Shown in pieces: positions 1-38,646 of a DNA stretch of 38,646 nt (position 1 is its first letter; each line of letters begins with the position of its first letter). The notes under the pieces were generated by a model. It was not told where the DNA came from, made no database searches, and saw only the letters and a list, made by a program, of their open reading frames with translations. The stretch is from the NCBI RefSeq assembly GCF_030382115.1, contig NZ_JAUDRJ010000003.1:7106144-7144789 (forward strand), written 5' to 3'. The position numbers and the translations under genes are program-made. Source of the stretch: Nostoc sp. GT001 (GTDB lineage Bacteria; Cyanobacteriota; Cyanobacteriia; Cyanobacteriales; Nostocaceae).

Positions 1-54
1 GGAAAATTTGCTGGTTTAGATAGACTACTGTTTTGGTTATCTGGCAAATTTTAA
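1..54 (+). CDS. Possible C-terminal end of a gene entering from the left edge
   Basis: Frame 1 from the first base is open for 17 codons and ends in TAA at 52-54, giving GKFAGLDRLLFWLSGKF. The amphipathic, hydrophobic composition looks like the end of a membrane protein, but 17 codons are too few to assign a family. The same bases can also fold into a long-loop hairpin (3-11 with 44-52), so coding is not certain. The gene start lies outside the window. Confidence 0.3.
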   Translation, partial: GKFAGLDRLLFWLSGKF

Positions 55-1039
55 AAGCTTGCTACCGCTAACAGCACTCCTAAAGTAAATAGAGACAGTG
101 TTGTTTGTCTTGAGGCATTTCTTCTCAAGCGATTTTAGTCTTTTGAAGCAACTCAGTTTCACAAGCTATTTTGCAACAAAAAATACATTTAACTAGACTA
201 TATTCAAAGTTTAGATAAAATTTATGCCTAGCATAACAATGTAATTATTGTTGGATTTCTATGGGTATTGGTGCCCAAATAAAATCCAATTAGGGTGGAT
301 TATCTCCCACATCAGCCATCACATTGAAGTTAACCATCGGTGCAAACAAGTAAGCGCTTCCCCGACTGCTATGACGGCTTTCTTGCAACGAATTTCTAGA
401 GTATGCTGCTCCAATCATGTTGCACACGGATGATTTACAGACTAACCAATTCACGTTTGTAATGACATGAATGGTTTTTAATAACAATTGTTTTTAACGA
501 TAACACATTTTATTTTTAGTGGAACACTCTCATGAAATAAGTTTAGTTCCAGAGTTTATTGTTAATGAGAATGAAGGAGATAAGTTAACTTTTTTACTAG
601 AGCGATGCCTTCGGTGGGCAAAGCCCAAGCTACTTACAAATATTTTTATACACTTAGATAAAATTCATTGAGGAGGGAGATTTAAAAACTCCTGTCAGCG
701 GTTCTTGGCATTTTTGCCTATATTTATCTTATTACTGATAAAAGTAATTTTATGATTGAGCTTTCAACTTATTTGACATCTACTATGCTTGTGACACCCT
801 CTTAGTTAAAAAGCCAAACTAGCTCAAAATATTTATTTTGTCCACATACTTGCTATCTAAAATATTGTGAATCACCCATTCGGGTGAGCCAAAAGGGTGA
901 TGTGTGCTTGGTACTACTCGTTATAAATTTTATTTAAAGAAAGCTAAAACGTAGCTTAGTTTCGAGGATAAATCTACAAAAAAACATCTAATTTCCCAAA
1001 TTGAGGTATCGGTTTTAACTCACATACTTGGTTCAAATT
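55..1039. other. Gene-poor interval of about 1 kb
   Basis: No convincing gene was found. Short open frames around 248-433 (plus) and 290-487 (minus) overlap each other, have no ribosome binding site and do not resemble a known family. The interval holds one interspersed repeat copy (602-633) and a small hairpin, TCACCC-ATTC-GGGTGA, at 872-887, with a further copy of GGGTGA just after it. The last part presumably contains the promoter of the small gene at 1040. Confidence 0.6.
602..633 (+). repeat. Divergent copy of the GCGATGCC...GGGC interspersed repeat
   Basis: It starts GCGATGCCTTCGGTGGGC and continues with an imperfect inverted half. It belongs to the family of about 30-bp repeats found at nine other places here (1431, 5174, 12639, 18175, 18584, 19842, 25745, 25833, 26355). 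Confidence 0.55.
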
Positions 1040-1363
1040 ATGGCTTTAATTAAAGAAATTGTACAAGAAGCTCTAACTATCGGCTCTTTGAGTGTTGTAG
1101 CCGAAGATCAACTGCGATCGCAGCTTCAAAGTAATTATGACTCAGAAGACCTAGATGCCTGGATCATTTTACAGCGAGCTATTGCAGCAGGTGATGTAAA
1201 ACTTGAGTCGCGCCGAAAAAAAGCTTCCCCATCTCTTAAAGCCAAGGACACTTCATCAAGTATCAAACTAGCTTATCAAATGGCAGCAGAACTGGCTTAT
1301 GCAGCAGCTGTAGCTCTGACAATGACAAAAAATACTAAAGATCAGCCTTCACTAGGTGCATAA
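1040..1363 (+). CDS. Small protein of unknown function (107 aa)
   Basis: An open frame of 107 codons from ATG 1040 to TAA 1363. A TTG at 1028 would add four residues, but ATG followed by ALIKEI is the more natural start. The N-terminal half is helical and acidic (EIVQEALTIGSLSVVAEDQL), followed by a basic Ser/Lys linker (ESRRKKASPSLKAKD) and an alanine-rich helix at about residues 78-95. There is no signal peptide or clear membrane segment. A HIP1 site (1114-1121) inside the gene and normal codon use for the region suggest a resident gene. I do not recognise the family. It stands alone, more than 500 bp from glgP. Confidence 0.7.
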   Translation: MALIKEIVQEALTIGSLSVVAEDQLRSQLQSNYDSEDLDAWIILQRAIAAGDVKLESRRKKASPSLKAKDTSSSIKLAYQMAAELAYAAAVALTMTKNTKDQPSLGA

Positions 1364-1924
1364 AATAACACCTTTATAAGTTATCTTCCTGATTTAGTGC
1401 AAATATTTCATACCAAGTAGTTAGCATAGGTGTAGCCCGCCCCAGGCATCGCTTTTCTTAATTAACTGCTTGGTAGGGCTTTCATCCGATTATTTATGGG
1501 GTTTCCCTTCTGCTTCCTGGCTTGAGAGTGCTGAGTGCTATCTTTGATAGCCCAATTTTATTAAAAAATAATTAAAAATTTCACTTTACTGGACACAGCT
1601 ATGGGGAATTTTCACCCTCAGCCAAGAATCTCGAATTGATCCCCGGAAGCAATACTAAAATAAATATAAATTATTTATTCAAAACTAAATTTTTTTAAGT
1701 GATACATACCAGTCAATGATTAAATTTTAATATACCAAGTACATGGCTCAGAGTCAGGCATAGAATTAGAAACACCTTGGTGTAAACTTTAGCAACGAGG
1801 TTAAAAATAATTCTCAATGCTTAACAAAGTCATCGCTTTTTCACAAACTACTGTATAAAGAATTGGCAACATTGGTAAAGAGAGTAAACAATAACCATAG
1901 CTAAACTTGGAGTTTTGCCAACTT
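1364..1924. other. Intergenic region upstream of glgP
   Basis: It contains an interspersed repeat copy at 1431-1452 and AT-rich DNA. No open frame of useful length, RNA gene or clear terminator was found. The glgP promoter should lie in the last 200 bases, but no sigma-70 pair convinced me. Confidence 0.5.
1431..1452 (-). repeat. Partial copy of the GCGATGCC...GGGCTACG repeat
   Basis: Read on the minus strand it is GCGATGCCTGGGGCGGGC followed by TACA, a shortened copy of the roughly 30-bp repeat family of this window. Confidence 0.6.
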
Positions 1925-4489
1925 ATGCAGCCAATTCGGACATTTAATGTATCTCCTTCACTACCGCCGCGACTCGAACCACTACGGCGGCTGGCATATA
2001 ACTTACACTGGGATTGGAACGTTGAAAGTAAAGACTTGTTCCGTCGCTTAGACTCTGACCTGTGGGAGTCTAGCCATCATAACCCGGTGTTAATGCTGGG
2101 TACGATCTCTCAATCGCGGCTTCTGGAAGTTGTCGAAGATGAAGGCTTTTTAGCGCAAATGGATCGAGCTGACCGTCAGTTAGACGATTATTTGCAAGAG
2201 CGCACCTGGTATCAGAAACAACGGGAGCAGAAACCAAAAGAATGCTACGCCTATTTTTCGGCGGAATTTGGACTTGTAGATTGTTTGCCCGTTTATTCTG
2301 GAGGCTTGGGCGTTCTGGCGGGGGATCACCTCAAATCTGCCAGTGACTTGGGTTTACCGCTTGTAGGTGTAGGTTTGCTATATCAGCAAGGCTACTTTGC
2401 CCAGTATCTCAATGCTGATGGCTGGCAGCAAGAACGCTACCTGCTCAACGATTTTTATAATATGCCCTTGCATCTAGAGCGCAATGCCGATGGTTCTGAA
2501 CTGCGGATTGCGGTAGATTATCCAGGACGCAAGGTATATGCCAGAGTTTGGCGCGTACAGGTAGGAACAGTACCTCTGTATCTGCTGGACACCAACATTG
2601 AACCAAATAACACTTACGACCACGACATCACAGACCAGCTGTACGGTGGCGACATCGATATGCGTATCCACCAGGAAATCATGCTGGGGATCGGTGGTGT
2701 GCAAATGCTCAAAGCTTTGGGGCTGAAAGTTACCGCTTACCACATGAATGAAGGCCACGCCGCCTTCTCTGCCCTAGAACGCATCCGCTTGCTAATTCAA
2801 GAAGAAGGACTGAATTATGTCCAAGCTAGACAGGTGGTCGCTTCCAGCAATATCTTTACCACCCATACGCCAGTACCAGCAGGGATTGACTTGTTCGCTC
2901 CCGACAAAATGCTGCACTATCTGGGATATTACGCAGATATATTTGGGTTGCCCAAAGAGCAATTTTTAGGACTGGGGCGTGAGAATACAGGCGATTTATC
3001 TGGGCCTTTCAGTATGGCGGTGCTGGCGTTGAAAATGGCAACATTTTCTAACGGTGTCGCACAACTGCATGGTGTGGTGTCGCGGCAAATGTTCCAAGGC
3101 TTGTGGCAGAAAGTGCCAGTGGAAGAAGTACCGATCGCAGCAATTACCAACGGTGTCCATGCTCGGAGTTGTGTGGCCAAATCAACTCAAGAGTTATACG
3201 ATCGCTACCTCGGCCCAAATTGGTCATCAGCACCACCAGATAGCCCATTGTGGGAGCGGATGGACGCCATACCCGATGAGGAATTGTGGCGCAATCACGA
3301 ACGCTGCCGCTTGGATATGATTTTGTATGTGCGGGAGCATTTAGTTAAGCATTTGACCGATCGTGGCGCTTCCGCTTCCGAAATTGTCCAAGCCCAAGAA
3401 GTTTTAGATCCTTACGCTTTCACCATTGGCTTTGCTCGTCGCTTTGCCACCTACAAACGCGCCACCCTCTGGATGCGCGATTTGGATCGGATTAAGCGGC
3501 TTCTGCTGGCTAACAAAGACCGGAAAGTGCAATTTGTGATTGCTGGTAAGGCACATCCCAAGGATATCCCCGGTAAAGAACTGATCCGCGAGATCAATCA
3601 CTTTATCCGCGAACAGCATTTAGAAAAACAGGTAGTGTTTGTTCCCAATTACGACATTCACATCTCCCGGTTGATGGTTGCGGGTTGCGATATCTGGTTA
3701 AATACACCGCGTCGTCCACGGGAAGCCTCTGGTACTAGTGGCATGAAAGCCGCAATGAATGGATTGCCGAATTTAAGTGTACTAGATGGCTGGTGGGATG
3801 AAGCTGATTACGTCCGCACAGGCTGGGCGATTGGACATGGAGAGAATTACGACGATCCTAACTACCAAGATGAAGTAGAAGCAAATGCTCTCTACGAGTT
3901 GTTAGAGAAGGAAGTTGTACCGTTATTTTATGACCATCGGGATACTGATGGTTTGCCCCGTCCGTGGGTTGCCAAAATGAAGGATGCAATTCGGTTGAAT
4001 TGTCCGTTCTTTAATACAGCGCGGATGGTAGGAGAATATGCACAAAGGGCTTATTTCCCGGCTAGCGATCGCTATCATACCCTGACTGTTGATAACTATG
4101 CACCAGCCAAAGAACTAGCCGCTTGGAAAGAAAAACTGAGCGAACACTGGTTCAACATCAGAATCAAAGATGTTGACGTATCCGCAGCTTCAGATATTGA
4201 AGTTAACCAAACCGTTGCCGTCAAAGCCAAGGTTGACTTGGCAACTTTGACCAATGATGATGTGCAGGTGGAGCTATATCAAGGTGCGATCGATGCCAAT
4301 GGTGAAATTGTCAACGCTGTGCCAGTAGTCATGGATTACCAAGGCGAAGATGGACAGCAATTGAGTATTTACACTGGTAATATCATCTATACCGCTTCTG
4401 GTTTGCAAGGTTTATCTTTGCGTGTATTGCCGAAAAATCCACACCTAGCTAATCCTTATGAACCAAGGTTGATTGCTTGGGCAGAGTAA
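1925..4489 (+). CDS. glgP: Alpha-glucan (glycogen) phosphorylase
   Basis: Cytosolic PLP enzyme that releases glucose-1-phosphate from glycogen by phosphorolysis. At 854 aa from ATG 1925 it matches the bacterial 'alpha-glucan phosphorylase' subfamily, which carries an N-terminal DUF3417-type region (LPPRLEPLRRLAYNLHWDW) ahead of the GT35 catalytic domain. Visible motifs are GGLGVLAGDHLKSASDLGLP near residues 128-147, the substrate-binding HMNEGHAAF, and the PLP site EASGTSGMKAAMNG with Lys608 as the expected Schiff-base lysine. An in-frame TTG lies 18 bases upstream (1907), but ATG 1925 gives the usual MQPIRTFNV start. The gene is monocistronic and is followed by a strong hairpin terminator at 4523. 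The family is certain; the symbol follows function. Confidence 0.95.
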   Translation: MQPIRTFNVSPSLPPRLEPLRRLAYNLHWDWNVESKDLFRRLDSDLWESSHHNPVLMLGTISQSRLLEVVEDEGFLAQMDRADRQLDDYLQERTWYQKQREQKPKECYAYFSAEFGLVDCLPVYSGGLGVLAGDHLKSASDLGLPLVGVGLLYQQGYFAQYLNADGWQQERYLLNDFYNMPLHLERNADGSELRIAVDYPGRKVYARVWRVQVGTVPLYLLDTNIEPNNTYDHDITDQLYGGDIDMRIHQEIMLGIGGVQMLKALGLKVTAYHMNEGHAAFSALERIRLLIQEEGLNYVQARQVVASSNIFTTHTPVPAGIDLFAPDKMLHYLGYYADIFGLPKEQFLGLGRENTGDLSGPFSMAVLALKMATFSNGVAQLHGVVSRQMFQGLWQKVPVEEVPIAAITNGVHARSCVAKSTQELYDRYLGPNWSSAPPDSPLWERMDAIPDEELWRNHERCRLDMILYVREHLVKHLTDRGASASEIVQAQEVLDPYAFTIGFARRFATYKRATLWMRDLDRIKRLLLANKDRKVQFVIAGKAHPKDIPGKELIREINHFIREQHLEKQVVFVPNYDIHISRLMVAGCDIWLNTPRRPREASGTSGMKAAMNGLPNLSVLDGWWDEADYVRTGWAIGHGENYDDPNYQDEVEANALYELLEKEVVPLFYDHRDTDGLPRPWVAKMKDAIRLNCPFFNTARMVGEYAQRAYFPASDRYHTLTVDNYAPAKELAAWKEKLSEHWFNIRIKDVDVSAASDIEVNQTVAVKAKVDLATLTNDDVQVELYQGAIDANGEIVNAVPVVMDYQGEDGQQLSIYTGNIIYTASGLQGLSLRVLPKNPHLANPYEPRLIAWAE

Positions 4490-4522
4490 GAGTGCTGAGT
4501 AGTTATTGAATATTCAAGAATA

Positions 4523-4556
4523 GGCGTTGCTGATTTAAGTTGAGCAACGCCTTTTA
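4523..4556 (+). terminator. Rho-independent terminator after glgP
   Basis: A perfect 9-bp stem, GGCGTTGCT (4523-4531) with AGCAACGCC (4543-4551), 11-base loop, followed by TTTTATT. The same hairpin including its loop GATTTAAGTT recurs at 5345-5371, so it is also a dispersed repeat. Confidence 0.8.
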
Positions 4557-4619
4557 TTGTGCGATGCAGTCACATCTCAAAAATAATTATTGCTAGAATG
4601 ATGAGGAATTATAAGAGAA

Positions 4620-4895
4620 ATGCGATTTGACTGGGATAATCATAAAAGTCAGCTTCTTAAGCAAAATAGGGGATATTCTTTGGAAGAGGTCGCTACTATT
4701 TTAGCAGGCGACTATGTAGAACGAATCAAACGAGATGATCCAGAACAATTTATTGCTATTGGATTTCTGGGAAACACCCTTTTGTCGGTCATTTACGAAG
4801 TTCGTTATGACGGCGAAGGGGAATATATTTGGTTAATTACTTATTGGAAAAGTACGAGACGGGAGAGAGAAATCTATGAACAATATTTCTATTAA
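4620..4895 (+). CDS. brnT: BrnT family toxin (ribonuclease)
   Basis: A 91-aa protein with the BrnT pattern: N-terminal FDWDNHKSQLL, then a RGYSLEEVATIL helix corresponding to 'HGVSFEEA', a beta-rich centre (FIAIGFLGNTLLSVIYEVR), and the C-terminal signature STRREREIYE at residues 78-87. BrnT toxins are RelE-fold ribonucleases that block translation and are neutralised by BrnA. The stop codon overlaps the start of the downstream antitoxin by 20 bases, the toxin-first order typical of brnTA. ATG 4620 is preceded by AT-rich DNA with only a weak purine stretch. Together the two genes likely autoregulate through BrnA. Confidence 0.88.
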   Translation: MRFDWDNHKSQLLKQNRGYSLEEVATILAGDYVERIKRDDPEQFIAIGFLGNTLLSVIYEVRYDGEGEYIWLITYWKSTRREREIYEQYFY

Positions 4896-5157
4896 AGAAC
4901 TTGAAGAAAAAATTGCGAAGGGAGAGGAAGTCGTTGATCGTTATTTTGACTCCACGACAACAAGAGTCGGAACACCTCGTCAAATGACCTCACGAAGACG
5001 ACAGGATATAGTCACAACAAACCTTGAAATTCCTAGTCCGATGCTCAACGAACTCGACAAAATGGCAACCGAACTCAATATTAGCCGTCAAGCTGTGATT
5101 AAAATGATGCTAAGACGCGCTCTCGATGAACACTATTTGAGCCAAGAACCAGATTAA
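4876..5157 (+). CDS. brnA: BrnA-type antitoxin (ribbon-helix-helix)
   Basis: A 93-aa protein encoded 20 bases inside the end of brnT, so the two are translationally coupled. The N-terminal half is charged and probably wraps the toxin (ELEEKIAKGEEVVDRYFD). The C-terminal half has a ribbon-helix-helix pattern: beta strand DIVTTNLEIPSPML followed by helices LDKMATELNISRQAVIKMM and LRRALDEHYLS. BrnA proteins bind toxin and the operon promoter. Annotation as antitoxin rests on this fold plus the BrnT partner. Confidence 0.85.
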   Translation: MNNISIKELEEKIAKGEEVVDRYFDSTTTRVGTPRQMTSRRRQDIVTTNLEIPSPMLNELDKMATELNISRQAVIKMMLRRALDEHYLSQEPD

Positions 5158-5173
5158 ATCAGAAATTTAATTG

Positions 5174-5198
5174 TGTAGCTTGCCGCCGTAGGCATCAC
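5174..5198 (-). repeat. Copy of the GCGATGCCTACGGCGGGC repeat family
   Basis: Minus strand GTGATGCCTACGGCGGCA followed by AGCTACA. It lies just behind the brnTA module. Confidence 0.55.
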
Positions 5199-5344
5199 TT
5201 TTTGTGTGTGCTGTTACCAGAATTATTCAAATTTCACTCTGGAAACTTCATGTTTTGAGTAGGAAAATCAATCACTGAGGGAAATTGTTTGAGAAGTATG
5301 AAGTATTATGTTTAACACCAAAATCTCTGAAATATAAGATGAGA

Positions 5345-5378
5345 CGTTGCTGATTTAAGTTTAGCAACGCCTTATATT
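5345..5378. terminator. Second copy of the GTTGCT-GATTTAAGTT-AGCAAC hairpin
   Basis: Stem CGTTGCT (5345-5351) with AGCAACG (5363-5369), loop GATTTAAGTTT, followed on the plus strand by CCTTATATTTT. It lies between the convergent brnA and DUF29 genes and could end transcription from either side. It is near-identical to the glgP terminator at 4523, so the pair forms direct repeats around brnTA. Confidence 0.65.
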
Positions 5379-5846
5379 TTACAAGTTTTCAGGTAGATAA
5401 TTAATATCTAGTAGCTGTTCTAAAGTATAAATACAATGTTGAGGTAGGTTATCTAGTTTACCCTCAGTTTTATCAATTACATACCCTAAAGCATCATCAT
5501 AAATTGATGCTAATTCATTTTGTAAATATTGATATAAATTCGTTGTCAAGTTACGTTTTAATTGATTTCTAAAGCTTCTAATTTCTGCTTTCCAATGTCC
5601 CGAATTATATTGAGATTCTTGTGCCCAGTATTGCAGCAGCAAAAGATGTCTAATAATTTGTTCTAATAAACTAGCAACCTTGGCTTTGTCTCTACGACCC
5701 AAATTTTCTAGCTCCTCAATTAAATTCTCTAAATCTAATTTTTCTAAATGGTTAGCTTTCAAGAGTTTGATTGTTTCCTCTAACCAGAGATGATCGTCAA
5801 TTTCATATAGCTCTTTTAAACTCAAATTAGAACTAACTCTTTGCAT
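5379..5846 (-). CDS. DUF29 domain-containing protein
   Basis: A 155-aa protein. The DUF29 pattern is clear: DHLWLEETIKLLKANHLEKLD near residues 18-38, then LDLENLIEELENLGRRDK, then a helical section IIRHLLLLQYWAQES...GHWKAEIRSFRNQLKRNL. DUF29 proteins are small, all-helical and highly expanded in cyanobacteria; their biochemical role is unknown. It is a lone gene read towards the hairpin at 5345. The start ATG at 5844-5846 follows the purine stretch AAAGAGG on the coding strand. Confidence 0.85.
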   Translation of the reverse strand: MQRVSSNLSLKELYEIDDHLWLEETIKLLKANHLEKLDLENLIEELENLGRRDKAKVASLLEQIIRHLLLLQYWAQESQYNSGHWKAEIRSFRNQLKRNLTTNLYQYLQNELASIYDDALGYVIDKTEGKLDNLPQHCIYTLEQLLDINYLPENL

Positions 5847-5883
5847 AAAACCTCTTTGAATTAAATCTTACTACATTACAATT

Positions 5884-6630
5884 TTAGGCTAATATTCTCT
5901 GAGGGATGACAATATAGCCAGTGGTGCGATCGCCTAATACCAAATTACGTTGTTCTCCCCAATACCACCAGTATGCAGCAACATAAGCGCAAATTAGGCT
6001 ATCTAGTTTATCTTCGGTTGCTTTGAGGGCTGCGCCTGTGGTGGGAATTTCGGAAGGGAAAGAACCACAGAGGCGCAGAGAAGACAGAGGAGGAGAGAAA
6101 CAAGGGAGAATATCGAGAAGATAATTTTGGAGTTTAATTAGTTCTAGACGGCGCTCATTGAGTCGTCCTTTTTTGTATTTGAGGATGCGTTCTAAGTTGA
6201 ATAGGTTAACAATTGCTGGGTGGGGAAAGACTTCTATTTGATATCTGCTAAGTTTTTGTGGTTCAATGGTGGGTGCATGTGCAAAACCGCGTGATTCTAA
6301 TTCTAAGCCAAAGTTGACGGTGCGCTCTGCGAAGAGTAGGTTTTGATTAGCTGGGTAGCATCCCGCATGATATTTACCAAAGTATTTGTGGCTAAGTTTA
6401 TCGGGGAGACGACTCCCGGTAGCGTTGGGTATGAGGGTAGGTGCATCTACGGCGATGATGGCTGGTTCGTTTGCTTGGACGCTTTTATCGATCCAGGAGA
6501 GGATGTCTGCAATGGCATCTTTGCGGTCTAGATCGAGTAATTGTAGTTGTCCATCTACCCATTCTAAACAGCACAATCCACTTGGTTGCGATCGCCAGCC
6601 TAAATCAATGCCAATAAATTTCATGGTCAT
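5884..6630 (-). CDS. DUF429 family protein (predicted RNase H-fold nuclease)
   Basis: A 248-aa protein starting MTMKFIGIDLGWRSQPSG, the first strand of an RNase H-like fold with Asp9 in the expected catalytic place. Further motifs are AIIAVDAPT (second strand with Asp), EVFPHPAIV, and the C-terminal KATEDKLDSLICAYVAAYWW, all typical of DUF429 (COG2410). Either ATG 6630 or ATG 6624 could be the start. The segment PPLSSLRLCGSFPSEI (about 6040-6100) breaks the family pattern and is made from a low-complexity interspersed repeat (CCACAGAGGCGCAGAG on the plus strand), suggesting an in-frame insertion. It lies divergent from the glycosyltransferase at 6776. Biological role unknown. Confidence 0.82.
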   Translation of the reverse strand: MTMKFIGIDLGWRSQPSGLCCLEWVDGQLQLLDLDRKDAIADILSWIDKSVQANEPAIIAVDAPTLIPNATGSRLPDKLSHKYFGKYHAGCYPANQNLLFAERTVNFGLELESRGFAHAPTIEPQKLSRYQIEVFPHPAIVNLFNLERILKYKKGRLNERRLELIKLQNYLLDILPCFSPPLSSLRLCGSFPSEIPTTGAALKATEDKLDSLICAYVAAYWWYWGEQRNLVLGDRTTGYIVIPQRILA

Positions 6631-6775
6631 AACACGAATTTGCGATTATTTTCGCATTTTCGGGCAACCATTTACCTAAATTTACTTGTTAAAAATCGTG
6701 ATAAATAATCTTATAATCTTAAACAGCTTGTCTTAATTTATTTTATCTGGTAATAAATTAATCAAGATTATTCCA

Positions 6776-8035
6776 ATGAAAATTTTATTTTTACATCCCA
6801 ATTTCCCCTCGCAATTTCGCAATCTAGCGATAGTTTTAGGTAAAGATCCTAATCACCAAGTCGTCTTTGGGACAAATCGTCGTGAAGGGGAAATACCTGG
6901 CGTTTTCAAAGCTATTTATACCCCTTCTCGTGAAGCTGCGCCTCAAACTCACCACTATGTTCGCAACCTGGAAAATGCTGTTCTCAACGCTCAAGCTGTC
7001 TATCGCGTGGCAGAAAAATTAAAATCCGAGGGTTTCTTTCCAGATATAGTTTATGGTCATTCTGGTTGGGGGCCGACTTTATTTATGAAAGATGTTTTCC
7101 CCAAAGCAGAATTATTGTGTTATTTCGAGTGGTTTTACCATGCTCACGGTTCCGATGCAGATTTCGATCCCAACGAGCCGTTGAATGCTGATGATGAATG
7201 CCGCATCCGCGTGAAAAATGCACCGATTTTAACTGATTTATATAGCTGCGATCGCGGACTTTCTCCAACTAATTGGCAGCGTCAGCAGTTTCCCAAAGAA
7301 TATCATAGCAAACTCACTGTAATTCATGATGGCGTTGATACCAATTATTTTGTTCCCAAACCAGGCGCAAAGTTAGTTTTACCAAGAATAAATCTGGATC
7401 TTTCTCATGTGGAAGAGTTGGTAACTTATGTAGGACGAGGAATGGAACCTTATAGAGGTTTTCCACAGTTTATGGAAACAGTAGCGCTAATTCAGCAGCG
7501 ACGACCTAAGTGCCATGTGGTAGTTGTCGGAGAAGATCGGGTTGCTTATGGTAAAAATCTCCCCGATGGTCAGACTTATAAACAATTAATGCTAGAAAAA
7601 TTATCTTTGGATTTATCGAGGCTGCACTTTACAGATAGGCTTCCTTACAATGAGTACCTTCAGGTTTTGCAAGCTTCTTCTGCCCATGTTTATTTAACCC
7701 GTCCATTTGTATTATCTTGGTCAATGTTAGAAGTAATGGCAGCAGGATGTTTACTAATAGCTTCTAAGACTGCACCAGTATTGGAGGTTGTACAGGATGG
7801 GGTGAATGGACTGCTGGTAGATTTCTTTTCTCCCCAGAATATTGCTAATAGGATTGAAGAGGCGCTGAATAATCCTCAAGAGATGAATGCAATTCGAGCG
7901 AATGCACGAGCGACAATTCTGAAGCGTTATGATTTAGCGAAACTATTACCACAGCATTTGCAATGGATGTTCGCTGGCAAAAATTCTGATAGTTTGAAAA
8001 AGCGTCCAAGTTCTAAAGGATTTGGTAAAAATTAG
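6776..8035 (+). CDS. Glycosyltransferase family 4 protein
   Basis: A 419-aa GT-B fold enzyme. The N-terminal domain starts MKILFLHPNFPSQFRNLA and continues through DIVYGHSGWGPTLFMKDVFP and LLCYFEWFYHAHGSDADFD, a pattern of the Glyco_trans_4_3 domain. The C-terminal donor domain contains LTVIHDGVDTNYF, YVGRGMEPYRGFPQFME and an E-x7-E-type donor motif in SWSMLEVMAAGCLLIASKTAPVLEVV near residues 318-343. Such enzymes add sugars from nucleotide-sugar donors to polysaccharides or lipids; acceptor unknown. The C-terminal tail (KKRPSSKGFGKN) is basic. It stands alone, followed by repeat-rich DNA and a second sugar-transfer-like gene in the same direction. Confidence 0.9.
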   Translation: MKILFLHPNFPSQFRNLAIVLGKDPNHQVVFGTNRREGEIPGVFKAIYTPSREAAPQTHHYVRNLENAVLNAQAVYRVAEKLKSEGFFPDIVYGHSGWGPTLFMKDVFPKAELLCYFEWFYHAHGSDADFDPNEPLNADDECRIRVKNAPILTDLYSCDRGLSPTNWQRQQFPKEYHSKLTVIHDGVDTNYFVPKPGAKLVLPRINLDLSHVEELVTYVGRGMEPYRGFPQFMETVALIQQRRPKCHVVVVGEDRVAYGKNLPDGQTYKQLMLEKLSLDLSRLHFTDRLPYNEYLQVLQASSAHVYLTRPFVLSWSMLEVMAAGCLLIASKTAPVLEVVQDGVNGLLVDFFSPQNIANRIEEALNNPQEMNAIRANARATILKRYDLAKLLPQHLQWMFAGKNSDSLKKRPSSKGFGKN

Positions 8036-8224
8036 TCATTGGTCATTAGTCACTTGCATAAATATTTTTGACCTCAAGCAAAGGTGCAAATAAAAGCCTG
8101 AAAAGCAATAATTTTGCAAGAAGCATATTAATCATTAGTTATTGATCAAGAGCAAACGACAAATGACCAATATAACTCTTGAAGAGGCTGCACCAACGAC
8201 TAAGCTTAGTACAAATGACCAATG
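8033..8224. repeat. Low-complexity ATTAGTCATTGGTCA repeats in inverted arrangement
   Basis: Just after the glycosyltransferase stop the sequence reads ATTAGTCATTGGTCATTAGT (8031-8050). The complement AATGACCAAT appears at 8163-8172 and again at 8214-8223. This is a frequent type of cyanobacterial intergenic filler. The DNA between has no gene. Confidence 0.6.
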
Positions 8225-8360
8225 ATATTATGTCCGCTAAATTACTTATTAAACCTGAAGAACCCCACCCCGCCAAAGCTATGCTTTGTCTCCCCGCTTG
8301 CGGGGAGGAGGTGGGGTGCAATGACTTTGGAAATCATAACTAATTATACGGACATGATAT
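8225..8360. mobile_element. MITE-like element, copy 1 (136 bp)
   Basis: Terminal inverted repeats ATATTATGTCCG (8225-8236) and CGGACATGATAT (8349-8360) differ at one base. The centre holds GC-rich inverted segments (CCCCACCCCGCC ... GAGGTGGGGTGC) and CGCTTGCG. A second copy with the same ends and order lies at 37736-37872. There is no coding capacity, so any movement would need a transposase in trans. It ends 29 bases before the next gene's ATG and may supply its promoter or 5' leader. Confidence 0.8.
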
Positions 8361-8389
8361 GACAAATAAAGATAAAAGCGATATTGAAA

Positions 8390-9256
8390 ATGCGAATTAT
8401 TTTTACCATTGCCCATTTTTTCAAACCTAGCAATGAGGGTCGTCATGCTTCCCAACGCAAAGACCCGCAACCCCGTTTGGAGGCGTTAACTAAAAGTATT
8501 ACCGCCTTACACCAATTATTTGGTAAATCTCAAAGTATTATCAACATTGCTCAACGACTAGCTTTTCCTGCTAATCAGCCGCAGTCTCACGAACTAGATA
8601 TTGTTATTTGTACAACTCAAGATAATCATCTTCTGAATCAGCTTTCCTTACCATCCCATTTATATAGGCATCATTCTACTAAAGCAGAACCTCTACTTTT
8701 GGGGTTTGAGTGTCAAGCTGTTCTGCAAAGTTGTCTCGGTCAGTATGATTATTATTGCTTTCTTGAAGATGACTTAATTATTCATGACCCTTGGTTTTTT
8801 ATCAAATTAAACTGGTTTACCCAACAAGCGGGTGATTTAAATTTGCTTCAGCCAAATCGTTATGAAGTCTCTCCCAAAGCTTTGGTTTACAAAGCTTATA
8901 TTGATGGGGATTTGGCTTTGCGAGTAACTGCTCCTTTTCAAAATGTGCAAGATCAACAGGAACTCAATGGTGCAATTATGAATGCACCAATTACCTTTCG
9001 TCGTGCCCTCAATCCTCACGCGGGCTGCTACTTTTTAAATGCAAATCAAATGGCTTACTGGGCTAATCAAACCTATTTTCTTGACCGAGATATTAGTTTT
9101 GTTGGCCCTTTAGAAAGTGCTGCCACATTAGGAATTATGAAGACATTCAAAATTTACAAAACTTCACCAGAGCAAGCAAGCTTTTTAGAGATTCAGCATT
9201 TTGGAACTGGATTTCTGGGGCTAATTGGCGGACAGGTGGGTTTGGTAGACAGGTAA
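8390..9256 (+). CDS. Putative glycosyltransferase-like protein with EDD motif
   Basis: A 288-aa soluble protein from ATG 8390; a TTG at 8384 would add two residues. It starts MRIIFTIAHFFKP, followed by a region with HASQRKDPQPRLEALTKSI. Mid-protein it carries YYCFLEDDLIIHDPWFF at about residues 121-137, which resembles the DxD/EDD metal-nucleotide site of GT-A glycosyltransferases. Later segments (NPHAGCYFLNANQMAYW, FVGPLESAATLGIM) resemble acceptor-side regions of sugar-transfer proteins. Neighbouring a GT4 gene in the same direction supports a role in glycan synthesis, but the precise family is not certain. The upstream DNA is the MITE-like element at 8225-8360. Confidence 0.7.
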   Translation: MRIIFTIAHFFKPSNEGRHASQRKDPQPRLEALTKSITALHQLFGKSQSIINIAQRLAFPANQPQSHELDIVICTTQDNHLLNQLSLPSHLYRHHSTKAEPLLLGFECQAVLQSCLGQYDYYCFLEDDLIIHDPWFFIKLNWFTQQAGDLNLLQPNRYEVSPKALVYKAYIDGDLALRVTAPFQNVQDQQELNGAIMNAPITFRRALNPHAGCYFLNANQMAYWANQTYFLDRDISFVGPLESAATLGIMKTFKIYKTSPEQASFLEIQHFGTGFLGLIGGQVGLVDR

Positions 9257-9291
9257 ATCGAATTTAAGAGTTTGGTTTTTGTGAGCAAAAT

Positions 9292-9330
9292 TAATGCGAT
9301 CGCTAATGTATTTTTATAAGTAGCGATCGC
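9292..9330. repeat. Two HIP1 octamers in close pair
   Basis: TGCGATCGCTAA and GTAGCGATCGCTC are separated by about 20 bases, between the glycosyltransferase-like gene and trpS. HIP1 is the abundant cyanobacterial octamer GCGATCGC. Each is itself a palindrome, and the two could pair with each other, but no T-run follows, so I do not call a terminator. Confidence 0.5.
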
Positions 9331-9521
9331 TCAACAATCAACTAGTCTTAAATTTTAACTAATGGTCTCCGACTGGGAACGAGTTAAAATCTCTCATCCC
9401 ATAACGGCGAGTTGACCTGGAAAATGTCAAAATTAAATGAGTTTTGCGTAGGCGCAAGAAACTTGTCGCCAGACATCGCCACTTGACATAGCGCGGATTT
9501 GAGATAACTAAGTTGAAATTT

Positions 9522-10532
9522 ATGGGCAAGCAACGTGTTCTTTCTGGAGTTCAACCAACCAGCAATTACCATCTAGGTAACTACTTGGGAGCCATTCGCA
9601 ACTGGGTAGAAGGTCAGAGCGAATACGAAAATTACCTTTTTGTGGCTGATTTGCACGCGATTACAGTGCCACACGACCCAAAACAATTGGCAGCTGATAC
9701 CTACACTCTTGCTGCTCTTTATTTAGCTTGTGGTCTTGATTTAAATCACTCCACTATCTTTGTACAATCGCACGTTTCGGCCCACAGTGAACTCACCTGG
9801 TTGCTCAACTGCATTACACCTCTAAACTGGCTGCAAGATATGATTCAGTTTAAGGAAAAGGCCGTCAAGCAGGGAGAAAATGTGAGTGCAGGTTTATTGG
9901 ATTACCCTGTGCTGATGGCAGCGGATATTTTGCTTTACCAAGCGGATAAAGTGCCAGTGGGTGAAGACCAAAAGCAACACTTGGAATTGACACGGGATAT
10001 TGCAGCTCGGTTAAATCACCAATTTGGTAAACCAGATCAACCAGTTCTGAAGTTACCAGACCCTTTAATTCGCAAGGAAGGGGCTAGGGTGATGAGTTTA
10101 GCGGACGGTACACGCAAAATGTCGAAGTCTGATCCTTCGGAGTTAAGCCGAATCAGTTTGCTAGATTCACCGGAACAGATTCAATACAAGATTAAGCGTT
10201 GTAAAACCGATCCGATTCGTGGGCTGACTTTTGACGATCCAGCACGTCCAGAGTGTAATAATTTGTTAACGCTTTATACATTGCTTGCTGGAAAGAAAAA
10301 GGAAGATGTAGCGGTTGAGTGTCAGGATATGGGCTGGGGACAGTTCAAGCCATTGTTGACAGACACAATTATTGAGTCCCTGAAACCAATTCAAGAAAAA
10401 TATCACTCGATAACGGCAGACAAAAGCTATTTGGACTCTGTGTTACGGGATGGAGGGGAAAAAGCTAGAGCGATCGCCAATCAAACTTTATCACAAGTAA
10501 AAGCTGCTTTAGGCTACTCTCTTCCTCTCTAA
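9522..10532 (+). CDS. trpS: Tryptophanyl-tRNA synthetase
   Basis: A class I aminoacyl-tRNA synthetase that charges tRNA-Trp. At 336 aa it is the normal bacterial length. The class I signatures are intact: the HIGH-type motif HLGN at residues 16-19 in GVQPTSNYHLGNYLGA, and KMSKS at residues 199-203. GEDQKQHLELTRDIA and the C-terminal SVLRDGGEKARAIANQTL are also family features. A TTG at 9513 is in frame, but ATG 9522 gives the expected MGKQRVLSGVQPT start. It is followed in the same direction, after 58 bases, by the methylenetetrahydrofolate reductase gene and may be co-transcribed with it. Confidence 0.97.
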   Translation: MGKQRVLSGVQPTSNYHLGNYLGAIRNWVEGQSEYENYLFVADLHAITVPHDPKQLAADTYTLAALYLACGLDLNHSTIFVQSHVSAHSELTWLLNCITPLNWLQDMIQFKEKAVKQGENVSAGLLDYPVLMAADILLYQADKVPVGEDQKQHLELTRDIAARLNHQFGKPDQPVLKLPDPLIRKEGARVMSLADGTRKMSKSDPSELSRISLLDSPEQIQYKIKRCKTDPIRGLTFDDPARPECNNLLTLYTLLAGKKKEDVAVECQDMGWGQFKPLLTDTIIESLKPIQEKYHSITADKSYLDSVLRDGGEKARAIANQTLSQVKAALGYSLPL

Positions 10533-10590
10533 GTTTTCCCTTTTAGGTGTGACTTGCTATACCATTTAAGAAATTGAAAACCTTAATGTT

Positions 10591-11511
10591 ATGCATCACA
10601 CCCATAGCCACACAGCCTTTCGCAGAGCTGTACAAGCAGGTGAATTTCTAGTTACCGCCGAGGTAGCACCGCCGAAAGGGGGAGATCCAGCGCACATGAT
10701 TCAAATGGCGGCGACTCTTAAGGGGAGAGTTCATGCCGTCAATGTTACTGATGGTAGCCGCGCCGTGTTAAGGATGTCTTCGTTAATCGCGTCGGTAATT
10801 TTGTCACAGAATGGCATAGAGCCGATTTGTCAAATTGCTTGCCGCGATCGCAACCGCATCGGTTTACAAGCTGATTTGATGGGCGCTCATGCTTTAGGTA
10901 TTCGTAATATTTTAGCTTTGACTGGCGACCCAGTAAAAGCAGGCGATCATCCAGATGCCAAAGCGGTGTTTGATTTAGAAGCTGTGCGACTGCTGCAACT
11001 GATTCGGAAGATGAATCAAGGTGTTGATTGCAATGAAAAACCCTTGACTGATGGAGCTTTAGATTTATTTGTTGGTGCAGCGGTAGATCCGCAATGTAAA
11101 AGTTGGTCGGGTTTACAAAGTCGATTTGAACGCAAAATCGAAGCCGGAGCGCAATTTTTTCAAAGTCAGTTGATTACCGATTTTGAGCGACTGGAAAAGT
11201 TTATGGATACCATTGCTGCTGGTTATAAAAAACCGATTTTGGCAGGAATATTTCTGTTGAAATCAGCAAAAAATGCTCAGTTTATTAATAGATGTGTTCC
11301 GGGTGTAGATATTCCCCAACATATTATTGATAGATTGGCAAAAGCCAAAGATCCTTTTGAGGAAGGGATAAAAATTGCTGCCGAGCAAGTGCAAATAGCG
11401 CGGCAATTGTGTCAAGGAGTTCACATGATGGCAGTGAAGCGTGAAGATGCGATCGCGCCAATTTTAGATTTGGCTGGGATTGCTCCAGTGAAGCAATTGG
11501 TATCTATGTAA
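10591..11511 (+). CDS. metF: Methylenetetrahydrofolate reductase
   Basis: A 306-aa TIM-barrel flavoenzyme of the MTHFR family, which reduces 5,10-methylene-THF to 5-methyl-THF for methionine synthesis. Visible family motifs are VTAEVAPPKGGDPAHM near residues 21-36 (the EhxPP-type start of the barrel), VHAVNVTDG, IGLQADLMGAHALGIRNILA, LTGDPV, and AQFFQSQLITDFE (the AdFiiTQ-type strand). The C-terminal regulatory domain of eukaryotic forms is absent, as usual in bacteria. The N-terminus is His-rich (MHHTHSHTAF). The gene follows trpS and ends at a good terminator. The family is certain; whether it uses ferredoxin or NAD(P)H as reductant cannot be read from sequence. Confidence 0.92.
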   Translation: MHHTHSHTAFRRAVQAGEFLVTAEVAPPKGGDPAHMIQMAATLKGRVHAVNVTDGSRAVLRMSSLIASVILSQNGIEPICQIACRDRNRIGLQADLMGAHALGIRNILALTGDPVKAGDHPDAKAVFDLEAVRLLQLIRKMNQGVDCNEKPLTDGALDLFVGAAVDPQCKSWSGLQSRFERKIEAGAQFFQSQLITDFERLEKFMDTIAAGYKKPILAGIFLLKSAKNAQFINRCVPGVDIPQHIIDRLAKAKDPFEEGIKIAAEQVQIARQLCQGVHMMAVKREDAIAPILDLAGIAPVKQLVSM

Positions 11512-11534
11512 ATTAGAAAATTAATCTTTTATTA

Positions 11535-11566
11535 AAGCAGATGGTTATTCCTATCTGCTTTTTTTA
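11535..11566 (+). terminator. Rho-independent terminator after metF
   Basis: Stem AAGCAGAT (11535-11542) with ATCTGCTT (11553-11560), short loop, followed by a run of T to 11565. Confidence 0.8.
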
Positions 11567-11637
11567 TGCGGAAACAGACACGGTTACACTATTTTTGATA
11601 GACTTTCAATATCCAATGTTCCCTTGACTAAATTTAG

Positions 11638-12465
11638 GTGCAAACTGACAAAATATTTTATAGCTTATTTCAAGCTTTTCCTAGCATATTTTTTGCGATA
11701 ATTGGCGACACGACTGCCAATGTCAACGCATATCAATTTGTTTCAGTTGAGCTAAAAGAAACTGCTTTTAGGATTGATGGGGTATTCATCCCCACAAGTG
11801 AAACTACAAACCAACCACTTTACTTTGTTGAAGTTCAGTTTCAATTAGACTCAAATTTTTATAGACGCTTCTTTGCCGAAATCTTCCTTTATCTACGTCA
11901 AAATGAATCAGTCAATTTTTGGCGTGCTGTTGTCATCTATCCGCAACGAAGTTTAGATCCAAACGATCGGCTACCATATCAATTGCTGCTAGACAGTTCA
12001 CAAGTGCAACGTATTTATCTAGATGAATTAGATTCCACAGAGAACTCACTTCAAGTTGCGATCGTTAAATTAATTATCGAAAGAGAAGAGACAGCCCTTG
12101 ACAAAGGTAGAGAATTGATTTTACAAGCAAGGCAAGAACTGGCAGATGAATCTACCAGCAAGCAAATTGTAGAATTGATAGAGACTATTCTGTTGTACAA
12201 ATTTACCCGGTTAAGCCGAGAGGAGTTAGCAGAAATGTTGGGTATAGACGAGGAATTCAAAAAAACACGGATGTATCAATCAATCAAGGAAGACGGCTTA
12301 GAAGAAGGTCGCCAGGAAGGTCGCCAGAAAGGTCGCCAGGAAGGTCGCCAGGAAGCTAAGTTAGAAGCTATTCCCCGATTGTTGGCATTGGGATTGAGTG
12401 TAGAACAAGTGGCGGTGGCTCTCGATTTAACGGTGGCACAAGTAGAGCAAGCAGCCCAGAATTAA
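11638..12465 (+). CDS. Rpn/DUF2887 family PD-(D/E)XK nuclease-like protein
   Basis: A 275-aa protein of the Rpn (recombination-promoting nuclease/putative transposase) group, often annotated DUF2887. The N-terminal nuclease-like fold shows FRIDGVFIP followed by LYFVEVQFQLD, giving the D...E-x-Q arrangement of this family. The C-terminal half is a long charged helix with the tandem motif GRQE/GRQK around residues 222-238, encoded by 12-bp DNA repeats, then a predicted helix-turn-helix (LGLSVEQVAVALDLTVAQVEQ). GTG 11638 is the only useful start for a full-length protein. Such genes are widespread in cyanobacteria in many copies. It is read alone; a TTGACT box sits about 15 bases before the start. 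Confidence 0.85.
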   Translation: MQTDKIFYSLFQAFPSIFFAIIGDTTANVNAYQFVSVELKETAFRIDGVFIPTSETTNQPLYFVEVQFQLDSNFYRRFFAEIFLYLRQNESVNFWRAVVIYPQRSLDPNDRLPYQLLLDSSQVQRIYLDELDSTENSLQVAIVKLIIEREETALDKGRELILQARQELADESTSKQIVELIETILLYKFTRLSREELAEMLGIDEEFKKTRMYQSIKEDGLEEGRQEGRQKGRQEGRQEAKLEAIPRLLALGLSVEQVAVALDLTVAQVEQAAQN

Positions 12466-12502
12466 GTCTATCTAATAGTGAGTAGTGCTTGCCTCTAATT
12501 TA

Positions 12503-12605
12503 ATCAGCAACTGCGACACCGATAGCGTACTCCTTTCGTGCGGAACGCTACGCGAACGGAGAAGCGTTAGCGAGTCCACGAGGCGAGCGTCATAGCCTGT
12601 TTTAG
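12503..12605. repeat. Composite interspersed repeat (GAACGCTACGCGAAC type)
   Basis: A GC-richer block with nested palindromic words (CGGAACGCTACGCGAACGG, GAAGCGTTAGCGAG, ACGAGGCGAGCG) of the kind scattered between genes in Nostoc-like genomes. No gene. Confidence 0.6.
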
Positions 12606-12638
12606 ACATCGCCTCTTTTTGTTTTAGCTAAACCAGAA

Positions 12639-12667
12639 GCGATGTCTACGACGGGCTTACGCCTACG
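12639..12667 (+). repeat. Copy of the GCGATGTCTACGACGGGC repeat family
   Basis: Begins GCGATGTCTACGACGGGC, then TTACGCCTACG. A near full-length copy in the intergenic DNA between the convergent Rpn gene and the gene at 12683. Confidence 0.7.
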
Positions 12668-12682
12668 AACTTAAAATCTGGG

Positions 12683-12928
12683 TTACATCTTACCGTGTTG
12701 CAGCACTTGTTGTAGATGTTGGCGAATCTCTTGTGCATGTTCAATATCAGATTGCCGCAATTTTTGGAACAACTCTACACAAGGTTGAGAACCTACTTTT
12801 TCTGCATCTTTGATGTAGGTATCGTAAGCTTTAACAGCTTCAGCCTTGTTCTGCAAAACGGTGACAAAATCATACTCCAAGTCGCTAATCGCTGCTTGAG
12901 ATTGTCCGTTACCTCTATTTGTAGTCAT
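12683..12928 (-). CDS. Small helical protein of unknown function (81 aa)
   Basis: An 81-aa product, MTTNRGNGQSQAAISDLEYD..., followed by two amphipathic helices (VTVLQNKAEAVKAYDTYIKDA and CVELFQKLRQSDIEHAQEIR) rich in Glu and His. The spacing Y-x-x-Y-x-x-D-A-E and D-x-E-H-A-Q is reminiscent of half of a ferritin-like bundle, but this is only a resemblance. On the coding strand AAAAGAGG lies about 10 bases before the ATG. No family name can be given safely. Confidence 0.7.
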   Translation of the reverse strand: MTTNRGNGQSQAAISDLEYDFVTVLQNKAEAVKAYDTYIKDAEKVGSQPCVELFQKLRQSDIEHAQEIRQHLQQVLQHGKM

Positions 12929-13153
12929 TGCTTGAACCTCTTTTAGAATTTCTAATTAACGTTATATTCACCCTTAAAGAGCGATTCATCTTCCAAAAAG
13001 AGTATATTTCAATACGTCGGAAGTACCTTGCAAAAATAATTTCCTGATACAGCCTTAGACAAAGGAGTGGGGAGTGGAGAAAAAGTATTTTCCCTACTCC
13101 CCAGTACAGATGCGATTAATCACGTCTCTCCCACTCCCCATTTTCATAACAAT

Positions 13154-13708
13154 TTATCCAAGGGGTTGATTCTCATCACATTGACGTGAATACTGTAATT
13201 CCAACTCGTTTTGGCGTTCTCTACCTCCCCTATACACAACCGGACAAAACTTAGTGTTAGCGCTCATACAATCCATGTGTGGTGTCTTAGCGCATACCAC
13301 GAGTAGTCCACCCAAAACAAATAACAAACCACAAATTGCAAGCGTATTAACCCAATGCATTTCTAGCGCTCCGTGAACTACTACCTCGCGCAGTAGAGAT
13401 ACAATTGTTACCTCAACTGCTACTCCCACAGAGATACTATGTTCTTGCAAATAGACCATTAATAGTCGAAATAACTCGACTAAGATCAACACAAATAGTA
13501 TTTTTGCAGTCACATGTTTATAGTCTAGTGGCTGCGTGAGGGCGATAGCTATCCCCCACAATTGGATTAGCATGACGGCGAACAAACCAAAACACAAAAC
13601 AATCACAATTAAGTCTTGAAAGGCTTCCATGTTGCGAACAATTGATTGCCGATCAAGCCAGCGATCGCTAAATAAAAATCGACTTTTCTGGCGCTTTTGC
13701 ATGTACAT
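13154..13708 (-). CDS. PsiE-like (phosphate-starvation-inducible) membrane protein
   Basis: An integral membrane protein with four hydrophobic segments after a basic N-terminus (MYMQKRQKSRFLFSDRW): LIVIVLCFGLFAVMLIQLW, ILFVLILVELFRLLMVYL, VAVEVTIVSLLREVVVHG and TLAICGLLFVLGGLLVVCA. The order and the LVELFRLLMVYLQEHSISV and LREVVVHG motifs match the PsiE family. The C-terminus (HMDCMSANTKFCPVVYRGGRE) is hydrophilic and Cys-containing. ATG 13708 is chosen; a GTG at 13738 would add ten residues and a second ATG is at 13702. The function of PsiE proteins is unknown. A short repeat-rich intergenic stretch with ACTCCCC words (13056-13145) follows. Confidence 0.8.
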   Translation of the reverse strand: MYMQKRQKSRFLFSDRWLDRQSIVRNMEAFQDLIVIVLCFGLFAVMLIQLWGIAIALTQPLDYKHVTAKILFVLILVELFRLLMVYLQEHSISVGVAVEVTIVSLLREVVVHGALEMHWVNTLAICGLLFVLGGLLVVCAKTPHMDCMSANTKFCPVVYRGGRERQNELELQYSRQCDENQPLG

Positions 13709-13789
13709 TTTTCCAATCGGGACTAGTTCAGACAACACCAGCGAGTCAACCCAATAGTTTTATGTTATGCAATATTAAGTTTTTTTGCC

Positions 13790-14713
13790 TCAGCGAGGTT
13801 GGTAATTTAAATTTTGTGCCTGTTGCAACAATTGCTCGGCATTTTTAGCCCACTGGGGATTTTTTTGAGCATTGTATAAATCTCTAGCAAATTGCAACAC
13901 TTGTACTGCATCGCCATATTGCTGTAACTGCATAAAAACTAACCCAGCACCATAATAAGCGTTGGGATAGTTAGAGTTAGCTTCGGCTGATTTTCTAAAA
14001 GCCTCTAATGCTTCTTGTAATTTACTTTGTTGGAAAAAAATTGATCCGAGATTGTAATAAGCTTCTGGATACTTGGGATTAATTTTTAATGCCTGATAAA
14101 ATGCACTTCTGGCTTGATCGAGTTTACCTTGTTGGAGATAGCACATCCCTATATGGTAAGGAGGTTCTGGTGCATTTTTGCTATATTCTACGGCTTTTTT
14201 AAAAGATGCGATCGCTCGCTCACAATCTCGTTGCTGTTCTTGTACTAACCCTAAGTTATAGTGGGCAAATCCGAGTTTGGGATCGAGTTCTAAGGCGCGT
14301 CGCAAATAATCGTTAGCTAACTTTAAATTATTGCCTTCTAACAACGCTCCGCCTAAATTAGCAAAAGCTGGAGCAAATTTGGGATCGGCTTGCGTCGCTC
14401 GATAAAATGCATCCGCAGAGGGTTGTAATTGTCCCGTTTGTCGGAGTGCTAACCCCAGATTATAATACGCTGGTGCCAATGCCGGATCTAACTGGGTTGC
14501 TTGTTTAAAAGCTGCGATCGCATCTTGTACCCTTCCCGCCTGAATTGCCTGTAAGCCTTGGTTTAACCAGTCTACAGCAGTTTTAGGATTAGATTGTGCT
14601 AGCTTTGAGGCGACAGGAAGAGATAGAGCAAGAGAGGGGGAGGAAATACTCATAATCAGCAAAGTTAAACTTACTAACCCTGCTATGCGATATTTAAAGA
14701 ATGATAATCTCAT
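13790..14713 (-). CDS. Secreted or periplasmic TPR protein
   Basis: A 307-aa protein starting at ATG 14713 with a signal peptide: basic MRLSFFKYR, hydrophobic core IAGLVSLTLLIMSISS, then SPSLALS as a likely cleavage region. The rest is seven consecutive 34-residue TPR units (signatures WLNQGLQAIQAGRVQDAI, AYYNLGLALRQTGQ, AFANLGGALLEGN, AHYNLGLVQEQQ, PPYHIGMCYLQQGK, AYYNLGSIFFQQSK, AYYGAGLVFMQLQQ). TPR proteins act as scaffolds for protein-protein contact, so the partner cannot be predicted. It is divergent from the EF-G-like gene across about 400 bp. Confidence 0.88.
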   Translation of the reverse strand: MRLSFFKYRIAGLVSLTLLIMSISSPSLALSLPVASKLAQSNPKTAVDWLNQGLQAIQAGRVQDAIAAFKQATQLDPALAPAYYNLGLALRQTGQLQPSADAFYRATQADPKFAPAFANLGGALLEGNNLKLANDYLRRALELDPKLGFAHYNLGLVQEQQRDCERAIASFKKAVEYSKNAPEPPYHIGMCYLQQGKLDQARSAFYQALKINPKYPEAYYNLGSIFFQQSKLQEALEAFRKSAEANSNYPNAYYGAGLVFMQLQQYGDAVQVLQFARDLYNAQKNPQWAKNAEQLLQQAQNLNYQPR

Positions 14714-14926
14714 TGATTTTCTGACTCGCAACACTTTCAGTTAAATTTACTTGATAAAAAGTTTTTTACAAAAGTTTTTGATTCAGCATAAAAATTTTTG
14801 ATGCTTAACTTTTCTTAAGCTAAATCTTACGACAGGCTACAATTTTTTTAACTTTCGATTAAAAGGAGCATAATAACAAATTAAAGAAGGGGTAATTTTG
14901 ACTCCAGAGAACCATTTTTTTCAAAT

Positions 14927-15058
14927 AGAATTCAGGAGTCAGGAGCCAGAATTCAGTTGGTAATTCTGTACGACTGACAAAGAAATAAATCGTTTTAAGA
15001 TGCTCGCGGACTTGCTACTGTCTTAATTCTGAATCCTGAATTCTGATTTCTGGATTCT
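14927..15058. repeat. Inverted-repeat element built of GAATTCAGGAGTCAG words
   Basis: The left arm AGAATTCAGGAGTCAGGAG (14927-14945) and CCAGAATTCAG are answered by CTGAATCCTGAATTCTG and TTTCTGGATTCT near 15029-15058. Related words occur at 25729-25742 and 31534-31575, so this is a repeat family of the genome; no coding capacity. Confidence 0.65.
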
Positions 15059-15108
15059 TCTTTAACCCTTGATACATAAAGAATCATGCGGTTATAAAAG
15101 ACTTACCG

Positions 15109-15116
15109 CAAGGGAG
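15109..15116 (+). promoter_or_regulatory. Strong ribosome binding site of the EF-G-like gene
   Basis: AAGGGAGG precedes ATG 15122 by five bases, which fixes the start. Just upstream, GCGGTTATAAAAG...CTTACCGC (about 15088-15110) could form a small hairpin in the leader. Confidence 0.7.
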
Positions 15117-15121
15117 GTTTT

Positions 15122-17170
15122 ATGAACGAAAAAGTAAAATCGGGTTCGCGGAACGTTGCAATTGTCGGGCCTTATTTAAGTGGAAAAACCACTTTACTAG
15201 AAAGCTTGTTATTTGTCACAGGGGCAATTTCCCGCAAAGGCAATATTAAGGACAGCAATACAGTGGGAGATAGTGCAGCCGAGTCGCGCGATCGCCACAT
15301 GAGTGTAGAAGTCAGCGCCGCTAGCACTGAGTATAACGGCATTCGCTTCACTTTTATTGACTGTCCGGGAAGCGTAGAATTTGCCCAAGAAACGTACAAT
15401 GCTCTAATTGGAGTGGATGCAGCAATTGTAGTTTGCGAACCCATCCGCGAAAGAGTTCTCACCCTAGCCCCTCTATTTAAATTCCTGGACGATTGGGAAA
15501 TTCCCCACCTTGTCTTCGTCAACAAAATGGATCGGGCAAATATTCACGTCCTAGAAACGTTACACGCCCTAAAAGCAGTATCTAGCCGTCCTTTGGTAGC
15601 GCATCAATTTCCCATCATGAACGGGGAACAACTCACCAGCTTTATCGATATGGTGAGCGAACAGGCATATCAATATCATCCAGGCGCACCTGCCGACCCC
15701 ATTCCCTTCCCCGAAAGTTTAAAAGAAGAAGAACATACAGCACGAGCAGAAATGCTTGAAGCCTTAGCAAATTTTGACGATCATTTACTCGAAGAACTTT
15801 TAGAAGACATCGAACCATCCCAAGAAGAAATCCTCAAAGATTTAAAAATGGAATTAGGGGCAGATTTGGTAGTGCCCGTTTTCTTTGGTGTGGCAGAACA
15901 AGATTATGGTGTTAGACCTTTATTAGAAGCCTTGTTACGAGAAGCCCCCGAACCAGAAACCACAGCAGAACGTCGTTTAAAAAACATCAAAGGTGATAAA
16001 CCTCTAGCACAGGTATTAAAAACTTTCTACACTCCCCAAGGTGGTAAACTCTCTCTGGTGCGCGTTTGGCAGGGCAAATTAACTGATGGCATTGTCCTCA
16101 ATGGCATTCGCACTGGTGGGATTTACCGCCTCATGGGACAACAACAACAGTTCGTTAATGAAGTTGGTGCTGGTGAAATTGTCGCATTGAGCCGTTTAGA
16201 AGGCATTAAGACAGGCGATACACTCTCCACAGAACAGCAATCGGCGATGGAATTACCCAAAGCTGTACAGTTGGAACCTGTGTATGCCCTCGCTATTACA
16301 CCAGAAAAGCGCAACGATGAAGTTAAACTCAGCAGTGCCATTACCAAGTTGTTAGAAGAAGACTCTTCACTGGCTTGGGAACAACACGGGGATACTCACG
16401 AAGTTATCTTGTGGGGTCAAGGCGAGATTCATTTGCAAGTCACCCTAGATAGACTGCGCCGCAAATATAACTTGCCAATGACAACCCACTTGCCGCAAGT
16501 GCCTTACAAAGAAACCATCCGCAAAACGGTGGCTTCAGTTCATGGGCGCTACAAGCACCAAAGCGGTGGTCACGGACAGTTTGGTGATGTTTTTCTCGAA
16601 ATCAAGCCTTTACCACGGGGTACAGGTTTTAACTTTAATGAAACTATTGTCGGCGGCGTGGTTCCGAAACAGTACATTCCTGGCGTAGAAATGGGCGTGC
16701 GGGAATTTTTGACACACGGGCCTTTGGGCTTCCCAATAGTGGATTTAGCGGTAACTCTGACTAATGGTTCGTATCACAACGTTGATAGTTCCGAACAAGC
16801 TTTTAAGCAAGCTGCCCGATTGGCAATGCAAACAGGGATATCTCAAGCGGAACCTACCCTATTAGAACCAATCTTGCGGGTGGAAGTGACAACACCGAGC
16901 GAATTTACCTCCAAAGTGCTGCAACTGTTGAGTGGTAGACGAGGGCAAATTTTAGGCTATGAGGGGAGAAACGATTGGCAAGGCTGGGATAATGTCTCTG
17001 CATACTTACCACAAGCAGAGATGCAGAATTTTATTGTAGAGCTGCGATCGCTCACTCTCGGCGTTGGTTCCTTCCACTGGGAATACGACCATCTCCAGGA
17101 AGTGCCGGAAAAACTTGCCGAACGTGTCATTCATAGCAATGGCAATGGTAGTAACGGCAACGGTAAGTAA
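15122..17170 (+). CDS. EF-G-like translational GTPase
   Basis: A 682-aa protein with the whole EF-G domain order: GTPase domain (P-loop GPYLSGKT, residues 16-23; NKMD, residues 134-137), beta-barrel domain II, and domains III-V (GQGEIHLQVTLDRLRRKYN, then GHGQFGDVFLEIKPL, GVEMGVREFLTHGPLGFPIVD, and PSEFTSKVLQLLSGRRGQILG). Switch II reads DCPGSVEF (80-87) where ordinary EF-G has DTPGHVDF, so the catalytic His is Ser; this places it in the EF-G-like/FusA2 group rather than the essential FusA. Its tail GNGSNGNGK is low-complexity. AAGGGAGG lies five bases before ATG. Monocistronic, ended by the hairpin at 17191. Exact role unknown. Confidence 0.92.
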   Translation: MNEKVKSGSRNVAIVGPYLSGKTTLLESLLFVTGAISRKGNIKDSNTVGDSAAESRDRHMSVEVSAASTEYNGIRFTFIDCPGSVEFAQETYNALIGVDAAIVVCEPIRERVLTLAPLFKFLDDWEIPHLVFVNKMDRANIHVLETLHALKAVSSRPLVAHQFPIMNGEQLTSFIDMVSEQAYQYHPGAPADPIPFPESLKEEEHTARAEMLEALANFDDHLLEELLEDIEPSQEEILKDLKMELGADLVVPVFFGVAEQDYGVRPLLEALLREAPEPETTAERRLKNIKGDKPLAQVLKTFYTPQGGKLSLVRVWQGKLTDGIVLNGIRTGGIYRLMGQQQQFVNEVGAGEIVALSRLEGIKTGDTLSTEQQSAMELPKAVQLEPVYALAITPEKRNDEVKLSSAITKLLEEDSSLAWEQHGDTHEVILWGQGEIHLQVTLDRLRRKYNLPMTTHLPQVPYKETIRKTVASVHGRYKHQSGGHGQFGDVFLEIKPLPRGTGFNFNETIVGGVVPKQYIPGVEMGVREFLTHGPLGFPIVDLAVTLTNGSYHNVDSSEQAFKQAARLAMQTGISQAEPTLLEPILRVEVTTPSEFTSKVLQLLSGRRGQILGYEGRNDWQGWDNVSAYLPQAEMQNFIVELRSLTLGVGSFHWEYDHLQEVPEKLAERVIHSNGNGSNGNGK

Positions 17171-17190
17171 TTTTGGATTTTTTTAAAATC

Positions 17191-17225
17191 AAAGCCCTGT
17201 ATTTAAAAGTGCAGGGCTTTTTGTT
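17191..17225. terminator. Rho-independent terminator, probably bidirectional
   Basis: Stem AAAGCCCTG (17191-17199) with CAGGGCTTT (17212-17220) followed by TTGTT; an A-rich stretch before the stem (TTTTTTTAAAATC) gives a T-run on the minus strand too. It ends the EF-G-like gene, and the interrupted minus-strand gene (17224-17793) stops four bases away. Confidence 0.8.
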
Positions 17226-17793
17226 AATGAATATTTAATACACTCTGAACATGGTGTTGAAATGCTACTTCTTTTTTGCTCCAATGTTCTTGGAATATAT
17301 GTATATTTTCCAATTTTATTGCCTTTCCATTTCGAGGGAACTTAATAACACAATCAAATACTTTATTAGTATCTGGGGGAGTAGCCCAATTATCAGCTAT
17401 CCAAGCTACTTATACAAGACGATAAATATTAAATTCATCTCCAGCATTTTTGTCAAAAGAAAATTGCTTATCCAGTACTTTTACAATATGTGTTACTTTG
17501 CTACGTTGTCTTAAAATTATCAGTTCATCTTGTTGTGGAGTATTAGCATTTATTTCGTCTCCACCTTGAAAATTTCTCCAATGTAAAGCGAAAATCTTTA
17601 AGTCGGGATATATGGTAGGTATACTGTGATAAGCCCAATCTTCACCATTTAAAGGTTTTACGTTTTTAGTCCAAATTAATCCATTTAAATCCATAACTAT
17701 TTTCCAATCTTGTTTTAAAAGAGAAGCTACAGTAATAGTTTTCCCGAAAATATTGCTAAAATAACAAAATTTTGTTTTTGTAAATATCACCAA
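17224..17793 (-). pseudogene. Unknown gene interrupted by an in-frame TAA
   Basis: The minus-strand frame from 17793 is open for 127 codons and stops with TAA at 17410-17412 (...DEFNIYRLV-stop). The same frame then stays open for 61 codons (VAWIADNWATPPDTNKVF..., SKKEVAFQHHVQSVLNIH) to TAA 17224-17226, beside a terminator hairpin. That makes the natural end 17224 and the middle stop a nonsense mutation (or sequencing error). GTG 17793 or ATG 17694 (MDLNGLIWTKNV) could be the start. The sequence DELIILRQRSKVTHIVKVLD has a PUA/EVE-like look, which is only a guess. I do not recognise the family. The 5' end abuts the direct repeat at 17790. Confidence 0.6.
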
Positions 17794-17858
17794 GGCTGAG
17801 ATTCCCGACTTCTTTTACAAGTCGGGAATCTTTTTCAATCTATAAAGGGATTCGTAAA
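17790..17858. repeat. 69-bp direct repeat, copy A, at the 3' end of the PIN toxin gene
   Basis: It begins CCAAGGCTGAGATTCCCGAC, contains the 12-bp inverted stem GATTCCCGACTT (17800-17811) with AAGTCGGGAATC (17819-17830) followed by TTTTT, and runs into the last codons of the PIN gene. Copy B with the same parts in the same order is at 18598-18666. Confidence 0.8.
17800..17836 (+). terminator. Terminator-like hairpin in repeat copy A
   Basis: A perfect 12-bp stem, 7-base loop and TTTTT on the plus strand. It points away from the minus-strand genes on both sides, so its role may be as repeat DNA rather than as their terminator. Confidence 0.5.
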
Positions 17859-18281
17859 CCGCACGCCCTCAATCGTCGCACCTGATGCAAAATTCTCAGT
17901 GTAAACTTCTTCAATTTGGTTGAGTCGCGCCGTTGACCAAATTTGCGCGTCCCAAAACCCGAAGTGATGAGTTTCCACGCCGCGAATTGCTTCTAAGGAA
18001 ATGAGCCGTGTAATATCAACGACATGGCAAGCAGCTAAATAGTTACGCATTCGTACCAGCGCTTCAGCCGGAGTTAACAACAATCGCCGAGTCCGGGTTG
18101 TGGCCATAAAAAACTCTCCCAACACCTGGGTACTAATTACCGCCTTGCCAGAACGAATCAATTGGTCAGTAAGTGCGTAGGCTTTGCCCGCCGTAGGCAT
18201 CGCTCGTTCCTGTTTTGCGGTATCCAGTGGATCGTAGATGTAAACAAGAATGTTGGTATCAAGTAAAATTCTACCGTTCAT
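17835..18281 (-). CDS. PIN-domain toxin (VapC-like ribonuclease) with repeat insertion
   Basis: A 148-aa PIN protein from ATG 18281: ILLDTNILVYIYDP carries the first catalytic Asp (D8), VLGEFFM the acidic Glu, and FGFWDAQIW the next Asp. The end reads YTENFASGATIEGVRFTNPFID, where family members usually have EDF, so the last acidic position is changed to Asn. Residues 27-36 (AMPTAGKAYA) do not fit the family and are encoded by a copy of the interspersed repeat at 18175-18203; removing them restores a normal ERA-LTDQL helix. The start overlaps the antitoxin stop by 11 bases. PIN toxins are RNases. Whether this insertion-bearing one is active is open. Confidence 0.85.
   Translation of the reverse strand: MNGRILLDTNILVYIYDPLDTAKQERAMPTAGKAYALTDQLIRSGKAVISTQVLGEFFMATTRTRRLLLTPAEALVRMRNYLAACHVVDITRLISLEAIRGVETHHFGFWDAQIWSTARLNQIEEVYTENFASGATIEGVRFTNPFID
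18175..18203 (-). repeat. Interspersed repeat copy inside the PIN gene
   Basis: On the coding strand it begins GCGATGCCTACGGCGGGC and continues AAAGCCTACGC, read as AMPTAGKAYA. Orientation and reading frame are the same as in the kinase copy at 26355. Confidence 0.85.
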
Positions 18282-18528
18282 ACAGGTCTTCACGCTGCCA
18301 GTCCCGACCTCCAAGTTGAGCCGATCGAGTTTTGATTTGGTCAATAAATTCCCTTTCGGCTTCCCACATTGCAAGATTGGTTTGGGGTGCAGTTATTTCA
18401 CCAAGATGAAGGTCAATAGCTTGGCGAATAATCTCTGCTTCACTTACACCCGCTTGTTGGGCGATCACTTTTAGCAGATGTTCTTGATGCGGTTCAATAT
18501 AAATCTGCTTACGAATTTTACTCGACAC
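18271..18528 (-). CDS. Ribbon-helix-helix antitoxin
   Basis: An 85-aa protein with an N-terminal ribbon-helix-helix: KIRKQIYIEPHQEHLLKVIA, QQAGVSEAEIIRQAIDLHL. The C-terminal part (LAMWEAEREFIDQIKTRS...GGRDWQREDLYER) is charged and probably binds the toxin. The pair overlaps by 11 bases (ATG of the toxin inside the last codons), the usual coupled antitoxin-toxin order. ATG 18528 is the start. It likely represses its own promoter in the 18529-18600 region. CopG-type family, symbol not assigned. Confidence 0.85.
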   Translation of the reverse strand: MSSKIRKQIYIEPHQEHLLKVIAQQAGVSEAEIIRQAIDLHLGEITAPQTNLAMWEAEREFIDQIKTRSAQLGGRDWQREDLYER

Positions 18529-18583
18529 AATTTAAATTGTATCTAATGTATACATTGAATTATACATTACTTTCTAGTAAGGT

Positions 18584-18596
18584 GCGTAGGCATCGC
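18584..18596 (-). repeat. Short fragment of the GCGATGCCTACGC repeat
   Basis: Only GCGATGCCTACGC remains: the two outer ends of the repeat joined, as after deletion of the middle. It immediately precedes direct repeat copy B. Confidence 0.55.
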
Positions 18597-18597
18597 T

Positions 18598-18666
18598 CCA
18601 AGGCTGAGATTCCTGACTTCTAATAAAAGTTGGGAATCTTTTTTAATCTGTAAAAGGATTTGTAAA
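18598..18666. repeat. 69-bp direct repeat, copy B, upstream of the PIN/RHH module
   Basis: It has the same order as copy A (CCAAGGCTGAGATTCCTGAC, hairpin, T-run, AATCTGTAAAAGGATTTGTAAA). The two copies start 808 bp apart and bracket the toxin-antitoxin module. Confidence 0.8.
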
Positions 18667-18669
18667 TCT
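18643..18669 (-). pseudogene. Relic: last codons of a second PIN gene
   Basis: Read on the minus strand the repeat copy B ends RFTNPFTD-stop, which matches RFTNPFID-stop at the end of the intact PIN gene. Upstream of it the frame is closed. It is therefore the scar of a lost tandem or related toxin gene. Confidence 0.65.
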
Positions 18670-18688
18670 CTAACTTGTCTGAAATGAT

Positions 18689-19621
18689 ATGAGTTTCATA
18701 AAAGCATTTGGGAATTATGTGATTAAGTACATTCGTCTTAAACTCATGGGTTTTCTAGTCTCTCTTATAACTAGCCTAATTGCAATTCTCGTTTATCTCA
18801 ATACAGATAGGATATCTAGTGAAAGGTCACGTTTAGCAATACGTGGAATTATGATATTAATTGGCAGTATTGCAGTACTGAATTCTTTTTCTAGGCTTTT
18901 GGTGATTGTCCCACCTGGTAATGTCGGTGTCGTCAATTTCTTTGGTGAGGTTTCCGAAACTACTCTTAATCCTGGTGTCCACTTGCTTAACCCCTTTAGC
19001 AAGGTGCTGAATTTTTCTACTCGCATTAAGGATATAAAAGAAAATGTAGATGCAACATCCCAAGAAGGTTTGAGCCTAAATCTTGATGTCAGCCTTCAGT
19101 ACAAGCTCGATCCGCAAAAGGCAGCTACAGTCTATAAAACAATTGGAACTGATGAAACACAACTGGTGATTTCCAGATTCCGCTCTACCGTCCGCGCCAT
19201 CACGGCAAATTACCCAGCCAATGCTATTTACTCTACCAAACGCCAAGAAATCGCCCAAAAAATTGACCAACAACTCACCCAAGAGATACCAGCTTTGGGT
19301 TTCATCGTTGAGGAAGCTCTTTTAAGAAACATCAAAATGCCTGATACTCTACAAGCTGCAATTCAAAACAAACTCAAGACAGAGCAAGAAAATCAGCAGA
19401 TGAAATTTGTTTTAGAGAAAGAGCGTCAAGAGGCACAACGAAAGCTGATTGAAGCGCGAGGTATAGCTGATTCCCAAAAAATTCTCTCAGGTGGACTTAG
19501 TAACCAAATGCTACAATTACGAGCGATTGAAGCCACAGAAAAGCTAGCTCAATCTAATAATTCTAAGTTGGTAATTATTGGCTCTGAAAAAAGCGCGGTG
19601 CCTATTATGATCCAGCCATAA
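18689..19621 (+). CDS. SPFH/prohibitin family membrane protein
   Basis: A 310-aa protein with two N-terminal hydrophobic segments (about 20-37, FLVSLITSLIAILVYL; and 50-63, RGIMILIGSIAVLN), followed by a classic SPFH/Band 7 domain: VPPGNVGVVNFFGEVSETTLNPGVHLLNPFSKVLNFSTR, and LNLDVSLQYKLDPQKAATVYKTIG. The C-terminal third is a long coiled coil (KLKTEQENQQMKFVLEKERQEAQRKLIEARGIADSQ), then EKLAQSNNSKLVIIG. Prohibitin-like proteins form rings in membranes and organise or protect other membrane proteins. ATG 18689 lacks a strong ribosome site. It is flanked by toxin-antitoxin modules on both sides. Confidence 0.9.
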   Translation: MSFIKAFGNYVIKYIRLKLMGFLVSLITSLIAILVYLNTDRISSERSRLAIRGIMILIGSIAVLNSFSRLLVIVPPGNVGVVNFFGEVSETTLNPGVHLLNPFSKVLNFSTRIKDIKENVDATSQEGLSLNLDVSLQYKLDPQKAATVYKTIGTDETQLVISRFRSTVRAITANYPANAIYSTKRQEIAQKIDQQLTQEIPALGFIVEEALLRNIKMPDTLQAAIQNKLKTEQENQQMKFVLEKERQEAQRKLIEARGIADSQKILSGGLSNQMLQLRAIEATEKLAQSNNSKLVIIGSEKSAVPIMIQP

Positions 19622-19675
19622 ACAGGAACCTCAAAGCCATAAAATTTTCTGATCGAGTCAATGGCTTGAGAGAAT

Positions 19676-19849
19676 TTAAATTGTATGGAGTATATGTAAC
19701 TGTAACAAATCACGTCTGGCTTTTTTCCAATCTTGAGCTTCATCTACTATGAGCAATGATAATAAGTTACCAGCTTGCTCTAAAGCTTTTTCTCCCAGGA
19801 TTTCGCCAGTTTTTTCAAAAGCTTTCGTAATCACTAAGGTAGCGATGTC
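19676..19849 (-). pseudogene. Truncated gene relic (about 55 codons)
   Basis: The minus-strand frame ending TAA 19676-19678 is open back to the interspersed repeat at 19842 and reads TLVITKAFEKTGEILGEKAL, then EQAGNLLSLLIVDEAQDWKK and ARRDLLQLHILHTI. The 'KAFEKTGE.LGEKALEQAGNLL' pattern is a helix seen in many cyanobacterial hypothetical and effector proteins, as I recall it. No good start codon exists; the frame closes inside the repeat, which may have cut off the 5' part. Coding-like composition but no full gene. Confidence 0.4.
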
Positions 19850-19870
19850 TACGACGGGCTACGCCTACGC
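19842..19870 (+). repeat. Copy of the GCGATGTCTACGACGGGC repeat family
   Basis: Full-length copy: GCGATGTCTACGACGGGC then TACGCCTACGC. It abuts the gene relic on its left. Confidence 0.75.
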
Positions 19871-20087
19871 ACCTGCTCTCAGGGTTACAGGCTTCATATT
19901 TTACCCATTAATTACGAAATAACACTGTGAGATATTTTACTTTAGTGCATCTCATCTGAGAAGAGATAATACAAAATTATTAAGATTTATATTGAAAGGC
20001 GGGTTTTATCGCGTTTTTATCTTAAGTAAAATTTCACAACTACATTTACTAAAGCCATACTATATTTATTAACGCTAAAGTCAGAGT
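19871..20087. other. Intergenic DNA before the RelE-type module
   Basis: AT-rich. A short imperfect hairpin, ATCTCATCTGAGAAGAGAT, is near 19949-19967. The promoter of the antitoxin operon should lie here; no clear operator palindrome was found. Confidence 0.45.
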
Positions 20088-20315
20088 ATGACTACTAAAA
20101 TCACAACCCTAATGCAAGCTGATAAATACCCTTTTGCTCAAGAACTGATTACTGATAAGGAAGGTAATATCCGCAAAGTAATCATAGATTTTGATGACTA
20201 TCTACGCTTGCTAGAAGCTATTGAGGATGAAGGACTGGTCTTAGCAATGAAAGCAGTAGAACATGAAAGACCTCTGAATATTGATGAAGCATTAGCACAA
20301 CTAGAACAAGAGTGA
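20088..20315 (+). CDS. Antitoxin of RelE-type module
   Basis: A 75-aa acidic protein: an N-terminal beta-rich part (KITTLMQADKYPFAQELITDKEGNIRKVIIDFDDY) followed by a helix (LRLLEAIEDEGLVLAMKAVEHERPL) and an acidic tail (NIDEALAQLEQE). This layout is common to Phd/DUF2281-like cyanobacterial antitoxins, in which DFDDYLRLLE marks the Phd-type strand-helix. Its TGA overlaps the GTG start of the toxin (GTGA at 20312-20315), so translation is coupled. ATG 20088. Assignment as antitoxin rests mainly on its partner. Confidence 0.8.
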   Translation: MTTKITTLMQADKYPFAQELITDKEGNIRKVIIDFDDYLRLLEAIEDEGLVLAMKAVEHERPLNIDEALAQLEQE

Positions 20316-20584
20316 TTACCCAATATCTACCAAGCTTTATCAAGGATCTCAAGGCTCTGAAAAGTACACCTTACTATGAGACTATTAGAGTCCTTGCTTT
20401 TGAAGAAATACCACAAATATCAACCTTTGAAGAAATTGCTAACCTCAAAAAACTTCAAGGTTATGAAAATGCTTATCGCATCCGTGTCGGTGATTATCGT
20501 ATTGGACTTATTTTTGATGGAGAAACAGTCCTATTTCAGCGAGTACTACACCGGAAAGATATTTATCGTTATTTTCCCAAATAA
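20312..20584 (+). CDS. RelE/ParE-family toxin
   Basis: A 90-aa protein with the RelE superfamily profile: N-terminal helix FIKDLKALKSTPYYETI, middle FEEIANLKKLQGYENAYRIRVGDYRIGLIF, and the C-terminal signature VLHRKDIYRYFP. These small proteins cleave mRNA in the ribosome or act on gyrase. GTG 20312 overlaps the antitoxin's stop codon by four bases. No antisense or second module is adjacent. The Y-R-I-R-V-G-D-Y-R motif is the typical RelE beta-sheet face. Activity is inferred, not shown. Confidence 0.87.
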   Translation: MITQYLPSFIKDLKALKSTPYYETIRVLAFEEIPQISTFEEIANLKKLQGYENAYRIRVGDYRIGLIFDGETVLFQRVLHRKDIYRYFPK

Positions 20585-20796
20585 AATCATTTTCAATGAT
20601 TTGACGAATAGAATTCGCGCTCATACAAACATAGACGCTTTGCAGCTTAACACAGGGTAGTCTACTTACGCGGGCTAATAAAAATTAAATTTTTAAAACC
20701 TGCAAAAGCAAGTTTTAAATGTATGCAAGATGAACTGCAATTTATAATCGCCACTTTTTTAATTACAAATTACGAACTACGAATTACGAATTAATA
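20585..20796. other. Intergenic DNA with AATTACGAA tandem words
   Basis: No gene. The last part (20759-20794) is a run of AATTACGAA/ACTACGAATT words, a simple repeat also present at 29441-29459. It forms the leader of the nuclease gene. Confidence 0.5.
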
Positions 20797-21489
20797 ATGC
20801 AATTTGATACCCAACTGCTACCACGCATTAATGCCACAGCTAAAAGAGAAAATGGTAAACAATATTATGTAGATGCCAAGGGAAATCGCTTTCCCAGTGT
20901 TACTACAATACTTAATGCCACTAAATCACAAGTAGACAGAGACAGATTATTAAACTGGAAAGCGCGTGTTGGTACAGAAGAAGCTACCCGCATTACTACA
21001 TCTGCTAGTCGTCGGGGAACCCAAACACACAAACAAATTGAGCGCTACCTCCTTGGTCAAAACCCTGTTTGTCCCGAAGCAAGTCGCCCTTATTGGGAGA
21101 GTATCAAGCCAGTTTTACAAGAAATCGACACAGTTAGACTGGTGGAAGGCTCTGTTTTTCATCATAATTTGAGTTATTCTGGCAAAGTTGATTGTATTGC
21201 CAGCTATCAAGGTATTCCCTGTATTTGTGAGTGGAAAACAGCAGACAAACCCAAAGGTTCAATTGAGCATTTATATGAACATCCACTACAACTTACGGCA
21301 TACATAGGAGCAGCTAATGAGTATTATCGAGATTATGGCATTCAGCTAAAGCACGCTCTGTTAGTAGTAGCGATTCCAGAAATGCCAGCTGAGGTATTTT
21401 GGTTTGAATCAGCAGTTATTCAAGATTACTGGGAGCAGTGGGAAAAAAGAGTTGCTGAGTATTGGGAACGCAGAAGCGTTTGGGGTTAA
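20797..21489 (+). CDS. PD-(D/E)XK exonuclease (MGME1/RecB-like)
   Basis: A 230-aa protein with a complete RecB-type PD-(D/E)XK core: RRGTQTHKQIE (His78, motif before the core), VEGSVFHHNLSYSGKVDCIA (Asp132), CEWKTADKP (Glu145, Lys147), and HPLQLTAYI (Gln165, Tyr169). The order SVTTIL near the N-terminus and the spacing match the mitochondrial genome maintenance exonuclease 1 (MGME1) group, single-strand DNA exonucleases. ATG 20797 is the start. It is convergent with the Bax1 gene (18 bp apart), making a cluster of nucleases and an XPB helicase. In vivo role unknown; the active site looks intact. Confidence 0.85.
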   Translation: MQFDTQLLPRINATAKRENGKQYYVDAKGNRFPSVTTILNATKSQVDRDRLLNWKARVGTEEATRITTSASRRGTQTHKQIERYLLGQNPVCPEASRPYWESIKPVLQEIDTVRLVEGSVFHHNLSYSGKVDCIASYQGIPCICEWKTADKPKGSIEHLYEHPLQLTAYIGAANEYYRDYGIQLKHALLVVAIPEMPAEVFWFESAVIQDYWEQWEKRVAEYWERRSVWG

Positions 21490-21507
21490 TCAGCCCCTTT
21501 GGGGAAG

Positions 21508-22725
21508 TCAAAAATCCATTACAGCTAACACAGCTTTCGGCAATAACTTATCTTTAAACCAAACAATTCTCGCGGGGACATCATTTAATTTTACTCCCGC
21601 CTTTTCTAAATTAAGGCGCTCGGAAATAGCCAAAATTAAGTCATCACGTCCAGCCCGCCGCACCTGAGAAAACTTCTTTTGTAAATATTCAGGCCGCCAA
21701 TAACCAACAATTTCTAACAAAAAGGTGCGGCCATCAGCATGAACTAAGCGAAAATCAGGAATCATCACACTACCGGGAATTGGGATCAAATCAACTTCTC
21801 GCTCTAACGCCCAGCCACTTTTTAACGCATCCCACTTATCTGCAAAAGATGCTTCTAGCATACTATCGTAGGGTTTTCCTGGTGGATAGTGGGATACCAA
21901 ACCACATTCAGAATTGAGAGTGAAACGTCCAGTTTTCCAACTATTTGTATAAGCGTCACGGGTTTGGAGAATCGACGAAAGACTCCATTTGGTAACGTGA
22001 AGTAAAGCCGGAATAAGTTTAGCGATCGCTAACCCATATCGCGTACTAGGATTAAACAAGCTTGTCGGCCCATCAATGGTAATTGTAAACCCGTGGTCAG
22101 CATCACCTTCAATATAAGCCATCAATTGAAACAACTTCAAATAGCGAAATAACAGCTTATATTCTCCCGGAACATTGCGATGAGCATTTAACACCAGTTT
22201 ACTGGCCTTATAAAACACACCCTGCACCTGAGATAAGTTATATCTATTTAATAAATCTGGCGCTGTTGGTGCATCAAAAACAGTCAAAATCTTATTTTCA
22301 GATAAATCAGCATATAATCCATTGCGAACCTGTTCTAATAAAACTTCCCGCTCAAGTTCTTGAGTTAACTCATCAGCAATTTTACTCAAAGTAACTTGGG
22401 TAGATTCTCGACTAGAAACCGACTTTGCAGCCAGAGAAAACACCCGTTCTCTTAACATCTGGGGTTCCAAAGGACTAACCACCTCAAAAGTGCAAAAACT
22501 ACTTTTGAGAATATAAGCTAACCCTCGCTTCACCCGATAATCTGTAGAATCTCCTTCAAAATCAGTCAGTTGTCGCTCAAGCACACCTTGAGTCTTTCCC
22601 ACTGCTGATTGAAAATAATTAATTAACTCAATCGCCAAATCTGAAGTTGCTCGATCAATCTTCAGTCTCTTCGGGATGATCTCCTCCCCGTTTTGGCGAT
22701 GCATCAGTAAGTCTGTCGGTAACAT
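21508..22725 (-). CDS. Bax1-type nuclease (DUF790)
   Basis: A 405-aa protein of the DUF790 family, known from archaea as Bax1, the structure-specific nuclease that binds XPB helicase. MLPTDLLMHRQNGEEIIPKRLK is the family's start. The C-terminal PD-(D/E)XK domain is visible: SMLEASFADKW (Glu291), MIPDFRLV (Asp324), and FLLEIVGYWRPEYLQKK (Glu338, GYW motif). The N-terminal two-thirds is the XPB-binding and DNA-binding part in the archaeal homologue. It overlaps the 3' end of the helicase gene by 71 bases in another frame, so the two are co-transcribed, as helicase then nuclease. Confidence 0.87.
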   Translation of the reverse strand: MLPTDLLMHRQNGEEIIPKRLKIDRATSDLAIELINYFQSAVGKTQGVLERQLTDFEGDSTDYRVKRGLAYILKSSFCTFEVVSPLEPQMLRERVFSLAAKSVSSRESTQVTLSKIADELTQELEREVLLEQVRNGLYADLSENKILTVFDAPTAPDLLNRYNLSQVQGVFYKASKLVLNAHRNVPGEYKLLFRYLKLFQLMAYIEGDADHGFTITIDGPTSLFNPSTRYGLAIAKLIPALLHVTKWSLSSILQTRDAYTNSWKTGRFTLNSECGLVSHYPPGKPYDSMLEASFADKWDALKSGWALEREVDLIPIPGSVMIPDFRLVHADGRTFLLEIVGYWRPEYLQKKFSQVRRAGRDDLILAISERLNLEKAGVKLNDVPARIVWFKDKLLPKAVLAVMDF

Positions 22726-22754
22726 CTGTTGAATTTTGGATTTTAGATACTTCG

Positions 22755-22810
22755 ACTACTTCGACTTCGCTCAGTACAAGTTCGCTCAGTACAAGTTCGC
22801 TCAGTACAAG
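22755..22810. repeat. Three tandem 15-bp units in the helicase tail
   Basis: TCGCTCAGTACAAGT occurs three times in a row (about 22766-22810). On the coding strand it gives repeated ELVLS residues. Just beyond it ACTTCGACTACTTCGACTT is a related simple repeat. Confidence 0.8.
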
Positions 22811-22904
22811 TTTTGGATTTTGAACTGAATAATTAATTTTTAACTGTTCCGCCGCCTTCAAACTCCTTTCCTTCCCACTCCCATACACAACCTGTAAATT
22901 CCCT

Positions 22905-22943
22905 TTCTTTTCCCCTTGTCCCCTTGTCCTCTCCCCTCTCCGC
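22905..22943. repeat. CCCCTTGTC heptamer-type repeat within the helicase tail
   Basis: TTTTCCCCTTGTCCCCTTGTC followed by CTCTCCCCTCTCC; on the coding strand this reads RRRGERTRGQGEKKG. The same repeat recurs inside HpnB at 34781-34828. Confidence 0.75.
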
Positions 22944-24319
22944 CTAGCCGAAGTTCCCTCTTCACTCGTATCCTCCGCCACCACCTCATACAAAATCGCC
23001 TGTTTATTCTCAATATTCCCCTTCCGTAAAACCCTACCCAATCGCTGAGTATACTCCCTAGCCGAACCAGTTCCCGATAAAATAATTGCCACAGATGCCG
23101 CTAGGCACGTCAACCCCTTCGTTCAACACATGAGAAGCAACCAAAGTATTATATTTACCCTCCCGAAACTTTGTTAATATCTCATGGCGTTCTTTCACAG
23201 GAGTTTGATGAGTAATTGCTGGAATGAGCAACTCTTGAGAAATGCGGTAAACCGTCGCATTATCAGCAGTGAAAATTAAAATTCTTGCCGGATAATGTTC
23301 TGCCAATAAATTAATCAAAATTCGCAATTTTCCATCAGTACCCAAAGCGATATCTTTCGCTTCTCGGTGCGCTAACATCGCCCTACGTCCAGATTGCGAT
23401 CTAGCACTCATTTGCACAAACATTTGCCAACCTTGCAGACTCCCCAAAGAAATTTTCGATTGCTTCAAAAAGTCATTGCGGGTTTGAATTAACTGGTTGT
23501 ATCTTTCCCGTTCAAGCTGCGATAACTTTACCTTAATTTGGACAATTTCATGCTCTGCTAACGCCTTCCCTGCTAAATCTTCAGCGCGTTTGCGATATAC
23601 TTCTTGACCAATGAGGATATTTAAGTCAGCGTGTTTACCATCGGTACGTTCCGGTGTCGCGGAGAGTCCCAGGCGATAAGGTGCGATCGCATATTCAGCA
23701 ATCACCCGATTAAAATCTGTAGGTAAATGATGACATTCATCAAAAACAATCAACGCATATTGATTTCCTAACGTTTCGGCGTGAATTGCGGCACTATCGT
23801 AAGTTGCAACTAAAATTGCCGTTCTATCCCGCGAACCACCTCCCAGCAATCCCACCTCAGCATCAGGGAAAGCCGCTACTAAATGTGCATACCACTGATG
23901 CATCAAATCCAAAGTTGGCACTACAATCAGCGTCGTGCGCGGCGTTGATTGCATCGCCATTTGCGCCAAATAAGTCTTTCCCGCCGCCGTGGGAAGCACA
24001 ACTACCCCTTGCCTACCCGCCAGTTTCCAAGCCGCTAGCGCCTCAGTTTGGTGGGGATAGGGTTCCATTTCTAGAGTAGGAACCAAATCTACAGGATAAA
24101 ATTGCTTGGCCTCATCGATAAAATTCACATCTTCCGCTTGTAGTGCTTCTACTAGCGATCGGTATCTAATTGCTGGGATGCGGAATTTTTCAACTCTATC
24201 ATCCCACGTAGCATAGTCCATCCAACCTTTGCCGCGTGGTGGTGGATGCAAAATTAATGTGCCACGATCAAAATTTAATGTAGGGGTACGAGCCATGATT
24301 ATTGGGCATTGGGCAATTC

Positions 24320-24386
24320 AATTTTGGATTTTGGATTTTAGATTTTGGATTAAATTTCAATTTAAAATCCAAAATCTAAAATTCTT
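24320..24386. repeat. Inverted repeat of TTTTGGATT / AATCCAAAA words
   Basis: ATTTTGGATTTTGGATTTTA is answered by AAAATCCAAAATCTAAAATT (24364-24383), between the divergent helicase and cyclase genes. It could form a hairpin, but has no T-run of its own. Confidence 0.6.
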
Positions 24387-24418
24387 ACTCCCTTAATTAC
24401 TAATAACGTAAAAAGTGC

Positions 24419-25720
24419 ATGATTAATCCAACTAACTCCGACAAAAGCCAACTAGATGCGCTCATTAGTCACGGAATGTCCTATCGGCAAACCAACAATA
24501 ACCTGTCCGAATCTTACAAAGAACAGCGACAGAGCTTTTTGTTGAAACGGCTGCAATTGCAGGCGCAGATTATGTTGGTAGCTGGCTTGACTTTAATTGC
24601 TTTTTTTCTTTGGGTAAATTCACAACTAGAAGGCAAGATATACGCTTTTAAAATTGGGTTTGTAGTAGAATTATTTACTCTTATTTGTTGGGGTTTATGC
24701 AAAACTCCTATCGGTCGCCGCTATCCTGATTTAATTTTTTTGAGTTTATGCTGGTCTGTAACTTGTACCGTTCAAATTGATATAGCTTTGCTGTTCAATA
24801 ATTTAGAGCCGAGAATCAATATTTGGACTTTGATGTTTCTTACTCAAGCTACAATCATTCCAGTCCAATGGTGGATGCATTTAATATCTCAAATTGGAAC
24901 AATACTTTGCTATTTAACTTTATATATTTTATATAGCCCCATCTTGAAAAATCCGTCAGCTTTTTATATTGAACAAGGATTATATTTTTTTTGGACTTGT
25001 ATAATTTGTGTTTTTTCTGTCTATTTATACGAACACTTACGAAAAAAAGAATTTTACGCTCGTAAGGCAATGGAACTAGCACAGCACAAATCAGAACGGC
25101 TGCTACTAAATATTTTGCCAGAGATGATTGCAGAACAATTAAAACAACAGCCGGCAACTATTGCCGATAATTTTCTAGAAGTTACGGTGCTATTTGCTGA
25201 TATTGTTGGCTTTACAGAGCTTTCATCTCACACCTCACCGGCGGAATTAGTCGAGTTATTAAATACAATATTCTGTCTGTTTGACCAATTAGCAGAACGT
25301 CATGGGGTAGAGAAAATTAAGACCATTGGCGATGCATATATGGCTGTAGCTGGGTTGCCAAATCAATCTAACAATCATGCTCCAGCAATGGCTAACATGG
25401 CTTTGGATATGCAAAAGGCTGTAGCTACTTTTAACAAAGAAAATAACCAATCCTTTAGCATTCGTATTGGCATAAGTACAGGGCCAGTAGTAGCAGGAGT
25501 GATTGGGCTGAAAAAGTTTGCTTACGACCTTTGGGGAGATACAGTCAATATAGCTAGTAGAATGGAATCACATGGTATTGCAGGTAGTATCCAGGTTTGT
25601 GAAGCAAGTTATCAGATTTTAAAGGATAAATACTTATTGGAGAAACGAGGTTTAATTCAAGTGAAAGGTAAAGGTGAAATGATGACTTATATACTAAAGG
25701 GAATTAATTTAAAAACTTAA
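24419..25720 (+). CDS. Membrane adenylate cyclase (class III)
   Basis: A 433-aa protein. Residues about 40-210 contain six hydrophobic segments (for example IMLVAGLTLIAFFLWV, GLYFFWTCIICVFSVYLY), and residues 250-430 are a class III cyclase domain. Key residues are present: FADIVGFTELS (metal Asp), EKIKTIGDAYMA (adenine-specifying Lys and second metal Asp), YDLWGDTVNIASRMES (adenine-specifying Asp, transition-state Asn and Arg). The K...D pair is typical of adenylate, not guanylate, cyclases. The cytosolic domain makes cAMP; the membrane part probably senses a signal. ATG 24419 chosen. No cAMP receptor gene is in the window. Confidence 0.92.
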   Translation: MINPTNSDKSQLDALISHGMSYRQTNNNLSESYKEQRQSFLLKRLQLQAQIMLVAGLTLIAFFLWVNSQLEGKIYAFKIGFVVELFTLICWGLCKTPIGRRYPDLIFLSLCWSVTCTVQIDIALLFNNLEPRINIWTLMFLTQATIIPVQWWMHLISQIGTILCYLTLYILYSPILKNPSAFYIEQGLYFFWTCIICVFSVYLYEHLRKKEFYARKAMELAQHKSERLLLNILPEMIAEQLKQQPATIADNFLEVTVLFADIVGFTELSSHTSPAELVELLNTIFCLFDQLAERHGVEKIKTIGDAYMAVAGLPNQSNNHAPAMANMALDMQKAVATFNKENNQSFSIRIGISTGPVVAGVIGLKKFAYDLWGDTVNIASRMESHGIAGSIQVCEASYQILKDKYLLEKRGLIQVKGKGEMMTYILKGINLKT

Positions 25721-25744
25721 TAAATAGGAGTCAGAATTCAGAAT

Positions 25745-25764
25745 GGGCTACGCCTCGCTGCGCT
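25745..25764 (+). repeat. Partial copy (GGGCTACGCC) of the interspersed repeat
   Basis: GGGCTACGCCTCGCTGCGCT, sharing the second half of the family. It follows a GAGTCAGAATTCAG repeat. Confidence 0.5.
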
Positions 25765-25832
25765 AACAGAATCCAGAATATTTTACCCATAAAGTTAGGT
25801 ATGTATTTTTCCGATGCATTATTAGGTGTTGA

Positions 25833-25860
25833 GCGATGTCTATGACGGGCTACGCCTACA
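25833..25860 (+). repeat. Near full-length copy of the interspersed repeat
   Basis: GCGATGTCTATGACGGGC followed by TACGCCTACA, about 60 bases before the kinase start and in the same orientation as the copy inside its PAS domain. Confidence 0.7.
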
Positions 25861-25904
25861 TATTTTCTAGCTGATTTTGGGAATAATCCTTTAGCTAGCT
25901 GCAT

Positions 25905-25911
25905 AAAGGAG
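25905..25911 (+). promoter_or_regulatory. Ribosome binding site deciding a TTG start
   Basis: AAAGGAG lies eight bases before TTG 25920. No ATG nearby gives the first DUF4118 membrane segment, so the TTG is supported as the true start. Confidence 0.7.
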
Positions 25912-25919
25912 AAGCCACA

Positions 25920-28607
25920 TTGAAAGGAACACGTTCCCTTCTAGCGCCTTATGCTGTGGCACTATTGGCTGTTGGTAGCGTATTGCTGCTAACACTATTG
26001 CTACAGCCACTACTGAAACAAATGATTTTCCTGCTGTTTTTTGCTGCCGTGGCGGTTAGTGCCTGGTATGGCGGCATGGAAGCAGGATTACTGGCTACTG
26101 CTTTGTCTACTTTAGCCGTCAGCTATTTTTTCTTAGAACCAGTATTTTCGCTCTTGGTTGCGAGTCTAGACAACATACTGCGCTTAGGCTTGTTTGTGCT
26201 GGTGACAACAATTATTAACTTGCTGAACTCAGAATTACGCACTACCAAACAACATCTTCAAACGAGTTTGCAGAAACTACAGGTGAGCGAAGCCAGATTT
26301 AGAGGGTTGGTAGAGTCCAACATCATTGGAGTAATTGTAGCCAATATGGACGGGGCGATGCCTACAGCGGGCTACGCCTACGCAGAGGCTAATGATGCTT
26401 TTTTACAAATGATAGGTTATTCGCAGGAGGATTTAATCGCAGGACGAGTCAGATGGCGCGAGATGATTCCACCAGAATATATTGAAACTAACAACAGTGC
26501 GATTGCAGAACTCACAACGAAAGGCGTGTGTCAGCCTTTTGAGAACGAATACATCCGCAAAGATAAGAGCCACGTTCCCATCCTGTTAGCTTCTGCTTTG
26601 TTAGAAAATAACCAAGATGATATTATCTCTTTTGTAATCGATTTAAGTAAACACAAACAAGTAGAGCTTGCCCTTTCCAAAAGCGAAGAACGCTACCGCG
26701 CTTTTTTAGAGCATAGTTCAGAAGGTATTTGGTGCATTGAACTGGAAGTACCAATTTCAGTAGATTGTCCAGAGGATGAACAAATTCAACATTTTTACCA
26801 ATATGTTTACCTGGCAGAATGCAACAATGTTATGGCGCAGATGTATGGCTGTTCTCGTGCCGAAGAAATTCTCGGTGTCAGACTAGGAGACTTTCTTGTT
26901 GCCTCCGATCCACATAACATTACATACCTGCGCAATTTTATCCGTTCTAACTACCGACTAATCGATGCCGAGTCCCATGAAATAGATAAGCAAGGTAATT
27001 CCAAATATTTTTTGAATAATCTGGTGGGAATTGTCGAAAATGGGTTTTTAGTGAGAGCGTGGGGAACTCAACGCGACATTACAGAACGCAAACGAGCGGA
27101 AGCAGCACTCCGTCAACGAGAAGATGAACTGCGCCTAATTACCAATGCTGTGCCCGCCAAGATTTCTTATGTTGATAGCGAACAACGTTATCGCTTTAAT
27201 AATAAAGAATATGAAGACTGGTTTGAGCTTCCTGCTTCCGAAATTTCTGGTAAACACATTAGAGAAATTTTGGGAGAGTCGGTTTATCAGTCAATTCTCC
27301 CTTATGTAGAAGCAGTACTCTCAGGAGAGCAAGTAACTTACGAAACCCAATTACCTAATAAAGATGGCACAAACCATTACGTGAATGTCACTTACATTCC
27401 CCAGTTCAGTCAGGAGGGGAAAGTTGCAGGATTTGTTGCTCTAATCACAGATATTACACTTCACAAGTTAGCAGAAGCAGCTCTCAAACAAAGCGAGAAA
27501 CGGTTAAAGACGCTGACAGAAAAAGTCCGCGTGATTCCTTGGGAGGTAAATGCCACTACCGGGAATTTTACTTATGTAGGGCCACAAACTGTTGAGATTC
27601 TAGGCTATCCATTATCAGACTGGTACACCGATAATTTTTGGGCAAAAAATATGCATCCAGAAGATCGGGAGTGGGCTATCCAGTATTATCAAGAATCTTC
27701 ACTGTCACTAAATAATTACGAACTTGAATACAGAATGTTGGCAGCTGATGGCAGAGTTGTTTGGCTATATGACATTGTGAATGTGGTGCGGAACGAAAAG
27801 GGGCCGCAGCTACTACACGGATTCATGATTGACATCACCGATCGCAAGCAAGCAGAGCAAGAACGCGAAGAACTGCTTAAACGCGAACAAGCAGCACGCG
27901 CCGATGCCGAAACTGCCAACCGGATGAAAGATGAGTTTCTCGCCACACTTTCCCACGAACTCCGTACACCCCTAAATGCTATACTTGGCTGGGCACAGCT
28001 ACTTAGAACTCGCAAATTCGATCAAGCTACTACTGGACGGGCACTAGAGACAATTGAACGTAATGCGAGATCCCTGACACAACTAATTGAAGATGTTCTC
28101 GATGTGTCACGGATTATTAGAGGCACACTCCATTTAAGTAGAGAGCGGGTAGAACTTGTACCACTTGTAGAGGCAGCAATCGATACTGTGTACCCAGCAG
28201 CCCAGGCTAAAGAGATTAATATCAAGTGTAAATTCGACCCGAAAGTAGAGGTAGTTGTGGGTGATGCCAACCGCTTGCAACAAGTTGTGTGGAATTTGCT
28301 CTCCAACGCCGTCAAGTTTACACCCAAGGGCGGCAGAGTTGATGTGCAATTAGAGTGCATTGAATCTTACGTGCAAATTCGGGTGAGTGATACGGGAGCG
28401 GGAATTGCTGCCGAATTCCTACCCCATGTATTTGAACGCTTTCGTCAAGCTGACAGTTCTAGCACGCGATCGCATGGCGGACTAGGATTAGGGTTAGCGA
28501 TCGTCCGTCACTTGGTAGAATTACACGGTGGCACAGTTTTGGCCGAAAGTCCAGGAATTGGACAGGGGGCGACATTCGTTGTCAGTCTCCCCATGAAAGC
28601 TATTTAG
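25920..28607 (+). CDS. Multi-PAS sensor histidine kinase with DUF4118 membrane domain
   Basis: An 895-aa kinase. Residues 1-100 are a KdpD-like DUF4118 module of four hydrophobic segments (LLAPYAVALLAVGSVLLLTL ... ILRLGLFVLVTTIINLL). Four PAS/PAC domains follow (for example residues 120-255, 260-395, 400-525, 530-655). HisKA contains FLATLSHELRTPLN with phospho-acceptor His679; HATPase has the N box NRLQQVVWNLLSNAVKFTP, DTGAGIA, and GGLGLGLAIVRHLVELHGG. Residues 146-155 (AMPTAGYAYA) in PAS 1 come from the repeat at 26355 and interrupt the NMDG-EANDAF loop. No response regulator is adjacent, so this is an orphan kinase. Signal unknown. Confidence 0.93.
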   Translation: MKGTRSLLAPYAVALLAVGSVLLLTLLLQPLLKQMIFLLFFAAVAVSAWYGGMEAGLLATALSTLAVSYFFLEPVFSLLVASLDNILRLGLFVLVTTIINLLNSELRTTKQHLQTSLQKLQVSEARFRGLVESNIIGVIVANMDGAMPTAGYAYAEANDAFLQMIGYSQEDLIAGRVRWREMIPPEYIETNNSAIAELTTKGVCQPFENEYIRKDKSHVPILLASALLENNQDDIISFVIDLSKHKQVELALSKSEERYRAFLEHSSEGIWCIELEVPISVDCPEDEQIQHFYQYVYLAECNNVMAQMYGCSRAEEILGVRLGDFLVASDPHNITYLRNFIRSNYRLIDAESHEIDKQGNSKYFLNNLVGIVENGFLVRAWGTQRDITERKRAEAALRQREDELRLITNAVPAKISYVDSEQRYRFNNKEYEDWFELPASEISGKHIREILGESVYQSILPYVEAVLSGEQVTYETQLPNKDGTNHYVNVTYIPQFSQEGKVAGFVALITDITLHKLAEAALKQSEKRLKTLTEKVRVIPWEVNATTGNFTYVGPQTVEILGYPLSDWYTDNFWAKNMHPEDREWAIQYYQESSLSLNNYELEYRMLAADGRVVWLYDIVNVVRNEKGPQLLHGFMIDITDRKQAEQEREELLKREQAARADAETANRMKDEFLATLSHELRTPLNAILGWAQLLRTRKFDQATTGRALETIERNARSLTQLIEDVLDVSRIIRGTLHLSRERVELVPLVEAAIDTVYPAAQAKEINIKCKFDPKVEVVVGDANRLQQVVWNLLSNAVKFTPKGGRVDVQLECIESYVQIRVSDTGAGIAAEFLPHVFERFRQADSSSTRSHGGLGLGLAIVRHLVELHGGTVLAESPGIGQGATFVVSLPMKAI
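26355..26383 (+). repeat. Interspersed repeat copy inside the kinase PAS domain
   Basis: GCGATGCCTACAGCGGGC followed by TACGCCTACGC, in frame as AMPTAGYAYA. Confidence 0.85.
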
Positions 28608-28668
28608 GGGGCAGGGGGGCAGGGAAGAAGTTGCAGTAGGTTTTCCCCTCTGCCCAATTTAGGGAAAG

Positions 28669-29334
28669 CTACCCTGCATAAGGATTACCGATTCTATCAA
28701 CAGAGACGTTGGAGGAGAATGGCAAACGACCGGGATTTAAGCGTGGTTCGGCTGCATAGCCAACAGGAACTAAAACAGCGATCGCTAAATCTGGATTATC
28801 TCCTGCACCAATCACTTCTTTTACCTTGTCTTCAAGCCAACCATTCATAAAACAGGTAGATAAACCCAGACTTTCAGCTGCTAACACCAAATGGGTAGCA
28901 GCGATAATCGCATCTTTGATCGCATACTCCCGTTGTTTGTCTCCTAGTGTCTCTTGAAATTGCGGAATAGCAGTTTTAAAATAATTAGCTGTGCTTTCAT
29001 TCCATGCCCCAGTTGCAAGAGCCTGTTCAATTATCGGGTTCAAGTTTTTTTCAGATGCACTCGCATCGGCAGCAAAAACAAAAGTAACTGGTGCTTGGAC
29101 AATTTGCTGTTGATTCCAAGCTGCTGCTGATAAAGCTGCCTTTTGCGCCTCATCTTGCACGAGAATAATTTGCCAGTCCTGAATATTAAAACTGCTGGGC
29201 GCTGCCACAGTTAACTCTACCAACTGCTTGAGTAGTTCTGGGGCGATGGGGTCTGTTTTAAAAGTTTTGATAGAACGACGTTGAGCGATCGCACTGGGTA
29301 CATCTAAAGGTTGGGTTTGGATGATGGAACTCAT
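28669..29334 (-). CDS. Nitroreductase family protein
   Basis: A 221-aa FMN-dependent oxidoreductase of the nitroreductase fold. Visible: AIAQRRSIKTFKTDPI (FMN-binding RRS motif), APSSFNIQDWQIILVQD, AIIAATHLVLAAESLGLSTC, and NPDLAIAVLVPVGYAAEPR. Such enzymes reduce nitro groups, quinones or enones with NAD(P)H; substrate not known. AGGAGA lies six bases before ATG 29334. It is the last of four oxidoreductase genes running leftwards (thioredoxin, SDR, OYE, nitroreductase), with gaps of 118-146 bases, so separate promoters are possible. Confidence 0.9.
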   Translation of the reverse strand: MSSIIQTQPLDVPSAIAQRRSIKTFKTDPIAPELLKQLVELTVAAPSSFNIQDWQIILVQDEAQKAALSAAAWNQQQIVQAPVTFVFAADASASEKNLNPIIEQALATGAWNESTANYFKTAIPQFQETLGDKQREYAIKDAIIAATHLVLAAESLGLSTCFMNGWLEDKVKEVIGAGDNPDLAIAVLVPVGYAAEPRLNPGRLPFSSNVSVDRIGNPYAG

Positions 29335-29452
29335 GAGATTCTCCTGATAGTTGAATTATGACCAAATAATTCGTAATTAGCATACAAGCGAATTTATTTA
29401 TTCATGAAACAAAAACAAAAATTATTCGCAAGGGACAATTACGAATTACGAA

Positions 29453-30565
29453 TTACGCATTAGCTACTGCTTCACTAGCAGGCGACCAAAATGGATAATC
29501 TGTATATCCTTCTTCACCACCGCCGTAAAAGCTTGCTTGATTTGGTTCATTTAGTGGTGCATTCAAAGCCAAGCGTCGGGGTAAATCGGGATTTGATATA
29601 AATAATGTGCCAAAGGCAACTAAATCTGCTGCTTTGTTTGCCAGTACTGCATCGCCTTTTTCACGGGTATAGCCACCATTGACAATGAGAGTACCTGTAA
29701 AGCGATCGCGTATATGACTAGTGGGTACTATTATCCCACCATGTCTAATATCTGCTTCTGTTGCCTCATAAATATGCAGATATGCCAAATTAAACTGATT
29801 TAATGCTTGAGCCGCATAACCGAATGTCTCCAGGGGATTGGAGTCACGCATATCGTTAAAAGTCCCACTGGGAGAGAAACGTACCCCGACTCGGTTAGAA
29901 TCCCACACACTAGTTACTGCTTCTGTCACCTCCAACAGGAATCGGGCACGATTCTCAATAGAACCTCCATATTTATCTGTACGTTGATTCGTACCATCCC
30001 GGAGAAACTGATCTATTAAATAACCATTAGCCGAGTGAATTTCCACGCCATCAAACCCAGCCGCTAGGGCATTTGCCGCTCCCTGACGGTACTGTTCGAC
30101 TATCTGCGGTATTTCCGAAGTTTCTAAAGCACGGGGAGTAACAAAGGGTTTTGGCCCCTCATAAGTTGCAGCTTCACCTTTAGGAGTAATGGCAGAAGGT
30201 GCCACAGGTAAAACTCCATTCGGTTGTAAATCAGGGTGAGAAATCCTGCCTACGTGCCATAGTTGCAGAAAAATTCTGCCTCCGTGCTGATGTACGGCAT
30301 CGGTTACTAACTTCCATCCTTCCACCTGTTCTGGTGAATGAATTCCTGGTGTCGCGGGATAGCCCTGTCCTTCAGGAGTTACCTGTGTTGCTTCAGAAAT
30401 AATCAGTCCGGCGGAAGCACGTTGGACGTAGTAGGTAGCATTCAGTTGGTGTGGTACATTTCCCTCACCTGCCCGGTTTCGGGTTAAGGGTGCCATCACT
30501 ATCCGGTTAGGTAGTTCCAGATTTCCTAACTGGTAAGGAGAAAATAAGTTGATATCAGTAGTCAT
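29453..30565 (-). CDS. Old yellow enzyme family ene-reductase (NemA-like)
   Basis: A 370-aa TIM-barrel FMN protein. NRIVMAPLTRNRA, QLWHVGRISHP and VEIHSANGYLIDQFLRDG carry the FMN and substrate residues; His177, Asn180 and Tyr182 match the catalytic triad of classical OYEs. The C-terminal LVAFGTLFISNPDLPRRL is the FMN phosphate part. These enzymes reduce activated C=C bonds and nitro esters with NADPH. GGAG before ATG 30565 supports the start. Gene order with nitroreductase, SDR and thioredoxin suggests a redox or electrophile-stress group. Confidence 0.93.
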   Translation of the reverse strand: MTTDINLFSPYQLGNLELPNRIVMAPLTRNRAGEGNVPHQLNATYYVQRASAGLIISEATQVTPEGQGYPATPGIHSPEQVEGWKLVTDAVHQHGGRIFLQLWHVGRISHPDLQPNGVLPVAPSAITPKGEAATYEGPKPFVTPRALETSEIPQIVEQYRQGAANALAAGFDGVEIHSANGYLIDQFLRDGTNQRTDKYGGSIENRARFLLEVTEAVTSVWDSNRVGVRFSPSGTFNDMRDSNPLETFGYAAQALNQFNLAYLHIYEATEADIRHGGIIVPTSHIRDRFTGTLIVNGGYTREKGDAVLANKAADLVAFGTLFISNPDLPRRLALNAPLNEPNQASFYGGGEEGYTDYPFWSPASEAVANA

Positions 30566-30711
30566 GTCGTTTTACTCCAATTCAAAATGACGCTCTCTAC
30601 GTTCGCGCAGCGTGTCGCAGACAAAGGAAAAAGTTTTCCCCATACCCAATTTTGCGTGCAGCGCATTACAGCTATTTCAAGTAAATAGACTATGCGGTTG
30701 TGGTTCAAATA

Positions 30712-31506
30712 CTAAACAATCGACCGAATAACGCCACCATCCACCCGCAAAGCTGCACCATTAGTTGCCGATGCTACGGGGCTAGAAAGGTAAACTACGA
30801 TCGCTGCTACTTCTTCATTAGTTGCAAAGCGTTTAATTAGCGAACTTGGACGCACATTTTCAAAAAACTCTGCCTCAACGTCAGCGCGAGTAATACCGCG
30901 TTCCTGTGCCAGGTTGGTGATAAAGTCTTCAACTCCTTCTGAACGAGTTGGTCCTGGGAGGACGGAGTTTACTGTAACTCCAGTCCCCACAGTCATTTCT
31001 GCTAGACCTCTGGCAATAGCAAGCTGCGCCGTCTTAGTTGTGCCGTAGTGAATCATTTCCACTGGGATCTGAATACCAGATTCGCTGGAGATAAAAATTA
31101 TCCGCCCCCAGTTTTGCTCTAGCTGCTTTTGCAGATATTGCCGACTCAAACGGACTCCACTGAGGACGTTAACCTCAAATATGTTTAACCAATCTTTATC
31201 AGTAATATCAAAGAAGGTTTTTGGCTCATAAATACCCACATTATTTATGAGTATATCAACGTGAGGAACCTCTTGAATGAGTTTTTCTACGCCTGATGCA
31301 GTGCCAGCGTCAGCAACAATACCAGAAACTTTCGCGTCCGGTGTAGAATGCTTAATTTTAGCGATCGCTTGAGCTACTCTTTCTTCAGACCGACCGTTGA
31401 CAATTACTGATGCACCCTCTTGAGCTAACCCAAGAGCGATGGCCAAACCAATACCTGCGGTTGAGCCACTCACCAGGGCGGATTTACCATGCAATTTCAA
31501 GTCCAT
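30712..31506 (-). CDS. Short-chain dehydrogenase/reductase
   Basis: A 264-aa classical SDR: GSTAGIG at residues 14-20 (nucleotide site), INNVGIYEP (NNAG-type), FISSESGI (catalytic Ser), HYGTTKTAQLAIARGLAE (Tyr-x3-Lys), and the C-terminal TNGAALRVDGG. R at NGRSEERV suggests NADP(H). The substrate is unknown. ATG 31506 follows GGGGAAAGAG on the coding strand. It is second in the leftward group after thioredoxin. Confidence 0.92.
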   Translation of the reverse strand: MDLKLHGKSALVSGSTAGIGLAIALGLAQEGASVIVNGRSEERVAQAIAKIKHSTPDAKVSGIVADAGTASGVEKLIQEVPHVDILINNVGIYEPKTFFDITDKDWLNIFEVNVLSGVRLSRQYLQKQLEQNWGRIIFISSESGIQIPVEMIHYGTTKTAQLAIARGLAEMTVGTGVTVNSVLPGPTRSEGVEDFITNLAQERGITRADVEAEFFENVRPSSLIKRFATNEEVAAIVVYLSSPVASATNGAALRVDGGVIRSIV

Positions 31507-31542
31507 TTCGCTCTTTCCCCATTAGTTGAAACAGAATTCAGC

Positions 31543-31575
31543 AGTCAGGAGTCTAATATATTTTGACTCCTGACT
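31543..31575. terminator. Perfect hairpin between thioredoxin and SDR genes
   Basis: AGTCAGGAGTC (31543-31553) with GACTCCTGACT (31565-31575), 11-base loop. It is made of the genome's GAGTCAG repeat word and may weaken read-through from trx into the SDR gene. Confidence 0.5.
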
Positions 31576-31624
31576 CCCTCTAAAGAAGACTGCAAACTAA
31601 ATGCATCTCACAATAGTACCTAGA

Positions 31625-31948
31625 TTAAAGATGCTGTGCTAAGGTCTTATTCAAGGTAGTTTTTGGAACCGCCCCTACGACAGTATCGACCTGGCGACCT
31701 CCTTTAAAAACCATCAATGTCGGAATGCTGCGAATTCCATAGTGGCTAGCGACAGTAGGATTTTGATCTGTGTTCAACTTCACAAATTTCACCTGTCCTT
31801 CGTATTCAGCAGCAACTTCATCGACGACTGGGCCGACCATCCGGCAAGGACCGCACCACGGTGCCCAAAAGTCCACTAATACCGGAATTTCACTTTCCAA
31901 GACTTCTTGCTTGAATGTGGCTTCTGTGACGTTTGTAATGGATGACAT
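31625..31948 (-). CDS. trxA2: Thioredoxin (RexT-controlled TrxA2 type)
   Basis: A 107-aa thioredoxin with WCGPC at residues 31-35 (Cys32, Cys35), FWAP before it, and [11 protein letters not shown] with the cis-proline. Disulfide reductase of the cytosol. ATG 31948. It is divergent from the RexT-like repressor, and the space between holds a perfect 25-bp palindrome. In Anabaena PCC 7120, RexT is known to repress the thioredoxin gene beside it, trxA2; the arrangement here is the same, so I use that symbol by synteny and not from identity. Reduced thioredoxin may serve the oxidoreductases downstream. Confidence 0.93.
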
Positions 31949-31970
31949 AAATTGCCTTCCTACTTAATTC

Positions 31971-31995
31971 TATTATTCGATAATATCGAATAATA
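31971..31995. promoter_or_regulatory. Perfect 12+1+12 palindrome: likely RexT/ArsR operator
   Basis: TATTATTCGATA (31971-31982), A, TATCGAATAATA (31984-31995). Symmetric without mismatch and centred between divergent start codons (31948 and 32029). This is the expected kind of site for an ArsR-family dimer and would control both genes. Confidence 0.85.
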
Positions 31996-32028
31996 AAAAT
32001 ATATGCCACCTGATGAGATAATGCAACT

Positions 32029-32379
32029 ATGAGATTCCTTTATCATCCAGATAGAAAAAATATTTCTTTACCGGGCGTGTTGTATGCATTGGGCGATCCG
32101 GTGCGGCTAGAGATTGTGCGGCTGTTGGCGACTGAAGGGGAACAATGCTGTGCGAGGTTTGATTTTGCGATCGCTAAGTCTACTATGTCCAACCACTTCA
32201 AGATTTTGCGGGAGTCGGGGATAGTCTTTACACGCAAAGAAGGGACACACCATATTAACATCCTGCGGCGTGAAGATTTAGAGGTGCTATTTCCAGGGTT
32301 GCTGGATGTGGTATTGAAAGCTGCTCAACCATTACCTGTTGAACCTGCCAGTACTAAACAAACATCTGCAAGGATTTAG
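32029..32379 (+). CDS. rexT: ArsR-family redox-sensing repressor (RexT-like)
   Basis: A 116-aa ArsR/SmtB winged-helix protein: ALGDPVRLEIVRLLATEGEQ, then CC at residues 40-41, DFAIAKSTMSNHFKILRESG (recognition helix), IVFTRKEGTHHINILRRED (wing). The vicinal pair Cys40-Cys41 is at the same place as the reported peroxide-sensing pair in Anabaena RexT, and the divergent thioredoxin gene fits that system. Reduced RexT represses; oxidation releases DNA. There is no metal-binding CVC or DXH pattern of classic ArsR. The tail after residue 100 is Pro/Ser/Thr-rich. A HIP1 octamer lies inside the gene near the recognition helix. Confidence 0.88.
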   Translation: MRFLYHPDRKNISLPGVLYALGDPVRLEIVRLLATEGEQCCARFDFAIAKSTMSNHFKILRESGIVFTRKEGTHHINILRREDLEVLFPGLLDVVLKAAQPLPVEPASTKQTSARI

Positions 32380-32410
32380 AGAAATGGGGCATGGGGCGAT
32401 CGCTATCTGT

Positions 32411-33190
32411 TTAAGAATCTTCTCGTTTTTCAATTTGTGTTTCTAAGTTGGCAAAGATATCATGTTGTTCTCGAAAAGTCCTTGGAGTGTGAGATAAACC
32501 TAAATCTGTAGATAGCAAATCAATACCGTCGATAATTTTGGGTATCTGAGATCGATCGACTTGCAGACTGAGAAAGCATTTCTCCCTGTAATCTGGTCTT
32601 CCCTGAAATAGTGCGATCGCTCTTTTCAAAGGGCGCATAACCTCATAGGCTTTTTCAGCCTTCTCAATTGATGCTTGAGGGATTGGAGATTGCAGCCTGA
32701 GAATTGCTAAATCAATTAAATCTCTTGCCTCAACACTGTTATCCATGTAACGGTCAGAATTTGACAGCAGCTTAGAGGTAAAACAGTCATTGGAGCTTAA
32801 GCAGGGAACGAGTGACCAGTTTAGATATCTTGGTGGGTCTAGTTGAAAACGAGTTTCGGCAATAATTTCCGTTTTAATCGGCACATCATCTACAATAACT
32901 ATCATCCGAATTCCATATTGGTCAGTTGTGCTACGTCCAACTTGAATTTTACTTAAATCACGAAATAATGCTTCATGCCCACTCTCAAATACTACTGTAC
33001 GCAGATATTTGTAGCCTTCTGTACCAACAGAAGCGATAAAATCAACATCCTTACTCCAGCGATATTCTTCAAACTCAAAAGCTAGAAGGGTTCCGCCACC
33101 GAAGTAAGCAGAACCCTTCCTAAGTATGTCTGAATCTAAGGATTCAAGAACGGTAAGAATTTTATTATGATGTTCAAATCTGGAGGTCAT
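32411..33190 (-). CDS. AbiEii-type nucleotidyltransferase toxin
   Basis: A 259-aa protein with the nucleotidyltransferase fold of AbiEii/AbiGii toxins: YFGGGTLLAFEFEEYRWSKDVDFI gives the GG motif (residues 31-33) and metal Asp48 and Asp50. Later VDDVPIKTEIIAETRF supplies a further acidic strand and ARDLIDLAILR a helix typical of the family. Such toxins transfer nucleotides to RNA in other members; not shown here. The start codon overlaps the upstream partner's stop by four bases (33187-33190). Phage-defence or plasmid-type modules of this kind are often mobile. Confidence 0.82.
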   Translation of the reverse strand: MTSRFEHHNKILTVLESLDSDILRKGSAYFGGGTLLAFEFEEYRWSKDVDFIASVGTEGYKYLRTVVFESGHEALFRDLSKIQVGRSTTDQYGIRMIVIVDDVPIKTEIIAETRFQLDPPRYLNWSLVPCLSSNDCFTSKLLSNSDRYMDNSVEARDLIDLAILRLQSPIPQASIEKAEKAYEVMRPLKRAIALFQGRPDYREKCFLSLQVDRSQIPKIIDGIDLLSTDLGLSHTPRTFREQHDIFANLETQIEKREDS

Positions 33191-33423
33191 AAATAAACTT
33201 GCAACCAGGATTTATAGCGTCTGGCGAGTTCTTGAAGAAAATTGAGTTCTTCACCCTCAAGATTATTAAATAGGTTGCGATATTGCCAACCACGCTCGTA
33301 GCGACTCAGCATTTCTTCTGGAGTAAACCGATATACATCAGCAGTTTGCCAACAAATTGACTCCAGAAAAGGCAGATTTTTGGGGACAATAACAGGATTA
33401 TTTGTTGGTATTGCGGTTGTCAT
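33187..33423 (-). CDS. Partner (probable antitoxin) of the AbiEii-type toxin
   Basis: A 78-aa protein from ATG 33423 (a TTG at 33438 would add five residues). Features: TNNPVIVPKNLPFLESICWQ, TADVYRFTPEEMLSRYERGWQ, and YRNLFNNLEGEELNFLQELARRYKSW. It is acidic to neutral and helical, without a recognisable DNA-binding motif. The 4-base overlap and order suggest antitoxin of the downstream nucleotidyltransferase. It is not a typical AbiEi. Confidence 0.72.
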   Translation of the reverse strand: MTTAIPTNNPVIVPKNLPFLESICWQTADVYRFTPEEMLSRYERGWQYRNLFNNLEGEELNFLQELARRYKSWLQVYL

Positions 33424-33540
33424 AATTTTTTGAATCAATCACTTCCAGCTTACTTTAATTTTAGCTATAAGGAATTGAGTAAACTTAAGAAATGTTAATG
33501 TTACTGAAATTGAAATATAGTTCATTCCAGAATTTATTGC

Positions 33541-33545
33541 GGAGG
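33541..33545 (+). promoter_or_regulatory. Ribosome binding site revealing the true pentapeptide-gene start
   Basis: GGAGG sits seven bases before ATG 33553, not before the in-frame ATG of the body at 33587. Translation from 33553 gives MRRTAEELLQRYAAGERF then TAG. Confidence 0.7.
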
Positions 33546-33552
33546 TCTATAG

Positions 33553-34165
33553 ATGAGGAGAACTGCTGAGGAGTTGCTCCAGCGATATGCTGCTGGGGAG
33601 AGATTTTAGTGGGGTTGACTTGGAAGGAGCTAACTTGGTTAGAGCTAATTTGAGTGAAGCCAAGTTGAGGAGAGCTAATTTAGCTAGAGCCAGTTTGAGA
33701 GAAGCTAATTTGCCATATATTGTTCTCGAAGATGCCAACTTGGAAGGGGCTGACTTGATCGGTGCCAATCTTGAAGATGCTAGGTTGATGCGTGCCAATT
33801 TGAGTTACACCAATTTGCGAGGTGTCGATTTGAGAGGAGCAATTTTGTCTAATGCCAACTTGACCAGCGCTAACCTGAGATGTGCTAATTTGGCTTGCTC
33901 CTCCTTGGATGGCGCTAATCTGACCAATGCTGATTTTTCGGGGGCTGTTTTGGACAGTGCTACCTTGACTGAAGTTGAGTTCGCTGGGATTAATTTGGAT
34001 TGGACTATCCTGACCAATACTGATTTTCGGGGAGCCAAGAAACTGGGTATTCCACCCTTGGAACAAACTGGAATGCTCTTTCCCAGTAGTAGAGGCGCTC
34101 TGTTCTTGGAAACCTCGTTTCCAGATGGTGAGATCATCCAAGGTCCATACTACAGAAATCCCTGA
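33553..34165 (+). pseudogene. Pentapeptide-repeat protein with a 2-bp frameshift after codon 17
   Basis: The body (33601-34165) encodes about 25 A(N/D)Lxx repeats, a right-handed quadrilateral beta-helix (ANLVRANLSEAKLRRANLA, ANLEGADLIGANLEDARLM and so on), then a C-terminal globular tail (LGIPPLEQTGMLFPSS). Family members usually start with TAEELLQRYAAGERDFSGVDL. Here that N-terminus exists in a different frame, from ATG 33553 with a good GGAGG. The junction is GAGAGA at 33598-33603, where GAGAGAGA would keep the frame (...GER-DFSG...). Loss of one GA unit explains it. ATG 33587 could still start a shortened protein. Function unknown. Confidence 0.75.
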
Positions 34166-34322
34166 ATCTACCAGATCATCAGTCATTGAAGTTTCAGCTA
34201 GTAAAGATGATTTAAGAGGTGAATCAATAGGTTTGTTTTTATTATTAACACGTAAAATCATCTTATTTTGAATAAAGTTTTTTGCTTCTTGATTCAAATT
34301 TTTAAATCTAATTTTATCCCAG
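34166..34322. other. Intergenic DNA between convergent genes
   Basis: About 157 AT-rich bases between the pentapeptide and hpnB stops. No terminator hairpin is evident. Confidence 0.4.
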
Positions 34323-35579
34323 CTATGAATTATCTGGGTTTGGGTACACTCTTCCTTTCCAAGCGCCGCCGCGCCCTTGCCAGTGACGGAGTGCTGAGTC
34401 TAGAGTCATCAGGGTATAAAGAAAAGCGATCGCAGGTAAACTAAAAGCGAACCAGACAGAACATTTATAAAAGCGGATCGTCGGATAGTAAGCGAAAGTC
34501 ATTAATAGCCATCCTAATAAACCTGTAAGTGCGATCGCCCAATTACCCCAAACTGCACCTAGAATTACACACACAGGTGGAACTAGATAAATCACAGGCA
34601 TTCCTACCAAAGTTCCCAATAGTAGTAATGGAGAATAATTCAATTGGGTATAAGCACTACGAGCAACCATATCCCAAATCGTCGCCAGCGAGTCATAAGG
34701 GCGCAAACTACGAGTTAAGCTACTCAAACCTAGCCAGATACGCCCTTGGCTGGGGATTAGGGAGTGGGGATTGGGTTTAGTAGTTCCCCTTGTCCCTTTG
34801 TCCCCTTGTCCCCTTGTCCCCTTGTCTTCCCCACTCTTCTTAACAGCCATCGCCAGAGCGCAATCGTCGATTAAAGCTTGACGAATGACTTGAATACCGC
34901 CGATTCGCTCTAAAGCTTCACGGGCGATCAGAATTGATCCCCCAGCGGCGGCGGCTATGGGATTATTGGGATTATTCACTAAACGAAAAGGATAAAGTTT
35001 TTGGAAGAAAAAGACGAAAGCTGGAATCAAAAGTTTTTCCCAAAAGCTTTCACACCTGAGTCGCACCATTACAGAAACCAAATCTAAATCTTCCTGCACA
35101 GCTTTGGCTACGAGTCGGCGGAGATTACCAGGATCGTGTTCGATATCTGCGTCAGTCAGCAAAAAATAGTCAGGTGCTAATAAACTCGCACTTTTGATAC
35201 CTTGCTCAACTGCCCAAAGTTTACCAGACCAACCAGGAGGCAGTGATTCACCTGAGATAATATGCAATTGCTGGGGTTTCCCTACAGCGTGTGCAACTCC
35301 TTCAGCAAAATTTGCTGTCCGATCTGTGCTGCGATCGTCTACCAAAAACACGTTGAAAGAACCAGGATAATCTTGAAGTAAGAGCGATCGCAAACTAGTT
35401 GGTATTAACTCAGCTTCGTTACGCGCTGGAACTACAGCACAAACCACAGGTAAAGATTCTAGCTGAGTTTCTGTAACCTCTAATTGCTGGTCTGTCCGCC
35501 AAAACTGTCCCCAAAAACACAGTAATCCTAACCAAATTGTCAAGGATAACAGCATCAATCCTAATACAATTACATCCAT
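34323..35579 (-). CDS. hpnB: Hopene-associated glycosyltransferase HpnB with a repeat insertion
   Basis: A membrane glycosyltransferase (GT2 fold) from ATG 35579; a TTG at 35603 would add eight residues. One N-terminal membrane segment (VIVLGLMLLSLTIWLGLLCF), the GT-A core VCAVVPARNEAELIPTSLRS, LVDDRSTDRT, LLTDADIEHDP (DxD), then three C-terminal hydrophobic segments (LLLGTLVGMPVIYLVP ...). Near residues 249-277 the family pattern KKSG-GRIWLGL is split by EDKGTRGQGDKGTRG, TTKPNPHSLIPSQ, encoded by the GGGGACAA heptamer repeat. It is divergent from shc, which fits hopanoid (bacteriohopane) biosynthesis. Confidence 0.9.
   Translation of the reverse strand: MDVIVLGLMLLSLTIWLGLLCFWGQFWRTDQQLEVTETQLESLPVVCAVVPARNEAELIPTSLRSLLLQDYPGSFNVFLVDDRSTDRTANFAEGVAHAVGKPQQLHIISGESLPPGWSGKLWAVEQGIKSASLLAPDYFLLTDADIEHDPGNLRRLVAKAVQEDLDLVSVMVRLRCESFWEKLLIPAFVFFFQKLYPFRLVNNPNNPIAAAAGGSILIAREALERIGGIQVIRQALIDDCALAMAVKKSGEDKGTRGQGDKGTRGTTKPNPHSLIPSQGRIWLGLSSLTRSLRPYDSLATIWDMVARSAYTQLNYSPLLLLGTLVGMPVIYLVPPVCVILGAVWGNWAIALTGLLGWLLMTFAYYPTIRFYKCSVWFAFSLPAIAFLYTLMTLDSALRHWQGRGGAWKGRVYPNPDNS
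34750..34833. repeat. Interspersed heptamer repeat inside hpnB
   Basis: CCCCTTGTCCC repeated several times (34781-34828), next to GAGTGGGGATTGGG, a second simple repeat. It is in frame with hpnB. Confidence 0.8.
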
Positions 35580-35747
35580 GACTGTCGCTTTGCTCCAATT
35601 CAAAATTCAAAATTCAAAAAAAAGAATGACCTATTGCAAATTTTCAGTGACTCAGACACAATACTATCTCTACTGATAGAGGAAAAAAATTTTACTTGAG
35701 TGCCGGATTCAAAACTAGTTTTGGGTGTTGAGGTTAAATAGTTTTTG

Positions 35748-37664
35748 ATGCAAACACAAGACAGGTTAAAAGTCAATCAAGTCGCAACAGCGATCGCAGC
35801 TAGCCAAGAATATCTGCTTTCAATTCAAAATCCGGCAGGTTATTGGTGGGCAGAGTTAGAATCTAATGTCACCATCACTGCTGAAGTCGTTCTCCTGCAT
35901 AAGATTTGGGGAACAGACCAAACCAGACCTTTACACAAAGTTGAAGCATATTTGCGTCAAGAGCAACGGCAGCATGGCGGCTGGGAACTTTATTATGGTG
36001 ATGGTGGAGAACTTAGCACCTCGGTTGAAGCCTACATGGCTCTAAGATTGCTAGGCGTACCAGCAACCGATCCGGCGATGATTCGGGCGCAAGCTTTTAT
36101 TCTCCAACGGGGTGGGATCAGCAAAACTCGGATTTTTACCAAGTTGCACTTAGCTTTGATTGGCTGCTACAACTGGCGCGGTATTCCCTCGCTACCACCT
36201 TGGATAATGCTGTTGCCAAAAGCTTTTCCTGTCAATATCTACGAGATGTCTAGCTGGGCACGTTCCAGTACTGTACCGTTGCTGATTGTATGCGATCGCA
36301 AACCTGTTTATCTCACCGACTCAGCTATCAACCTAGATGAACTTTACGCTGAAGGTATTGATCGAGTCCAGTGGGAATTGCCTCAAAGTGGTGATTGGAC
36401 AGATTTATTCCTCACCCTCGATCAAGGATTCAAGTTGGCAGAAAGCCTTAATTTAGTACCCTTTCGTCAAGAAGGCATCAAAGCCGCCGAAAAATGGATT
36501 TTAGAGCGCCAAGAAGCTACAGGCGATTGGGGCGGCATTATTCCAGCGATGCTGAATTCAATGCTAGCTTTGCGGTGTCTGGATTATGACCGAAACGATC
36601 CCATTGTGGAACGAGGTTTGCAAGCAATTGATAACTTTGCCATTGAAACCGAGGATAGCTACCGGGTACAGCCTTGTGTTTCACCTGTTTGGGATACGGC
36701 TTGGGCAATGCGTGCTTTAGTAGAATCTGGCTTTGCACCTGATCATCCAGCTGTCGTCAAGGCTGGAGAATGGTTATTACAAAAACAAATTTTAGATTAC
36801 GGAGATTGGGCTGTAAAAAATCGCCAGGGAAAACCAGGGGCTTGGGCGTTTGAGTTTGAAAATCGCTTTTATCCCGATGTAGACGACTCGGCTGTAGTGG
36901 TGATGGCGCTACATTTGGCGAAACTCCCGAATGAAAAAATCAAGCAAGCTGCGATCGCTCGTGCCTTAAACTGGATTGCATCTATGCAATGTAAACCAGG
37001 TGGTTGGGCTGCTTTTGATTTGGATAACGATCAAGATTGGCTTAACTCAATTCCCTATGGCGATTTGAAAGCGATGATCGATCCAAACACCGCAGATGTT
37101 ACGGCTAGAGTACTAGAAATGCTGGGTGCTTGTGATTTGTCAATTGATAGTGATAATTTAGAGCGATCGCTTACTTATCTTCTACGCGAACAAGAAACTG
37201 AAGGCTGTTGGTTTGGTCGTTGGGGTGTAAATTATATCTACGGCACCAGTGGCGTTTTGTCAGCCTTAGCGTTAATCGATCCTCAAAGGCATAAAAAAAG
37301 TATAGAACGAGGAGCAGCTTGGTTAGTTGGATGCCAAAATCCAGATGGTGGTTGGGGCGAGACTTGCCGCAGCTACGACGATCCTAGTCTCAAAGGCAAA
37401 GGAAATAGTACTGCATCTCAAACTGCTTGGGCTTTAATTGGCCTTTTGGCAGCAGGTGAAGCAACAGGTAAATTAGCTCTTGATGCGATCGAGCGAGGAA
37501 TTGGCTATCTGGTGGCAACTCAACAGCCCGATGGTACTTGGTTTGAGGCGGACTTTACAGGTACTGGCTTCCCTTGCCATTTTTATCTTAAGTATCATAT
37601 GTATCAACAATACTTTCCTTTAATCGCACTAGGTCGCTATCAAGCAGCGATTAAAGAAGGTTAA
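35748..37664 (+). CDS. shc: Squalene-hopene cyclase
   Basis: A 638-aa cyclase that turns squalene into hopene on the membrane. The catalytic DxDD motif is DVDD at residues 377-380 (in FYPDVDDSAVVVMAL). QW motifs recur: QNPAGYWWAELESN near the N-terminus, QCKPGGWAAFD, QNPDGGWGE and QQPDGTWFEADF, with GFPCHFYLKYHMYQQYFPL at the C-terminus. ATG 35748 is preferred over TTG 35745. It is divergent from hpnB, 168 bp away. The active site looks intact; hopanoids stiffen membranes. Confidence 0.96.
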   Translation: MQTQDRLKVNQVATAIAASQEYLLSIQNPAGYWWAELESNVTITAEVVLLHKIWGTDQTRPLHKVEAYLRQEQRQHGGWELYYGDGGELSTSVEAYMALRLLGVPATDPAMIRAQAFILQRGGISKTRIFTKLHLALIGCYNWRGIPSLPPWIMLLPKAFPVNIYEMSSWARSSTVPLLIVCDRKPVYLTDSAINLDELYAEGIDRVQWELPQSGDWTDLFLTLDQGFKLAESLNLVPFRQEGIKAAEKWILERQEATGDWGGIIPAMLNSMLALRCLDYDRNDPIVERGLQAIDNFAIETEDSYRVQPCVSPVWDTAWAMRALVESGFAPDHPAVVKAGEWLLQKQILDYGDWAVKNRQGKPGAWAFEFENRFYPDVDDSAVVVMALHLAKLPNEKIKQAAIARALNWIASMQCKPGGWAAFDLDNDQDWLNSIPYGDLKAMIDPNTADVTARVLEMLGACDLSIDSDNLERSLTYLLREQETEGCWFGRWGVNYIYGTSGVLSALALIDPQRHKKSIERGAAWLVGCQNPDGGWGETCRSYDDPSLKGKGNSTASQTAWALIGLLAAGEATGKLALDAIERGIGYLVATQQPDGTWFEADFTGTGFPCHFYLKYHMYQQYFPLIALGRYQAAIKEG

Positions 37665-37678
37665 TATTCGTTTTCAGT

Positions 37679-37702
37679 AAGGTAGCACACCTACGCTACC
37701 TT
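37679..37702 (+). terminator. Hairpin behind shc
   Basis: AAGGTAGC (37679-37686) with GCTACCTT (37695-37702), loop ACACCTAC. No long T-run, so a weak or factor-assisted terminator. Confidence 0.5.
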
Positions 37703-37735
37703 ATCGTGTATTCCATTTATACGAAAATAGCTATT

Positions 37736-37872
37736 ATATCATGTCCCCTTGGTTACTTATTAAACCTCAAGAACCCCACCCCGCCAAAGCTATGCTTTGT
37801 CTCCCCTCCCCGCAGGCGGGGAGTGGGGTGCAATGACTGTGGAAATCATAACTAATTACCCGGACATGATAT
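37736..37872. mobile_element. MITE-like element, copy 2 (137 bp)
   Basis: ATATCATGTCCC (37736-37747) and CGGACATGATAT (37861-37872) as inverted ends. The internal order is that of 8225-8360 (ACCCCACCCCGCCAAAGC, then TATGCTTTGTCTCCCC, GCAATGACT, GGAAATCATAACTAATTA), with small changes. Confidence 0.85.
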
Positions 37873-37938
37873 TACATAAGCGATCGCATCAAATATATTT
37901 ACTCAAGTAAAGAAAGTTTATGCTCTTAATATTTAATT

Positions 37939-38385
37939 CTATTCTCTAGCAATGACAATATCGTTAGATTTAATAACCGCATAAGCTTCTTTTCCCTCAG
38001 ATAATTCCAACTCTTCTGCGGAAGCTCTGGTGATAATGGAAGTTAATTCTACTTTGTGAATAATCTCCAGAGTAACCTCACTATTAACTGCTCCAAAAAC
38101 AACTCGTTTAACCACACCTTTAAGAATATTGCGAGAGCTAACTTTTAGTGATTTCTTGTGAATACTACTTTCTATATCAGGCTTTTGAGTGTAATAGATA
38201 TCTTCCTGTTTTTCTTGCTGAGTTGCTGGTGATATTGGTGTTGATGACTGCTGAGTGAGACTACGCACGAGTTCCCGCAGAATCTCAGTCTTGGTGCGTT
38301 GAGACTGTTCGCAGAACTCCTCTAGAATCTTCCGCTCATCCTCTGAAGTTTGAAATGTAACCCATCCTTGTTCTTTTCTTGGCAT
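37939..38385 (-). CDS. Ribbon-helix-helix/TOBE (Mop) fusion, possible molybdate-responsive regulator
   Basis: A 148-aa protein. Residues 1-45 (MPRKEQGWVTFQTSEDERKI, LEEFCEQSQRTKTEILRELV) look like a CopG-type ribbon-helix-helix. A linker rich in Ser/Thr/Gln follows (46-80). Residues 82-148 are a single TOBE/Mop domain: SSRNILKGVVKRVVFGAVNS, EVTLEIIHKVELTSIITRAS, EELELSEGKEAYAVIKSNDI. Mop domains bind molybdate or tungstate as trimers/dimers of dimers. The combination suggests a metal-oxyanion-sensing repressor; its target is not known. ATG 38385. A palindrome lies 25-44 bases upstream, at a place for autoregulation. Confidence 0.8.
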   Translation of the reverse strand: MPRKEQGWVTFQTSEDERKILEEFCEQSQRTKTEILRELVRSLTQQSSTPISPATQQEKQEDIYYTQKPDIESSIHKKSLKVSSRNILKGVVKRVVFGAVNSEVTLEIIHKVELTSIITRASAEELELSEGKEAYAVIKSNDIVIARE

Positions 38386-38409
38386 AATAATATTATCAAT
38401 TTTGGTTAT

Positions 38410-38429
38410 CTTGGTAAAATTCTACCAAG
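38410..38429. promoter_or_regulatory. Palindrome upstream of the RHH-TOBE gene
   Basis: CTTGGTA (38410-38416), AAATTC, TACCAAG (38423-38429). It lies just before the gene's start on its promoter side. A related inverted pair ATACCA ... TGGTAT (38598-38616) is farther upstream. Confidence 0.5.
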
Positions 38430-38646
38430 TGTCAATTCGATACGTCGTTTTAGTAATAACATTTTTTTGTCGGTATTTTCGGCATTTTTATCGCAAACTA
38501 ATCAACTATTCTCATATAGTTAACTACATATACATTTATTTTTTTGTAGATGCGAAATATTTTGTTACTTGAAATTGTCTAAATTATCACTAAAATGATA
38601 CCAACTAAGATGGTATAACATTGGTCTATGGTATTTGTTGGGATAG
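38430..38646. other. AT-rich end of window
   Basis: No gene was found in the last 217 bases. The segment around 38500-38560 is very AT-rich with ATAGTTAACTA. A promoter for the RHH-TOBE gene or for a gene beyond the edge may be present. Confidence 0.4.

Follow-up and report, generated by a model that had tools for sequence, protein, structure and literature searches.

A 21-nt repeat inside the octamer HIP1, very probably SDR5, gives the same peptide insertion in two unrelated Nostoc proteins

In a window of 38,646 nucleotides of the Nostoc sp. GT001 genome (the whole stretch of DNA analyzed), genes for two unrelated proteins, a PIN-domain protein and a PAS-domain sensor histidine kinase, contain in-frame copies of one repeat. 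The question raised by this locus is how the same peptide came to be inserted in both. As the sequence-only reading had stated, the two copies are oriented alike with respect to their genes and are read in the same frame, encoding AMPTAG(K/Y)AYA in the PIN protein and in the first PAS domain of the kinase. At least eight further copies had been claimed between genes, and eight were found outside called genes: four are nearly complete (2 to 6 mismatches), and four are degenerate or truncated (Table 1). Chance identity is rejected, judging from 8 11-mer matches vs 0.52 expected. The 29-nt pattern has 6 matches in the window vs 0 in each of 20 shuffles, and a scan of the window against Rfam at gathering scores gave 0 matches.

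Table 1. Genes, insertion sites, and repeat copies in the window.
Feature	Position	Strand	Details
PIN-domain protein gene with insert	17835..18281	-	Pfam PF01850, E 6.1e-7
PAS-domain sensor histidine kinase gene, insert in PAS domain 1	25920..28607	+	Pfam PAS_8 125-182, HisKA, HATPase_c
Kinase site 2 in PAS domain 1, here without insert and degenerate (GCGATTGC)	26499..26506	+	filled in 10/22 loci read
SDR5-type copy in PIN gene	18175..18203	-	HIP1 halves 18199-18203 and 18175-18177, 21-nt insert 18178-18198; peptide AMPTAGKAYA
SDR5-type copy in kinase gene (site 1)	26355..26383	+	GCGAT 26355-26359, 21-nt insert 26360-26380, CGC 26381-26383; peptide AMPTAGYAYA
Diverged copy outside called genes	602..630	+	6 mismatches
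Copy outside called genes	1424..1452	-	4 mismatches
Degenerate copy outside called genes	5170..5198 (approximate)	-	boundaries approximate
Degenerate copy with indel, outside called genes	12639..12667 (approximate)	+	boundaries approximate
Truncated copy outside called genes	18584..18596	-	HIP1 halves, only 5 nt between
Copy of GTC/GAC hairpin type, outside called genes	19842..19870	+	2 mismatches to GCC/GGC consensus
Fragment GGGCTACGCC, upstream of kinase gene, outside called genes	25745..25754	+	fragment
Copy upstream of kinase gene, outside called genes	25833..25861	+	5 mismatches

In the repeat, 21 nt split the octamer HIP1 (GCGATCGC). HIP1 with and without the 21 nt are strain alleles at seven sites in six genes, where the empty HIP1 is intact or mutated. 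This 21-nt repeat of Nostoc cyanobacteria is very probably the small dispersed repeat SDR5, an assignment made by described features (target, size, hairpin, and dispersal); we hold the whole explanation by SDR5, HIP1, and tolerated insertion with the same confidence. SDR5 reportedly measures 21-27 nt, has a hairpin that is said to be backed by compensatory changes, and is reportedly dispersed in many copies through the genomes of Nostoc and its near relatives. The element here, 21 nt in length, falls inside that size range; this genome has 138 copies and a relative 223, with 0 matches to the reversed pattern. The first hairpin covaries, with C-G and T-A at positions 2-8, and 0 of 5000 shuffles were as good in a control that ignores relatedness; the folding energies of the element are not better than those of shuffles.

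According to the account in PMC4390886, SDR5 goes between nucleotides 3 and 4 of HIP1. The same insertion point is found in the filled and empty alleles and in a flank-free search with the element core, which gave 90 places. Among the 30 places fetched, both HIP1 halves are exact in 24 and have at most one mismatch in 29, against a base rate of 2.5e-5. The precise insertion in HIP1 is therefore common to SDR5 and the repeat here, as are the many Nostoc copies and the hairpin with compensatory changes that SDR5 reportedly has. The in-frame seven-residue insert and the six genes with empty alleles go beyond SDR5 as presented in PMC4390886. A literature search found no report of translated SDR5; the founding SDR5 paper (Elhai et al. 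2008) lay outside that search, so the novelty is provisional.

The reading frame is preserved because 21 nt correspond to seven codons. The element consensus is open in four of six frames (three forward and one reverse), all four of which are represented among the seven sites with filled and empty alleles, and HIP1 inside genes of this genome is most often read as Ala-Ile-Ala (75/166). The same peptide in two unrelated genes is thus expected with no special mechanism, and the remaining open frames are also used, in IspE and two sugar kinases. We infer that SDR5 moves, or recently moved, as a short double-hairpin unit, which some insertion machinery would add inside GCGATCGC with no target duplication. 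As HIP1 is common in genes, some insertions land there, and the HIP1 codon phase and the element orientation set the peptide. A forward element in HIP1 read as Ala-Ile-Ala gives A-MPTAGYAY-A or a close variant, and the two unrelated proteins carry the same insert because this combination fixes the peptide. Insertions with stops or harmful effects would mostly be purged, and the rest would stay as tolerated, strain-variable seven-residue insertions, probably neutral for the protein.

Comparison of PIN and kinase orthologues with and without the insert, as the sequence-only reading had proposed, shows HIP1 in the empty alleles, either intact or with point mutations. At the place of the insert, two PIN relatives have GCGATCGC and a third has GCAATCGC. 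None of the 120 listed PIN homologues (the best 120 of 335, a few of them without the insert region) has the insert, and a PIN-like frame with stops carries it. At kinase site 1, 6 loci are filled and 18 empty among the 24 of 27 loci read, this genome included; at site 2, 22 of 27 were read. Among the best 120 of 5954 kinase homologues, site 1 is filled in 11, has a longer nested insert in 3, and is empty in 94, the rest being 8 mis-anchored by the script (empty by eye) and 4 unreadable. The corresponding numbers at site 2 are 21 filled, 6 longer, and 44 empty, with 48 unread and 1 mis-anchored. Several Nostoc relatives carry the site 1 insert in their kinases, while those kinase homologues in the list whose names place them outside Nostoc have none at this site. 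The claim that family members have nothing like the segment thus holds for the PIN list, apart from the frame with stops, and fails for the kinase. Likewise, the claimed location in a loop fits one of the three modelled sites, kinase site 1; in the structure models, the PIN insert and kinase site 2 (empty here) fall in helices.

The distribution of carriers on gene trees bears on the age of the insertions. Tree changes against carriers are 7 for 7 in IspE, 6 for 6 in a debranching-enzyme homologue, and 3 for 4 and 2 for 3 in the two sugar kinases. For IspE, 52 genomes had a match; of the 30 loci fetched from them, 28 could be read, and the other two entered the tree as empty on the strength of their match length. 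For the second sugar kinase, 19 of 20 loci could be read, and some rows of the debranching-enzyme homologue are aligned raggedly. The PIN site, read in 5 of 7 loci, was left out of the tree and variant tests. Such scatter would follow from repeated independent insertion at hot HIP1 sites instead of old insertion with loss, and variant sharing among carriers is not significant at a xylulose-kinase homologue (p 0.25) and weak at kinase site 1 (p 0.034). However, many branches of the gene trees are weakly supported, and element variants are common to carriers more than to random copies at 5 of the 6 sites tested (p 0.00005 to 0.034). Moreover, in a pool of 232 copies that includes this genome's own copy, the variant most frequent at IspE and the one most frequent at one sugar kinase are each found a single time. 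This sharing and the rarity of the commonest variants favor one origin followed by loss or recombination, and we regard repeated insertion as rather unlikely. Carriers that are scattered on the trees yet share element variants suggest old insertions that may later have been lost or recombined.

There is also a wider reading, which we consider possible though doubtful. HIP1 and SDR5 together might form a reversible genome-wide system of in-frame indels, with precise 21-nt gain and loss at one octamer that is very common in genes, and a population might hold standing plus/minus seven-residue alleles in many proteins, including IspE. If so, the peptide of each allele would be set by the HIP1 codon phase. 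The finding itself ties the abundance of HIP1 and the mobility of very small repeats, both puzzles of cyanobacteria, to an outcome at the protein level, by a simple rule in which target phase and orientation together give the peptide. The plus/minus alleles in six genes offer test material for the tolerance of proteins to a fixed seven-residue insertion and for possible scarless exit from the target.

Copies inside genes were counted in 109 of the 138 copies of this genome and 96 of the 223 of the relative, with genes called by a home-made gene caller alone and the repeat masked. Of these 205 copies, 37 lie inside genes, none with a stop, 139 lie outside, and 29 lie near or across a gene end; the frames of the 37 are F0 13, F1 16, R1 6, and F2 2. 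Of the 24 copies inside genes in this genome, at least 14 (read by eye) are surrounded by a Pfam match, which in one case falls below Pfam's cut-off. Compared with empty HIP1, 166/257 of which are inside genes (phases 75:61:30) in a control of 14 stretches of this genome only, the element is depleted inside genes, with an odds ratio of 0.12 (p 1.7e-24). When the repeat was left unmasked, 40 of this genome's 109 copies fell at least partly in called genes (four of them only at the gene start), and none of the remaining 69 resembles an interrupted gene. In a third sample of 119 loci from a contig search (80 listed by name, some orthologous insertions repeated), stops occur in 2 of 38 inside-gene copies, both in ABC transporters. 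An earlier frame-blind test, which used flanks of 120-150 nt, had too little power; 1 to 21 copies passed per genome and setting, at most one with a stop.

The strong depletion, probably due to purging, also bears on two ideas of function. A systematic role in protein evolution, as the sequence-only reading envisaged, may be conceived. The peptides might also be kept because they help, SDR5 being exapted as a source of adaptive seven-residue insertions, for instance to tune PAS sensing. It fits this idea that one PAS domain is hit at two sites in different strains, that a second PAS kinase has an insert near the start of its PAS match, and that carriers are spread over diverged strains. However, copies are scarcer in genes than empty HIP1 sites are, most orthologues in the loci read are without the insert, and inserts are found in unrelated proteins and even in the PIN-like frame with stops. 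We therefore judge exaptation improbable.

Equally improbable is an element of the REP/REPIN type moved by a Y1 (RAYT) transposase. The reverse strand of the element contains GTAG, and GTAG-tagged REPs are reported from Nostoc punctiforme (PMC3733652). GTAG/CGTC-tagged REPs of several species, like the repeat here, are short repeats within ORFs that encode amino acids (PMC3733652). However, the 21-nt form targeted to HIP1 differs from REPs as characterized there, which are tied to RAYT transposases and for which that account describes no fixed octamer target. Here no RAYT link was seen: this genome has four Y1 matches, one of them with stops, and the stretch of 3.2-3.3 kb fetched for each contains no copy.

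The suggested likeness to Rickettsia palindromic elements is one of mode and not of membership. In both cases, a dispersed repeat lies between genes and also in-frame inside conserved protein genes (Ogata et al. 2000, via PMC2229807), and in Nostoc genomes peptide insertions have arisen in this way repeatedly in unrelated genes. The Rickettsia elements, as summarized in PMC2229807, are 105-146 bp with terminal inverted repeats, whereas the element here has 21 nt, one 8-nt target, seven residues, and few possible peptides; assignment to the Rickettsia type is rejected on size and inverted repeats. It is hardly credible that the protein families had this segment from early on, as a conserved part that some lineages later lost: its presence in several Nostoc kinases is all that speaks for it, against the PIN list, the kinases outside Nostoc, and empty alleles with intact or point-mutated HIP1 in more distant homologues.

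Orientation was also compared. HIP1 phase 1 leaves both orientations open, and there forward copies outnumber reverse ones 34:10 over the three samples (p 0.0004); neither phase 0 nor phase 2 differs significantly from phase 1 in this respect (Fisher 0.06 and 0.11). Upstream of genes the ratio is 54:32 in favor of forward, and downstream it is 47:42, with no bias. The orientation test as a sign of stop avoidance is rejected, being confounded with the forward bias.

As for distribution, 0 stretches in viral contigs match the two-type pattern exactly, and a phage carrier is rejected; on plasmid records, 6 of 46 matches, picked by eye for named products, were examined. Among the matches listed, the 80 named are nearly all Nostocales by name, with one MAG labelled Aliterella. 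One exact form of the element is found in 23/23 genomes of the same genus and in 2/16 others.

The sequence-only reading proposed that one repeat is translated in both a PIN-domain gene and a PAS histidine-kinase gene, and both copies were found in the sequence, in the same frame and orientation relative to their genes. Copies were also said to lie between genes, and eight more are indeed located outside called genes in the window, four of them degenerate or truncated. In a truncated copy at 18584-18596, the HIP1 halves are 5 nt apart, possibly as a remnant of a deletion.

Genes in the window that contain a translated copy of the repeat
Feature	Coordinates	Strand	Peptide
PIN-domain gene with repeat copy	17835-18281	-	AMPTAGKAYA
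PAS histidine-kinase gene with repeat copy	25920-28607	+	AMPTAGYAYA

The repeat is laid out as GCGAT-[21 nt]-CGC, which is the octamer HIP1 (GCGATCGC) with a 21-nt insertion; read on the opposite strand, HIP1 is split between nucleotides 3 and 4. PMC4390886, citing Elhai et al. 2008, describes the repeat module SDR5 as inserted precisely at this position. A flank-free search for the element core gave 90 places, and in the 30 that were fetched both HIP1 halves are exact in 24 and have at most one mismatch in 29 (base rate 2.5e-5). Copies of the repeat pattern number 138 in the Nostoc sp. GT001 genome and 223 in a relative of the same genus, while a control search with the reversed pattern gave 0 matches. 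Two 3-bp hairpins, each with a loop of 3 nt, can be drawn in the 21 nt. Covariation was found in the first hairpin (0/5000 shuffles as good, though the shuffles ignore relatedness), and the folding energies of the element by themselves are unremarkable.

The consensus has three open frames in the forward orientation and one in reverse; in some variants (loci L016 and L402), a second reverse frame is also open. HIP1 sites within genes fall in phases 75:61:30, with Ala-Ile-Ala the commonest, across 14 stretches of 20 kb taken at even intervals from the GT001 genome. Since the consensus is open in the Ala-Ile-Ala phase in the forward orientation only, the product of any open insertion at such a site is A-MPTAGYAY-A or a variant of it, for example A-MSTTGYAY-A. 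The same peptide in two unrelated genes is therefore expected from the commonness of the HIP1 phases and the open frames.

Genes were called with our own caller, trained on 137 long ORFs, with the repeat masked to keep stops in the element from influencing the calls, and a copy was counted as inside a gene when it lay at least 90 nt within it. By this rule, 24/109 sampled copies in GT001 and 13/96 in the relative G014 are inside genes, versus 166/257 empty HIP1 sites (odds ratio 0.12, p = 1.7e-24, with the control from GT001 alone). The 37 inside-gene copies are in forward phase 0 (13), forward phase 1 (16), reverse phase 1 (6), and forward phase 2 (2), and none carries a stop. A third sample, drawn from 119 loci of genome contigs, contains some orthologous insertions more than once; 38/152 of its copies are inside genes, two with stops. 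Stop-carrying copies are far below the random-orientation expectation of 28.5%, worked out from the control HIP1 phases (0/37, p = 4e-6; 2/75, p = 6e-9). However, forward copies outnumber reverse ones 34:10 even where both orientations are open, so stop avoidance is not cleanly separable from forward bias. In the GT001 and G014 samples, copies within 300 nt upstream of genes are also forward-biased (54:32); downstream copies are not (47:42). Both stop-bearing copies of the third sample are in ABC transporters (L358:4076 and L378:5474), in Ala-Ile-Ala after LSGGQ, and the gene is apparently broken.

Among orthologous genes of relatives, some have HIP1, intact or point-mutated, where others hold HIP1 plus 21 nt. 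Counting the GT001 locus itself, kinase site 1 (the window copy in PAS domain 1) is filled in 6/24 loci and empty in 18, 17 of them exactly GCGATCGC. The same PAS domain holds kinase site 2, which is filled in 10/22, empty in 11, and occupied by a longer composite insert in one; both sites are filled in two loci. The PIN site is filled in 2/5 loci, and one of these two (L174) is a match with stops. IspE, an important enzyme of the MEP isoprenoid pathway, is filled in 7/28 loci (typically DASGGLRQR versus DR), a debranching-enzyme homologue in 6/30, one sugar kinase in 4/30 (forward, phase 2), and a xylulose-kinase homologue in 3/19 (reverse, phase 1); the IspE, debranching-enzyme, and sugar-kinase identities come from PDB matches. 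All four stop-free frames of the consensus are represented by filled alleles across these genes.

At kinase site 2, some strains (L057; homologues P0130 and P0160-P0162) have the composite insert IPSLRDATPTVSFSTRRSANAN or one close to it. In P0124, P0126, P0127, P0131, and P0189, the kinase-site SDR5 peptide is itself interrupted by a further insert, either the 8-residue VTELCRSA or a longer one related to it, which suggests small repeats nested in the coding frame. In a second PAS kinase (L014:1501), the element lies near the start of a PAS match. It is read there in a different frame (DVYDGLRLR), and its position seems to correspond to the turn that carries kinase site 1.

In trees of four genes with the insert columns removed, carriers are scattered, with a minimum of 18 changes for 20 carriers. 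At five of six sites tested, element variants are shared among the carriers of a site more than among random copies (p = 0.00005 to 0.034; p = 0.25 at the sixth). This is probably better explained by old insertions followed by precise loss, or by exchange of alleles through recombination, than by repeated insertion, although many tree branches are weakly supported.

The insert had been placed in a loop in both proteins, which agrees with the kinase model only. In that model (pTM 0.32 overall, read only locally), the insert is mostly coil between strand 137-142 and short strand 156-157, with pLDDT below 50 at residues 145-151; site 2, empty in this protein, is within a helix (residues 185-201). 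In the PIN model, whose mean pLDDT of 89 falls to about 50 across residues 21-30, the insert is at the break between helices 21-27 and 30-43. The predicted PIN insert thus appears to break into a helical segment instead of lengthening a loop.

Repeat-derived insertions of the same kind in proteins are described for Rickettsia palindromic elements of 105-146 bp in PMC2229807, and PMC3733652 describes, for several bacteria, REPs that lie within ORFs and encode residues there. Compared with these accounts, the repeat here has a fixed octamer target and a fixed length of seven codons, so the outcome is predictable. No report of translated SDR5 was found in the literature searched, which did not extend to Elhai et al. 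2008.

Six plasmid records out of 46 matches were checked, with frames derived from their independently annotated coordinates. Copies in forward phase 0 are inside DUF499, DUF1822, and IS982 transposase genes, and copies in reverse phase 1 are close to the ends of histidine-kinase and DsbA-family genes. In an epoxide-hydrolase-family gene, a copy coincides with the annotated start codon. GCG-ATG of the element provides the start codon annotated at L471:1504 (NZ_CP046704.1) and those called in L015, L068, L080, and L096. The element may thus alter N-termini or mislead start annotation.
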